From Isoetes taiwanensis (Eukaryota > Streptophyta > Lycopodiopsida > Isoetales > Isoetaceae), in assembly GCA_021234155.1 (NCBI GenBank), contig JAJEKV010000005.1, positions 11,464,572 to 11,528,571 of the forward strand: a DNA stretch of 64,000 bases, given 5' to 3'. Numbering within the stretch: position 1 is the first letter of the stretch; each line of letters opens with the position of its first letter. The notes under the pieces are model-generated. The model was not told where the DNA came from. It saw only the letters and a list, made by a program, of their open reading frames with translations, and searched no databases. Shown in pieces: positions 1 through 64,000 of this stretch. The position numbers and the translations under genes were made by a program.

Positions 1-1048
1 AACTTCTCTACATTGTACATATGCATGCACAACCATGAAGAGTTATCCTTCGCGGTAACTTCATCCAAAGATAAGGATAAAAATACTGAACCTACATATA
101 AAAAATCAAAATCCATGCTTAAATACAAAAGATTATGAAGCCAAAACTAGGATATTTAATGCAGATCCAACTTGAAGATAACAAGTAGCTATTACACTGT
201 CAACTACAGAGCTGAAACAAATTCTACATGTGCTACAGATCAGTGATAGTGCCTCTTACACTAACCTCAGAGGGCTGGCCATCAGGCCCAAATGGGTGAT
301 TCGTTAGCTCGCATGGATTCTCCAGATTATGGCCATGGTGGTTATCAGAGGTATAGCTAATCTTTCAATAATCCAGCCTGTTTTGGGGCTCTATAGCTAT
401 CACTTTTTTATGATTGAGATTGAAAGGTAACTGCAGTATATGCAGGCTGGTACTTTGAATGCCTTAAGTTAATACATCTTGTATACTTGATATTCTTCAG
501 AAACTATGCCTATAGAGGTGCCTAAAAATCATGCCATGTTTGTTACATACATACATTTTTGTGAATGCCTTGGGATATACAGCAGGAACATGCAAAAGAT
601 AAGTATATGACATACCATACCTCCGCAACTTAATTTAGATTGTCAAAATTTAACTACTAAAATTTAGTCTAGTGAAGCTCATTAGAGATAACTCTTCAGT
701 TGCAAAGGCTGCTGCAAGGTCCTAGTTATCAGATAAAAAATGGTTATCTAGCAGAACATTTGGCAGCAAGTATAACTGGCAGCTATGTCGATAGTAATGG
801 TTTATTGAATCTGGGCAGTAGTTTCTGGTCAGATTTTCTGATTTCCGTGTATAATCTGCTATGGCAGAAAATTTGGATCAACTTTCACCAGGCATGAGGG
901 TCCACTTGCAATCCACTTAATCTAACTGCGTGGATTTGCAAGGGTTTTGTACAGAAAGCTTCATGGGAGGAGATGGTACCTTCTGTTTTTCCATGGCTTA
1001 ATGATCTTAGGCCTACCATGAATCTCATAGTCAGCTACATGCTTGTAG
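1..1048. other. No gene recognised upstream of the ligase exon
   Basis: I see no convincing coding region here. The 65-codon frame at 700-897 matches nothing I recognise. The exons expected upstream of the D-Ala-D-Ala ligase exon at 1,049 were looked for by eye on the plus strand and not found, so this may be intron, or the exon may be isolated. Confidence 0.4.
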
Positions 1049-1160
1049 TGTGGCCAAGACGTTTGATTCTCTCGGGGAGTTTATGCAACATCTTCAGTCA
1101 AGCGCAGACATTGTCTTTCCTGTAATTCATGGCTACTTTGGTGAGGATGGACAAATTCAA
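1049..1160 (+). pseudogene. DDL: D-alanine--D-alanine ligase, single exon (gene fragment or part of a long-intron gene)
   Basis: In frame, this segment encodes a peptide containing DIVFPVIHGYFGEDGQIQ. This matches the ligase signature [VI]FPV[IL]HG-x-[FY]GEDG-x-[IL]Q. The residues before it (about TFDSLGEFMQHLQSSA) also resemble the plant two-domain D-Ala-D-Ala ligase. A TTGTAG acceptor precedes the exon and a GT follows the final CAA codon, so its borders look like real splice sites. The enzyme joins two D-alanines for peptidoglycan and in plants is plastid-targeted. No other exon was recognised between 1 and 1,780, so I cannot tell a large-intron gene running off the window from an isolated, probably dead fragment. 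The signature is seen in the sequence; the family identity rests on known motifs; the gene's status is inference. Confidence 0.62.
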
Positions 1161-1341
1161 GTTATTCAAGTGGTTTAATAAGCTCCTTTTATTTGACATG
1201 CTTATTGACTCACAGCAATAGAAGTAAAGCTTATGTGCTCCACAACATATTGCTTGCTGAATTTAATGCAAAGGCTTTGCATCTTGATGTAACTTTGCAA
1301 GCAATGCCATATATGCACAACCTAGATGCACAAGCTGCATG

Positions 1342-1439
1342 ACCCAGCTGGATTACCTTTTCTCAAAAACCTTGGGTTGGCCAAGGCACATCCCAGCTGG
1401 CTTACCTTTTCTCAAAAACCTTGGGTTGGCCAAGGCAAG
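1342..1439. repeat. Tandem duplication, 49-bp unit x2
   Basis: Two adjacent 49-bp units (1,342-1,390 and 1,391-1,439) share the core CCTTGGGTTGGCCAAGGCA and differ at only a few positions. The core contains the palindrome CCTTGGGTTGGCCAAGG. No function is assigned. Confidence 0.9.
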
Positions 1440-1779
1440 ATATAGCTGGTCAAAGACAACTTAACTATTCAGCTCCAGTATAACATATTGGAGCTATGAT
1501 CAAATCTTGGTGCAAATGGTGATTGCTTAATCGCTTTTTGATCATGCCTATCATTGAAGATCCAAAGGTGTATATGGGTAAAAGGCCATTTGATGCCGAC
1601 TTCACGCTAATGGTCTTATTTATGAGCTGCATGCCTGGAATGAGGTGGACATCTAACAAGAGACATTGCTGAGTTAAGAAACATATGCAGAGTGAAGAAT
1701 CTAAAAGGTCTGGCTTCTAAAATAATCTGCCTAATAGGACCAGAGAAAAGATAGAATAGTAAAAGCAAAGAAATTATAC

Positions 1780-2671
1780 CTTCAATAAGATTCCGCAGCT
1801 CATCTTTTGAAACTTCTGCCATATGTCCAGCAAAATCCCAACCTGCACTCTCAGACCAATGTGAAGATGGTATGTTTGGAAGCCCGTGAGCGCGAAGCAA
1901 TGATTCGTGCTCTGGATAGTCTCTCATTGGGCGTCCATGTTGCAGCAAATGCAAGATTGTTCTCATTTGAGTGCATTTGAGTTTGAAATCCAAGAGCTCT
2001 TGCTTTTGAAACATGCAATGGAATATTGTCTCTTTTCGTTCCTTTGCAGCTGCCAATGCTTGATACTTCTCAAATTGTTGAGCATTTCTAGCATGAACAT
2101 TTTTTTCGGGACCTTCCCATCCAGCAAACACATACATCGTGACTCCATCTACTATGACTTTGCTTTTCAGCTTTCCAACATGCCGATCAATGTTATTTTT
2201 CTTGCACTGCAAAGGCTTATGCAATTTGTTCTTCCATGAACAGATATTGCATTTGACCATTGTGCGCCCATCTATATCTATGGGCTCAATGAAAGGATAC
2301 TCAGAAAGCCAATCATTTTTAGAACTTCTATTGGCAGCCCATTTACTACTCTGCCGATCCTTGTATGCTCCACGACGAGGCCTCTTCTTTTTAGCTTGTT
2401 CAATAGCATGCTGATCATGATCGTCAACCGATTCAGGGTCCAAGTAATCCCTATCAATGCCATCATCCTCTTCCAGATCAATATCTGGCTCATTTATTAA
2501 GTCATTTACATTAGTTTCTTCTGCTGAGTCATCCTCTTCTTCTGTCATGGACAAAGTATCTTGAGAAGAGTGATAACTGTCATTATCAGAGATCACCGGT
2601 GTACATCGCTTACTAGAAGAGCGAACACCATTCAAAAAATACGATATACTCCTTTGAGATTTCCTTTCCAT
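1780..2671 (-). CDS. Zinc-finger (BED/TTF-like) protein, first exon only
   Basis: An open frame starts at the ATG at 2,671 and runs about 297 codons to a good donor, AAG|GTATAA, at 1,780. Past that point the frame reads into intron sequence until a stop at 1,616. The first 100 or so residues are Ser-rich and then strongly acidic (TEEEDDSAEE, DLEEDDG). A basic patch KKKRPRR follows, which could be a nuclear localisation signal. Around residue 140 there is a possible zinc finger: KCNIC, then a conserved-looking basic stretch and IDRH. This order resembles BED/TTF-type fingers of hAT-transposase-derived plant proteins, but no hAT core was seen and the ligand set is incomplete by eye. Downstream exons toward position 1 were not recognised. 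It could be a domesticated transposase or an active hAT relative. The open frame and donor are seen; the family is inference. Confidence 0.5.
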
Positions 2672-4589
2672 AACTGCAATAGGGTGTTTCTGAGGCTAAA
2701 TCTACAGAAAAGAAAATTGATTAGAATCCATAAATCTTTTGTTTGAAAGTAATTATGACATACAACAGAAAAGAATAAACTGTATCAGAGATGTAAATTA
2801 TTCTTAATACATTGAATATCTGTTGCATAGATCCACTAGAGGCAACCTTTAAAATTCTTAAGAAATGTAAAATTTTTAACCATTCTATACATGACAACAT
2901 TGAACAAGTTTAACCATAAAGGAGAAAAGAGCCATGCTTCAATCCAAAAATTTATTTGATGTAGACTAACCTTGCACCTATAGAATCAGAAATGGGAACG
3001 ATTTCACAGTAGCCAAATTCCCTTTCATTCTGATGGCCCAGCAAGAAATCGATCGGGCGTGAGATGGGGTAGATTCGATCAGATGTTTTTGCCTGGCAAA
3101 AAATTCGTATCCAAAAAAATTCCATTTCATTAATTAGTTACCTCTGAATTGTGAAACGTATATGTAATAACATTATTATGGTAAGTGGCGAATTTGAAGG
3201 CCTTGAAAAACCCCCTTGGAATGTGGCCAAACTCGTATTCTCAATAGGGTATATGTTATGCTAGAATGGCCATTTCCTTGACCATGGTAATCCATCCATG
3301 GGATCCAAATGGCCAAAATTTCGGTGTAAATTGGCGATTTCAATCCTTTAACTATCAATAAACTACTACGAAATGGCGAATCTGCGGCCCGTATAGAGCC
3401 AACTCATCCTACTCAAATCGGCCAGCGCATTTTGCTAAAATAGCTAATTCGGGGCCAAATGGCACGCCGGGGCGACTAAAATTTTCGCTGAGCCCCATTC
3501 AAAAGATTTATTTCTTAGTTAACTCCTTAGAATAGCAACAAATACTAAACCAAAGCAACATAGAATAGAATAGAATATGATTTTATCGTCCACGGAGAAA
3601 AGTAAATACATATAAACAACAGAAAATGAAACATGACCGGTTAGTTCTAAACTTGTAGATGTCCAGTAAAGAAGATTCAAGACATGCCAATCTGTTGATT
3701 CAAGCCCACATTGGCACTTCCCAAGCATTTTCAGATTTTCTTGCCTCTGAATCACCCCTTCTAGATATGTTTCTACTCACTTATCTTCCGTAGCCTTATG
3801 AGCCTCCAACAAATTCATAATATTTGCATGGAAAAATCATGTACAGAGTAATCATGGCAACTCATAGCATCTCAATTGATCAATAGCAAAACCCCACCTG
3901 ATAATTTCTTCATTCATAGACCTCTGGACCCCTTGCAATTGATTGCGCCTCCAAAGATCGTCTTCTAACTCCAAGAATCAAACTGCAGAAGAACATATAT
4001 AGTGTAGTCAATTCTGACTCAGCATCACAATTTCTGTCATAACTTTTGCATACGGATAAGTTTCGGCCTGATCAGACTTATTCCGGAAAGCTTACTTAAA
4101 GAGCTTTCCACCAAAATAAAAATCACCTAAAAAGGATCTCGGGTTGCCGAGATATGATGCTTTAAAGGTCGGGCTCCAAAACTGCCCAGAATTGCTCTCT
4201 GCCTTCATGCTCTGCAACAATCCTTTTGCCAAACAGACAAAACCCTGAACTCATGCTGGATACATGTTATACATATGTACATACGTACATAAGTACATAT
4301 ATTGGCCCATAAGTGCCCAGGTCTGTTACATTGCCCCTGTTGCAGATTCCGACTGTAGGATTCGAACAAAAACACAAAAAACAAATGGGAGGACCCCAAG
4401 GGAAAATGCCAATGGTGCAGACTTTCAGAGAACTCAGGGCTAGAAAACCACAGGCCTCCCTGCAAGCCATCTCTGACTGTGCTCAAACTCCAGCTATGGC
4501 CTCTGCCCTCCATCTACTGTGGCAATGACCTGACTCTTTCGGCATGAAAAGCACAACAAAAACAATGTGTCTACTTCTAACCAGCTTCC
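2672..4589. other. Intergenic, no gene recognised
   Basis: No open frame here resembles a known protein. The stretch upstream of 2,671 should contain the zinc-finger gene's 5' end and promoter, but no clear TATA box could be fixed. The 102-codon minus-strand frame at 4,205-4,513 looks fortuitous. Confidence 0.4.
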
Positions 4590-4840
4590 AAAATTAGCAA
4601 GATATCTTCCTTTTCTTAACCACTATAAAACAAACTCATCCAAAATACTACAAAATAGAAACACGACACTAAAAGAAACAAGCTCTTCAAACTGCTTAAA
4701 TCGTACAGTTTACAATACAATACACGAATCTTGGTTCCAACCATTACAAGGAAACTCTCCCGCAATACGAAATGGATTGTAAAGTTAATATGAAGTGTGT
4801 GGCTCGTGAAGAACCAAGAAACCCTAAAGAAATATTCGCG
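4590..4840. repeat. Diverged third copy of a dispersed repeat shared with the 22-kb duplicated segment
   Basis: This stretch shares order and wording with about 40,030-40,255 and 62,320-62,540. Shared pieces include AAAATTAGC, a TACAGTTT..AATACAATAC segment, CTCCCGCAATA followed by GAAA, and a GAACC...AAACCCTAAA block. It is much more diverged than the other two are from each other. It is a repeat-family member; no coding capacity is evident. Confidence 0.6.
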
Positions 4841-5099
4841 GCGGCTTCTAAAGAAATGTTAACAACAGTTTCTGTATATAGGAAAGCCCATTTAGTGGGC
4901 TTTCGTGTTGTGTCAACAGTGCAGGAGCCATGTTGATACATGGCTTTCCTATAACATGGAAATAAGTTAAGGACCATCATGCGATCTAGAATGTGGGGTA
5001 AAATGGCAGGAATGGCTGGGCAAACGGCGGAAATCACTACAAGAAAGTAAGCAATCTAAGTCACTAGTTTCATCATTTATTTGCTGAAATTCACACTTT

Positions 5100-5745
5100 C
5101 AAATTTTTTTAGATTTTGATACAATAAGTGACGCTAGCTGTCGATGAAATCCCATCATCTATATCGTCATTTGTAGCATCACCAATAACAACAATTGTAG
5201 TATCATAATTTATAGCATTTTAATGGCATAGTAGTATCATTTGTAACATCATCTATAGCTGCAGTTATAATATCATGTATTTTGTCCTTGTGGTGCTATA
5301 ATAGTGTCATCTATAGGATCACATGTATTGCTATAATTAAAACATTCATAATGTCACCACGAGTGCAATAATAGTGTCAGCTATAGCATCATCTGTATTG
5401 CTATAACTAAATGACTCATAATGTCAACACGAGCGTCATCCTTTGTATCATCATTTCTAACATGATTAGTATAAGATGTATCATCATTGACAATGCCACA
5501 TATAATATCACGTGGAGGTTATGATTGTATCATTATTAACGTCAAATATAATGTCACGTATTGTTACAAGTTAGACTGTAATTGTATCAATTATAATTTC
5601 ACATTTTTCACCACCTATAATACCATCAATAAGGCCAATTTTATCTTATCCTTAAAACTTATAATGTCAATCATAGATTACGTCACACATAATGTCAACG
5701 AGGATTTCACCTTCAGTAATATTTTGTACATGATTTGCATAATTT
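5100..5745. repeat. Subterminal repeat array of CACTA element 1 (left)
   Basis: Many irregular copies of short AT-rich words (TATAATGTCA, TAGTATCAT, CTATAGCATCAT) occupy this stretch. Related words recur near the right end. In CACTA elements such subterminal motifs bind the accessory transposition protein; that role is inferred here. Confidence 0.65.
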
Positions 5746-8381
5746 ATTAAGGCATTGATTATTTCTATATATTATATTGCAAATAAAAATAATAAATACA
5801 AAAACTTTTGATTTATGAAACCAAAAAGTTATTGCACAAGCCAAAAAACTATATTAAGAAATTCAAATAATCCAAACAAATACGAACAAATCATTAGAAG
5901 GCACAATGAATTTATTAGATGGATTAGGAATTAAGTATACATATAAATAAATAGGCATACATGTTAAAGAAACACGTCCCCTACAATAAAAGATGCTCAT
6001 GTATTTTCTTGGCAAATTAATATCATGACATTCTTATTTACTAAGCAAGTTATAGTGATATGGATTTAGGTGCTTTCTCAAATAAGTTCAATTAATGTTC
6101 CTCAGCAAAGCAGTGGTCTCTAATAGAAAGTTTTAAAAGCATTAAATGTTGGCGCTCCTATTGAGTAGCTTGGCAAAGTGGCAAAAATTGGCCAATGTAG
6201 CACCTTGCAATAGCTCAGTTTGAAGTCTTTCATTTCTCTTTACCATCAAGTGCACAATTTGTTTGTTTTGTAGCCAAAAGAAGACGCCTTGCAAATTGAG
6301 GGCTTTTACACCCATATTTGATCCTAGTAAGTCTATACACATGAACATTTGGTGCAAGCAATAAGCTAAGACTATTGCAACCATAAAAACATCTTAAAAT
6401 CATGTTTGTAGCAATTACCACTGGTTGGTGAATCCGTACCATCATGTCGTTTCTCAAAAGAGTGGTCCGTGTTCACTCTGGAAGCACATGTCATGTCAGT
6501 TGTTCTGAGGAGGATGCATAGAATTGTAGTGGATGAATGAGACAAGGAATGGATTACGGAGGAGGGTTTCTGTGAGAGAGAAGCTTATGTGAAATGATAA
6601 AAATTTCCCCATACCAGGCTTCTTAACTCTTAGCTGAGAACACCAATGCCTGCTATGTTAAATCTTGACGCGCAGTGGCAAACCCAATATCCATCAAAGC
6701 TTCAGTATCTAGCATAGTAATCCATTTTGTGAAAAAGGATTAAGACATGTGAATCAAAATCCAGAATTGCTAATTTTAAGAGGAATTCTTCATCTGTGGT
6801 GTTTCTGTATGAGCTTCTGTAAATACCTTAAGCTTCTAGCTTTTAGAAAAGAACTCTAATGCCTCCTGATGCCTGCTATGCCATATCTTGTTGTGCAGTG
6901 ATGAAACTCTAGTTCCATGAAAACTTAATAACCAGATCATTCTGCCAACAAGCCATGTCACAGAATTAGCTCCTCTAAAACCAGAACCAGGGTTTTCCAC
7001 TATCGTTGCAGCCTCACTCCACTGTCCTAGTTTCGTAGAGCATCTTTCTTCTGCAAACCCTCCAATCCCTCCGTGGTTGCCCTGCAGAAACCATGCCAGA
7101 CGCCCCTGCCTGTGACACTGGGTAAAGCAATTCCTGATAGTTGAAAAACCTTCACTTAGAAGATCCAAACTAAAATATAAGAAGGCCACACATCTTCAAA
7201 AAAGCAAAGCTTCTTGAAAGTAGTAGTAGAAGAAACTTCCTAATGAAATTCAAACCCACAGAAGAATTGCTTCTGCCAAATTTGAAGAAATTCAAATCCT
7301 ATAGAGAAAAACAAATCAAAACCCCCAATTCAGCACGAGAATTCCTTTTTCCAAATTTGGAAGAATTTGAATCCTAAAGGAAAAAACAAATCCAAAGCCC
7401 TGATTCAAACTCGCCGAACAATGTGATGCAATCCTTAATTTAAACTATTTCAAACTGGCAGAAGCAATTCCTGCGGAGGATGGGTGCAACCTCCTGCAGA
7501 TTCGGCTAGCTCCAAAAGCGCAAAACCTCCATGCGTACAAGCTCCTTGCTTTTCAGACATGTCTAATTCTAGGTGCTCCAAATCGGACACCTACAACCAT
7601 CAAACATTTGGAAAGAAAAAGTTTTGTCTGACAATACATGTCATTAAAAAAAAGAAAAACCCAACAAAAGTGAAAGGAAAACCTACTTAATACTTCTAGG
7701 CCTAGGGTGTCAATACGCCTGCATAAGTTTTAGAGCTTTTTGTTAATGGTTTAGACCCATGTATTTCCTTTACATTATACTTTGATATAATCTTTATTGA
7801 TGTGCAGGGCTCGTGAAGTGCATTTTAGGGTTCTTTAGAAGCGGGTTGAATTCCTTTGTGTGGCTATGACTTGCAGGAGCTCCATGGCAACGTCCTCTCT
7901 TCCACTACTGGGTCGAAACAGGACGTCCTGGCTTGGGTTCAATTTTGCTATCCTTCTGTGCTTGCCACGTCTACAACTGTGTATTTTTGTTGCTTTCTAA
8001 TGGTTGGCATATCAATGGTCTTTTTTAATTTTTCATGTAGCAATTTGGATGGGTTTGTAGTGATTAGTTAGGGTTAGTACACTCTGTGCAATAAGACCGC
8101 CAAATCATATCAAAACCATATTAAAAAGTGTAAATATTCGAAAGAAACCCCCTATTATTATGCTACATATTCACAGCCAATTGCTTTATGCTCATGAAGC
8201 ACTAAAAGGAAGCATTTTATGTTCTAGATAATTGAACATGTCCATATAAATGTAAACGTAGTGCTTCAGCTTTTAGAAGAGCTTACAAGCTACATGGACA
8301 ACAGCCCTGTAACCTTTGCAACTTTAGCACATATAAAACAATATGGCAATCATGTAGGTACTATTACTGCATGTAGGTATC
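5746..8381. other. Interior of CACTA element 1 without recognisable genes
   Basis: No protein was recognised. The stretch at about 7,268-7,405 holds two imperfect copies of a roughly 70-bp unit (GAATTGCTTCTGCCAAATTT versus GAATTCCTTTTTCCAAATTT, each followed by an AAACAAATC segment). The 117-codon minus-strand frame at 6,836-7,189 has no recognisable domain. Confidence 0.4.
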
Positions 8382-8900
8382 ATGTGGGCAAATGGACAAC
8401 ATTTTTTAGTCACGCACACTGATCAAAGTAGAGTTACATTTGATAGTGGTATTGCAGCATGCTTTGAGCAAAAAGATCAAGCTTCTGCCAGAGACAATCA
8501 ATCGCTAGAAAGTGATGTCAATTATGTTGGTCAAATAACAGATATTATTAAGTGTATTTTCACTCCTTCAAAATCAATTTATTGAAGATAACGTGGTTTA
8601 AAGCATGTTACTGAGGGAAAAACTGCACAATGAGATAATATCCATCGGGTTTTTATGAGGTTAATTCTACTAAATTTTTAAGAGAAATGGATGAGTCGTT
8701 TGTTTGTCCTAGACAAGTTGAACAGGTTTTCTTCTAGAAAAATCAGGTGGATCGTGGTTCATGCAACACCTAGATCTCGTTACATGATCGATCCTTCTAC
8801 TTTGCATATGGGCTTGGCATCTTCTGTGACCAATCCAATTGTTTTACTTGAGGGAATTGATGTTGTACAAGATGATATCAATCAAATGGTAGATGATTAA
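8382..8900 (+). pseudogene. TNP2 transposase C-terminal (DUF4216-like) remnant
   Basis: The first frame reads MWANGQHF, then FDSGIAACFEQK, then NYVGQITDII. These align with MWAYGNHL, YDCGIASQFEQK and NYVGQITDII in the transposase of the larger CACTA element at 24,698-25,171. After that the frame is broken by stops. It resumes in another frame at 8,691 with WIVVHATPRSRYMIDPSTL, matching WIVVHVVPRRRRLIDSTTL. It is therefore a decayed relative of the same C-terminal domain, which in plant CACTA proteins follows the TNP2 region. No upstream TNP2 sequence was found in this element. Confidence 0.75.
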
Positions 8901-9556
8901 GTAGAGGATCATGATTCGAGCGAGGATTGCAGCATTAAAATCTCGTTTGTCTACTAATAGAGACATCAAATAATAATATTTTAGATTATGATGATGTTGA
9001 AAATGAAGAGATTGGTAATGAGGCCCCACATTTACTACATCTACAGCTTGGTGATGATGAACATGATATAAGAGATGAAGTGGCACTTGGAATCACTTCA
9101 GCTTGGATATTGCACATGATATAAGAGGTGAAGTGGCACTTAGAAATTTGCCCTAATAGAACCTTTTTCTTTCTTCTTCTAATAATATGATTTTGTGTAC
9201 TTTGTCTATGGGAGTTTGAAGAAGATAGTGCCATTACAAATGATATTACAATTATCATAAGCATTAACACGTCTATTATCATTACTAAAATTACAACAAG
9301 TATTGATAGTAAGAGTGATGTACGTCATGATATTATCCATGATGCTATTATCGACACATATAGCGTCATATGCTAGCACTTAGCACAGATATAATATTGT
9401 CAATATGTGATACTATAAATGAAGCTATGTGTGATACTGTAACTCGCATAGGCTATAACACTTATATTATTATTAACATCATCATTGGAGTAATAAATGA
9501 TGGTAAAGTTGATGCAATATATGATATTATTCATGACACTATTAGTAACATGTATA

Positions 9557-10062
9557 TCACCCAACACACAACAACCAACACATAACAACCATCGATATTA
9601 ACAACCAACACATAACTACCATTGACATTAATTAACACAACCATTGGGTCCAACACATTTAAATTAAAATCCCCCTTAAACCCCCTTTGGTTTGGGTGCA
9701 TATTCACACGGGGGGGTGACTCTGGGCAACGAGAGCTGTTGGATAGGCATATTCACCCCTTATTTCTTAATCTACACCATGCGTAAAGTTCCTCGTTTGT
9801 GGGGTATACAAGTACAAAATTTGCTATACTGTATAACAAAATTCGCAAAATACTATAAGATTTCAAGCGGAATACTATATAGTGTTGATTTCGTACGTGT
9901 GAAATACAATTATGAGGGCTCTCGCTGCCCTACGTCACCCCCCGTGTGAATATGCACCCAAACCAAAGGGGGTTTAAGGGGGATTTTAATTTAAATGTGT
10001 TGGACCCAATGGTTGTGTTGGTTGTTAATATCGATGGTTGTTATGTGTTGGTTGTTATGTGT
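9557..10062. repeat. Long inverted repeat (foldback element) nested in CACTA element 1
   Basis: The left arm (about 9,557-9,716) and right arm (about 9,930-10,062) are near-perfect reverse complements. Both contain AACCATTGGGTCCAACACAT, then AATCCCCCTTAAACCCCC, then TGGTTTGGGTGCATATTCAC. The left arm has about 27 extra bases (around 9,608-9,637). The outer ends are built of CAACACATAACAACCA units. About 215 bp of unrelated spacer lies between the arms. No clear target-site duplication was found. It looks like a foldback-type or MITE-like element; no coding capacity. Confidence 0.8.
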
Positions 10063-11029
10063 TGGGGGATTTAATTTTTATATGTTGGGACGCCCCCCCC
10101 CCGATGTGACAAAACATTTAGAATTCAAACCAGAAAAAAACTAAAATTCTTTTGAGGCTTTCATCACCTGTAGCTTTTGAATTTCATCACAATAAAACAA
10201 ATAGAACATAAGTAAAGGTTACCATAAAGATAGAGCATATTGATCCCATTATTCTGAAAGTCATAAAGTTTGCAACACCCATACACAAACATTTTTCAAC
10301 TGGAATTTGACAGCAATATTTGGCCTCCATGGATTCTTGGGGTGAGAAACCAAAGTGGGAAACTTTTCTGCTTGTTAGCACAAGGATCTAGAAGCCTTGG
10401 AATTTGCTTAATAACTGCCTCAAAATCTAAAAATGCATAGTAATTTTTTGCAAGCTTCATTCGGAATGAGCCTTAAAACAATATCCAATAGCGCAATCCA
10501 TTAATCAGCTGGTAGGATGTGAAAGCCTACCAAACCCGGCCAAAAAATTGCTGTTTTAGCATAGATAACTTAATCAAACATATCCATATCATACACTATC
10601 AAAAAGATCTCGGAGAGAGCTTTCCAACGCAATAAAAATCATCTGAAACAGATCTGGATCAAAAGTTATGATAAGAAATGTGTTGCCAGTGGGGAAACTG
10701 CACTACATGCGCCCTTCAAGCCCTTCATGTGCCCATTATGCACCACACACACAAAAAGAGGGCTTTTGTTGTGAGCCATTAGTTGTTGACCATTATGCAC
10801 CACACGCACAAAAAAAGGGCTTTTGTTGTGAGCCATTGGTTGTTGACCATTGAAAAAAAAAGGGCTAAAATCAATGGCTCAGAAATGGTGCACTCTAGAT
10901 GTACGCATTAGTACATCCATTTAAATACATCACGAAATCATAGGAAAACCTTAGTGAAAAGCGTACAAAAATACAAAGAAAACCCCATGTTATTATGCTA
11001 CATATTGTCCTTAATTATTGTTGACCATG
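10063..11029. other. Non-coding stretch in the right part of CACTA element 1, with a tandem repeat
   Basis: No gene was recognised. It opens with a run of C (10,083-10,101). At 10,734-10,847 there are two 57-bp tandem units, each containing GGGCTTTTGTTGTGAGCCAT. The words around 10,605-10,680 (GAGAGCTTTCCAACGCAATA) resemble 4,085-4,180, suggesting another dispersed repeat. Confidence 0.5.
10734..10847. repeat. 57-bp tandem repeat x2
   Basis: Two adjacent units with period 57 (10,734-10,790 and 10,791-10,847) share ATGCACCACAC and GGGCTTTTGTTGTGAGCCAT and end in TTGTTGAC. Only a few bases differ. Confidence 0.9.
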
Positions 11030-11337
11030 TTTATGACGATGCTGATGATGTTATACATGATAGAATCTTGTCAATGGTAGTATCATTGTACCTCAAATAT
11101 CATTAATTATATCATTTAATACATTTTGAGATTTTAGGTGATATTAAAATGATAAAAAATGGCTCTCCGCTTGTAGTGAATGCAGGTAAAAATACTAGAC
11201 TAGCAGCCGCCATATAAGTTCGTCGAAGCACAAATATATTTTTAGTAACATTCCTGAAAATGAAACAATGCTACCTAGCATGACGAGAAGGCAGCATGGT
11301 TCTTAACTGGTTTTTACGTTATGTGGAATGCAAAGAA

Positions 11338-11433
11338 GGAGTGCATTCCGGCCATGGTAGGGCAAACCGCCTACCGCCACTGCAAGCCGGGCCGGCGGTA
11401 GCCATTTGCCCGCCATGGCCGGGAATGCACTCC
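11338..11433. repeat. 96-bp hairpin repeat between the two CACTA elements
   Basis: The arms (11,338-11,378 and 11,393-11,433) are reverse complements with few mismatches. They run GGAGTGCATTCC, GGCCATGG, GGGCAAA and TACCGCC on the left and return as GGCGGTA, TTTGCCC, CCATGG and GGAATGCACTCC on the right. The loop is about 14 nt. The hairpin is GC-rich in an AT-rich setting. Its right arm ends 20 bp before CACTA element 2. It is structurally similar to the hairpin at 26,290-26,406. Confidence 0.85.
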
Positions 11434-11469
11434 ACCCCTTGCGGCGGTCAAGACACTACAAGAGAATAG

Positions 11470-12200
11470 GCGTTTATTGTCAGTTTTTTTGTCACTTTGT
11501 AGACTACTGCATTTTTCAGAGAACTGACAAAAATGTGACCATAAAAATGACAAAAATTGGTGACGATAGATCGTCAGTTTTTTGCCATTTTTTTTTGGCA
11601 ATTTTTTGACACATCATTTGTCATCTTTATAGCATTTTTTTGTCACTTTTTTGGGCATTTCTTTGACATCTATATTGTCATATTTTAGGCAAATTTTTGA
11701 CACCCTATTTGTCATCTTTGTAGCATTTTTTTGTCACTTCTTTGGGCAATTCTTTGACATCTATATTGTCATATCTTAGGTTGTTTTTTGACAATTTAGT
11801 GTCATCTAGAGTGTCATATTTTATATCTATTTTTGTCACTTTTTTGGCAATTCTTTGGCACCTACTGTGTCAATTTCATATGAGTTTTTGTCACTTTTTT
11901 GGCAAGTCTTTGGCACCTATTTTGTCACATTTTAAGTTGTCTTGGCACCTTTTTGACACCTATTTTAACATCTTTTAGGCCATGTTTGTCACTTTTTTGG
12001 CAATGTTTTGACATATATTTGGCCATATTCTAATTTATTTTTAGCATATTTTTGTCATCTATAAACATATTTGGGTAATTTTTTGTCATTTTTTCTAGCA
12101 AATCTTAGTCACATTTTTGACATATTTTAATTCATTTTTTTGACACATTATTATCGTCTATTTGGCACATGTGTTGTTTTCTTTTTTGACATTTTTTTAG
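11470..12200. repeat. Left subterminal repeat array of CACTA element 2
   Basis: Dozens of irregular copies of TTTTTGTCACTTTTTTGGCA and TTTTTGACA-type words occur, with TTGTCA/TGACA as the shared core. The same core recurs in inverted arrangement at the right end. By analogy with Spm/En, these are candidate binding sites for the accessory protein; the binding role is inferred. Confidence 0.88.
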
Positions 12201-12425
12201 CATTTTGTCTGAGAAGAATACTGAACATGAATTCTTTATGAAAGATAGAAGCAATACACATAGAAGCATAGTTCATAATGTCTCAAATGAACGATACACA
12301 TAGAAACATAGTTCATAATGTCTCATAGAAACGTAGAAGGAATAGTTCATAATGTCTGGAAAGAACAATACACATGAATTGTTTACGAAGAAGTTTATGA
12401 CAAACCAAATAATAAAGATGTTTGA
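12201..12425. repeat. Short repeats downstream of the accessory gene
   Basis: Three copies of AGTTCATAATGTCT (about 12,269, 12,309 and 12,344) alternate with ATACACATAGAA(A/G)CATA words. The stretch lies just past the stop of the minus-strand gene and may be its 3' untranslated region. Confidence 0.6.
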
Positions 12426-13893
12426 TTAAACACTATCAATTTCAACCTCCTCACTGTCAGCACTAGATGTACTATCTTCACTTCCAGTGCCAGTGCTAGA
12501 TCCATCGCTTGAACTTCCACTGCTTGATGATTTAGACATATCCAACTACATAGGAAAAAAAATAAGTTATATGGCTACAATATTAAAAGTTATAAACATG
12601 TACAACAACTTAGATAAAAACCTACATGCACATCGTCTTCATTCTCCTCACATGGTACTTGATCTGCAACAACTTTCCCCTTGATATCTACTGCTGGGAC
12701 CATGCCCTTACCAACATAATCCTGTGCCATGTGCTACAAGATAATTAAATAGAGTTAATGCTAACTAATATCCATGAATGTATATTTAAATTGTGATTCT
12801 TAAAATTGCAATTGTACCTTTGTTTTCGGAAATACACGTCCTTCATCACTCTCCGTTGGAGCCATTTCTTCCATCCTCCAATTTCCTTAATCTCGAAACT
12901 TGACTTTCTGGGAGTGGGATAACCTCCGAAGTAGGCATACTAAAAATTGCAAATCTGAGGAAGTTATAATTTGTATTTATAGCACTTGATTCTAAACAAA
13001 TAAGATATGATACTTACATAATTGGAGATGATTGATCTATCCCCACGGAGACCCATTGCATGGTCTCGTTTTTCTTTGAGATGCCGCCAACTTCTTCATG
13101 GGGTGCTCCACCGCCGCCAAGTCTAGAAATTTTTCGGTTTGCCTTCTTAATGCATCGAAGGTTTGGAAGTCAAACCTTTTCGCGCCTTTCGTCTTAGATA
13201 ATCCCTACCAATATAATCGAAGAAAATTAAAGCTCTAGATAAAAAAAAAAAAAAAGAATTTGGAAGGTCACATGTCTAACCTGTGATGATTCCATCTACG
13301 TCCCAGTTGTTTCAAGACATCCTTCTCATTAAAACCAAAGACCGAATTGATTCTTCAAGTCATTAATCGCGTCTTGCTTCGGGGCGCAACTTAACTTGTC
13401 GCCAGTTTAGATGTATCTCGTGGCAGTGGTCCAACATGTAACTGCTTGCAATGTCCATAAACTCTTTTCCATGAGCATCAGGATGAATCTTTCCACCACT
13501 AGACACACACACCTACAACGTAATATAAAAAACATTATATTAATCAACGAGATAGGAACAAACACTCAAAACAATTAAAATTGATGTACAATATACCTCA
13601 GTGTCCCCCAACTTCTTAAAGCTCATAGCACGAGAGTTTCCCGATGCCATCGATTCACTACCTTCTACACGTGCATTCTCTTGTGCCTTGGAAGTACCAC
13701 TACCAACGGAAGACCTTCTCCTTCTCTTGGATTTCTTCGATGATGATGCGCCTCCATTTGATAGTTTACGTGCCACTGCATCCTTTTGTTCCTCTGTCAA
13801 CATTGACAAGATTTTTGATAACATCTTAGCTGAAACAACACCTTTCTCCTTCCCCTTTCCATTGTCCTTTCCATTAACCATTTTTAACTGCAT
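12426..13893 (-). CDS. CACTA accessory protein (Transposase_24/TNPA-like), multi-exon, frame partly broken
   Basis: Exon 1 (13,893 or the ATG at 13,881, down to 13,597) encodes a Lys/Gly-rich start, KMLSKILSMLTEEQKDAVAR, a basic patch KKSKRRRR and FKKLGDTE. It ends at a GAG|GTATAT donor. Exon 2 starts after TAG at 13,512 and continues in phase: SSGGKIHPDAHGKEF, then SSYMLDHCHEIHLNWRQVKL, then frame-shifted KNQFG..NEKDVLKQLGRRW. Another segment near 13,040-13,200 reads RFDFQTFDALRRQTEKFLDL. The last exon (12,545-12,426) gives a Ser-rich acidic tail, SADSEEVEIDSV. The mix of a basic N-terminus, a W-containing middle and an acidic tail suits the second protein of plant CACTA elements, which binds subterminal repeats. 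Two in-frame stops after RRD and later frame changes suggest damage or consensus errors. Family assignment is moderate. Confidence 0.5.
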
Positions 13894-14538
13894 ATAAACG
13901 ACTTACAAGTAAACAAGATATCTCGATGCACATTACCCAACAGAAAATAAAGAACTAAAACACTATTGGAAAAGGTTACTAGTTAACATAGACAACTTTA
14001 ATAAGTAAAATTATAAGTAAAGCAATTTCAACAAAAAGTTTTTCAAAGTACAATATAATAAAAGAAAATTATAACCGACCTTGATAGAGCTTGTTTAGGC
14101 AATGAAAAGGATGGAGGGGCCTTAAAGGTCTGCAACATAAACATAGTACCAGTCAACAACACAACATATTTCCACAGTTGTAAGCAAATGGCACCCATTG
14201 CATCAAAATGAATTAAGTTATTCGCCATAACATGGGAAAGTCAAGGACGTGATAAGATAACTAAAGCTGAAAGGTCAACAAATAAAAAATGGGCGGCAGT
14301 GCCCCGTTACAATATCATGCATTAATCCAAAAATCCTGCTGCACAGCTCCTTTTATTTTCCAAAAACTTGTTTATAAGTTAATAACTCGCTATACAATTG
14401 TAATTTTCGCCTTTAAAAAAGCAACTGAACTACTTCTACAATCAACAGAAAAGGCGATCTGTCATTTTAAGACATCCTATACACAAAACTTATTCCAAAG
14501 AATTTTCCGTGAGAATATGCACAAAACTTTCTGCGGTC
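13894..14538. other. Intergenic stretch inside CACTA element 2
   Basis: No gene recognised. The stretch is AT-rich. It may hold part of the upstream region of the minus-strand accessory gene. Confidence 0.35.
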
Positions 14539-14985
14539 TCATATGCCCTCATGCTTTTCCAAGCAATCTTTATACGCATTTCTCAAGAACTTAAGCAAAT
14601 CCCCAGCCTTTTGCTTGGTTCTTGGATTGTATCCAATTTGCAAGAAGAAGAAGAGTTTGGCAAATATGCCTGCTTCTATCATTCTCTTCTTGATACCATC
14701 ATCTGGTGAATACTTGCATAGAGCCCATAATGTCCCAATCGCATACTCTGTTGCAGTGTCAGAAACCTTGAACAATCGAGCATGATCACACACTGCTGCT
14801 CTGCCTTCAGCGCATCCACAAATGCATTCTAGCAAAGCAACAAGGGAGATTCTTGGAATGGGGCCAGAGGTTCTTGAGTCAGAGGTTCTTGGAATGGGAG
14901 TTTTTTGTGATGTTTCAAAACTCTGGCCAATTCTACCCCCATTGCAGAATCTACCAAGGATTTGAAGAGGCTTCTCATAAATCAT
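14539..14985 (-). pseudogene. Captured fragment of a plant U-box (PUB) E3 ligase, C-terminal ARM-repeat part
   Basis: The minus-strand frame contains LLECICGCAEGRAAVCDHA, then ATEYAIGTLWALCKYSPDDG, then KQKAGDLLKFLRNAYKDC, and stops at 14,539. This is the typical C-terminus of plant U-box/ARM-repeat ubiquitin ligases (PUB22/23/24-type), where CAEGRAAV, LW.LC.YSPDDG and K.KA.DLLKFL are conserved. The U-box and most ARM repeats are absent. Compared with the family, a short segment after the DHA residues is missing, and an internal duplication (about 14,850-14,895, CAAGAACCTCTG-type words) replaces normal sequence. It lies wholly within the borders of CACTA element 2, so the simplest reading is host gene capture followed by decay. 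Homology is recognised from motifs; capture is inference. Confidence 0.75.
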
Positions 14986-16720
14986 GTGGCTGCTTTCGGA
15001 GCGCCTCTGGGGAAAGCAACACTGCTACGAAGAGCTCACGGATCAGCATGCAATCGATTGAAGAGTTTGCTCATGAAATCAGGATGCGAGATGTGGGTTT
15101 TGGGACTCCGATGCAAAGAGCAGTGTGACCAATTGGTCCGAAGACCGAGGTACTGGTTTAAGAGGGCACAACAGGAGCGCAAGAATTCTTAGATCGAGCC
15201 CTTCTGGTCATGGTAACCTGTTGAAAAACCTTATTCGAAAGAATCCTGTCTGGTAAATTGCAGTATGCAAATTGAGCTATTCAGGCAGGCTAAGCCTTTG
15301 CTGCCGACCTATAAAATGACGAAGCCGAAACTATAAGGTGAATAGATTCTTCAGCGGACTACACAACACAGATTATCGGAGAAATAGAAAAGGCCCCTGA
15401 ATGTCCTGCTACTGCAGACACTAAAACTTTAAATAAAGGACCAAAGAAGAATGGAACATTGCTACGAATCTGGACAGTCAAAGCATGCTTTCAGCCTGTA
15501 CCACAAAATGCAGGATTTTGCCCATTTTTTCTGCAAAAATGAGTTAGAATCTGGCCATGAATTAGAAGACTTACCGTGTTTTAAACAGATGGAACAAGAA
15601 GTTCGTCCTGATGCGTCCTGCTGCGTCCTGATGCAGGTACAAGAAGATTGTATTGCCCGGTTGGCTGCACCGTTGTAGAAAAAAATTGCCAAAAAAGGAA
15701 ACCAAATGCCGTTTGACACCTACCTCTTCTGCCGAAAACAATTCTTCTTTGCCAACAAGGCTTCATTCCGGAGGCGGGAGGCGGCATTCCTTTCCCTTGT
15801 TTCTTTCTCAGGTGAGTGAGCCAGGTGCTAAAGATTTTTTTTTCTTGATTTTTGTTGTTAGGTGGCGTTGTTTGAGTTATTTAGGCGGGAACAAAAAGAG
15901 TCAAATTCATGTATATTTTGACAAAAATGTGACGAAAATATAGTCACATATTTTTGTCACAAGACCATTACACCTTTGTAAAGTGGTTTTTGTAGGAAAT
16001 AAAAATACATCCACTATAATTTAGTTCTAACTAGCATGCATGTACACATTAGATTAAACAACATCATAATACATACTTGAAAGGCAAGTTGGGCCAACAT
16101 GGGATGTTAAATCTTATTTCAAAGGTCCTCCGTTCCGAAACTCATTGCTTGGGGTTATTATCAATGGGTCAAAGCTAATCAATCCATATACCCGGTTGTC
16201 CGTACTGTCGCATGAGTATTGATATTTATCATCCACCTAAACATGTGCTTATATCAGACACTTGATGTGTATCATAACGTGGTTAGAAAATACCATATGC
16301 AAGGAAACCAGAACATCCCATGGTTGATAATTTATCGTTGAAGACACATCTTGTTTGTCTATCCTTTCTATATGATAAATTTTTCAAACTCTCATTCCAA
16401 ATACAGTCTAAGTTTAGCAAATATTATATTTTAGGCACTTGGTTGTGTACGGCCTAGTCTTGTATTTTAAATTGACTATACTATTAGGATTGGCATCCAA
16501 TGTTTGGATGCATTCATTTTAGGCAGGTGTGGGAGAACTAAAACTCATCTAATTGTGAGGAAGGTTTTGTCACACATTCTTGTCATAAACTTGTAATTGA
16601 AGTTTCTACTACATAAATTTCTCTGTTTTTTTTTCCTAGGACATTGTTATCAATCTTAAAAATTGTTATTAGCACATGCAGTTATGCTTAAGGGGATGCT
16701 ATTGCTAACTTCTTTAATTT
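14986..16720. other. Non-coding centre of CACTA element 2
   Basis: No additional gene recognised; the frames at 14,853-15,192 and 15,451-15,943 look fortuitous. Some sequence just upstream of 14,985 on the minus strand may belong to the same captured U-box gene, but no motif confirms it. A palindromic pair of subterminal-type motifs lies at 15,919-15,959. Divergent promoters for the minus-strand and plus-strand genes should lie in or around this interval. Confidence 0.4.
15919..15959. promoter_or_regulatory. Inverted pair of subterminal-type TGACA motifs inside CACTA element 2
   Basis: TGACAAAAATGTGAC at 15,919 faces GTCACATATTTTTGTCA ending at 15,959. The arms are reverse complements apart from two extra bases in the second. 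They use the same TGACA/TTGTCA word as the element's termini but lie near its middle. A regulatory site bound by the accessory protein is possible, as is a leftover end of a nested element. Confidence 0.45.
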
Positions 16721-18149
16721 ATGAAGATGGCTTCTTCCTCAAGTGGAAAGACAAGCACTGCATCATCAAGCGAGTCAAGTGAGCGAAGTGCAGGGCCCTC
16801 AAGAAAAAATAGGATACGTCGTACTCGTCGAAAACAACGGTTAATTTAATTTTGTAATATTCTTATTTCCAGTACAACTACACCTTTTACAATTGCAATA
16901 TTGGTTAAATGCAGGATGGACTCTTCTTCTTCACATTCTAGTAGAGGTGCACGATCAGATAATGCAAGAGTCGATCCCATCCAAAGTCTATATCAATCTA
17001 AATGGCCTTGTTGGTGCTTGAAGTGTCGTGGTGCGAGAAAACTAGAGTACAGTGTCAGGGAAGATCATAAAATAAGCTTTGGATGGTGTGCAGATGCACC
17101 TCCTCCTGATTATTCTGAAAGACGAATGCGTCGAAAGGCCGATGAGGTACGTCTATAAAGTTTTTCTCTATCTTTGATTTTGGCAACATTAGAATTTGGA
17201 TAATCTTGCCAATCTTGCAGTATATAAGGGGCTTGCAACATAACTCACCAATTGCACCCGAGGATCAAATTGGATTTCCATCCACGTCCTCATCTACACC
17301 ACCTAGAATTCGGCTTCGTAGATGTCGTGAACAAGGTTCAAGTACCTCTTTCAGTGATGCAAAAGAAAAGGTAGTAGACACTAAACAAGTAAGAGGACGT
17401 ACAAGGGGGGAGTCTGCAACACTTTCAATTAAGGCCTAGTTTGGCACATATTCTCTTTCACATGTTAATGAGACTGATGGGGATTACCATACTTATATGC
17501 CAGACAGTCTTAAAAATGCAATTGTTCCATTTGATCGTAGGACATTTGGTTGTTGGGAAGGACAACTTCCACCAATGTTGGAGGAGTTCATCTATTGGGG
17601 ACGTCGATATATGATTGCACCATCTAGAAATATTCCTGAGGCAGGAAGAAGCTTATATATCTTAGAAAGTGTATGTGGTAGTCTTGAAAATCCAACAACT
17701 CTGATGGCATATGGAGGACCCACATATAGTTGGGGTGTTTGGATAAGATTGGCATCATTCATGCCTAGCATGTCTATGGTCTAGTAATGAATTGGTGCAG
17801 ACTGAATAAGCAAAAGGAACATGGAGAAGATGTGTCGATAGCTGACAAGATTTATATCAATGGTCGTCCTAGCGTTCATGGAGATATTGCTGGTCTTATT
17901 AACAGCTCACATGGTCATTTAGAGTTGTCAAATGCTATTTTTTAGGAGACGGATATACATGATTCTAATCATATGGCTGGACATGCTGGATTTTATGTGC
18001 GGGTTTGTGCTATTAAGAATTTGAGACCAGGGGATGAGATATTTATTGACTATAATTTTCGACGACCCATACCAACTCGAAGACGAAGGGAGCTAAACGG
18101 GGGGCCTCTCATTGTTCCATTAGAGAGGCCAAACAAAAAAGCCATGTGA
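16721..18149 (+). CDS. Transposon-borne SET-domain-like protein with zinc-finger-like N-terminus, frame interrupted
   Basis: Exon 1 (16,721-16,839) encodes a Ser-rich then Arg-rich start ending NRIRRTRRKQ. Donor ACG|GTTAAT and acceptor GCAG at 16,914 join in phase to exon 2 (16,915-17,146). Exon 2 holds a candidate zinc-binding motif C72-x-C74-x2-C77...H91 (WPCWCLKC, VREDHKISFG) that recalls the transposase-associated domain of TNP2 proteins. Exon 3 begins at 17,221. Farther on come GRSLYILESV and TLMAYGGPTYSW, then GDIAGLINSS, and then RVCAIKNLRPGDEIFIDYNF. The last is a good match to the C-terminal half of a SET methyltransferase domain (A..[ND][IL]..G[ED]E[IL]..DY). The usual NHSC motif reads NSSH. 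In-frame TAG codons at 17,437, 17,782 and 17,943, plus a frame change near 17,785, interrupt it. TGA is at 18,147. It could be separate from, or fused to, the TNP2 transcript. Confidence 0.6.
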
Positions 18150-18485
18150 AATAAACTTTGTGACTTTAAAAAATTAGATACGATTCTTAAAAATTTTGTT
18201 CTTATTTTCTATTTACGTTAACTAACTACTATTTATTGCATACTACTAATATTTCATTTAATTTGGCAAAAACTACTATTTATTCTGTATTTTGTGATTG
18301 CATAATGTTTTGCTGCTCGAATATTGGTATACCAAGTTTTGTCAGTCTTACCAAATATTGCACTAATGTGGAAATAATTGCAGTTCGATGGAGAGTCCAC
18401 ATCAAGCGGCGAACCAACATCTGCCATGAGGAAGTCTTGGGTAAATTGGTCTAATTGAGACTATTAACAATTATTATGCTGTTAT
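18150..18485. other. Short interval between the SET-like gene and TNP2
   Basis: AT-rich. An acceptor-like TTGCAG at about 18,382 is followed by FDGESTSSGEPTSAMRKSW in one frame and RWRVHIKRRTN in another, so a small exon linking the SET-like gene to TNP2 is possible but unproven. Confidence 0.35.
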
Positions 18486-21400
18486 AGATGGAGAGAATGA
18501 TGATGCCAATCAAGAGGCCAATATTGAAGGTGATAAAGAAGATGCAAGTGTTCTCAAAGATGAGGCAGGCAAACCACTATATCCTGGGGCTAGGATGTCA
18601 CGTCTTGCAACATGCTTGCTAATTCTGAATCTTCAACACAAATTTGCATGGAGTAATAACAGTGTATCAGAGCTACTTAGGTATGTTATTTTTTTGAATG
18701 ATAAATTAGTTTCTTATGAAATCATTTATCATATGCAGCTTGCATCACACTTATTCCTCTTTTCCATGTAGCTTGCTAAGTAAAATACTACCTGCTGGTC
18801 ATTGTCTTCCCAATTCAAGAAGAGAAGCAAGGGAAATCTTGCGTGCATTAGGGTTGGAATATCACTGCATTCATGCTTGCCCAAATGATTGTGTATTGTA
18901 CCGGAATGCATATGCAACATTACATGAGTGCCCAAAATGCAAGGAGCCACGTTATAAGATGGACTAGTAAACGTGTGCCCGGCGTTGCCGGGCTAACGTC
19001 GTTGATTCGAACTGCCCGGCGTGTGCCTGGCGTTGCCGTGCATAAGTAGGTGTGATTATCTAGAGTTTCATGTATTGGGGTTGGTATCCTTTTCACTCAT
19101 GTCAAAGAAGTTGTGGTTGTCTCTCTCAATATAACCTCTCTCTGTATCCGGTTCAAACAAATTATATTCTATAACCTATCGTAATGCTGGTTATAATGCT
19201 ATTCTTGACCTATGGTAGCGACTTATGCTTTGTCTTTTCATATAGGAAAAAATGGAGTAAAATAGAAAATAGCAAATTCTCATGTTTGCATCCAAAGAGT
19301 ATTATCCGTGCTAAGTCTTGTAAACGTTAAATCAAAAGCCCTAAGCCCTATTTGAGATGATGAACCCTAAATCCTAAACTAATGGGTGCAAGGTTTCAAA
19401 GATGTTTGTAGGATGGGCTGATGCCGAGAATCTTGAAATATGTGGAAGTTGGAATTGTTCTCAAGGATGTTGAGAACAATGTCAAAACAATGTCAAGAAG
19501 GAATGTTAAGGAGGGAGGACATGATATACTCCTATACTTGTATAAACATGTCTTACACATTTAAGTAAGAGGGAGGGAGGGAGGAGAGAGGAGCGCTACT
19601 CATAAATCTACACAATTATAAATCTACACAATTGAGAATTTGTTTTCAGATTATTGGCATGAATAAACTCTAGCTCTAAGGATAAATGCTTCAAATTAAG
19701 TCAAATACTTATGTAAGGCAGATTGTTGTGGGAAAGGTGGTTGTCATGGACAACAATTGGTCAATGTGTTTAGTTTTCAATTGTATAGGAGCATACATTA
19801 CTATTTCACCCTACATTTGTTGACTGAGTTCCTTATAGGATTTATTTGAATTTTAACATGCATGTATGGGAAGTGCTTGTGCTCTGAAGTTTAGAGTGAC
19901 TTCTTGTGCTCTGAAGCTTAGAGTGACTTCGTTGGCTCAAGTCCTTGTTGAGGATCTATATAATTAGACACCCATATCGACCTTGAATCTTAAGGGCATG
20001 AGTTGTCGAACCTTGATTATAAAAATTATCACAATCCATTCAACATATGACACGAAGGAAATCATTCAACTGATTTTACAATGAAGAGCACTTTTGAAGA
20101 ATTTAAAGATACTAAATTCAGTTTAACTATTGTTAGTGCATGCTCTTGCATGGCCAAATAAGTGAACAATTCATTTTCTTGGTAAATTGTCTATGGCATG
20201 CGCCCAATGTCAATGATAAGAAGAAACATAAGGTTATGGCTAGCCAAATAATGCTCATGTGAGCTCAGAGAATGAAAGGGGTTGTGCTCCAACGGGTGAG
20301 CAAGAGGGTTGTGCTCAAAGCGGATGCAATATGGGAGGCCGATATATGGTGTGTATCAAGATGGGCTTCGGGATTTACACCAATGCGTTGCTCGCTTCAA
20401 TCTCATTATCGACAATATATTATTGATTGTGGATCGAAAACTGCTCGGAATGTTCATCTACGCCACGATCTCACATATGACACATTTGCAACATTATCAA
20501 AGCTTGGCGATTCCTCAAGATCCACGGCTCGAATCTAAACTATTGCAGAATATTGTCATCCTTATTTGTTGTGACCACATACATCTATCTCTCCAATGGC
20601 ATTATCTCCTTGAGAAAATTGCAAATTTGGTCGTACCTTCTTTGTGTAGGGAAGAAAGGTCAAATCCTCCCCAGTAAGGAAAACAGATGCATTCCGTTTT
20701 AAGCGCAATGTAAAGGGGTCAATAATAGTCATCTTATGTTAACATATGCTAAATGATATATAAGCTGTTTTGAACAAAAGATAGACATGAAAATAATACC
20801 AAAATAAAAATGCATCTTTACGTGCGAACGAAAATGAAAACAACTGGGAGGCGTAAACTATTTGAAGGATCCGGTGAATAAGAAAGCAACCCAAGATCTA
20901 GACCAAAAAGATCTTATCATACTAACAACTTGAATCCAAGTTTCACAAAGCAACAAAATGCCACCAGAAAATGCCTTAGAAAAGAGGGTAAATAAATCTT
21001 ACCTTATATCGCTAGCTCAAAAGATCCGCTCCAAACCAACTGGCTGAAACTTTTATCGGCAGATCTAGTCTTGATCTCTTTCCATCACTGCCAGAACTTC
21101 AGAATATACCATGCGACTTAAAGTAACAACATAGTTTGAGAGTAGATCAAACTATAAATTAAAGCTTCCAAAACAAAGTTCAAAATGCACACATAACCTC
21201 TTTTTAACTCTGCGGCCGGGAATGACTCCTAGACAATACCTCTTTTAAATTAGGTGTTGGTCGCACACGAAGAAGAACGGCTATTGATAGCCCATTGATG
21301 TTTGAGAAAAAGGAGGGCGTTGCTAGCATGCAAGATCGCTTTTTGAATGCGAGCGAGGAAGGTGCCATAAGCGGCATGCAATACATGGGTTCAACATTTC

Positions 21401-24400
21401 GAATCCAAACAAATGTATTAGATGACATTGATATCTTACTCGTGCTCAGTGTCAACAGGAACTTGGAACCTGCAAAGAGAACCTGGCGAGTAAGAGTTTT
21501 TGATATTCATCTTCTTATTGAAGCCCATAAGGCCTAGGCGCATTAAAAGAGCAAGTAAATAACCTCTTGCACCAAAAACAAAGCGATTTGGATCTCAAAC
21601 CTAAGATAAAACTTACCTTGAATGGGCGGAGGATAGAAGCTAGAAACGGGGACATTCACCTTGCCCTATGCCATCACCAGAGTTTCTCCTACAATTGCCA
21701 TATTTCTTGCTCAAAAAAAGAAGGCAAACATTGGGCGTAAACAGGAGGAGGAAGGAGGAAAACCGCACTTTAGAAAACCTTGGATCGCCGAAGATTTAAG
21801 ATGCAACGGGCGGGGCAAGAATCATGAAGATTTTATATTTGGATGATGCTTACTCGTTAAAGAAACAAAACATGACATGGCTATCTCTTTGAAGAGTCCT
21901 ATAAACCGAAATCAGATCAGAGAAAGCTCGGATGCTTCACAAATTCTGCAAGCACAATTACTCCATAAATTTACCTAATGCAGTAGCAAAGCTTTAGGTG
22001 GGAAAACCATCTCAAATCGACAGCTCCTTCTTTACCATTCCAATTTGTGCCTCATGCTCCGGACCTCTACCTTGAAACATGCCGAATAGAAATGCCGCTA
22101 ATCGTAATGTAACGAAAATGTAACGCTTCTTTAAGAAAACGATTTTTGAATCAACTTCTCCACATCTTTATGCAAGCTGTCTCCGTGAAGCCAAAATCAT
22201 TGCGGTGAAGAGGACTTAAGAAACGCTTTGCATGAAAAAACGTTTTAGGGTTAGGCCAATATAAAACACTTTTAAGCTTACGCTCCCAAAAATAATTCCG
22301 GTGCCAAAATCACGCTTTTGGCCGGAAAAAGGAGTGTTACCGGCGACCGGAAAAAGGGAGACACCCCACCCCAAAAACATTTTAAATAAGTAGATATGAA
22401 GAAGAAAAATGTTCCGAGAAAAGTTTTGCGACATCTACCCATTATTCCCCGTTTGCAATACATGTTCCGTTCTCCATCTTTGTCAGCATTAATGGATTTT
22501 CATGTGACACATCGAAGTAATGATGGAATTTTAAGAATCCCAGCGGATGGAGAAGCTATGAAACATATAGAAGATAAGTGGCAGGTATTTAAGGATGAAC
22601 CACGCAATTTACGTCTTGCTATTGGAATGGATGGGATTTGTCCATTTGGAACATTGTCATCAAAATATAGCGTGTGGCCTATAGTTGTGATCAACTACAA
22701 CATTCCACCATGGATGGCAACTAAAGCTGGACATTTGATGTTGGCACTACTTGTTCCAGGTTTGTGCATTATTAAATTTCAATATCTCATTTTCGAAAAT
22801 CTTTTATAATATATATTATTACCAGGGAAGCATCAAGTAAAGAACATGGATGTGTACATGGAGCCACTCATAGAAGAGTTAGAGATGTTATGGAAAGGCA
22901 TCCAAATGTATGACATTGTAAGGACGCCACATCAGTTCACTTTACATGCGATATGTTGCTTTACGACACACGATTATCCTGGTTTTGGTGTTGCTTCTGG
23001 TATGTATATGCTAAAATACCGATGCTCTGCAAAATTTCTAACCCATTATCTAATTATAGGCTTGCAAACAAGTGGAATGAATGGTTGCCCATCATGTGGA
23101 ACTTCTTTGAGTTGCTACCGCTCCAAACACCTTAACAAGCAAATATATCGTGGACACAAAAAGTACCTACCATCTAGCCATCCTATGCGAGGAGCAAATT
23201 CTATTGAGAAACCAATCATTATGACACCCAAGGATTGGTTAGAAATATGGAATATGGCTCGTGAGTCACAAGGTGCATTGAATGATGATGAGGTCATACC
23301 ACCACCAGGCATGAAACGTTTATCAATTTTTCACCGCCTTGAGTATTGGAAAGAATTAAAACTTGTGCATCTACTAGATCCCATGCATATCTTCAAGAAT
23401 GTTGGGCAATCACTCTGGAAGCATTTGTGGGGGATTGGGAGAAGTTAAGTGTCGAAGGATTTCTGAGATTGTAATATAATCGTACTTTGTGGCCTATTGA
23501 AGAGGAGGGCAAAGCCATTAGGTTGCCCTGTGCACCTTGGGTTCTAAGCAAAATCTGAGAAGTTACAAGTAACCAATGTTCTATCCAAAATGCGCACCCC
23601 CACTGGCTATAGCGCTTCACTCCGTAAAGCCTTCACAAAAGATGGTGATCTAAGCGGGTTGAAGTCCCATGATTGGCATAAATTCATACAGGTATTGATT
23701 CTATATTAAATATCTTATGGCATATTTTTTTAATTATGTGTGTTTGCTGCATTCTAGCACATTCTTCCATGTGCAATTGAGAATTGTCTTACAAGTAACA
23801 TTAATTGCTATTATATATCGACTTGGAAAGTTTGCAAGGTATGACACAAAACGCTTTTTAGTGGTATATTTTCAATTATGTTGTTAACAAATAGCAAGTT
23901 TGTATGTAGATGGGTGTCAATGAAAGAGATTAGCTTAGACGATATTTCAACAATGGAGGTTGAGATAGCTGAACTACTGTGCATGATGGAGCGAGAGCTC
24001 CCTACAAGTTTCTTTGACCTTCAAGTACACTTATTAATTCATCTACCAGAAGAGATTCGACTTGTTGGACCAGCTCCAAGTCGGTGGATGTTCTTTTTAG
24101 AACGGTACATGAAAATTTTGAAAGGTTACGTTCGGCAAATGGCTGGGCTCGAGGGGTTCTATGGTCGAGGGTCATTTGCTTCATGAAACATTGTTCTTTC
24201 TAAATGAAGCCACACTTTCAATACACAAAAAGATGCCCCAAAGGTTTGGAATGACGAGGAGGATAAGGAAGTAGCGTAAGAGGTTCTACAAGGTCATGGA
24301 GTGCTTAGCATAAATTGAATGAGGAAATGTTTGAAGAAATAACTAAGTTTGTATCACGTATCGAAAGTCTTGAAATGTGGAGGGAGAGATACAAATGTGC

Positions 24401-25171
24401 TAGAGAAGAAAAGAGAGGCACGAGAAGAGATTTTGCACATAATAGTATACATCATGGCGAAAACGTATTCTATATCGAGTCTTTGGAAGAATTGTTCGAG
24501 GATATGACTCGTGATTGGTTGCTTGAAGCAATGGAAGATGCACGAGATAAAGGAGAGGATGTTCCAAAGGATGACTTCAACATTGCACTTGGATGTGTTA
24601 AAAAGGTACGTTTTTCTATTTATTGTCAATGTATGTTACATGCATATGATTCATTTTCGTATCCTTCTAAAATGCGTGAGCTCGTTTTCACAATTCAATG
24701 TGGGCTTATGGAAACCATCTTCGGACTATAGAGGTCGACAAAGGTCGCTTGACATATGACTGTGGAATTGCTTCTCAATTTGAACAAAAAAGTCAAGCCA
24801 GTCAACGTGATCGACAACCTATTACCAGTGACCTTAATTATGTTGGGCAAATTACTGATATTATTGATGTTGACTTCCGTTCATTTCATGTAACCATCTT
24901 GAGGGCAAAATGGTTCAAAGTTGTTTATAGAGGTAGAAATCAGACCATGAGATCACATCCTTCAGGTTTCTATCAAATTGATTCAACACAGGTTCTTGGA
25001 GAGATGAATGAACCTTTCGTTTACCCTAAACAAGTTGAACAGGTTTTCTTTTTTGAAAATCCTGTTAACCTAACATGGTGGATTGTAGTCCATGTTGTAC
25101 CCAGGCGCAGACGTCTGATTGATAGTACTACATTAGAGCCTGACAATGATGATGATCAAGAAGATGATTGA
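18486..25171 (+). CDS. TNP2-type CACTA transposase with C-terminal DUF4216-like domain, split by a Helitron and frame-broken
   Basis: Exons in order: (a) 18,486-18,680, acidic start then PLYPGARMSRLATCLLILNL. (b) 18,772-18,963 plus 22,395-22,759, LLSKILPAGHCLPNSRREAR, IHACPNDCVLYR, then after the Helitron RHLPIIPRLQYMF, GMDGICPFG and NYNIPPWMATK. (c) 22,826-23,691, DVYMEPLIEELEMLW, HDYPGFGVASG, CPSCGTSL, LLDPMHIFKNV, LSGLKSHDWHKF. (d) 23,758-23,838. (e) from 23,910, LLCMMERELPTSFFDLQVHL and RWMFFLERYMKILKGYVR. (f) 24,315-24,605. (g) about 24,692-25,171, NYVGQITDII and WWIVVHVVP, the DUF4216-like tail. The order matches plant TNP2 proteins. Introns mostly have GT..AG borders in correct phase. 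Frame breaks near 23,440-23,560 and 24,150 mean no full-length product as read. The enzyme would cut and rejoin the CACTA termini in the nucleus. Confidence 0.88.
18964..22394 (-). mobile_element. Non-autonomous Helitron inserted in the TNP2 exon (3,431 bp, minus orientation)
   Basis: Read on the minus strand, the element begins TCTACTTATTT (5' TC end at 22,394). It ends with the hairpin GCCCGGCAACGCCGGGC, nine bases, and CTAG (3' CTRR end at 18,964), inserted between A and T. These are the defining Helitron marks, and no target duplication is present, as expected. Removing it rejoins host codons as ...RYKM-GAT(D)-MKKKNVPRK..., in frame with TNP2 on both sides, which fixes the borders to the base. 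No Rep/helicase sequence was recognised inside, so it is presumably mobilised in trans. The open frames at 20,272-20,677 and 21,204-21,537 match nothing I know and could be captured fragments. Borders are seen directly; class follows known Helitron structure. Confidence 0.9.
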
Positions 25172-25199
25172 TGATATCTTGACTTCTCGAATAATTTCT

Positions 25200-25870
25200 T
25201 ATGAGCTTCTTTAAAGTTAGTTTATTGGCACTTATTTGTCATCCTATTGTCACTTCAAAATCTATTTATTGTTATTTTATTGTCGGCATATTGACACTTT
25301 GATGTCAACTTATTGTCAATTTATATTCACTTTTTTGTCAACTTTTTCTCTCCCTCTTGTCACATTTGAGGCATTCTATTGGCACACTATTGACACATTT
25401 GTGCCACTTTTTCTCCAACATCTTTGTCAAATTTATGACATTTTATTGTCACACTATGGTCAAATTTATATCATTTCTTTGTCACTGCTTTTGTCATTCT
25501 AAAGTCAGTCTATTGACACATTTTTGGCACATGGTTTTGTCAACACTTTGTCAATCTATTGTCATAGTTGTGTCATCTGTTGCCACATTATAGTCAGACT
25601 TATAGCATTTGTTTGTCATTACTCTTGTCAGTATTAAGTCAATTTATTGTCAAATTTTTGACACATGGTTTTGTCAAAACCATATCATTCTATTGTCACA
25701 TTATAGTCACATTTGCACCATCCTTTTGTCACTTTCTTTTGTCACTGTTGCATCACTCTATTGTCACATTTAGTGTCATTTAGATTTCACTATTTTTGTC
25801 ATTTTTATTGTCACTTTTACATCAGTTTTTGGACATAATATTTTGGTGACAAAAAAAGTGACAATAAATC
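25200..25870. repeat. Right subterminal repeat array of CACTA element 2
   Basis: Dense irregular copies of TATTGTCAC, TTTTTGTCA and TTGTCATTCTA-type words with the same TTGTCA core as the left array. The last 42 bp form the right terminal inverted repeat. Confidence 0.88.
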
Positions 25871-25890
25871 ACTGTTCTCTTGTAGTGAGA

Positions 25891-26289
25891 AAAGCACAGC
25901 GGCGATGGAGCTCCAACAATACAGGGTTTCTTTGTTTTTTTTGCCAAGAACACAGATTCGTTGGCTATGGACAGATTTTTTTCGCTAAGAACAGGGCGAT
26001 GGCACAGCCATTAGCTTGTTGCATCTTAATCCGGTGATCGATATGAGCTCCAATAAGCATGGACCTGAATCCGGCAACAAACCTGGAGGCTACGATGCAT
26101 CTGGAGCAACGGGATGCAGCAGGCCAGGTCAAGAATGGAGTGCGAGTTTCCATTCTCAGGTAGAATGTTTGCCACATGTCAACCTCTCATTTGCTAATAA
26201 ACAAGAATGCTCTCCCACTTTCCTTGACGTATAATGGTAATTATTAATATGCAGATGACACAAGTTAAACCAAGGCCTAGCTAATGTAT
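25891..26289. other. Non-coding interval right of CACTA element 2
   Basis: No gene recognised between the AGA target duplication and the hairpin at 26,290. The short frames on both strands look fortuitous. Confidence 0.4.
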
Positions 26290-26406
26290 AGGGGAATGGA
26301 GGTTGGGACTCCATTCCTGGTTTTGCAGGTGGGGTCCCGCGACCGGCGTTAGCCGGGAGCGGGTCACCTGCAAAACCGGGAATGGAGGACCAACCTCCAT
26401 TCCCCT
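26290..26406. repeat. 117-bp long hairpin repeat
   Basis: Arms of about 50 bp run AGGGGAATGGAGGTTGG, CTCCATTCC, GGTTTTGCAGGTG on the left and return as CACCTGCAAAACC, GGAATGGAG, CCAACCTCCATTCCCCT on the right. The centre is itself palindromic (CCGGCGTTAGCCGG). The plan resembles the hairpin at 11,338-11,433: both have a CATTCC..GG outer part, a GC-rich centre and a GGGAATG return. Confidence 0.88.
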
Positions 26407-26407
26407 A

Positions 26408-26985
26408 CAAAATGGAAATAGGGGAGGCGTTTGAGAGGCTTAAGATCTGGCAGCAAAAACAGAGGTTAGGAAGAAGAATGAGGTTTAGAATGAACAACAA
26501 ACAGTCGTTTAGGATCTGGCAGAACAGAGGTTTTGCAAACAGGGAAGATATTTGACGGCAGCAAAAACAGAGACCTCGGATCTGGCAGCAGATACAGAGA
26601 TTCAGCAAAAGAGACCTGCGCTCAAATCCGGGACACATTATCTAAACTCAGAGCTTAGAGCAGCTGCGAAGAAATAACTCAGAGGTCCGACATCTGATTT
26701 CTGAGCTGCAAAGAAAAGTGACATGCCAAGGAAAACCGAAGAGCTCCGGCACCTGCGAAGAACAAAAAAATTAGAGCTCAGAGCTGCGAAGAACAAAAAT
26801 GAGAGAATATCTTACCTGCGAAGAGGTCGGCGGCAACTAAACCTAAAAACATAACCTAAACCTAAAACCGGCGCAGCCAGTCACACGGAATGGATTAGCC
26901 CAACTTCCATTCCGCAATGGAGGACTGCCACGTGGCAGCACAGAAATGCACGCCAGCGACAAACGCCGACCCTATTTCCATTTTG
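26408..26985. mobile_element. Candidate MITE with 16-bp terminal inverted repeats
   Basis: CAAAATGGAAATAGGG at 26,408-26,423 is exactly reverse-complemented by CCCTATTTCCATTTTG at 26,970-26,985. TA lies at or one base beyond each end, so a TA target duplication is possible but not exact. The 578-bp interior has no protein; it is rich in CTCAGAGCTGCGAAGAA-type words and includes the 14-bp palindrome CTGCCACGTGGCAG at 26,925, a G-box core. It directly abuts the hairpin at 26,290-26,406, and the two could be parts of one element. Confidence 0.6.
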
Positions 26986-27715
26986 GTACCCGGGAAGTCT
27001 ATATAATTAATATGCAGAAACATGTTTATGCTTCCCGTTGTCAATTCGAAATTGCCAATCTAATCTTAATCTTGGATACAATCTTGTATAATTCTGGCGT
27101 GCTTGTCTGGTGGTAAGTCTCTAGGTCCTGGAGTCTATAACTCGAGCATGATGTGGGCTTTCAGATGCTAAAACCGTTGAACTTAGTTTCTTTTCATGGA
27201 TCAAAGACCCAACAACATAGACCTGTTACAGGATTTATTCATGAAAACGCGTTTCTATTCCAAGTCATACAGCCCGCAATAAACTGCTCTTTTCAATCCC
27301 TGTCGTCGTTTGCGTACATGGTGGATGGAATGAGATTCAATCAGGATTTTGGTTGAAGTATGTATTGATGAATCTATGCACGGTGAGCTACAAACCCAAT
27401 TCAACTAGAAAAGAGAAATCAGCAGTGAATGGTGGTACCAAGCCATAGCTAAGGAGAAGCGAAGGGGATGGAGATAGAGAGAGAATTTTCACACAGAAAT
27501 TTTTAAAGCCAGTGCTGCTGCCCCATAAAAGGAGGCTAGTTTCTACAATACTTGCAATTCATGTTCTAGATCTAACCATGTCGGTCCACCGACATTGCAT
27601 TGCACGTTCGTTCACATGACAAGCACGCCCCCTCAACTAAGTGTCAACGATCAATTTATATCAGAGTAAACACCTGTCACTATTATGCTATAAAGATGGA
27701 GAAGATCACAAACGC
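26986..27715. other. Upstream region of the GT31-type gene
   Basis: No other gene recognised. A TATA-like CCCATAAAAGGAGG at about 27,520 lies 195 bp before the chosen ATG and could be the promoter, but this is only a visual call. Confidence 0.35.
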
Positions 27716-28621
27716 ATGCACTCATTCATGCTCTTGCCTATGGCAATACGACCACAAAGTAGTGGAAACAAGCTTTTCCAATTTAGCAAGAGCAGAATTT
27801 TGCAAGGATTCATCTTTTTCTTCACATCCTCGGCCATTTTCTGTCTGAATTTCATCTTCCAATGGCAATCTCCATCAAAATTGCTCCTTCAGTCTCATCC
27901 CAAGCCACCACCCCTCAAGATCTTGATTGGAATCCTCACTACTTCTGCCAAGTTTGAGAGAAGAAGCCTTCTCAGGTTGGCCTACACTTTACAGCCTCCA
28001 CCAATTTCAGCTGATGTCTCAGTTCGGTTTGTTTTGGGAGAACCCAAAAGCAAGGAAGAAAGGGATCTGGTCAGGCTAGAAATATTGAGATATAATGACA
28101 TTCTTCAGCTTGATTGCAAGGAGAATATGAATGCAGGAAAGTCCTTCACTTATTTCTCAACAATACCCTCACTTGGCACAAGGTATGACTATGTGATGAA
28201 AGCAGATGACGATGCCTACATTAGGCTTGAGAATCTGGCACATTCCTTGCAACTACACCCCAGAGAAGATCTCTACTATGGCCTCCCATTACCCAATCCT
28301 TCCACTGGGTTCATGACAGGAGAAGGTTATGTTTTGTCTTGGGATCTGGTAGAATGGATATCTGAGTCTCCAATTCCTAGAAATATGAGCTCTGGAAAGG
28401 AGGATCTGCTCCCAAAGCTTTGGTTCAACCAAGGCAACAAGGCGAAGCATCGGAGCAACATGAAGCACTTGTTCTATGATCATCCTGCTTATGGTGGCCA
28501 ATTTGCCCATGATTTTATTCCTGAAACAATTCTGATTCATCAGTTGAAGAGTTTGGATCGATGGATGGATGTCCTGTCCTACTTCGAGCTCAATGACAAA
28601 AGAAATGAAACTAGAGCATGA
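27716..28621 (+). CDS. GT31-family glycosyltransferase (beta-1,3-galactosyltransferase-like), single exon
   Basis: The frame from the ATG at 27,716 gives 301 residues; other in-frame ATGs follow at 27,728 and 27,740, and the frame is open further upstream without an ATG. A hydrophobic segment at residues 28-48 (ILQGFIFFFTSSAIFCLNFIF) suits a type II Golgi membrane anchor. The lumenal part shows GT31 features in order: KILIGILTTSAKFERRSLLR, VRFVLGEP, E..RYNDILQLD, YDYVMKADDDAYIRL with the metal-binding DDD at about 164-166, and later GEGYVLSWDLVEW and EDLLPKLW. Such enzymes transfer galactose or GlcNAc from UDP-sugars onto glycoproteins or proteoglycans; the acceptor cannot be told from sequence. 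The length is on the short side for plant GT31 proteins, but no break is seen. This is the clearest intact host gene in the window. Confidence 0.85.
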   Translation: MHSFMLLPMAIRPQSSGNKLFQFSKSRILQGFIFFFTSSAIFCLNFIFQWQSPSKLLLQSHPKPPPLKILIGILTTSAKFERRSLLRLAYTLQPPPISADVSVRFVLGEPKSKEERDLVRLEILRYNDILQLDCKENMNAGKSFTYFSTIPSLGTRYDYVMKADDDAYIRLENLAHSLQLHPREDLYYGLPLPNPSTGFMTGEGYVLSWDLVEWISESPIPRNMSSGKEDLLPKLWFNQGNKAKHRSNMKHLFYDHPAYGGQFAHDFIPETILIHQLKSLDRWMDVLSYFELNDKRNETRA

Positions 28622-29553
28622 AATGTCACTGAATGCTTGCAGCCTCTAAAATCTAGTTGTAATGCATCTTTATTAAGGGCAGAATTGTTCCATAGATGCA
28701 TGAGAGCCTAAGAAACTAGCTGATGACTCATACTCTGCCTTCCTAAATGTGGACCCCAATTAAATTCATAATTCATTATCACAAGGAGTTGGGAACTTGT
28801 CCTTCCTTCCAGTTATACTGCAGCACACTATCCCCTTCCAATCATGTTACTTGCATCACATATTTTTCTTCTCAGTCTAGTGAGTGTGATCTGTCATTTG
28901 TAATGACAAGCCAGCTCCTCCTGTCAGAAGATTGTATAATCAAGTTTTACAAGCTATCTGATATAATTCAGCCTTCCCAGTTTATATGACACAACCTGCT
29001 GCCCAAGCAGGCTTCCTCCCTCATGAAATCTTCTGTCTGTACTAAGCATTTTTGTAACTACTAATATTATTCAAAAGAATGTTGCTTCGAATCAATATTT
29101 CAAAACAAGTTAGAAAAAATAGAAGTGGCAAACATTCCAGACTTGGAATGGATACTGCCCAATATTTGTCCACAATGCGGGAACTGGCACTGCTCTTATC
29201 AGAGAGTGCGGATGTAATTTCTTGGAGTAAAATTGCAGGGTAAAGCAAACTTTGAGACATCCCAAACTTAGCTTGGAGAAGATCTGCATATGAAAGGACA
29301 CTGCTTTCACAATGCATATGACAAATCTGGAAGGCTTCAAATTGCTATGGTATACTTTTGACACATGTTATTTCCTGGACCAAATTCCATAAATGGATAT
29401 GTCAATGCAGTGATGGAATATGCCAGAAAACAAAGTCCCATCTGATCTGATGTATTCAGAGTTTAGCCAAAGGTAAGGAACTGCATCACTATATTTTGCA
29501 GCTGGAGTATAATGTTTATTCCACAACCTCCTTTCCAGGATCTTGCCAAAATA
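28622..29553. other. Downstream of the GT31-type gene, no further gene
   Basis: Nothing coding recognised; the minus-strand frames at 29,042-29,364 look fortuitous. The gene's 3' untranslated region and poly(A) site should lie in the first few hundred bases. Confidence 0.4.
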
Positions 29554-29621
29554 TACAGTTTTCGAACCACTTTTCCTTATGCAGCATATTACAAACTTAG
29601 AACTGTGGTTCGAAAACTGTA
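29554..29621. repeat. Perfect 17-bp inverted repeat (hairpin)
   Basis: TACAGTTTTCGAACCAC at 29,554 is exactly reverse-complemented at 29,605-29,621, with a 34-nt loop. It has no obvious surrounding gene. Confidence 0.85.
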
Positions 29622-32600
29622 CTAGAACTGCAATTAAACTTAGAACTAGTACCTATATCTGAATGCGACTAATAATTGCACCCCTGCTGGATGCAATAAC
29701 GCCAATGCTATGGCATGCATATTCTACACCATGAAAGATATTATGGATCTGCAAAAGGACACTGCCTTGTATTAGTTTCAATAACTTGGCTTTAAATGAC
29801 AAACTATTCAGGTGCATTAGACAAAACTTTATAGAAGAATTTCTCGTTGTATAACCTTTTTCTCCAATCCAAGTAGCTCATAGCATAGAGTAAGGACCAT
29901 TCAAATTGGTCATATGGCCTAAGTCAAAATATGCCAACTATCAACCTTAGAAAACAAAAAGATAATACTTAGAGCACGCTCTAGAAGGCTACTTCAAACT
30001 GCAAGATCTTAGCATTAAATTCAGCAAGCCACATTTAGCATTAAGTTCAGCAAGCCACATATGATCTGCTCGTGATTATTCTAGAAAGAAGAGAGATGTG
30101 AAGGCATGGAATTCAAAATAGGACCAATCAAAGTAACAAGCGATGCATGACAAGGAAAATCCTTAATATACCATAGCTTTTTTTAGCAAACCCTAGGTTT
30201 TCAGAGCCGCTTTGCTTCAAATTGCAAGAGATTTGGCCTTGAACTGGAAATTTGCTTTGATCAACACTTTTCCACGATGCCCCAAATAAGTGGAAAAGGA
30301 ATCATCAAAGCAAGAAATTTTAAAGACCATGGCCTTTCAAAAGCTGCCTGCTGGTCGGAATCACCAGCTTGAGCTTGCAGAAGTTCCGCCTATGTGCAAA
30401 GGGGATTTGCACGTCTCCACCCAAAACAAAAAAAAAAAGGGGGGGTGCTGCGCACGAAGGGCCCCTTCTGTGATCCGAGAGCTTTTTGTTTTGTTGTTTC
30501 ATAATAGATCTTGTTTGTTCAATAACGAGCCTTTGTTTTGTTGTTTCATAATGGATCTTCTTTGTTTAATATCGAGCCTTCTAAATGCTACAAATATAGG
30601 AATTCATTTTCATAGCCCAGAAGTTCTTAGATTTCATAACTTGTGAGGTTAATTCATATAACTAAAGAAAAAAAGACTATGAACCATGAACGCAATATCC
30701 ACCCTGGTTTTTTAGGCCAGGCCACATCAGGCACCAGGGTTTCCCTTAAGAGAAATCTTTAAATAGGTAAATTTAGAACATGTGGCAAATTATGTAATTT
30801 GAGATTAGCTAATATTGGCAAATTTTCTCTTTTATGCCACATATGATATAGTACCCAAGGCTAATTTCAAAAACTATTCAAAGATACACGTGAAGGAAAA
30901 AAATAAGTTATTTAGAGGATATTAACATTTTTGCAAGCTCAATTGTTATTTATACAATAATGACTAGCAATGGATACAGAATATTAAAAAGAATATTAAA
31001 AAGAATATTAAAAAGAAAAAACAACGCAGAGAGAAGTTACAATATTTTAATGGCACGCATGCTACACATCACCATTCTGAATTACGAGTTCCACATTGTT
31101 CCAAAGTTACACTATTCACCAGACTATTTGCCTTTCCAATACTGTAACAAAACACGTTTTATAGTGAGCCTAACTATTGTATGATCAGCTGCACCTCATA
31201 TGCTATGGTAACCATGCTATGTCAAGACTCAAGGACCTGAAACAATTAAACATCAAATTCAACAATAATTAGACATTCCAAACCTAGAAAATGATGACTA
31301 TTTTATAGTTAACAATAGATTCTAGTAGATCTTAATCGAAAGGAAGTATTAAGTGCTTAAATATCATACTGATTAGATGAGCATGCCTTTGTAGAGAAGC
31401 TGCATATGTAATAAAATGCATGTTTTCTCCTTCACATAAAGATGTCAATATATTATTCCATGATATAAAGATGCATAATAAATGCAACAAAATTCCTGCT
31501 TATGAAATAGTTGCATGTAAAATGTTGGCATTTCAAGATACAATAAGTTAAAAAAAAGGCGTCCCGACTATTAAAGAGAGTAGAATTCAAGAAAAATCTA
31601 TTGAGCTATCAAGAAACATGTTTACATTCTTGTCATGTAAATTAGGGATGGCTACACGTAATTACTAGAAAAAATATAATTATGATAAAAGATGACATTC
31701 ATCAGTAGCCATAACAGATTTTGAGATTTTTTTCAACCATAGAAGGCGAATCTATGAAAATGGGGCTTTCTATAGCAATCGTATGAATTAATCTTGCCTT
31801 ATTTTTACAAGTAGATAGCCAATCAAACATGTTAGAAGGGCGAAATATTTAGCTCGGATACTAACTTCATGCCAATTCTATTTTGTGTAGACTTCTGCTT
31901 GAAATCTTTTGGTATAGAGCGAACCATGAGAGCAGACATATAGAAACAGATTCTTCTATTAAGCGTAATGCATGACCTTTAGAGCATACTTTATCTATAA
32001 TCTTGGCTCTTCCAAGATCCGAGATGACTTGGCATAATTATTTTGAGAGAGCATTTGACAAATAAAAATCAAAGAGTAAAGAATGAGGTTTTCTAGCACT
32101 TGCCAATTCAAGCCATGGTTCCTTAATATCACGGAGCAAGTTGCGGTGAGCATGTATTAAAATTTGAGCTTATTCTTGTTATGCAAGCATCTTTGCTCCT
32201 CGCTTCTTTGGTCCCGCAAATATATATCGACATGTCTTCGTTTCTTTTTCTACAATTTCGAGGGCCAAATATCGTGACCAAGAAAGAATCTAAATACCGA
32301 TCATCATAAATAGCGGGAAGTGGTAAGGTTATAATGTCGACCAAGAATTCACAATCGCTTGTGATAAATTACATTACCTTCCAAATGCATGTGCTCAAAC
32401 TTGGATTGTGCTTGGTCCATAGTGCTTTGGAACTAGCAAATTTACCTAAGATCCACGGATATACTTTTGGCGATCAATGTTATTGAATGATATCCAAGGC
32501 ATTGCCATCGTTTAAGTCAAACTTTTGTGGATCTTGTGCCTCTAATCGGTAAAGCGCCCAACGGCAATTTTCGAAGAATGTGACATTAAAGAAGTTTCTT

Positions 32601-33889
32601 CATGAAGATCTTCCATGATGAATAATTGACATGGGTCAAAAGCTCAAATTACGTCAAGGGTATCGCCAAATATCCATCTTTGTAAGATATGCGCCTAAGA
32701 GCTCTCAAAATCTCCTCTCTTGCAAGTACCAGATATCTTGTCAAGAAACCAGAGGAGGACTGAATCTCCCTTCCAATCGACTCTGTACTTCTCAAGAAAT
32801 AATACCCCTCCTCGAAAGCTGGTAAATTTTGCGTAAGAAACAACTACAAAATAGATTAGGGCAGTCAAATTGCTTTTGAAAACCATGCATATTACTAGCT
32901 GCCTTGATGACATGGTGGAGCAAGGGGGGAACATTTACTCGGCCAAAGAGAATAACTAAAAGCATAACAGTCATGAAAACATATAGCGAAAACAAAGATT
33001 GTTCTGTAGTTGTAATGCATAACTTAATCTTTAGAGCATACTTGCCGTCGATACAAGAAATAGCTCTACGTTATAAACACATATTGATAGCTGCCTTATC
33101 CAGCAAAGAGGAAACATTTGCTAGGCCAAAGGAAAGGCAGAACAACAGAAAGTGGAACAGCCCATATCCGATTATGAACAACAAAGTGAAAAAAATGGCA
33201 GAAAGGTGAGAAAGTTAAGAGAAATAGACCTGATTCCTTACAACCTTCACTGTCCTAGCCTAGGAAAATCACGCTTCAGGGCAGAAGCTTCGAAGTCGCC
33301 AGATGCTCTAACAAATGTTTGCAAGTCGCCAGATGCTTCAACAAAGGCCGAAATCGAACTTTAAGCAGCTCACATGTCTAAATCTAAATGATCTGCTCTT
33401 GCGATTTGCTCCTGCGATTGGCGTAGGAAGATCCCTGCCATCTTCTTCCTTCGTAACAGCAACCCTGCCATAGCCACGCCTGCGAAGGAATGGGCTGGAT
33501 GACCGAGCACTTACAGGCACCAGCCAGTTTTTAGCAGTCACCAGCATATGCCGGCATATGCCGGCATATACCTGGATATGCCCACATACCCACATAAACT
33601 TAAGTTGATAACATGAAGCCATTCAATATACATGAGAATTACTTAAGTTCATAAACTTAAGTTGATAACATGAAGCCATTCAATATACATGAGAAGTACA
33701 AAAAATAATTGTTTGATATCCTATGATATGCCATGCATGTTCAAGTTGCATAGTGCCCATCTCCTCTCTCTCCATAGCAAGGTCCTGATGTCCAAGTTTA
33801 TTTTTGCAATCCTCAAGAATGAGCTTGACTCGCCTGGCATGGTCCTGCTTCATCAGTCTCCGTCTCATTCAGTAGTTTTTCATAAGCCT
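29622..33889. other. 4.3-kb stretch without recognisable genes
   Basis: No protein recognised on either strand. Small direct repeats are present: a 25-bp unit twice at about 30,009-30,060 (TAGCATTAA.TTCAGCAAGCC), a unit of about 46 bp twice at 30,486-30,577 (TTTGTTTTGTTGTTTCATAA), a 12-bp AAGAATATTAAA unit three times at about 30,985-31,015, and a 38-bp unit twice at about 33,601-33,697 (GTTGATAACATGAAGCCATT). Confidence 0.5.
30486..30577. repeat. Imperfect tandem duplication, unit about 46 bp
   Basis: Two adjacent units share TTTGTTTTGTTGTTTCATAA, then GATCTT and CGAGCCTT, with a few differences between them. Confidence 0.85.
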
Positions 33890-35505
33890 GGCTTTGACAG
33901 GTCACTGACCCCGCCCTGCGCCCCCTTGCAATTAGACAGTACCATCTTTTTTGTGGAAGGAAAGAAAGCCAGATATATTGCAGAGCATCAGAGGGAAATG
34001 TTTTACCTACTGGAGCGCCATCCCAGAATATCTTGGAGAAAAGTGTTGAGCAATCCTTTGCAGCCTGTAGGAAATATCAGTCCAGACCTGTGCAATACTT
34101 GCACCAGCTCTATGGTCCTCCTGGGGTTCGGCTAGAGGTACCTCCCAAAAAAAAAAAAAAAAAGGGGGGCCGGCCTTAGAAATCTCAGAGGAAGATATCA
34201 CTTAGGGCCTGCAGCATCTCGCCAATGGCAAGGCGGCAGACTTAGATGGCATGCAAGCAGAGCTGCTCAAGTGGGTGGGACACCAATAGTGCCCATCCTG
34301 ACTGCACTATTTAATAGGGCATTTACAGGGAGGATTTCCCCAACAGTGGACCACTAGCAAAGTAGTCTCCATCTACAAGGCAGGAGACCCACACAGCCCA
34401 GCCAACTACAGGACAATCATGGTTAGTTCACTCTTTGCAAAGCTAGCCAGCATCCTTGAACAGCAACTCACGATGTGGGCGGAGGAGGCAGAAGTGAGAA
34501 CGCTCACACATGCAGGATTTAGGCCCTGATAGTCCACCATTAACCATATATTCACGCTCTGGACCTTGGTTGAGGATAGTAGGAACTGCCGCCAGGATCT
34601 CTACTGCTGCTTTATCGACTTTGCAAAGGCCTTTGACACTGTGCCTAGAGAAAAATTGTGGGAAAGACTCAGACAGTTGGGGGACCCTGAAGACTTGCAA
34701 AATGTGGTATACAGACTCTATGAGACATGTTTCGGCCGGCTGACACCGGCAGGACTACGTGTTACCATGGGGGTGATGGAGCTCGGCTTGTGCACCAGAT
34801 CATTAGGCAGCTCATATATGCAGATGATATGGACCTCCTAGCCCACACCCCCGAGGCCATGTACCAGCACCTACATGCCCTGGATAGCTTCTGTCGGGCC
34901 ACTGGAATGAGGATCAATTTGGCCAAGACTAAAGCCTTGCTTGTCTCATCTTCGCGCCAGCCAAGGCTTCACTCCTTCACTTATCAGAGGCAAAATGTGG
35001 AGGTGGTGCACACTTACAAGTACCTGGGTATAGAGTTTCCCACTGCCAATTACTAGGACACTTCCATTCGATTGCGGGCTACTGCCGGTTGGAAGGCACT
35101 TTATGCAATGCAGAAGAACAGCTACAAAGAAGAGCTATATGACTGGCCCCATCTGTCCCACATGTTCAGGGTTTTGATGGAATGAATTGGAGCAGGTACA
35201 GAAAGCCTTTTTGGCCTGGGCGCTCGAGGTGAATTGTTCCATATCAAATCCTCCTGCAGGAGACCAATTTCTTACCTCTTCAGTGGGCCACACTTGACCA
35301 CTACATTATTTACTTTCAGAAGGTGGCAGGTATGGGCAATGAACGTCTCCCCAACTTGGCTTATATTGTGGCCATGGACCCGCAGCACCTCAAGGCATGC
35401 TAGAAGGAGGGGCGAGCACAGTGGTTCTCCAGATGGGGCATACAAGAGCATAGGTGCATCCAAGTTGAAACTGAAGAGGACCACCATCAGTTGTGGCAAT
35501 ACCTA
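33890..35505 (+). mobile_element. Non-LTR retrotransposon (LINE) reverse-transcriptase remnant
   Basis: Broken frames follow the order of a LINE ORF2. LFVEGKKAR-like sequence (about 33,945) comes first, then the stretch KAADLDGMQAELLKW at about 34,232. SPANYRTIMVSSLFAKL follows near 34,400. The reverse-transcriptase core FIDFAKAFDTVPREKLWERL is at about 34,611-34,670. LIYADDMDLL, containing the catalytic YADD, is at 34,811-34,840. Then come RINLAKTK and the YKYLGIEF block. Several frameshifts and stops occur, and the segment normally lying between the core and YADD is missing. A long A-run followed by G at 34,148-34,169 interrupts the upstream part. It cannot encode a working protein. No target duplication or 3' tail was identified, so the borders are approximate. 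Confidence 0.82.
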
Positions 35506-35506
35506 G

Positions 35507-35857
35507 ATGCTTGCTTCCTCAGCAAGCTTTGGAATACTGGTGCCCTTGAACATGTTAAGACAGTGCACTATAAGGTCCAACACGCTTGCATGTGGTCCAC
35601 AGCGATACCTTCGTGCACATTTTCCGTTGAAAAAGCGTAGAGAGTTTTACCAGAAATACTTTGATTCCGTAGAATATTTTGCAAAGGCGGCAAAGAATAA
35701 AGTACGAGAGGTTTCACATGATGATCAGGAGGAAGAAAATCATACGAATAATAACTCTGCGCATAGTGCAGCTGTACATTGTGATAATGAGAATGAGCAA
35801 TCAATAAGTAATACAAATGAGAATGAATGTTCAACCCTTAGGAACATCGCCTCATGA
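35507..35857 (+). other. Open frame of 116 codons, possibly the N-terminal part of the phosphatase-like pseudogene
   Basis: The frame reads RYLRAHFPLKKRREFYQKYF, then a Lys-rich helix-like stretch, then an Asn/Glu-rich tail (DDQEEENHTNNN). No domain is recognised. Its position just before the phosphatase-like sequence and its low-complexity acidic tail suggest it could be an upstream exon of that gene. It could equally be chance. The first part overlaps the end of the LINE remnant. Confidence 0.3.
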
Positions 35858-36007
35858 AGAACCTATGGAGCACTAGAGATTGTCTTCTTCACCTAATATA
35901 CTTTCAGACATTCGTCTGTAATGTCTGAAGCATGTCTTTAATCTTGATGAAAAAACATTTATATTCATCTATTCTCTGAATGTTTTTTGATGTTTTGAAT
36001 TTCCCAG

Positions 36008-36663
36008 ACCTGATGATTTGCATGTTAATGGTACCAAGATATTGAGCCATGTTGTAGCCCCAGAACCAATAGAGGAAGATGTTTTATCCAATCAACCTGA
36101 ACTGGATAGGCAATTAGTACGTGCATTGAATAATAGGCCAAGGAAATTACTTATTTTGGATATCAGTGGTGTTTTAGCATCTGTTGTAACCAAGCAAAGG
36201 GCTTCCACCATTAGGACATTGCAGAAGCCTATTATTTCTGATGTGAAACACATCTATTCTAGGCCACATATACAAGAGTTTATTGGCTTTTGCCTTGAAA
36301 GGTTTGATGTGGTTGTTTAGTCTACAACAACATATAGGAGAATTAAGAGTACACTTAAGCATATGAGTTTATAAAGTGACACTTTGGAGGAAAGTACCAT
36401 GAAGGCAATACCATTATGTTAGATGATAGCCCTTATAAGTGCTATATGAATACAAGCAATAGTATATTTGTCAAGTCATATCGTCCTAAAGAATATATGA
36501 GACAGATGATTACTTTTTCAATGATATTGTCCCTTTGCTTATGGAACTTGAGGAATGTGGAGCGGTTGCTCCAATAATTGACAAGCATCCTTAATTCAAA
36601 CAAATTGACTACCTAAATGCAAATATTATGAAAGCTTTGAACAAGCTTTTTCATGGTGTATAA
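36008..36663 (+). pseudogene. FCP1/SCP-like (NLI-interacting factor) HAD phosphatase, broken
   Basis: After a CCCAG acceptor, the frame includes RKLLILDISGVLAS (the HAD motif I position, LDxxG[VL]L), then SRPHIQEFIGFCLERFDVVV. The next codon is TAG where the family has Trp. STTTYRRIKSTLKHM continues in the same frame. In other frames come GKYHEGNTIMLDDSPYKC (HAD motif with paired Asp) and FVKSY, then FFNDIVPLLMELEECGAVAP, and finally NANIMKALNKLFHGV with TAA at 36,661. The middle of the domain, between KHM and GKYHEG, is missing. Such proteins dephosphorylate Ser/Thr in the RNA polymerase II tail or related targets. The stops, frame changes and large gap make this a pseudogene or a capture fragment. 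Motifs are seen; the family call is firm, the exact subfamily is not. Confidence 0.75.
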
Positions 36664-37840
36664 CTTCAGATATGTATTGAAATGTATTGTTTCTTATTGA
36701 AAGCAAAGTTATTTTATTGCAATTACTTTTAATAACATTGTTTCTTTTTAAACAAGATTGTTTTTGTTATGTTATATTTATAGTGTAAATTGTAGTGAAC
36801 GTTAAGTTGACTTATCTACAGATATATAATTCTTTCTCCTTAGATTCGATTCTTTTGTGCCTTAATATTTGAGTGACATGTACACCATTTTTTTCCTGGG
36901 TACAAATTCTGGCATGATTTTCAGGTGAATTTTTCTTGCATATCAATTGGCAGATCTGTGGAGGCCTTGCGTTTGCAAAGGCAGTTGGGCTTCCGTATTT
37001 GGGGAGGTCACAAGCTCTGCGCATATAGAAGATGGTCATATAGAAGATATAGAAACAAATTGATTTCTATATGTGGATATGGAAGATTGTGGGGCGATTC
37101 AGAGGCCTGAATATATGCAATATGTTCAAGAAATTTGGTCTGTTAAAAACAATGGATGGGGCGTAATCACGGCCTTATATTCGAAAAACTTCAGGCTTCG
37201 TAAAAAACTCTGGACAAGAGCCCATGCCTAGCCGTTGCCGTGTACCATCGCTGTAACTGTAAGCTCTAATTTGTGACAGACTGTGGATTTTCAGTTGTGG
37301 ATAAAGACTTCTTTAATGTTTTCTGGATTGGGGCAGACCCTTTGCTTACCTGCACGATTAAGCTTCCCAATTTTTCATATGTCATATCATATGCATCTTT
37401 GAACAGATGAACAAAAGCAAGGGTTACATCCCAGGGCGATGCAGTGGATTCACATGGCTAGAAGATACGCCGATGGCCTCCACGATATATTTATAGCAGC
37501 AACGTAACCATCTGAAACAGTTGGAAAACATTATTATGGCATCTTAAATTCTAAACCAGCGTTTTGTAAAGAAAAAGAAGCTTGGACGAATCTCCATAAA
37601 TACTTAACATGGCATCTTCTATTTCGGAAGTTCAGCAGAGCTAATTAAGCATCAATTACTTTGCTTCCTTTTGGCAAATTTTGGCAAATTGCTTGATGAT
37701 CAATGAATCAAGAACTTTTTGCGTTGGGCAGAGATTTTTGAAGAAAAAATGAAGTTCTGGAACAGAATACGTTGATGCATTTATTCTACAAAGCTTCTAA
37801 ATATCTATTTGGGCTCCGGCTCCAGATCGGGCTCCGGCTC
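36664..37840. other. Non-coding interval before the duplicated segment
   Basis: No gene recognised. A short near-repeat, GGGCTCCGGCTCC, occurs twice at 37,810-37,840, immediately before the left border of the duplicated segment. Confidence 0.4.
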
Positions 37841-40800
37841 CTCTTGTTTATTTTATCCCTTCTGCTCTTAAGGTGAAATTGTTGATCAGATACATAGTCT
37901 CAGAGTTCGATTCTGTGGAGGTATTTTTCCAAGACACCAATTATATCTTCAGCCCAGAGGATGCCACTGCAGCATTGTTAAAGCTGGTAAGATTCAGCAA
38001 CCAAACTTTTAACAATTATGACTCTCTGCAAAACTGATCTTCCTGGATAAACAGTGGTAGTATATCAGTGTTGATTAATCGAATTTATTTGCTTAATTTG
38101 TTGATGATTTAAAAAATCCACTATTATGATAATTATGCTATTCTTTACTGATCATAAGTTGTCAAAGAGACTTTTAATCTCTCATATTAAGATACTGGAT
38201 TCTTTTCTTTGCATCATAGAGTTCTGTGGCATGTTGACAATTTGGGATTTTATTTTTACAGTTGGAAACTAGATTGTCGACCTTGGCCTTCACAAAATCC
38301 GGAAGCTAGAAGATACTCTTCAACTTGGAAGACCTTCCTTCGACCATTTTTCTCTGCTGATTTTGCATGAGGTGAGCATAAAGTTTAAGAACATCATCTT
38401 CAATTATTAGTAAGGCATGCTCGTTTCCTAACTGTTTTTCTTGGTTTCTCAGATCTTACAAGATCATTCTGCAAATATCTCAGTTTCAAACTATTAAATA
38501 TTGTCTCACTTTGCACTTCATGATGCAAATTAAAAAATAAGCCGTATAAAAAGAGAATATGTGATTTGTGTTCACTTTAATGATATTAAAGATTTGATCA
38601 TATTGTCTCTTTGTTTGCAATTAAAAAGTAATGTTTCAAAGGATCCACATAAATTACATTTGTGATAGTGTGGTGGGGGTACTACTCCAGTGTTTTATTT
38701 ATTAACATGATACATCATTAAGACCTTGGTATATTTGTGCCATATTGTCATTGTTCTATCTTAAGCTAGGTAAAACTATAAATTTGGGATTAAACTCTTT
38801 CATGGCATTATATCTTGACTTATGTTGACGAGGCAACCTATGCATCTTTTGCAACAAACTCTCTGGCTCGTGGCACCATCACTCGGGCCACCAATAATTA
38901 GCATAGAAAACATTAATCATGCCAACAATGGCTTAACATAGCAAACATTAATTTAAATATATCTAATTAACTTCAATACCTTCTTTTACAATGTGGCTTA
39001 AATTAGAACAAAGTTCAAATGTCCACACATATCGGCAAACCAAGAAGTGAGCCGGTTGGGAAGAGAAATGTTCGCGGCGGCCCGCGATAAATTTCTTGTA
39101 TATATAATATAGAAACATTGTTTATAATGTCATAAAATGGGAATTGCATGAGTCTCATTTCAATAAAATGGAGCTTCATTTGCTAAGTTAATTTATGTTA
39201 ACCCTTATACTCATTTCGTCCTTATACGCGTTTCGTCCTAACCCTTGTAATATACCAGAGGATATGTCATATCCTCTAACTCTGGCCGTAGAGCAAAAAA
39301 AACGATGGGGTCAACCCTCAATTTCCACGTCAGCCTAGGATTTCAATGCCATGGTACCAAGTCACTATTGTAGTCAAACATATAGTCAATAATACAATAT
39401 TTGTCTAGAGTGTTTACATAGCAGAAGCTCGTCTTCCATAACATACATTGAATTATACAAGAACAAGAACATAATTGAATAACGAGAACAAGAAAGATCC
39501 AGCACAGCAGGTGTGCCAACAATATACACTTCAAATACAAGAAGAGAACCACAACTGACGCAACTCTGGACCGCAATAAAGTGGGCTTCCTGAAGCAACA
39601 TGCACTTCTGCAGAAAAGCGCATGACAGTCTGCCACAAATGATAATCACGCCAGAAATCCTCAGATCTGTTCATCACACTGGGGCTTCAAGAGTGCAAAA
39701 TATTTGTAGCTTCTGGTACATAACAGAAAAAGCTTAATAGAAAGAGCTCTCAACAGTGAAAAAATGCCCTTCATAAATAATTTGTCAACCATAAACAATG
39801 GAAGAAAGTGCGCCTCATAAATAATTTCATAAATCACTTGTGCCTGTGAGTCGCTTTATGAATGACACAACACTGCCAGTCGGAGCCCATGCTCCACAAC
39901 AATGTCTCCACCTCGCACGTTCCACAAGCCTCCCCTGGAGGATTTCATCCTCCAGGCCACAGCCACTTCGCTACGACAAGAGACTATGCATAGTCACCCA
40001 ATCTGCAATCACCATCATGCATGGGCTCCTCATCTTTCTAAAATTAGCCAGATCAGTTTCTTTTCTTATACCATGACAATAAAAAAACCATTCACAACTG
40101 TCTAAAACAGAAACAAGACCTCCAAAACAAGCAAAAGTTTGCTCAAATTGCCTTAAATATACAGTTTTGAATACAATACCCTCCCGCAATATGAAACAAA
40201 TTGGGCAAACTTAATACCATTTGCTAAGTAGTATCGTGCTCAGGAACCCTAAATTTAAAATACTCAGGTATAAGAATACCTCCAAACCCTATAAGAAAAA
40301 CTAAAACTATAAGGTTCCGAAATTCATTTGTGAGTATGATTCGAGCAATGGTTGGGCGACAAAAGGGGGTGGTTTTTTTGTGTTCCAAAGGTACAAATTT
40401 GGAAGGTAAGAGATGAAAAAGGTGTCCTCATAACAGGGACAACAGTACAAAATATTGTGAAGCTAGAGAACCATGATGCCCATGTTCATGTTCCAACATG
40501 CAAAGGGTAATACTATACCTGGAATTATCACTTCTAGAATCTTGATTGTATGTATCCCTAGTACTTGAAGTATCATGGTTTTCTTCACTCTATAAAACAC
40601 CTAGTACTGACAATGCAGCATACCTATTATTGTGAAAGGCTGGAGGATTTGAAGGTGAAGGAGTTGATTGCAAAGAAAACTCCTGCTCATGATTTTGAAG
40701 GCCATGCCTATGGCTATCCATGTAACGTCAATATAATAATGCTAATGTATCTTCCAAAATTCTAGCTGCCTGAGGTTTGATCATCCACCAAAGCGATACG

Positions 40801-41710
40801 AATCATTCAATTATATTCATCTAGTGATGAAACAAATGTTCTGACAGTGAACTGCAAGTGTCTCCATTCCCCACACAAATGCATGTTATTGACAGCATAA
40901 GACAACTTTGAAAGATACTTTAGCTGTAATTTTATAAACATGTGGTTCACTACTTCATGGCTCTAGGACAGCTACCATAAATAACGTGATCATTGATATA
41001 TGTTTTGTCTTTAAATAAATAGTTGTAAGCTTTTGAAAAAAATATACACAACCTTTTTTTTTTCTTGACATAGATGCATGTATAAATCGGATTGCATCTC
41101 AACGGTGATTGTCAGCATCTTATGCATCTAGTAACAAAACTTCTTGTCTCTAGACATCATATATGGACAGGAATAAGATAATCCAATAGAAAAAATAGTT
41201 ATCGTGTCCAAGTGCAGCCAAATCTAATAAATCCAGGTAGAAACTTGTGGAACAGCACTTGGATGCAGGCGAATGCAAATGCATTAAACTTAAGAAATGC
41301 CCATAATGGTAGGTTATAGCCACAAAGTAGATCATACCTGCTAGGAATATCAATCATGCAAATGGTTATGTAAGCTTAATGAATTTGGGGCAAACAGCAC
41401 GCGAGATTTTAAACATTTTAGAAAATATAGATACTCTGTGAAGTTCCAAGAACAACGTGAACGACAACAGCATGATTTAAAGGAGTCCGCAGAAATTGAG
41501 TTTTAGATTTATGGCTTCAGGGCAGGTCTTAAGGCATATCAGACCTATTTTAGAAACCAAGGACAATAACTACCATGTCGCATGGTTTCTATCTAATTGT
41601 AATAAAATCATAATTATCACGTATATATGCAATGATTTTAATTTGCCTAAAAGAGAGCCATTGTTACCTCTGCAACTCTACTTATGTCTAGCATTCCTTC
41701 TGTTGCATCT
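37841..41710 (+). repeat. Large direct duplication, copy A (partner at 60,119-64,000)
   Basis: From CTCTTGTTT at 37,841, this segment matches 60,119 onward in the same orientation, up to the end of the window (41,710 pairs with 64,000). The spacing is 22,278-22,290 bp. The first 1.5 kb (to about 39,340) differs from copy B at many scattered sites. The next 2.2 kb is almost identical. No TG..CA ends or flanking duplication were found, so it does not behave like an LTR pair. The content is mainly non-coding repeat sequence, part of it also present in diverged form at 4,590-4,840. The partner continues past the window, so the true length is at least 3.9 kb. Confidence 0.93.
40340..40510 (+). other. 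Coding-like open stretch of unknown identity, present in both duplicate copies
   Basis: In one frame this reads WKVRDEKGVLITGTTVQNI, then VKLENHDAHVHVPTCKG, then a stop. A second open frame follows at 40,565-40,765 (ERLEDLKVKELIAKKTPAHD). Both look protein-like in composition and are preserved at 62,627-63,052. I recognise no family, and no start or reliable splice sites fix a gene. They may be remnants of one coding region. Confidence 0.25.
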
Positions 41711-44265
41711 ACTTAAATGCATTTCTGTATACCCATTTCGTAGAAATATGAAGATTGAAAAGAAGGATAAGAGCAGGTAACCTCATGTTGAAGTGCATTG
41801 AGATCAAATAATACCTGGAATAAGGATTAAGATTTTAAGTCCAGCAAATCGAAACTTGAGAATGAATACATAAAGAATGAAGCTAAATTTGCAGATCGAT
41901 TTAGCAGGCCTTCAAAATGAGGCAAAAGCGCCCTTATAGCTCTTTGAAGAAGAAATACCGACGGATCCACTCCACTGACTTCATGTCCAGCCTCGCATAT
42001 GCCAAAAATATTGTAGAGTGCCCTCGTTAGCAGAGCATAAACCAAGAGAGGAATAAAGGTTATCGTAACAAAAGAGTTCCAACTTCTAAAATGGGTTCCC
42101 ATATTAAAGCCAAGGTCTTGCTTTGGTGATGGCCATCGACAATCTTATGCTGCCATCGCCAATCTAATATTCTTCACGGCCGAACTAAGAGGGCTTCATT
42201 GATGCCGCAAAACTCAACTGAAAGGCAATGTGCAGAGATTTTATAAGAAGGATTTGTAATGCAAGGTGCCTTGATATAAAGCATGCATTCCGGCAATCTA
42301 GGATGCTCCACAAACTTTGATCTTTTCGTGTATACTATAAATTTCTAATTCGTATGGTATAGCACCGGCATGATGTAAGGGGAGACGAGAATGACACATG
42401 CGACATTACAAATTTATATAGTATTGCGCCTACATCCTGCAAGGGGAGAAAGGAATGACGCAAAAGGAATGACGCATGCGGCGTTTCGGACACGAAACCC
42501 AAAGCTGTCCCATTTTAAATAAGAAAATTGTTGACTTAATTCTTAAAAAGCCCTTAGTATTTCTGATGATCATAATAGAATTTCTTTAATTCCCAAAAAG
42601 CCCTTCATATTTTTATGATCATAATAAACTGTTGTGATCTGTAAGAAACAGATATCTTTATTTTTAAAACTTGATTTTTGATGATTTTTAAAATACAAAC
42701 CTCCAATGTTTGAGTTTCGTATTAGTTGAGAAGCTTCTCGCAATGGTGTGAACTATGATTCCTGGGATGTATTGTATCCAAAACCATATATATTGCCATG
42801 TTTGAGCAGTTTAATTTCATTTAGAGGTAACGTTTTCTATTTTGGTGTGTTTTTGAATGGATTTTTTTTGGCATGGTTAGAAAGAAGGTATTTTACGTTT
42901 TTTTTTTGAGCCAGACTAGGGCATGGATAAGATGTGACGTTGCTTTCTATTTGCAGCCTGGATTTTAGCGTCCAGAGATGCCTTCATATTTCATTTCTTT
43001 TTTTTATTGCACGGTTCAGTCTAGTTTGTTCCCTTTTGTTTTTTAATTAGGTGACTTTTATTAGGCTGTCCAGGAAGCTCTCTTGCCTATTTGCCTTGCT
43101 ATTACAAATTGCACGGTGTGCCCACAGCCTAGAAATTATCGAATTGCGTCTCCTTGCCATAAATCGGGCCTCAGAACCATCAAAGCAGACCTCTGAGACC
43201 TACACACCTACACAGACAATTTCGATTCTCTGAACTCTTCTGTGCTTGATGGGTCTCGAAATTCGAGTGACAATCCTTAGATCTGGCCTAATAATAGCCA
43301 GATCGGGTTGGCTTGAGCTTGCTCGCTGCCTACAATCACATGCGAACCATTTTCGTGTCTGCAAGCAGCTGCACAACCAATTTCGGTTCAGGGAATTATG
43401 TAGCAGAGGAGTTGCTTTTGGGTAAACAATCTGAGCTTGAAAATGGCCCAACATAGAGTTTGCCAAAGAACAGCCATAGTGCAGTTATCAGAATGCCGAG
43501 CAAAACGGGAGGCCCGACCTCTGTATTCATTCCAGCAGTCCATTGTTTGTATTTTTTTTATTTTTGCGGCACTATGTGATGGTGGTGTACAGTGGTTTTG
43601 ATATGAATATGATGAATGCTGAAATTTCATGTTGACATGTTTGAAAGTAGCCTTAGAAAGTGGCAAAGCATTTTTTTTGGCAAAAAGATGTTAACCGTTG
43701 ATTTGGCATTATGCCCGAGATATGCCAGAGATCAATGATTCATATTGGATCCTAAAAACAAAACCCATATTAAGGGCATTTTGGGAATTTCAAAGATACA
43801 AAAGGGTTTTTAAAATAAATCAACAAATAAAGTTATTTTGATAAATTCCGCTCTACTTTTTATGTCTCTATATAAGTTGGCCTATATCTCAAAACAGTGG
43901 AATCACACTATAACTCGCTAATGCAACTCAAACACATGTAAAAAGCTCCATGGACCTTCAAGGCCCAAATTCAACTCGATTTAATTATTATTATTATTTA
44001 TTCGATTTTGTGACGGTCCTTCGCCCGACACCTAGCGTTACTGAATTACTTCACACAAAGCTCAAGATCCCACGGGTGCAGAACCTCAAGATCGTCCCCA
44101 GACCCCAAGTAATATGTTGCGGTCTTCCTAAGCTATGGGTCTCTAGCTAAGGGAAAACCTTCACCTAGAAGCAACTCGACGTGACCAGTCGTTGAGTCCG
44201 CACTAGCGAAATTTGCATGTTTATACTTTTTATGTTTATACTTTTTCACTTGTTTATTTATATTT

Positions 44266-44312
44266 ACAAGAATGTTCCTTTCGAAGAATGCTTCCGGAAG
44301 GAACATTCTTGT
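44266..44312. repeat. Perfect 15-bp inverted repeat (hairpin)
   Basis: ACAAGAATGTTCCTT (44,266-44,280) pairs exactly with AAGGAACATTCTTGT (44,298-44,312). The loop contains a smaller GAAG..CTTC pairing. Confidence 0.88.
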
Positions 44313-44391
44313 TATGGAAACAAGTTAGCCTTAATTTATGGCAATAAATCTAACCTAGACTGCAAGTGAATCATACATAATGCTGGGTAAA

Positions 44392-44517
44392 TCAGTCGAA
44401 ATGCAAGTAGATCAATCAGAATGCTAGGTCAATCGCTAGAACAGAGGGTAAATCAGCGGCTGGTTAAATCAGTCGAAATGCAAGTAGATCAGTCAAAATG
44501 CTAGGTAAATCACTAAA
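44392..44517. repeat. Interspersed direct repeat, about 50 bp x2
   Basis: AAATCAGTCGAAATGCAAGT followed by AGATCA(A/G)TCA(G/A)AATGCTAGG occurs twice, with starts 75 bp apart. Shorter related words (GGTAAATCAG, GGTAAATCAC) continue around it. Confidence 0.85.
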
Positions 44518-44931
44518 TCAACCTCAGGACACACTGGCCTGCAAGAACGGCAGCAGCACTAATTTTTTGGTGCAAATCAGGGAAAAGAATTTCTGCCACG
44601 TGGCATGACATCATAAGGTCTCGTGGCAGAATGAAGGCTAACCTGCTTTTATGTCCTGCTTTTAGTTAACGTTTACTTCATTAAAGGTTTATGGCTTAAA
44701 TCTGCTTTCTCTATCGAATTTATTATTTAAAAACTTATATTGCCACATTTATCGCACTGAAAAATCGATAGGTTTTAGATGCTTAGATACTTTAGATTCT
44801 GGCATCTCCTGCATCTATGATTAGATGCTTTTTTGAACTAAGAGGGAAACCTCAAAGAATTTCTTCCTAAAGCTGCATTGCTGGAACCCACCAGTTCACA
44901 GCAATTCCTAATGCAAAGTATTTACAAATGT

Positions 44932-46419
44932 TCAAAACAATACTTCCAACACATTTGTTGCCTTCATCATAGCATATTGAGTGCTTTCTTTTCTTTTAAA
45001 GTCATTGCCAGCATACTTGGAGTATAGAACCGTGTTTCCTGCAGCAATATCAAGAGGCTTCCGATTACCATCTTCTCCAATACCCCCAGGTCCAACAGCA
45101 AGTACCTGCAACACCAACGTGAATTTAAGAAGCTTACCCCAAATGAACAAGCAAGATGATGCATGCATCCTTCCCGCTTTCTTATTAAAGTAGTTGGAAA
45201 CAACTAGAAACAACGTACCTCTCCTATGACAGGCTTTTCTTTTGCAGAGTCAGTTAATAAAACCCACCTGCTGTCTTCTCTTCTGCTTCACAACCTACAA
45301 TGTGATAAAAGCTTCTTTTAACTTATACAAATAAATATTACAACAATTATCTTAGGTGATCAGAAAACGCATTCTACCTTAATGAGCACTCTGTCATTTA
45401 AAGGCTGAAGATCCTTGATATCATCCGTGGCAAGGAGCCCAACAATGTCATCTTCCTTAAGTAGAAGATGGTGGATTTGTCATTGAACTGAACTTCAGTG
45501 CCTGCATATTTTGAGTAGACAATCAAATCCCCAACCTATAGACAACAACAGAAGTCAGGCTAGAACCATTTTTAACAACAAAAAAATCTTTGCAAGGTAG
45601 CGTTTTAAATTATCAACGACCATGTAAAAAAACAATCACCTTTAAAGCAGGCTCAAGCTTTTTGTCACCAACTGTTTTTCCATCACCAACAGCAACTACT
45701 TCCCCTCCTTGAGGCTTGCTTTGAGCTGTGGTTGGTAACAAGATTCCTCCAGAAGTCTTCTCCTCGACTATTTGTCTTTTCACTAAAACCCTATCACCAA
45801 GGGGCTTAAGGGTTTTAAACTGCAAGGGAACATCAAGTGCACATCAACGGCCATCAATCTCCAACTAGATCCTAAGTTACAAGCATGCATCCTAAGTTAC
45901 AAGCAAGCACTGTTAATCGAAGCTGCTTATCCATGAAGTTTAGCAGTCATTAGATCAGAAAGAAAAGTTCCACTTACATTACAACAACACTGATAAATGC
46001 AAAATGCCATCTTGGTTGAACATACCTTTGGAGGTGCAGCAACACTTGTAGCTGCTCTCACTATGAGAGACCTTATCCTTCCTTCTGCCTCCCTGAACGA
46101 AACAATAAAGCAGAGTCGCTTTGAAAAGCACACTTGCTGCTAAGTTTATTTAAGCTAAAGGACAGAGATTTCCCAAGCTCCTGCTACAAAAATGCAGCCC
46201 AATTAACAGAATGAAGATGGGATAAGGCAGAAACATTTGCAGCAATACAAGCTAAGTTACGCATTCCTTTTATTCTTGCCGAAAAGATGGGTAGCTTACC
46301 GATTTAACATGAAACTTAAGACTCGAAGAACAACGAGGTGAGGTTCCACCCGCGAGCTTAGAGGTGCTCAAAGAAACAGAATAGTTAACTGCAGAAGTGG
46401 CCCCAACTGCAGCTGCCAT
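44932..46419 (-). CDS. CPN20: Chloroplast 20-kDa co-chaperonin CPN20 (tandem Cpn10 domains), six exons, frame broken by indels
   Basis: Exons on the minus strand: 46,419-46,300 ([11 protein letters not shown]..., a Ser/Ala-rich transit peptide of 40 residues), about 46,092-46,026, 45,819-45,640 ([27 protein letters not shown]), 45,535-45,378 ([21 protein letters not shown]-type sequence, DRVLIK), 45,294-45,219 and 45,105-44,932 ([26 protein letters not shown]). Introns have GT..AG borders. The expected product is about 258 residues with two Cpn10 modules, close to the usual size. It would cap the chloroplast Cpn60 chaperonin. Exon 4 is 158 nt and exon 5 is 76 nt, so one and two bases seem missing; exon 2 also has an uncertain acceptor (46,092 or 46,088). 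With splicing otherwise intact, either consensus errors or recent decay would explain this. Confidence 0.85.
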
Positions 46420-49400
46420 GGCGACTTGACAATCTAAGACAGAGTTAAGCTGGTTAAGGCCACAAATGCATATGCATCCCAACATAATGGGTTACCAGAA
46501 TGAAACTATCTAGTTTTCCTGGGCTAGAATGAAATGGAGAAGAACGGACCTTTTCCTAGACGTTGGGCGCCCGCTGCTGGTAAAAATTTAGAGATGGCTA
46601 TGGAGAATATGTTTCTGGAGATTTCTAGGGCATTAAAGTCCTAGGGTCGACTTTTTGACGCGGAATGTTGGCATGATGAACAGAATGAAAATTATTTTTA
46701 CAATACAATACCATAATGTGGTCACATTCTTTTCCGGTGGTACATTTCTCGCATGCCCACGTCATTTGGGTCAAGAACATGAAATTCGAGTTGGGTCCTT
46801 CAATTCTGCATCATTGGCAATGTAGGTGAGAAATCAGACAAATTTTTGAGCTCGATTGTGATATTATCTAAACATATATAAATCGGTTTCATTTTTTTCG
46901 TAGCTTAAAAAAAATTCATATTTTCTCCGTCGTCAATCGGTTGTGTTTAATTTTCTTTTGAAATCCCCTTTGCTATATGTTAGGGAGAAATCACGGGCTT
47001 TTCTTTGATTCGATCGTTGCTGCCTCGGTCGATCCGATCTAATTACGCCAAATTCTTGATTAGTCTTTTTTAATCCATCAAATCCGGCCTCTTCTCTTAA
47101 TTTATCCAATCCCCCTCTTCTTTTCGCGGATTATCGGGCCTCTTCTCATGCGCCATAGCAAATCTAAGCCCCCTTTCTTGGCGACATCTTGAATCGGCCG
47201 GGATATAGCTACAAATGTTGAATCGGTGTCGGGGTATTGCCTCGCATGTTTATTTGTTGCTTCGAATACATTGGAGCTAGCTTTTAGTTTTTCTTTCTCG
47301 ACCTTCTATCCGTGTTTTCTTTGGTGGGAGTAGTGTGGAAAATTCGGTGTAGATAACTTTCGACAGCGGGCCTCAGATCAAGTCACCAAATTTTGGAGTG
47401 ATATTTACGTGAATAAGTGCGAATAATCGAAATGCTATTGCAGAGCGACCCCCTGTTGAAGGAATTGAAGAAAAAGGGGAGGCTAGATGGGAGGCTAGAT
47501 CCAAAGAGGGAAATAGGGACATGATAGTTTTGGAATTGAACTCAAGAATGCCAATTCTCAACCTTCTACTTTGTTTCCTCTTAGATAAATAAGAAGCGAC
47601 CTACTTCTCCAACTGGCGAGCTCGGTAATCGGATATCCCCAAACCGGCTCCACATTTGAACCGGCAGTCGACAACTTATGCAAGCCGGACATTTCGCGAA
47701 TAATTCAGCGAGATGCTCCAAGCTGTCGGATGCGCGACGAACTCCGTGATGCTTGTGGCGGCCTTTTGGCATCTTGAACCATACGTTTCAATCTAGATTC
47801 TATGAACAAGCGGCCGCTTGCGCTTTATCTTCTCTTAGATCTCACAGCCTTTGTCGAGATTCAATCAAGCACCCGGGCCTTTAGACCGATCTCTTCTTTG
47901 CTTCTATCTCCTCTTCTATGCAGTAGCCCCCATCCGTATTAAGCTATTTGGTTCCGCTTTGTTCACATTTTGTTTTCTTATGAACTTCTCTCATTACCGG
48001 TTTGGTCAACACATGTCAAGTATCCATTTTTCCTTTGTACCAAATGTTTAATTACGAATATGGCATTACCTTAATTCCAACGACAAAGAGGAAAATCTTA
48101 GCCCGGAGGATGGAATCAAGAAGTCAAAGGGATAAGCGAAAAATGGGAAAACCTCAAATGAAGGCGAGGAAAAATTAGCAAGGTTCGGAGAACAAGGACC
48201 CAAATGACCCGAAGAACAAGTAAATTTCACATCACATTTGATTCAAGCAAGAAACACGATTTGGTAGAAAAGATGGTATCTAGAAGCGAAGCAAGCTATT
48301 TGATGAGTTGGTAAAGCAACTCAGGAAAGTGACGAAGAGTAGGCAGCTAGAAGCCAAGCAAAGACCGGAACATATTACAAAAGATAATGCATGGGCAAGA
48401 GAAACTCTTTCTAGCATTTGGCAAACACCAACACATTAGCTTCTTTTAAATATTATTAGTTTAAACATTACTATTACTCTTTCGAGAGGCAATACCAGGG
48501 GACCTTGATGTTATATTCTCGTTTCTTTGTCCACGTTAGAGGATAGCCAATAGTGGGATAGTGGGAATACCACCATCACTATGCACCAAGACCCCTATTT
48601 AATAGAACACCGAACACAAGGCATAGAACACGAACACAAAGGCAATAGCATAGGTTCAAATCTGGCGGTTCTTAAGACATTTTATATGTATAAAGTCGCT
48701 GCGAAGAATATGTTTTACTTAGTCACTATGTCAATATACCGCCTTTCCCAAATGCAAAGGGGGGAAAAGAGAAATGTTAAATGGCGGCCTTGGCCGGATA
48801 AATTCTTACCAGGATAAGTTGTTTGGTCCAACTTTCCCCTTGTTTGCCGGTGAGGTACTCCCGAATGTACGCGCATCGCAACATCCACCGCACTAAAAGC
48901 TGTGAGAATCTAAGGCATATTCTTCTAATTAGCGTCTTATATCTCAAAGAGAACTACTGAATGGAGCATTTCGAGGGACTATGACTTGATCTTGCCATCT
49001 TAATTTGAGCGGGGTCAAGTTTTAGAGTTCAAACAATGGTTTAAGATGGAACAACTTCAAAAAAATCAAGTATCACTAGAAAGAGTGCTCCACAAATTAA
49101 TGACGTTTCCATATTTATACGATATGCATACAAATATATGACACCTCCACCATGAATACTTAATGGTGTATTAGTTATTCATGTTATTAATTAACAAAGG
49201 TAAGGTTAGCTATGTTAGAAGGAAGGAAGGAAGGAGCGAAGGTATTTTTATCGTCCACGAGGGACCAATTGGTATTAAATAGTAATTAAAAATGGCATTG
49301 CAAATTATTAATAACTAGTTATGGTGCGGTTGTCGGAGCCTAGTAACAATTTGAGAAGTGGTTGTTTACTACTAAAAAAGATTTGGAGCATGAAATTTTT

Positions 49401-50469
49401 GCATTTGAGGATTGTAGGAGCAACAATGGAGCACAAAATTTGCATCTTTGCCATATGTATTTCTACATAACAATTTTGGGCATCTCATTTTTAACTATTG
49501 GCATTACAAGGCCTAGAAGAATCTTCTATGTTTGAGGATAGGGTTGCAAAAGCATTGATGTCTAACAATGTCAATCATAATAAGTTGTGTATGTCACATG
49601 TCTCGAATTGTAATATAGGTGTACATTTTATATGTAGAGAGACCAATTTCTTTGACCATTATTGAAATTTCACCATATGCTTTGAGTTAAATAGATATTC
49701 AATGATGCTATAAAAATATTTGGCGGTATATGGGAATATAGATTTTCCATCATTAAACTCATGCACCTAATGGGCTTATTAAAAACATAGTTCAATAAGC
49801 ATACTGGATTCAATTTGAAATCAAAAGAATGCAAAATACTTTTCCAATAATAGATATAAGAACACAAAGCTAAATTGAAATAGAATAGAATCCCATCGGT
49901 CAGAGCCCTCGGATCGACATTCTAGAGGGGGGGCAAGCATGCATGTCTCGCATGCATGCATTACTATCACCTTCTTTGGTTGGAGATCGCTATATTAGGA
50001 GGTTCTTCATCAACGCCTCATTGGCGCTTCCTCTTTCTCTCATAGATTACCTTATTCTCTATTCTTTGAAACCCACCCTCCCCAAATTGTTTAATGCATT
50101 TGTCGTGCACTATGGTGACTATGGTCTCTGGTACAAGTTGGCAAGCGGAAGCACCGACTTCTCCATTCGTGGGTTTTGGGAGAGATTCTCAGCCTTACAT
50201 TTGTCCAAAGCCCTTGTCAAGGCTTATCACTAGGGTTTTCCTCGAAAACCCCAAAGGTGGGGTTTTTGAATCGTTGATAAGCTTTCGTGTACACCAACCT
50301 AAATATCTATTAGCATTGTATTTCACGGGGTCCAAGTTGTATAATTGGACATTCTCTTTATTTTTCTTCGTGGGTAGTTCGCATGTGTGACGGCTATCCA
50401 TATCTCATATTGAAAAAAAATACGATCATCCCTCGACATCTTTAGTTTGGTTTCAAGATGCTCTATCAC
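46420..50469. other. 4-kb interval upstream of CPN20, no other gene recognised
   Basis: The first several hundred bases should include the CPN20 promoter and 5' leader, but no clear TATA box was fixed. The rest has no recognisable protein. Short frames such as 47,373-47,772 show no known domain. Confidence 0.4.
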
Positions 50470-50738
50470 GGGTAAAAGCATGTTAGGGCCTACATAAAAA
50501 TTACCAAAAGGTACTTTTACGTGTACTTACGTGCAAGTACATAATTGTATTTTAAAAGTACCTAGACTACAAGATTGACTAAAAGAAATTTGTGTTATGT
50601 TCAAGAGTAGTAGTACATACATGTTGTAGATACTTTGTGATGTCGAGAAGATGTTAAGAACTCAAATATATCATCATCTTTGACTACCAGAGTATTTTCG
50701 GGTAGTTTCAAAACATGTAGGCCTAACATGCTTTACCC
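50470..50738. mobile_element. Candidate small MITE (269 bp) with about 25-bp terminal inverted repeats
   Basis: The left end reads GGGTAAAAGCATGTTAGGG followed by CCTACAT. The right end is the reverse complement of GGGTAAAGCATGTTAGGCC followed by TACAT. The two arms thus match except for one extra A and one extra G in the left arm. The interior is AT-rich with AAAGTAC/GTACTT words. The same terminal word GGGTAAAAGCATG occurs at 57,462, suggesting a family. No exact target duplication was identified. Confidence 0.72.
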
Positions 50739-50987
50739 ATCTGCCAACATGTTCTTCAACATGACAACCATCTCAAAGGAACTAGTTTCTCAGTACAGAA
50801 GGACCTCTCTCCTCTTCAATTGTGTAGCCATAACGAGGAGCTCTGCAAGGTAAGGCCAACCCACATTCAAAAGAAATGGGCAATGTATGGCGAGGTGCAA
50901 CAACCATTACGGACCAATAGCCTTCCTTGGTTGGCTATGTCTAGATAACTTTGGGTCGCATGGCTCTTGGTCTTTGTGTGTGTTAAA

Positions 50988-50988
<1 letters not shown>

Positions 50989-51029
<41 letters not shown>

Positions 51030-51041
51030 ATATCTATCTAC
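50989..51041. repeat. TCTA microsatellite
   Basis: About 13 consecutive TCTA units with one TATA interruption near 51,030. Confidence 0.97.
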
Positions 51042-52884
51042 AATTTGGGTGTTCCACGCAATAGGCGCAATAATCGCCTTCATCCACAAAAGTTATAACC
51101 TCCCGGGCAAGTGACCTCTTTATGCCAAAACTCAATACACTCTCCTTTCTCCTTAACATTTCTCTTCCGTTTCTCCTCTCTCCTAAGCTACTTGGGCATA
51201 CTTATGGAACTTGGGAGAATTTTCTACTTAATATTCCCCTACTAACTATTTGATCTAACAAGTTAGGACATGGCGATGCTATGATCCGCCTACCAAGATC
51301 ATCGCTCCGATACCATTGGCTTCGGCGTTCATGACAAAGATACGGTCCGGGGGATCTTTGCCTTTGCCTAAATCGCGGCGTCACTGCGCCATCGACCCTT
51401 ATTAATACCGCGCCGACGTGTAGCCAAGTAGGTAGCACACCCTAGGGGGGCAACTTGCAAGGTGTGTGCATTTATTAATGTGCACATTTACCCATGTGCA
51501 CATTTATCTAGGTACACATTTTCATGTGAACACCTTATGCCACCGGTCATAAAGGCAAGTGGGCCATACCCAAATATCTACATGCTTAAAGGGATAATTG
51601 GAAACCCTAACCCCAACCCTTTGTCTATATAGGTTGAGAAACCTAACTTGCCATTTTCGTTCATGCCATTTTAGGGCTCTGTTTTTGCTTGCTCCGTGAG
51701 TCAAAACCGCCTCCGGACTTCTGTCACGGCGATCTAGCTTCGTTGGTTTCCCCTTTTTAACCTTCATCTTCTAGCTCAAAGGGGATGGTGAAGTTCAAGG
51801 CGGTGAGGTGTGGGGCAAGAGTGGGGTATTTAGTCAATTTAATAGCCTAAACCATCTCGGTTATTGAATCGGTGGGTTTAGCCTATTAAATTGCCCATAC
51901 GACCATTTAGATCCCCAGATACCAAGCTCTAACTAAAGAACCCTAACTCCTTCATTGATTTTAGATTAGATCTTGTTCTTTAGTTCTTTCCGTGATATGT
52001 ATCATGATGTATCTCTGAACTCATTGTATTGGGAAGGGGGGTAGAGACCCTAAAAGCACAGTAGTTGATGCTCCTAGCTAGCCTTTTTAGCACACCGTAA
52101 ATTCGGCCCAGTACAAAGAGCCACACGGGTTGTGGGTGAAAGGGCCAGGAGGCGGCTTATAAAGGAGGTTAGTGTTACGACTCATGAACGTCCCTCGGTG
52201 TGTAAAGGTCTGGGGATCATAGTGGACTGGGTCTAATGGCTTTGCCACCTGCAGGTGTGGGCAAGGCATGGGCTCACTGCAGTGGAGTGATGCATCACTC
52301 TCCATTGGGTTCAAGTCGAACACAGGCGGTGGCCCTCTAGTCACCTTGAGTCAAAGATGTAGATCTCCGGGAGGGAGTGATCCTACACCTGCCCCGGGCT
52401 GGGGAGATGCAACCAGGGAATAGCCCCTTTGGCTAAGGCCCGTGGGCTCTGGTCAGTCCCAACACTTTTCAACCTACTCGCAAAGTGTGCGGGGAGGGCG
52501 GATGGAGTGGATTACCCTAAGCCATGTTCTTATGCCGGCCAAATCCATTGCCATGAATTCTCGCCCTAATGACCTCGAGGCCAGCCAAATGGTCGGTCAT
52601 CCCCTTGAGTGCGGGCCTTGGGTAGGGATTCCCATATGTGATGAGCCATCCTTCCGAGATGGTTATGTGATGTTGATGTTGTATCTCGACATGTATGTTT
52701 ACGCTTCCAGCCTAGGTAGGCCTTGAGGGAGACAGGGGGTAAATGACCCCTTCATTCTTCCCTTGGAACTCTTCAAGGTAAAAGGATGATCGTGGAGGCC
52801 CTATATTAGCATGGAGCTGGTATGGGGGATGAACTCTGTTTGTATCTGATGAGTGCACCATATATGAGTAGGGGACGTCCACAG
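51042..52884. other. No gene recognised; last part may be the LTR of a degraded retrotransposon
   Basis: No protein recognised. Sequence from somewhere after about 51,980 to 52,884 precedes a primer-binding-site-like motif and ends CCACAG, so it may be an LTR. Its 5' border (expected TG) could not be fixed and no second LTR was seen. Confidence 0.35.
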
Positions 52885-52895
52885 TGGTATCGAGC
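52885..52895 (+). promoter_or_regulatory. Probable LTR-retrotransposon primer-binding site (initiator tRNA-Met type)
   Basis: TGGTATCGAGC matches the common plant PBS TGGTATCAGAGC except for one missing A in the CAG. It follows a CACAG end, as expected two or so bases after an LTR. No gag or pol was recognised downstream, so this would be a non-autonomous or degraded element. Confidence 0.5.
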
Positions 52896-55800
52896 AATGT
52901 TCTTGGAGACCAAGAGCAAAGCAGCGGGCTATGCTCCCGGTAGGTACTAACTTGATAGGATCCTCAAACCTCGAAAAAGTGGAAAAATTTTTTTTCCTCA
53001 AACCTCAAAAAATGGGAAATTTTTCTCATTTTTTGTAGTATAGTAAGCTAATTAGCGGAATTGGAACATAAAAAGACTAAAAGCATTATGAGCCAAATCT
53101 TTCTAAGGCAAGAAGGTCTCCGCGTCGCCGCCAACAAAACCAAGACTCTGTGTTTTGCCACAGGCATAGCGGCTTGACATAAAACCAAAATCCTTTAGTA
53201 CTTGATGAATTTTAAAAGGTAACATGCTAGATCGAGTTTTAAGGTAAAATTAGTTAGATTTGTATATTGACCCAAGAAGAGTCTGAGAGCGGGATAGGCG
53301 AGAGATACAAGAAGAGGAGAGGGGAGGGAGACAGGAGACCAAAGGAGACAAAGCGGCGAGAAGCGTAGGCTGGTCCAACATTTTGAAACTCAACAGCACT
53401 GCGGTACACTCAAAAGGGTAACCTCAATGAAGAAAGATATGCACTTGGCGGTCATATCAAAGGAGAGCCTTATTAATTTTGTAAATGATAAAATTTTGTT
53501 TAATACAAAGTTTTTGAGTAGATTATGTATAAATGTATTTACCTAAGTTGAATTAGCAAGTAATGGCTTTTGTTTCAGTCAAAATTGGACATTTTTAGAG
53601 CAAGTGAGTGAGGATGTCTCACATGTCGCACAGAGCAAAACCAAGACTAGGTCTTGACACAGGCGCATGTGTGAGACCTTCATACCTAAACTAGTCCTAA
53701 ACTAGACCAAAACACCTCCAAATGTCGACCAAGTAAGGGGTCAGGATTACGCCTAACTAGATGAGTCCTAGCATGATTTGACCCTTAGATCACCAATTGG
53801 ACAAGTTTGACCAAGATAGGGGCCTTGAATGTCTCACACACGTCGCCAGGAGCAAAACCAAGACTCCAAGTTTTGACCTGGGCGCAATGATGTGAACCTC
53901 AAACTTGAACCTCCATAACTTGAGCCACGAGGCTCCAAAATTGCTGACATTTGTTGCAATAGGACCGTTAGACAGCCTAGAATCCATTTTATGATCTCAA
54001 ATTAGGCTAGAAATGTCAAACCCGACTCAAAATGACCAAAATCTGCTCAAACCCTTGAATTGTTTTCCAAGCTGTGGTTTGTTTGTAAATAGAAGCATAA
54101 CCCATTAGTACCCTGCAAGTATTGCTCTCGGCTCAAGGCTGATGCCTTACTCCTAGATAGAAGTGCTCAAGAACACCCCTTTGTTATAGTCATCTAGACC
54201 TCAAACATAGAAACCCAAGTCCATTTGGTGGTACATCACCTCTTGCTCATGCCAAAGGCATAAACCTCGACCCTAATTACATTGTCCTTCTAATAGAGTT
54301 TGACTTATATAGCAGCCACATTGACACTCCCTATTGCCGGGATATCTAGAAAGGAGCTAGAGTCTAGAGCTGCACCCAAGTCACTCCATGTGTGAGATTG
54401 GACTCCCCAAACCAACTTTGCTAGGACCTTAGAGTATGCCTCAAACATCATGGAGGTTTTGCAAAACAACCCTCATTTCATGCCATACCACACGTCCTAA
54501 TGCCCATAGGTTGTAGATTATAGATATGTCTCCATTAATGCTTTCGAAGCCATCTTGCTTGCTTATAGAGCCCAAAATGTTGTAGGAAGAGCCCTTCAAG
54601 TAGACCCTTAGACTCTAGAATATCTGACGTTGCTTTTTGAAATTTGGGGCGAGCCATGAAGAGCTAGAGGCGCAACTTCTTGAAGACCGAGGTCGGCCGA
54701 TGCAATGAACAGAGATAAAGAGAGACCCAAAAGCGGACCCAAGAGGGAGGAAGCACAGCGACAAACACCTCAATAGACAAGCGAGTAGAAGCGAGGACAC
54801 CACCAGCCTATCATCAATCTTCATCAAATGGGAAGAATATTTGGTAACGGCATCATCAATTTTCTAGATGTCAACCTCCGACTACCGTCCACGAGCTCAC
54901 ATCATAAAAAGAGGATCTCGGCGCCTTACCAACTTCAGCACCATGAGTTTCAAATGGAAGAATGCAAAGCGGACAAAATACGAGTCAGGGGGAAGGCGTT
55001 AGACGCCGATGCCGTTAGCGTCCACGAGCTGGGGCGGGGCCATAATCTTCGTCGAGGGAAAGTCATAGAACCACGGGAGCATATAGAAGCGGAGGGAAGA
55101 CCACCACGACCTTGCGGCCAGCTCAGCGAATGTCGCGGTAATAAAAGGAGCAACCAATCACAGGCAACCACAAAGCACCTAAAGTGACCCGGGCCGAACT
55201 TCCGACTCCTTGCGTAATGGGAGAACTTCGGTGGTTCAAAAAGTAAGGAGACCATGAGGGGAGGAGAGGCGCATGTCGAGGGAAAGGAACATCTCCCCGA
55301 CTTGACTTCTCCCTCGGCGTAGAGCCTGCAAGACCAAGGAGGAGAATATTCCGCTCGAACAAAATTCGGACCCGAGGAAACACCTAGAAACCAAAGGAAG
55401 GGCAACGTTACCTAAATCCCTGACCCGAGTCTCACCCAGACTCGAAGGATAGGACGGGGGCCGGAGGAGATGACCTAGCGGCGGTCTGAATCGCAAAGGT
55501 GACTAGAAGGAGCCATGGTAGAAAACAATGGAGATGACCGCTTCCGGTACCCGGAGAAGTACCTCAGCAGATGACAAAGCCCAAGCAACAGGTCCCGCTC
55601 AGAATTCAACCTGCAGAGGAATGACAATGCCTGCCTATTGACCCACGATCTCAGAGCGAAGACATTCAAAGAATGCCCGGCTACAACAGCGGTGATCTAC
55701 AAAGCGTCAATGGCAGAGCTTACGTCGGCAATCTTACAGCGACACATGTAGGGACGTTGAGTGATCCCGCGCTCTCGGCCGGACATACACCGGGGAGGAG

Positions 55801-57461
55801 CATCTTTTTTCAAGGGATCACGCAGTAAACACGAGCTAACGGATCGGATTTCCGGATGAAGCTCAACAATAGTAGCGGCATCTCAGGAATCAGTCAACCC
55901 AGAGGAAGAAGAAGATCACGACCAGAAGCCAAGAAGAATCAAGCGAGAGGATAAAACCCTAAAATTTATAAACATTCAAGTAGATCTTCGTAGTTGTTTT
56001 GGAAAAGTGGATGAATTAAAATCCCAATGTAATCGTATATGTCTGTTGTATATCTCGGGTGCTCACATATATAGTGGAGAAACATAAGTTTAGAGTCATG
56101 TTTACGGTTTGGCAGCTTAGATCGGGAAGCTCCTTCGCTGACTACAAAATGAGAAGCAAGGGAAACACAATGGCCAAGATCAAATGGAAGAGCAGTCACG
56201 AGGGAGAAATGATCAGGAGCCCAAGCAAACCCCGACTCTAAACGCTTGGGAAGTGCCCTCAAGTAGAAGGCCACTCGTTACACCAATGTGAGAAAAGAGA
56301 CACAACAGGTCATGTCAAGATCGTGTTGCACGGGGACATCTCCCGGGGCTCCAACACTACCTCTTGTGCCTTGACAACAGGCATGAACTTATGACCACGG
56401 TAGCCTCAACAATAGAAAGGAGGAGCGGCCGGGCCTGTGGCCAACTAAGAGGCAGCATCTCGTGACCATAATTCCACCTTGTGTGGTAATATAGAATTGA
56501 TGCTATGACATGCGTATTAGATGGAGGCGCCACGAAAACATTCTGACAAGGAGATATGCCTCCAACAACTAGGTGATGGCCGTCCGGTACTCCTACCGAT
56601 AATTAGAAGAGAAAATCATATATCTCAGAGCATGTGGCACATCAAACCCAAGGTAGAAGCATTAGACACCTTAACGACAAAGGATAGCAAGCTGAAGCAC
56701 CTTGCAAAAAGAGAGTTCAAGATAATAGCGGGCTATTCAACGACAAGAGTATATCTAAGGCGGGGTACTTCTTGACTCAAGGGTCAAGCTGCTTGTGAGA
56801 TATAAGGATCCATCATCCAGGCAATATAGCCGGCGGGGAGGAGAGCCATGATGCTTTGCCCGGCCCGGAGAAAGGCCGACATGCATAGAGGGACAAAGGT
56901 CCGGGGAACTCAAAGGCGGAGAAGTGCAACAGCCCGACTTCTTCCACGAGCTCCCTAGAGGCGGGGGAGATCAAAGCCCGGCGAAACACCAGTCAAAGCC
57001 ACGGAAGGTACCTCCTCAAGACAAAAGGCGGCATAACAGAGGAGGTGACAGCGTCAAGCCATGTGATCGAGGGGATCAAACAAGGAAGATTAGGCTTCGA
57101 TGGGAAGCAAGTTCTAAGCGGCTGGCCAGAATGACTTCTGTGGACTTGCATGCAACTTGGTGAACCCAAGGATCGCCGGTTCAAAGAACAACTCTAGAGG
57201 TATAGCCAAAGGAATCGGCGCGCACAACCTCAAAGGGCGGCTTCCAAATAGCTTCAAGCATCATGAAGGGAACAATTACGCCCAAAACGGGATGAAGCCG
57301 ACCGAAATGTCGAAGCATCAGCGACCAGCACACCTTTAGTTAAGAATGTGATGCAAAGCATGTGGTGCCATAGCCCGGAGAGCCAAGTATATCAACAAGT
57401 TACCCGGATGCACGGTGGCGTACAAATAGGAGGATATAGATCTCGTCAACACCATTGCGGG
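52896..57461. other. 4.6-kb unassigned stretch with a thrice-repeated motif
   Basis: No protein family recognised. The long frames around 54,828-55,496 on both strands lie in GC-rich DNA and look fortuitous. A loosely repeated block containing GTCGC, AGCAAAACCAAGACT and TTTTG(A/C)C occurs at about 53,118-53,178, 53,615-53,675 and 53,830-53,890. It could be the internal part of a non-autonomous LTR element, but no second LTR was seen. Confidence 0.4.
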
Positions 57462-60118
57462 GTAAAAGCATGAAAGGGTGTCGTACATAAATCTTGAATT
57501 GAAGGGCAATTTGTGCTTTTTTGGGGTACATTTTAGATGTACATCAATACACTATGGTTTGTCGTTTTGTGTCGGATATGCAAGCCATTACAAGATCATC
57601 CACGACATTCCCAGAAATTCTTGGTTAACCCAGAACCAGAACCAATTAGAGATGGATCCGTCCCTCCCTTTCAGAAATTCCCCCTTTCCACCAGGACCCG
57701 AACAGGCAATTCGGAAGCAAACACATACCAATTGGATCTACAAAAATACAAATCAATTTCAATCATTCATGGAGGGTGAAATTCCAATGGAAGTGATGGT
57801 TCTAAAGCGCCTTACCCGACATTGCGAGTGTTATGCCACAAAACAAATAAGCGGCGTGTTGGCCAGTCGATGGGTGCATCTCGATTGCAAACCCGTCGAA
57901 TCAAAGATTAGTTTTTTGTGATCGTTTGTTGCAAGATAGCCGGGCTTTTTACGTTTTCGAACACAGCCAATTGGAAATCCTTAGAAGTTATTGTTATGAA
58001 ATCAATGATGAAACTTGAAGATGGGCTTCAAGTAAAGAATGCTGCTAATTAAAAAGATAAATTGGTAGCAAAACATTCAACATTTATCAATGATTGTTGG
58101 AAAAAAGGAGATATAAACAAGAATGTTTCTTCAAAATTGCTAAAAATCTGACCAAAATTTATCCAAGGCACGACAAGAAGGAAGATAATGTCATTAAGTG
58201 GAGCAAATGTATATGGGCTTTGGCGGGAAGGATGCAGATCAAATAGAAGTGATGATTCAATCAAATGTCGGAGTTCGAATTTTGGCTTGACAATACCAAA
58301 GTTTCACCAAAGTTTAGAATGTCATAAAGAGGAGAACACAAGCAATACAATACCTTGATATCTCACGAGGTTTGCTCTTGTAATTGAATCAATTCAGTTT
58401 GGAGATTATGTTTTTTCTTCAAAATTCTTACGTACATTCTTACGTACATTCTAAATTTGACAATTAATGAATACACATGGTTTTCATGAAATGTATTGCA
58501 TTTTACATTTTTACATTTATACATTGTTTACATAGTGGCAGAAATCTTGCGGTGATATTATATTAGGTACTTTTAGATGTACATCCATTAACACTTACAT
58601 GTCGCCTACATTTGCATTTACATGTACTTGAATATCAAAATTACATCATTTTACATTTTGAGTGTACTTTTCAGTGTTAATGAAGCCAAACCATCCCGGA
58701 CATATGTACATTAGTTGTACTAATGTGTAACATTAATGTGAATGTACTAATATTGGAACGATAATTAGATGTACATTGGATGTACATCCGGATGTACATC
58801 GGATGTACATTAAGTTCATACATTGGATGTTCGATGGAAGCTGTTGGGTACGTACATTAATAGCGATGTACATTAGATGTACATTAGATGTACATCAGTC
58901 TGATAACAGTCGATGGAAGCATTTGGATGGACATTTTATGTACATAGAACAGCGATAATTGTACAATAGTATAGTTCAATACTCTTTTGGCATCAGTTCT
59001 TGACATCATTTTGCTAACATGGTCTTTAATGCTTTTGTTGTGCGATTGGGCTTTATCAACGGTTTGTATATGAGAATACGTGCAAATTCGCCCGGCCGAT
59101 TAGTGTCTGAAACACGATTGCATAGGAAATTTGAAGGAGAAACACATATTTGTTGTGTCAAATATGAAATGGCAGATCTGTCTGAGAAAAGGCCTTCAAT
59201 GATATGAGGAGATCCCTACCATGTTATTGCACTTCTTTGCTGCGATGTAATGCGGTCTGACAAAACAATGGAGTATGTCAAGCAAACAAGAAGACTTTTG
59301 ATAATGTTGAAAATATCTTGTGGAGGTCAACGGTTTGCGAGAAATATGTGGCGGATGAATGGATAAACTAAAATGCATCAAAGCGAATGTGATGAATGTG
59401 GGTGAAGAAATTGAACATCTGTCCAAGCGAGGAAGATGGAATTCAGAATGTGGGTGGCAAGTATATGCATGTATCAATGAGCAAATCAAAAAGGTACATC
59501 AGAGAAGGCTTAGATTAGTTGATTGAGAATGACAAAGCATACGATTTTTGTTAAGAACATAAAAATCAGCTTGCTAAAGTTCTGAGGATCATAACTTTCT
59601 GACCTGCTTGGCCCGAGCAAAAGCGGTTTAAAAGATGTTGAGAAACTCGGGATAATAGTGTGTTTATACATGCGATTTGACTGACTTAGAGAGAACTACA
59701 CATTGAAAGGAGCCAGGTGCATCCAGAGCATTGGAATCTGATCAAATTAGTATTTGGTCCATATTTCAATGATGAAAATAGAAGGTAAGCTTAAAAAAAG
59801 CGATTGCATTTCTATGTTTTAGGATAGCCCAGGGAAGCATTTTGTGCAACTGGTTTTAAATTACATTTGGGGTGGCTTAAGAATAATGGGTGGACACATA
59901 AACCTTCATTATGTGTGGTCCGGATGGTTGTCATCTCAAGATTCAAATCACACTTGCAGACATGAGTATGGAATCTGTAGATACCATGTTGAAAATAAAT
60001 TCGAGTGATATGGAATTTCTTTGGATGCGGCCATGGGAAAGGCACATGATGGCGAGGTAGTATGTAAGTTGTGGCTTGAGAATGGCCGAGAGAAAACAAA
60101 ATGGCATGCCCGATGGCC
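57462..60118. repeat. GTACAT-rich stretch beginning with a MITE-like terminus
   Basis: GGGTAAAAGCATG at 57,462 equals the left terminus of the small MITE at 50,470. Past it, GTACATT/ATGTACA words recur, becoming dense at 58,560-58,960 (TTGGATGTACATCCGGATGT and similar). No matching right terminus was found before 60,118, so the limits of any element are unknown. No coding region is recognised; the 147-codon frame at 57,478-57,921 has no known domain. Confidence 0.45.
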
Positions 60119-63100
60119 CTCTTGTTTTAATTTTATCCCTTACGCTCTTAAGGTGAAATTGTTGATACTACATAGTCTCGAGTTAGGTCTGTGGAGGTAT
60201 TATTTTTCAAGACACCAATTATATCTTCAGCCGGAGGATACCCCTTTGCTGACATTGTTAAAATTTGGTAAGATTAAACAACCAAACTTTTAACAATTAT
60301 GACTCTCCTGCCCGATCTTCCCGGATAAACGGTGGTAGTATATCGGTGTTGATTAATGAATTTATTTGCTTAATTTGTTGATGATTTAAAAAATCCACTA
60401 TTATGATAATTATGCTATTCTTCTTGATCATAAGTTGTCAAAGAGACTTTTAATCTCTCATATTAAGATAACGGATTCTTTTGTTTTGCATCATAGAGTT
60501 ACGTGGCATGTTGACAATTTGGGATTTTATTTTTCACAGTTGGAAACTAGATTGTTTAACCTTGGCCTTCACAAAATCCGGGAAGCTAGAAGATACTCTT
60601 CAACTTGGAAGACCTTCCTTCACCATTTTTTTCTCTGCTGATTTTTGCATGAGGTGAGCATAAAGTTTAAGAACATCATCTTCAATTATTAGTAAGGCAT
60701 GCTTTCGTTTCCTAATCAGTTTTTCTTGGTTTCTCGGATCTTACAAGATCATTCCCCGCAAATATCTGGGTTTTCAAACTATTAAATATTGTCTCACTTT
60801 TGCTTCATGATGCAAATTAAAAAATAAGCCGTATAAAAGAGAATATGTGATTTGTGTTCACTTTAATGATATTAAAGATTTGATCATATTGTCTCTTTGT
60901 TTTGCAATTAAAAGTAATGTTTCAAAGGATCCACATAAATTACATTTGTGATAGTGTGGTGGGGTACTACTCAGTGTTTTGTTATTAACATGATACATCA
61001 TTAAGACCTTGGTATATTTGTGCCATATTGTCATTGTTCTATCTTAAGCTAGGTAAAACTATAAATTTGGGATTAAACTCTTTCATGGCATTATATCTTG
61101 ACTTATGTTGACGAGGCAACCTATGCATCTTTTGCAACAAACTCTAGGGTAATGGCACCATCACTTTCGGGCCACCAATAATTAGCATAGAAAACATTAA
61201 TCATGCCAACAATGGCTTAACATAGCAAACATTAATTTAAATATATCTAATTAACTTCAATACCTTCTTTTACAATGTGGCTTAAATTAGAACAAAGTTC
61301 AAATGTCCACACATATCAAGAAACCAAGAAGTGAGGTTGGGAAGAAGAGAAATGTTCGCGACCCAGCGATAAATTTCTTGTATATATATAGAAACATTGT
61401 TTATAATGTCATAAAATGGGAATTGCATGAGTCTCATTTCAATAAAATGGAGCTTCATTTGCTAAGTTAATTTATGTTAACCCTTATACTCATTTTCGTC
61501 CCTATAATCTGGCGTTTCCCTAACCCTGTAATATACGGAGGATATGTCATATCCTCTAACTCGGCCCGTGAGAGCAAAAAAACGATGGGGTCAACCCTCA
61601 ATTTCCCACGTCGACCCTAGGATTTCAATGCCATGGTACCAAGTCACTATTGTAGTCAAACATATAGTCAATAATACAATATTTGTCTAGAGTGTTTACA
61701 TAGCAGAAGCTCGTCTTCCATAACATACATTGAATTATACAAGAACAAGAACATAATTGAATAACGAGAACAAGAAAGATCCAGCACAACAGGTGTGCCA
61801 ACAATATACACTTCAAATACAAGAAGAGAACCACAACTGACGCAACTCTGGACCGCAATAAAGTGGGCTTCCTGAAGCAACATGCACTTCTGCAGAAAAG
61901 CGCATGACAGTCTGCCACAAATGATAATCACGCCAGAAATCCTGAGACCGGACTCACATTCATCACCGGGGCTTCAAGAGTGCAAAATATTTGTAGCTTC
62001 TGGTACATAACAGAAAAAGCTTAATAGAAAGAGCTCTCAACAGTGAAAAAATGCCCTTCATAAATAATTTGTCAACCATAAACAATGGAAGAAAGTGCGC
62101 CTCATAAATAATTTCATAAATCACTTGTGCCTGTGAGTCGCTTTATGAATGACACAACACTGCCAGTCGGAGCCCATGCTCCACAACAATGTCTCCACCT
62201 CGCACGTTCCACAAGCCTCCCCTGGAGGATTTCATCCTCCAGGCCACAGCAGCCACTTCGCTACGACAAGGGACTATGCATAGTCACCCAATCTGCAATC
62301 ACCATCATGCATGGGCTCCTCATCTTTCTAAAATTAGCCAGATCAGTTTCTTTTCTTATACCATGACAATAAAAAAACCATTCACAACTGTCTAAAACAG
62401 AAACAAGACCTCCAAAACAAGCAAGCTGCTCAAATTGCCTTAAATATACAGTTTTGAATACAATACCCTCCCGCAATATGAAACAAATTGGGCAAACTTA
62501 ATACCATTTGCTAAGTAGTATCGTGCTCAGGAACCCTAAATTTAAAATACTCAGGTATAAGAATACCTCCAAACCCTATAAGAAAAACTAAAACTATAAG
62601 GTTCCGAAATTCATTTGTGAGTATGATTCGAGCAATGGTTGGGCGACAAAAGGGGGTGGTTTTTTTGTGTTCCAAAGGTACAAATTTGGAAGGTAAGAGA
62701 TGAAAAAGGTGTCCTCATAACAGGGACAACAGTACAAAATATTGTGAAGCTAGAGAACCATGATGCCCATGTTCATGTTCCAACATGCAAAGGGTAATAC
62801 TATACCTGGAATTATCACTTCTAGAATCTTGATTGTATGTATCCCTAGTACTTGAAGTATCATGGTTTTCTTCACTCTATAAAACACCTAGTACTGACAA
62901 TGCAGCATACCTATTATTGTGAAAGGCTGGAGGATTTGAAGGTGAAGGAGTTGATTGCAAAGAAAACTCCTGCTCATGATTTTGAAGGCCATGCCTATGG
63001 CTATCCATGTAACGTCAATATAATAATGCTAATGTATCTTCCAAAATTCTAGCTGCCTGAGGTTTGATCATCCACCAAAGCGATACGAATCATTCAATTA

Positions 63101-64000
63101 TATTCATCTAGTGATGAAACAAATGTTCTGACAGTGAACTGCAAGTGTCTCCATTCCCCACACAAATGCATGTTATTGACAGCATAAGACAACTTTGAAA
63201 GATACTTTAGCTGTAATTTTATAAACATGTGGTTCACTACTTCATGGCTCTAGGACAGCTACCATAAATAACGTGATCATTGATATATGTTTTGTCTTTA
63301 AATAAATAGTTGTAAGCTTTTACAGAAAAAATATACACAACCTTTTTTTTTTCTTGACATAGATGCATGTATAAATCGGATTGCATCTCAACGGTGATTG
63401 TCAGCATCTTATGCATCTAGTAACAAAACTTCTTGTCTCTAGACATCATATATGGACAGGAATAAGATAATCCAATAGAAAAAATAGTTATCGTGTCCAA
63501 GTGCAGCCAAATCTAATAAATCCAGGTAGAAACTTGTGGAACAGCACTTGGATGCAGGCGAATGCAAATGCATTAAACTTAAGAAATGCCCATAATGGTA
63601 GGTTATAGCCACAAAGTAGATCATACCTGCTAGGAATATCAATCATGCAAATGGTTATGTAAGCTTAATGAATTTGGGGCAAACAGCACGCGAGATTTTA
63701 AACATTTTAGAAAATATAGATACTCTGTGAAGTTCCAAGAACAACGTAGACGACAACAGCATGATTTAAAGGAGTCCGCAGAAATTGAGTTTTAGATTTA
63801 TGGCTTCAGGGCAGGTCTTAAGGCATATCAGACCTATTTTAGAAACCTTCAGACAATAACTACCATGTCGTACAGTTTCTATCTAATTGTAATAAAATCA
63901 TAATTATCACGTATATATGCAATGATTTTAATTTGCCTAAAAGAGAGCCATTGTTACCTCTGCAACTCTACTTATGTCTAGCATTCCTTCTGTTGCATCT
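60119..64000 (+). repeat. Large direct duplication, copy B (partner at 37,841-41,710), runs off the window
   Basis: This copy matches 37,841-41,710 in the same orientation. Up to about 61,620 it differs by many small substitutions and indels: CAGTGG in A is CGGTGG here, CCTGGA is CCCGGA, CTCAGATC is CTCGGATC. From about 61,621 to 63,840 it is nearly identical, and two small changes follow near 63,848-63,873. Sequence before 60,119 is unrelated to that before 37,841. Confidence 0.93.

Follow-up and report, generated by a model that had tools for sequence, protein, structure and literature searches.

DNA transposons that carry SET histone-methyltransferase genes are known from oomycetes, where they comprise HarbingerS and Phytophthora MuDR families (Kojima and Jurka 2014, Repbase Reports, as cited in PMC12730594). 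In the literature searched, transposons with SET genes, namely these oomycete HarbingerS and MuDR elements, are stated only in the accessible part of PMC12730594. The element described here was found in a 64,000-nucleotide stretch of the genome of Isoetes taiwanensis, the whole of which is referred to as the window. As far as the oomycete elements are characterised in the accessible part of that source, the Isoetes element resembles them in being a DNA transposon with a SET gene of the histone-methyltransferase type. It differs from them in superfamily, host and gene structure, since they are Harbinger or MuDR elements, whereas the Isoetes element is a CACTA transposon with a TNP2 transposase (PF02992) from a land plant, whose SET exon appears to lie within the transposase gene. 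The literature searched, without Repbase and most subscription papers, yielded neither a SET-bearing CACTA element nor any SET-bearing transposon from a land plant. Compared with the known SET transposons, another superfamily and another host group are involved, and the placement of the SET exon inside a transposase gene is unusual.

By general architecture, the element is also close to other plant CACTA elements, such as En/Spm of maize and Tgmt* of soybean. In En/Spm of maize, tnpA and tnpD result from alternative splicing, and the tnpD frame is located in the region of intron 1, according to the accessible part of PMC2613891. Both En/Spm and the soybean Tgmt* resemble the Isoetes element in their CACTA ends, in TNP2, in having subterminal repeats and in a gene layout compatible with alternative splicing at an early intron; they differ from it in that no SET domain is mentioned for them in the accessible part of the same article (PMC2613891). 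The accessible main text of PMC4158355, which deals with 64 CACTA transposases of angiosperms, does not contain the term "SET domain".

In plants, transposons are kept silent mainly through the methylation of DNA and histones, and few countermeasures encoded by the transposons themselves are known. Fungal DNA transposons with TET/JBP genes, among them EnSpm elements, are similar to the Isoetes element, with its putative methyltransferase, in that they encode an enzyme for a chromatin or DNA mark, which is thought to aid the escape from silencing, as described in the accessible part of PMC12730594; they differ in that this 5mC dioxygenase has moved between superfamilies, whereas the Isoetes SET domain appears to have been inherited with one transposase lineage. 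VANC of the Arabidopsis VANDAL elements (MuDR) is comparable in its proposed role only, as a transposon protein that regulates the silencing of its own element (PMC12730594, accessible part). The VANDAL elements belong to a different superfamily from that of the Isoetes element. VANC is not known to be a SET protein. A SET domain and a transposase are combined in one gene in SETMAR of primates, a host gene joined with a single mariner copy. The Isoetes SET domain differs from this case by belonging to a multiplying transposon family.

Structure of the CACTA element

The complete CACTA/EnSpm element, including nested insertions, extends from 11454 to 25887 on the plus strand of the window. Its ends read CACTACAAGAGAA(T/C)AG, and terminal inverted repeats are present on both sides, beginning with CACTACAAGAGAATAG at the 5′ end (11454–11479, plus strand) and with CACTACAAGAGAACAG at the 3′ end (25862–25887, minus strand). 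The 26-base terminal sequence has a single exact occurrence in the window, at the 3′ end of the element, and its first 15 bases match at the 5′ end, at 11454, with one mismatch. The trinucleotide AGA flanks the element on both sides and represents a 3-bp target site duplication, read in this one element. The 3′ border is common to the independent copy L001 and could be located because both sequences are alike up to GTAGTG, beyond which the flanks differ. Both subterminal regions, to which no strand is assigned, are rich in TTGTCA, with 14 occurrences in 757 bp on the left (11454–12210) and 22 in 698 bp on the right (25190–25887), i.e., 36 in both ends (1,455 bp) compared with 10 in the intervening 12,979 bp.

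The TNP2 transposase was detected on the plus strand by Pfam matches to PF02992 (E-values 3.6e-28 and 5.9e-23; domain pieces in 22522–23022), DUF4218 (PF13960, 23917–24159, 1.9e-23) and DUF4216 (PF13952, 24884–25087, 4.6e-07). By its terminal inverted repeats, 3-bp target site duplication, subterminal repeats and TNP2 with DUF4218 and DUF4216, the element is a member of CACTA/EnSpm, and the CACTA borders noted in a first-pass annotation of the window could be confirmed.

A TNP2 exon is interrupted by a nested insertion of 3.4 kb (18964–22394, minus strand), the junctions of which were determined by comparison with L001. It sits between A and T. On the minus strand it starts with TC, ends with CTAG and has a hairpin at its terminus, and by these ends it looks Helitron-like. 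A region of open frames on the minus strand (12426–13902), for which the Pfam search yielded no credible match, is possibly a second, TNP1-like gene of the CACTA element, a designation that follows from its position only. The element also contains a captured fragment from the ARM repeat region of a plant U-box protein (14539–15024, minus strand; PF25598, 1.4e-25). The window is 94% alike to the locus L002 from 14844 onwards, where the cut of L002 starts.

The putative TA-SET gene of the window and the identity of its domains

The region 16721–18149 had been described in the first-pass annotation as a multi-exon gene, in which an Arg-rich start and a CxCxxC...H motif are joined to a good match to the C-terminal half of a SET domain. 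The exons were recovered, all on the plus strand: the region covers a Ser- and Arg-rich first exon with putative splice sites (16721–16839), a zinc-motif exon (16915–17146) and the SET exon (17221–18149). The motif itself had to be reassigned, as it is not part of the SET domain but most probably the transposase-associated (TA) zinc motif, in an exon of its own; it reads CxCxxCxG...H from 17009, and the exon ends with GAG|GT in phase 0. The first exon of the TNP2 core is located downstream (18384–18680, plus strand), with a phase-0 acceptor as read in the relatives L001 and L025.

In the window copy, the SET exon, which ends with its own TGA, is broken by two stops, an in-frame TAG at 17437 and a TAG at 17943, and by the loss of four bases at about 17774. 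The remaining piece at 17946–18146, which contains RPGDEIFIDYNF in frame, stayed under the cut-off of PF00856 (E 0.011, 16.5 bits) because the copy is broken. The SET match noted earlier is borne out by intact relatives, since all nine of the proteins tested reached the Pfam SET cut-off, with E-values from 1.1e-07 to 1.7e-04 and at least 22.4 bits. L001, which is 94% identical to the window in the matched protein stretch, exceeded the cut-off with an E-value of 3.7e-05.

Profile searches for SET, TNP2 and Transpos_assoc had been proposed as a check of the annotation. SET was recognized in intact copies and TNP2 was confirmed by PF02992, DUF4218 and DUF4216, whereas the outcome for Transpos_assoc (PF13963, TA) was divided. 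Among eight proteins tested, the SET-less L011 was over the cut-off (5e-07), the SET-bearing L013 was just under it (8.4e-06) and L006 gave 0.023; the other five, including all four clade III copies, had no match, and the TA call in clade III is based on the motif, its position and the donor phase only.

A profile built from 23 SET copies matched 13 PDB sequences, all weakly (E 0.096–0.43): nine KMT2A/B or HRX sequences, two EZH2, one LegAS4 of Legionella and one "Eukaryotic huntingtin interacting protein B", the last two of which are presumably SET proteins. In a profile-profile alignment with hhalign, the SET copies were compared with six SET domains of other Isoetes genes, which gave 92.9% over 61 columns. 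Searching PDB with the single sequence of L005 yielded eight matches up to an E-value of 5, none of them a SET protein by name. With NCBIfam, nothing was found for three of the four proteins tested; L005 gave two cytochrome-oxidase matches and a weak LegAS4 match (E 0.25). In the viral and prokaryote collections, 53 and 39 stretches, respectively, fitted a pattern, none of which was confirmed as a relative.

Recurrence of the SET exon in the genome

The genome of I. taiwanensis (1,658,258,908 bases in 1110 contigs) was searched with the first part of the window SET exon, and at least 150 matches were scored among 761 candidates, a few of the 150 being two pieces of one place. For TNP2, the best 150 of 2311 candidates were used. 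Among the matches listed, at least ten SET-TNP2 pairs within 12 kb were found, four from 112 SET-protein matches and six from 72 Pfam SET matches, each compared with the 150 TNP2 matches. As the matches listed yielded just these ten pairs, a TNP2-led sample of 18 loci was drawn, hand-picked and spaced down the TNP2 list, none of them belonging to the ten pairs.

In this sample, nine of the 18 loci have a SET domain about 1–1.6 kb upstream of TNP2, and no SET was found within about 4 kb in the other nine. The same proportion (9/18) was obtained when the search was repeated with a profile from L001 and L005 only, which contains no letters of the window. Among the nine SET-bearing loci, SET is open in one frame in one (L015). 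In addition, 42 further loci were chosen by their SET matches, mostly stop-free ones; within about 3.2 kb, TNP2 was found in 33 of them, and 37 have the zinc motif. The order and orientation of SET and TNP2 are constant across loci and the distances broadly so.

The central claim of the first-pass annotation, a CACTA element that carries a SET-domain gene beside its transposase, was therefore substantiated, with SET recurrently located upstream of TNP2. The annotation had proposed a search of the same genome for further SET-TNP2 copies, which are thus found in half of the TNP2-led sample and exist next to SET-less ones, and it had named a missing SET match or a one-off insertion as evidence against itself; the SET cut-off was reached and the gene recurs, some copies being without it.

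Selection on SET and agreement of the SET and TNP2 trees

For the estimation of dN/dS, 37 intact copies were used, picked among those open in one frame. The SET medians were 0.36 at dS 0.02–0.1 (41 pairs), 0.22 at 0.1–0.3 (34 pairs), 0.16 at 0.3–0.6 (14 pairs), 0.12 at 0.6–1.0 (18 pairs) and 0.20 at 1.0–1.6 (27 pairs). For 21 pairs shared by both domains, the SET and TNP2 medians in rising dS bins were 0.177 and 0.124 (14 pairs), 0.119 and 0.084 (4 pairs), and 0.107 and 0.125 (3 pairs), the dS values being similar. SET is under purifying selection, with dN/dS values close to those of the accompanying TNP2.

The SET and TNP2 trees of 45 loci are highly correlated (Mantel r 0.95, 0 of 2000 permutations), and three SET-bearing clades recur in both trees with a support of 0.86–1.0. 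Agreement was also observed within clade III (r 0.905, 0 of 5000) and within clade IV (r 0.841, 136 of 5000). Clade I gave an r of -0.02 (2250 of 5000) and therefore contributes no within-clade support. From these comparisons, the SET exon is read as an integral and selected part of an old CACTA lineage, inherited together with the transposase. If the trees, which were built without an outgroup, are rooted on the branch of the SET-less clade II, a single gain of SET would suffice, with losses inside clade IV (L007, L009, L018, L020).

SET-less subfamilies

The clade IV locus L007 aligns with L005 on both flanks but is without the stretch that holds the SET exon. A 301-bp junction probe matched at 41 places, at 17 of which it is unbroken (85–100% identity, L007's own place included), and at the other 24 it matches on one side. 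The SET-less subfamily has thus multiplied, and from the occurrence of the SET-less derivative at 17 places it follows that the SET exon is dispensable in cis for the transposase. It is possible that SET-bearing copies help the SET-less ones in trans. The SET domain, under nearly the same selection as the transposase over deep divergence, and this sister subfamily, which has lost the exon, form a natural pair in which one can directly ask if the putative methyltransferase of a transposon affects how its family is silenced.

The second SET-less group is clade II, which consists of L011, L012, L014, L016 and L024 (support 1.0); of these, only L011 and L012 showed the TA motif.

Two further clade IV loci with TNP2, L018 and L020, are 96% identical to each other and contain neither SET nor the TA motif in the 4 kb upstream. 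They appear to represent another rearranged subfamily.

Exon phases and predicted products

The donor of the TA exon (GAG|GT or CAG|GT) is in phase 0 in 43 of the 53 loci with the motif, including the SET-less L007, L011 and L012. Eight of the remaining ten have the donor but a shifted intervening frame, and none was detected in the other two, L005 and L053. The SET exon starts after a phase-0 AG in ten of the 11 loci examined, the site in L044 being ambiguous. A phase-0 acceptor of the TNP2 exon was found in L001, L005, L007, L025, L044 and L045, with ten of the 20 loci asked being readable, and also in L006, L015, L017, L049 and L057. Because the TA donors and the acceptors of SET and TNP2 are all in phase 0, the SET exon is placed, on the splice sites as read, in a conserved phase-0 intron of a TA-TNP2 gene, between the zinc exon and the catalytic exons.

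The clades differ in the way the SET frame ends. In clade III, to which the window belongs, it runs on through a conserved tail up to a stop, and in clade IV it stops 5–6 codons past SET. No phase-0 AG|GT donor is present before the SET stop in any of 27 clade III loci or of six clade IV loci, and an in-frame fusion of SET to TNP2 was rejected for these two clades only. By contrast, a phase-0 donor (GAG|GTCCTT or a similar sequence) is located shortly before the stops in 15 of 16 clade I loci, and the copies read (L006, L017, L057) have a phase-0 acceptor at the next exon downstream; a TA-SET-TNP2 fusion is possible there, as judged from these sites. The question of a fusion to TNP2, which the first-pass annotation had left open, is accordingly answered clade by clade.

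In L001 and L025, no in-frame ATG precedes residue 73 of the TNP2 exon, which therefore needs an upstream exon. Together, the phase-0 layout, the SET stop without a donor in clades III and IV and the TNP2 exon without an ATG suggest two alternative products, TA-SET and TA-TNP2, from predicted splicing.

Proposed function of TA-SET and alternatives

The observation of a SET exon in this CACTA family is real, recurrent, selected and old, and its anatomy is well supported; the function of the exon, including an enzyme activity and an anti-silencing role, is inferred, and a role like that of VANC is proposed by analogy only. In the best reading as a whole, which is judged to be close to an even call, a trans-acting TA-SET protein from an alternatively used exon would modify the chromatin of the family against silencing. 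Most likely, one transcript would be alternatively processed into two proteins with a common zinc domain, of which TA-SET would end at the SET stop and TA-TNP2 would skip the SET exon; a fusion of all three parts (TA-SET-TNP2) could also be formed in clade I. The zinc domain would bring TA-SET to the DNA of the family, where the protein, acting in trans, would methylate a histone (or another chromatin protein) at the family's copies, and this methylation would keep the element transcribable despite host silencing. More tentatively, this can be put in a stricter form, in which one promoter would yield either a transposase or a DNA-targeted methyltransferase with a common zinc domain, and this writer would keep the whole family, SET-less copies included, active in trans.

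Several conserved residues of SET enzymes are retained, and others are changed. In 23 copies, G66 (first G of GxG), G90 (YxG), N153 (INSS) and Y203 (last Tyr of ELxxxY) are invariant, and Y88 of YxG is conserved to at least 90%. The roles of YxG and of the final Tyr are known from SET enzymes. The second G of GxG falls below 90% conservation and is replaced by S in L001, L015, L025 and L052. In the copies aligned, the NHS of RFINHSC reads INSS, with H replaced by S, and no post-SET cysteine cluster follows the SET domain.

These residues bear on the alternative that TA-SET is a TNPA-like second protein, which would bind the subterminal repeats and aid excision, with the SET fold as an interaction module and catalysis of little weight. 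It would account for the TA zinc motif on the same protein as SET, for the TTGTCA-rich element ends and for the loss of H in NHS, and it has a parallel in En/Spm, which needs TNPA and TNPD and for which these may be supplied in trans, according to the accessible part of PMC2613891. However, the first G of GxG, the Y and G of YxG, the N of INSS and the last Tyr are all invariant or conserved to at least 90%, which would not be required of a mere scaffold, and the TNPA-like gene might rather be represented by the open frames on the minus strand. A TNPA-like TA-SET is considered rather unlikely.

Alternatively, SET could be a domain of the transposase itself, TA-SET-TNP2 being one protein in which it serves, e.g., as a chromatin tether or in site choice. 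The donors of 15 of 16 clade I loci and the acceptors of L006, L017 and L057 agree with this, but the donor is missing in all clade III and clade IV loci read (27 and six), the C-terminal tail and the stop are conserved in clade III, and a subfamily without the SET exon has multiplied, all of which makes a general one-protein structure improbable.

As a further alternative, TA-SET could deposit a repressive mark and thereby limit the activity of the element or steer it to heterochromatin, with the result that its copies would do little damage and persist; the weak PDB matches (KMT2, LegAS4, EZH2) do not assign TA-SET to a SET class, i.e., to a particular lysine. By reasoning, however, self-restraint should select only weakly on a multicopy trans-acting gene, whereas the dN/dS of SET is close to that of TNP2, and little probability is given to this possibility. 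SET enzymes often act on non-histone substrates, and TA-SET might methylate a non-histone target, either the transposase of its element or a silencing protein of the host, which is regarded as a minor possibility at best. Finally, the SET exon might be a fragment of a host gene that was captured passively; transposons often contain such fragments, and the U-box ARM piece in the window element (14539–15024) is an example. This is very improbable and was rejected because the exon has the same place in three TNP2 clades, is under purifying selection and has a tree congruent with that of TNP2.

As a minor feature of clade III, a basic RTRG motif (as in RGRTRG) is found ahead of the SET domain, e.g., in L001, L003 and L038 and, in the window, before 17436. 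It might serve in DNA binding or nuclear import.
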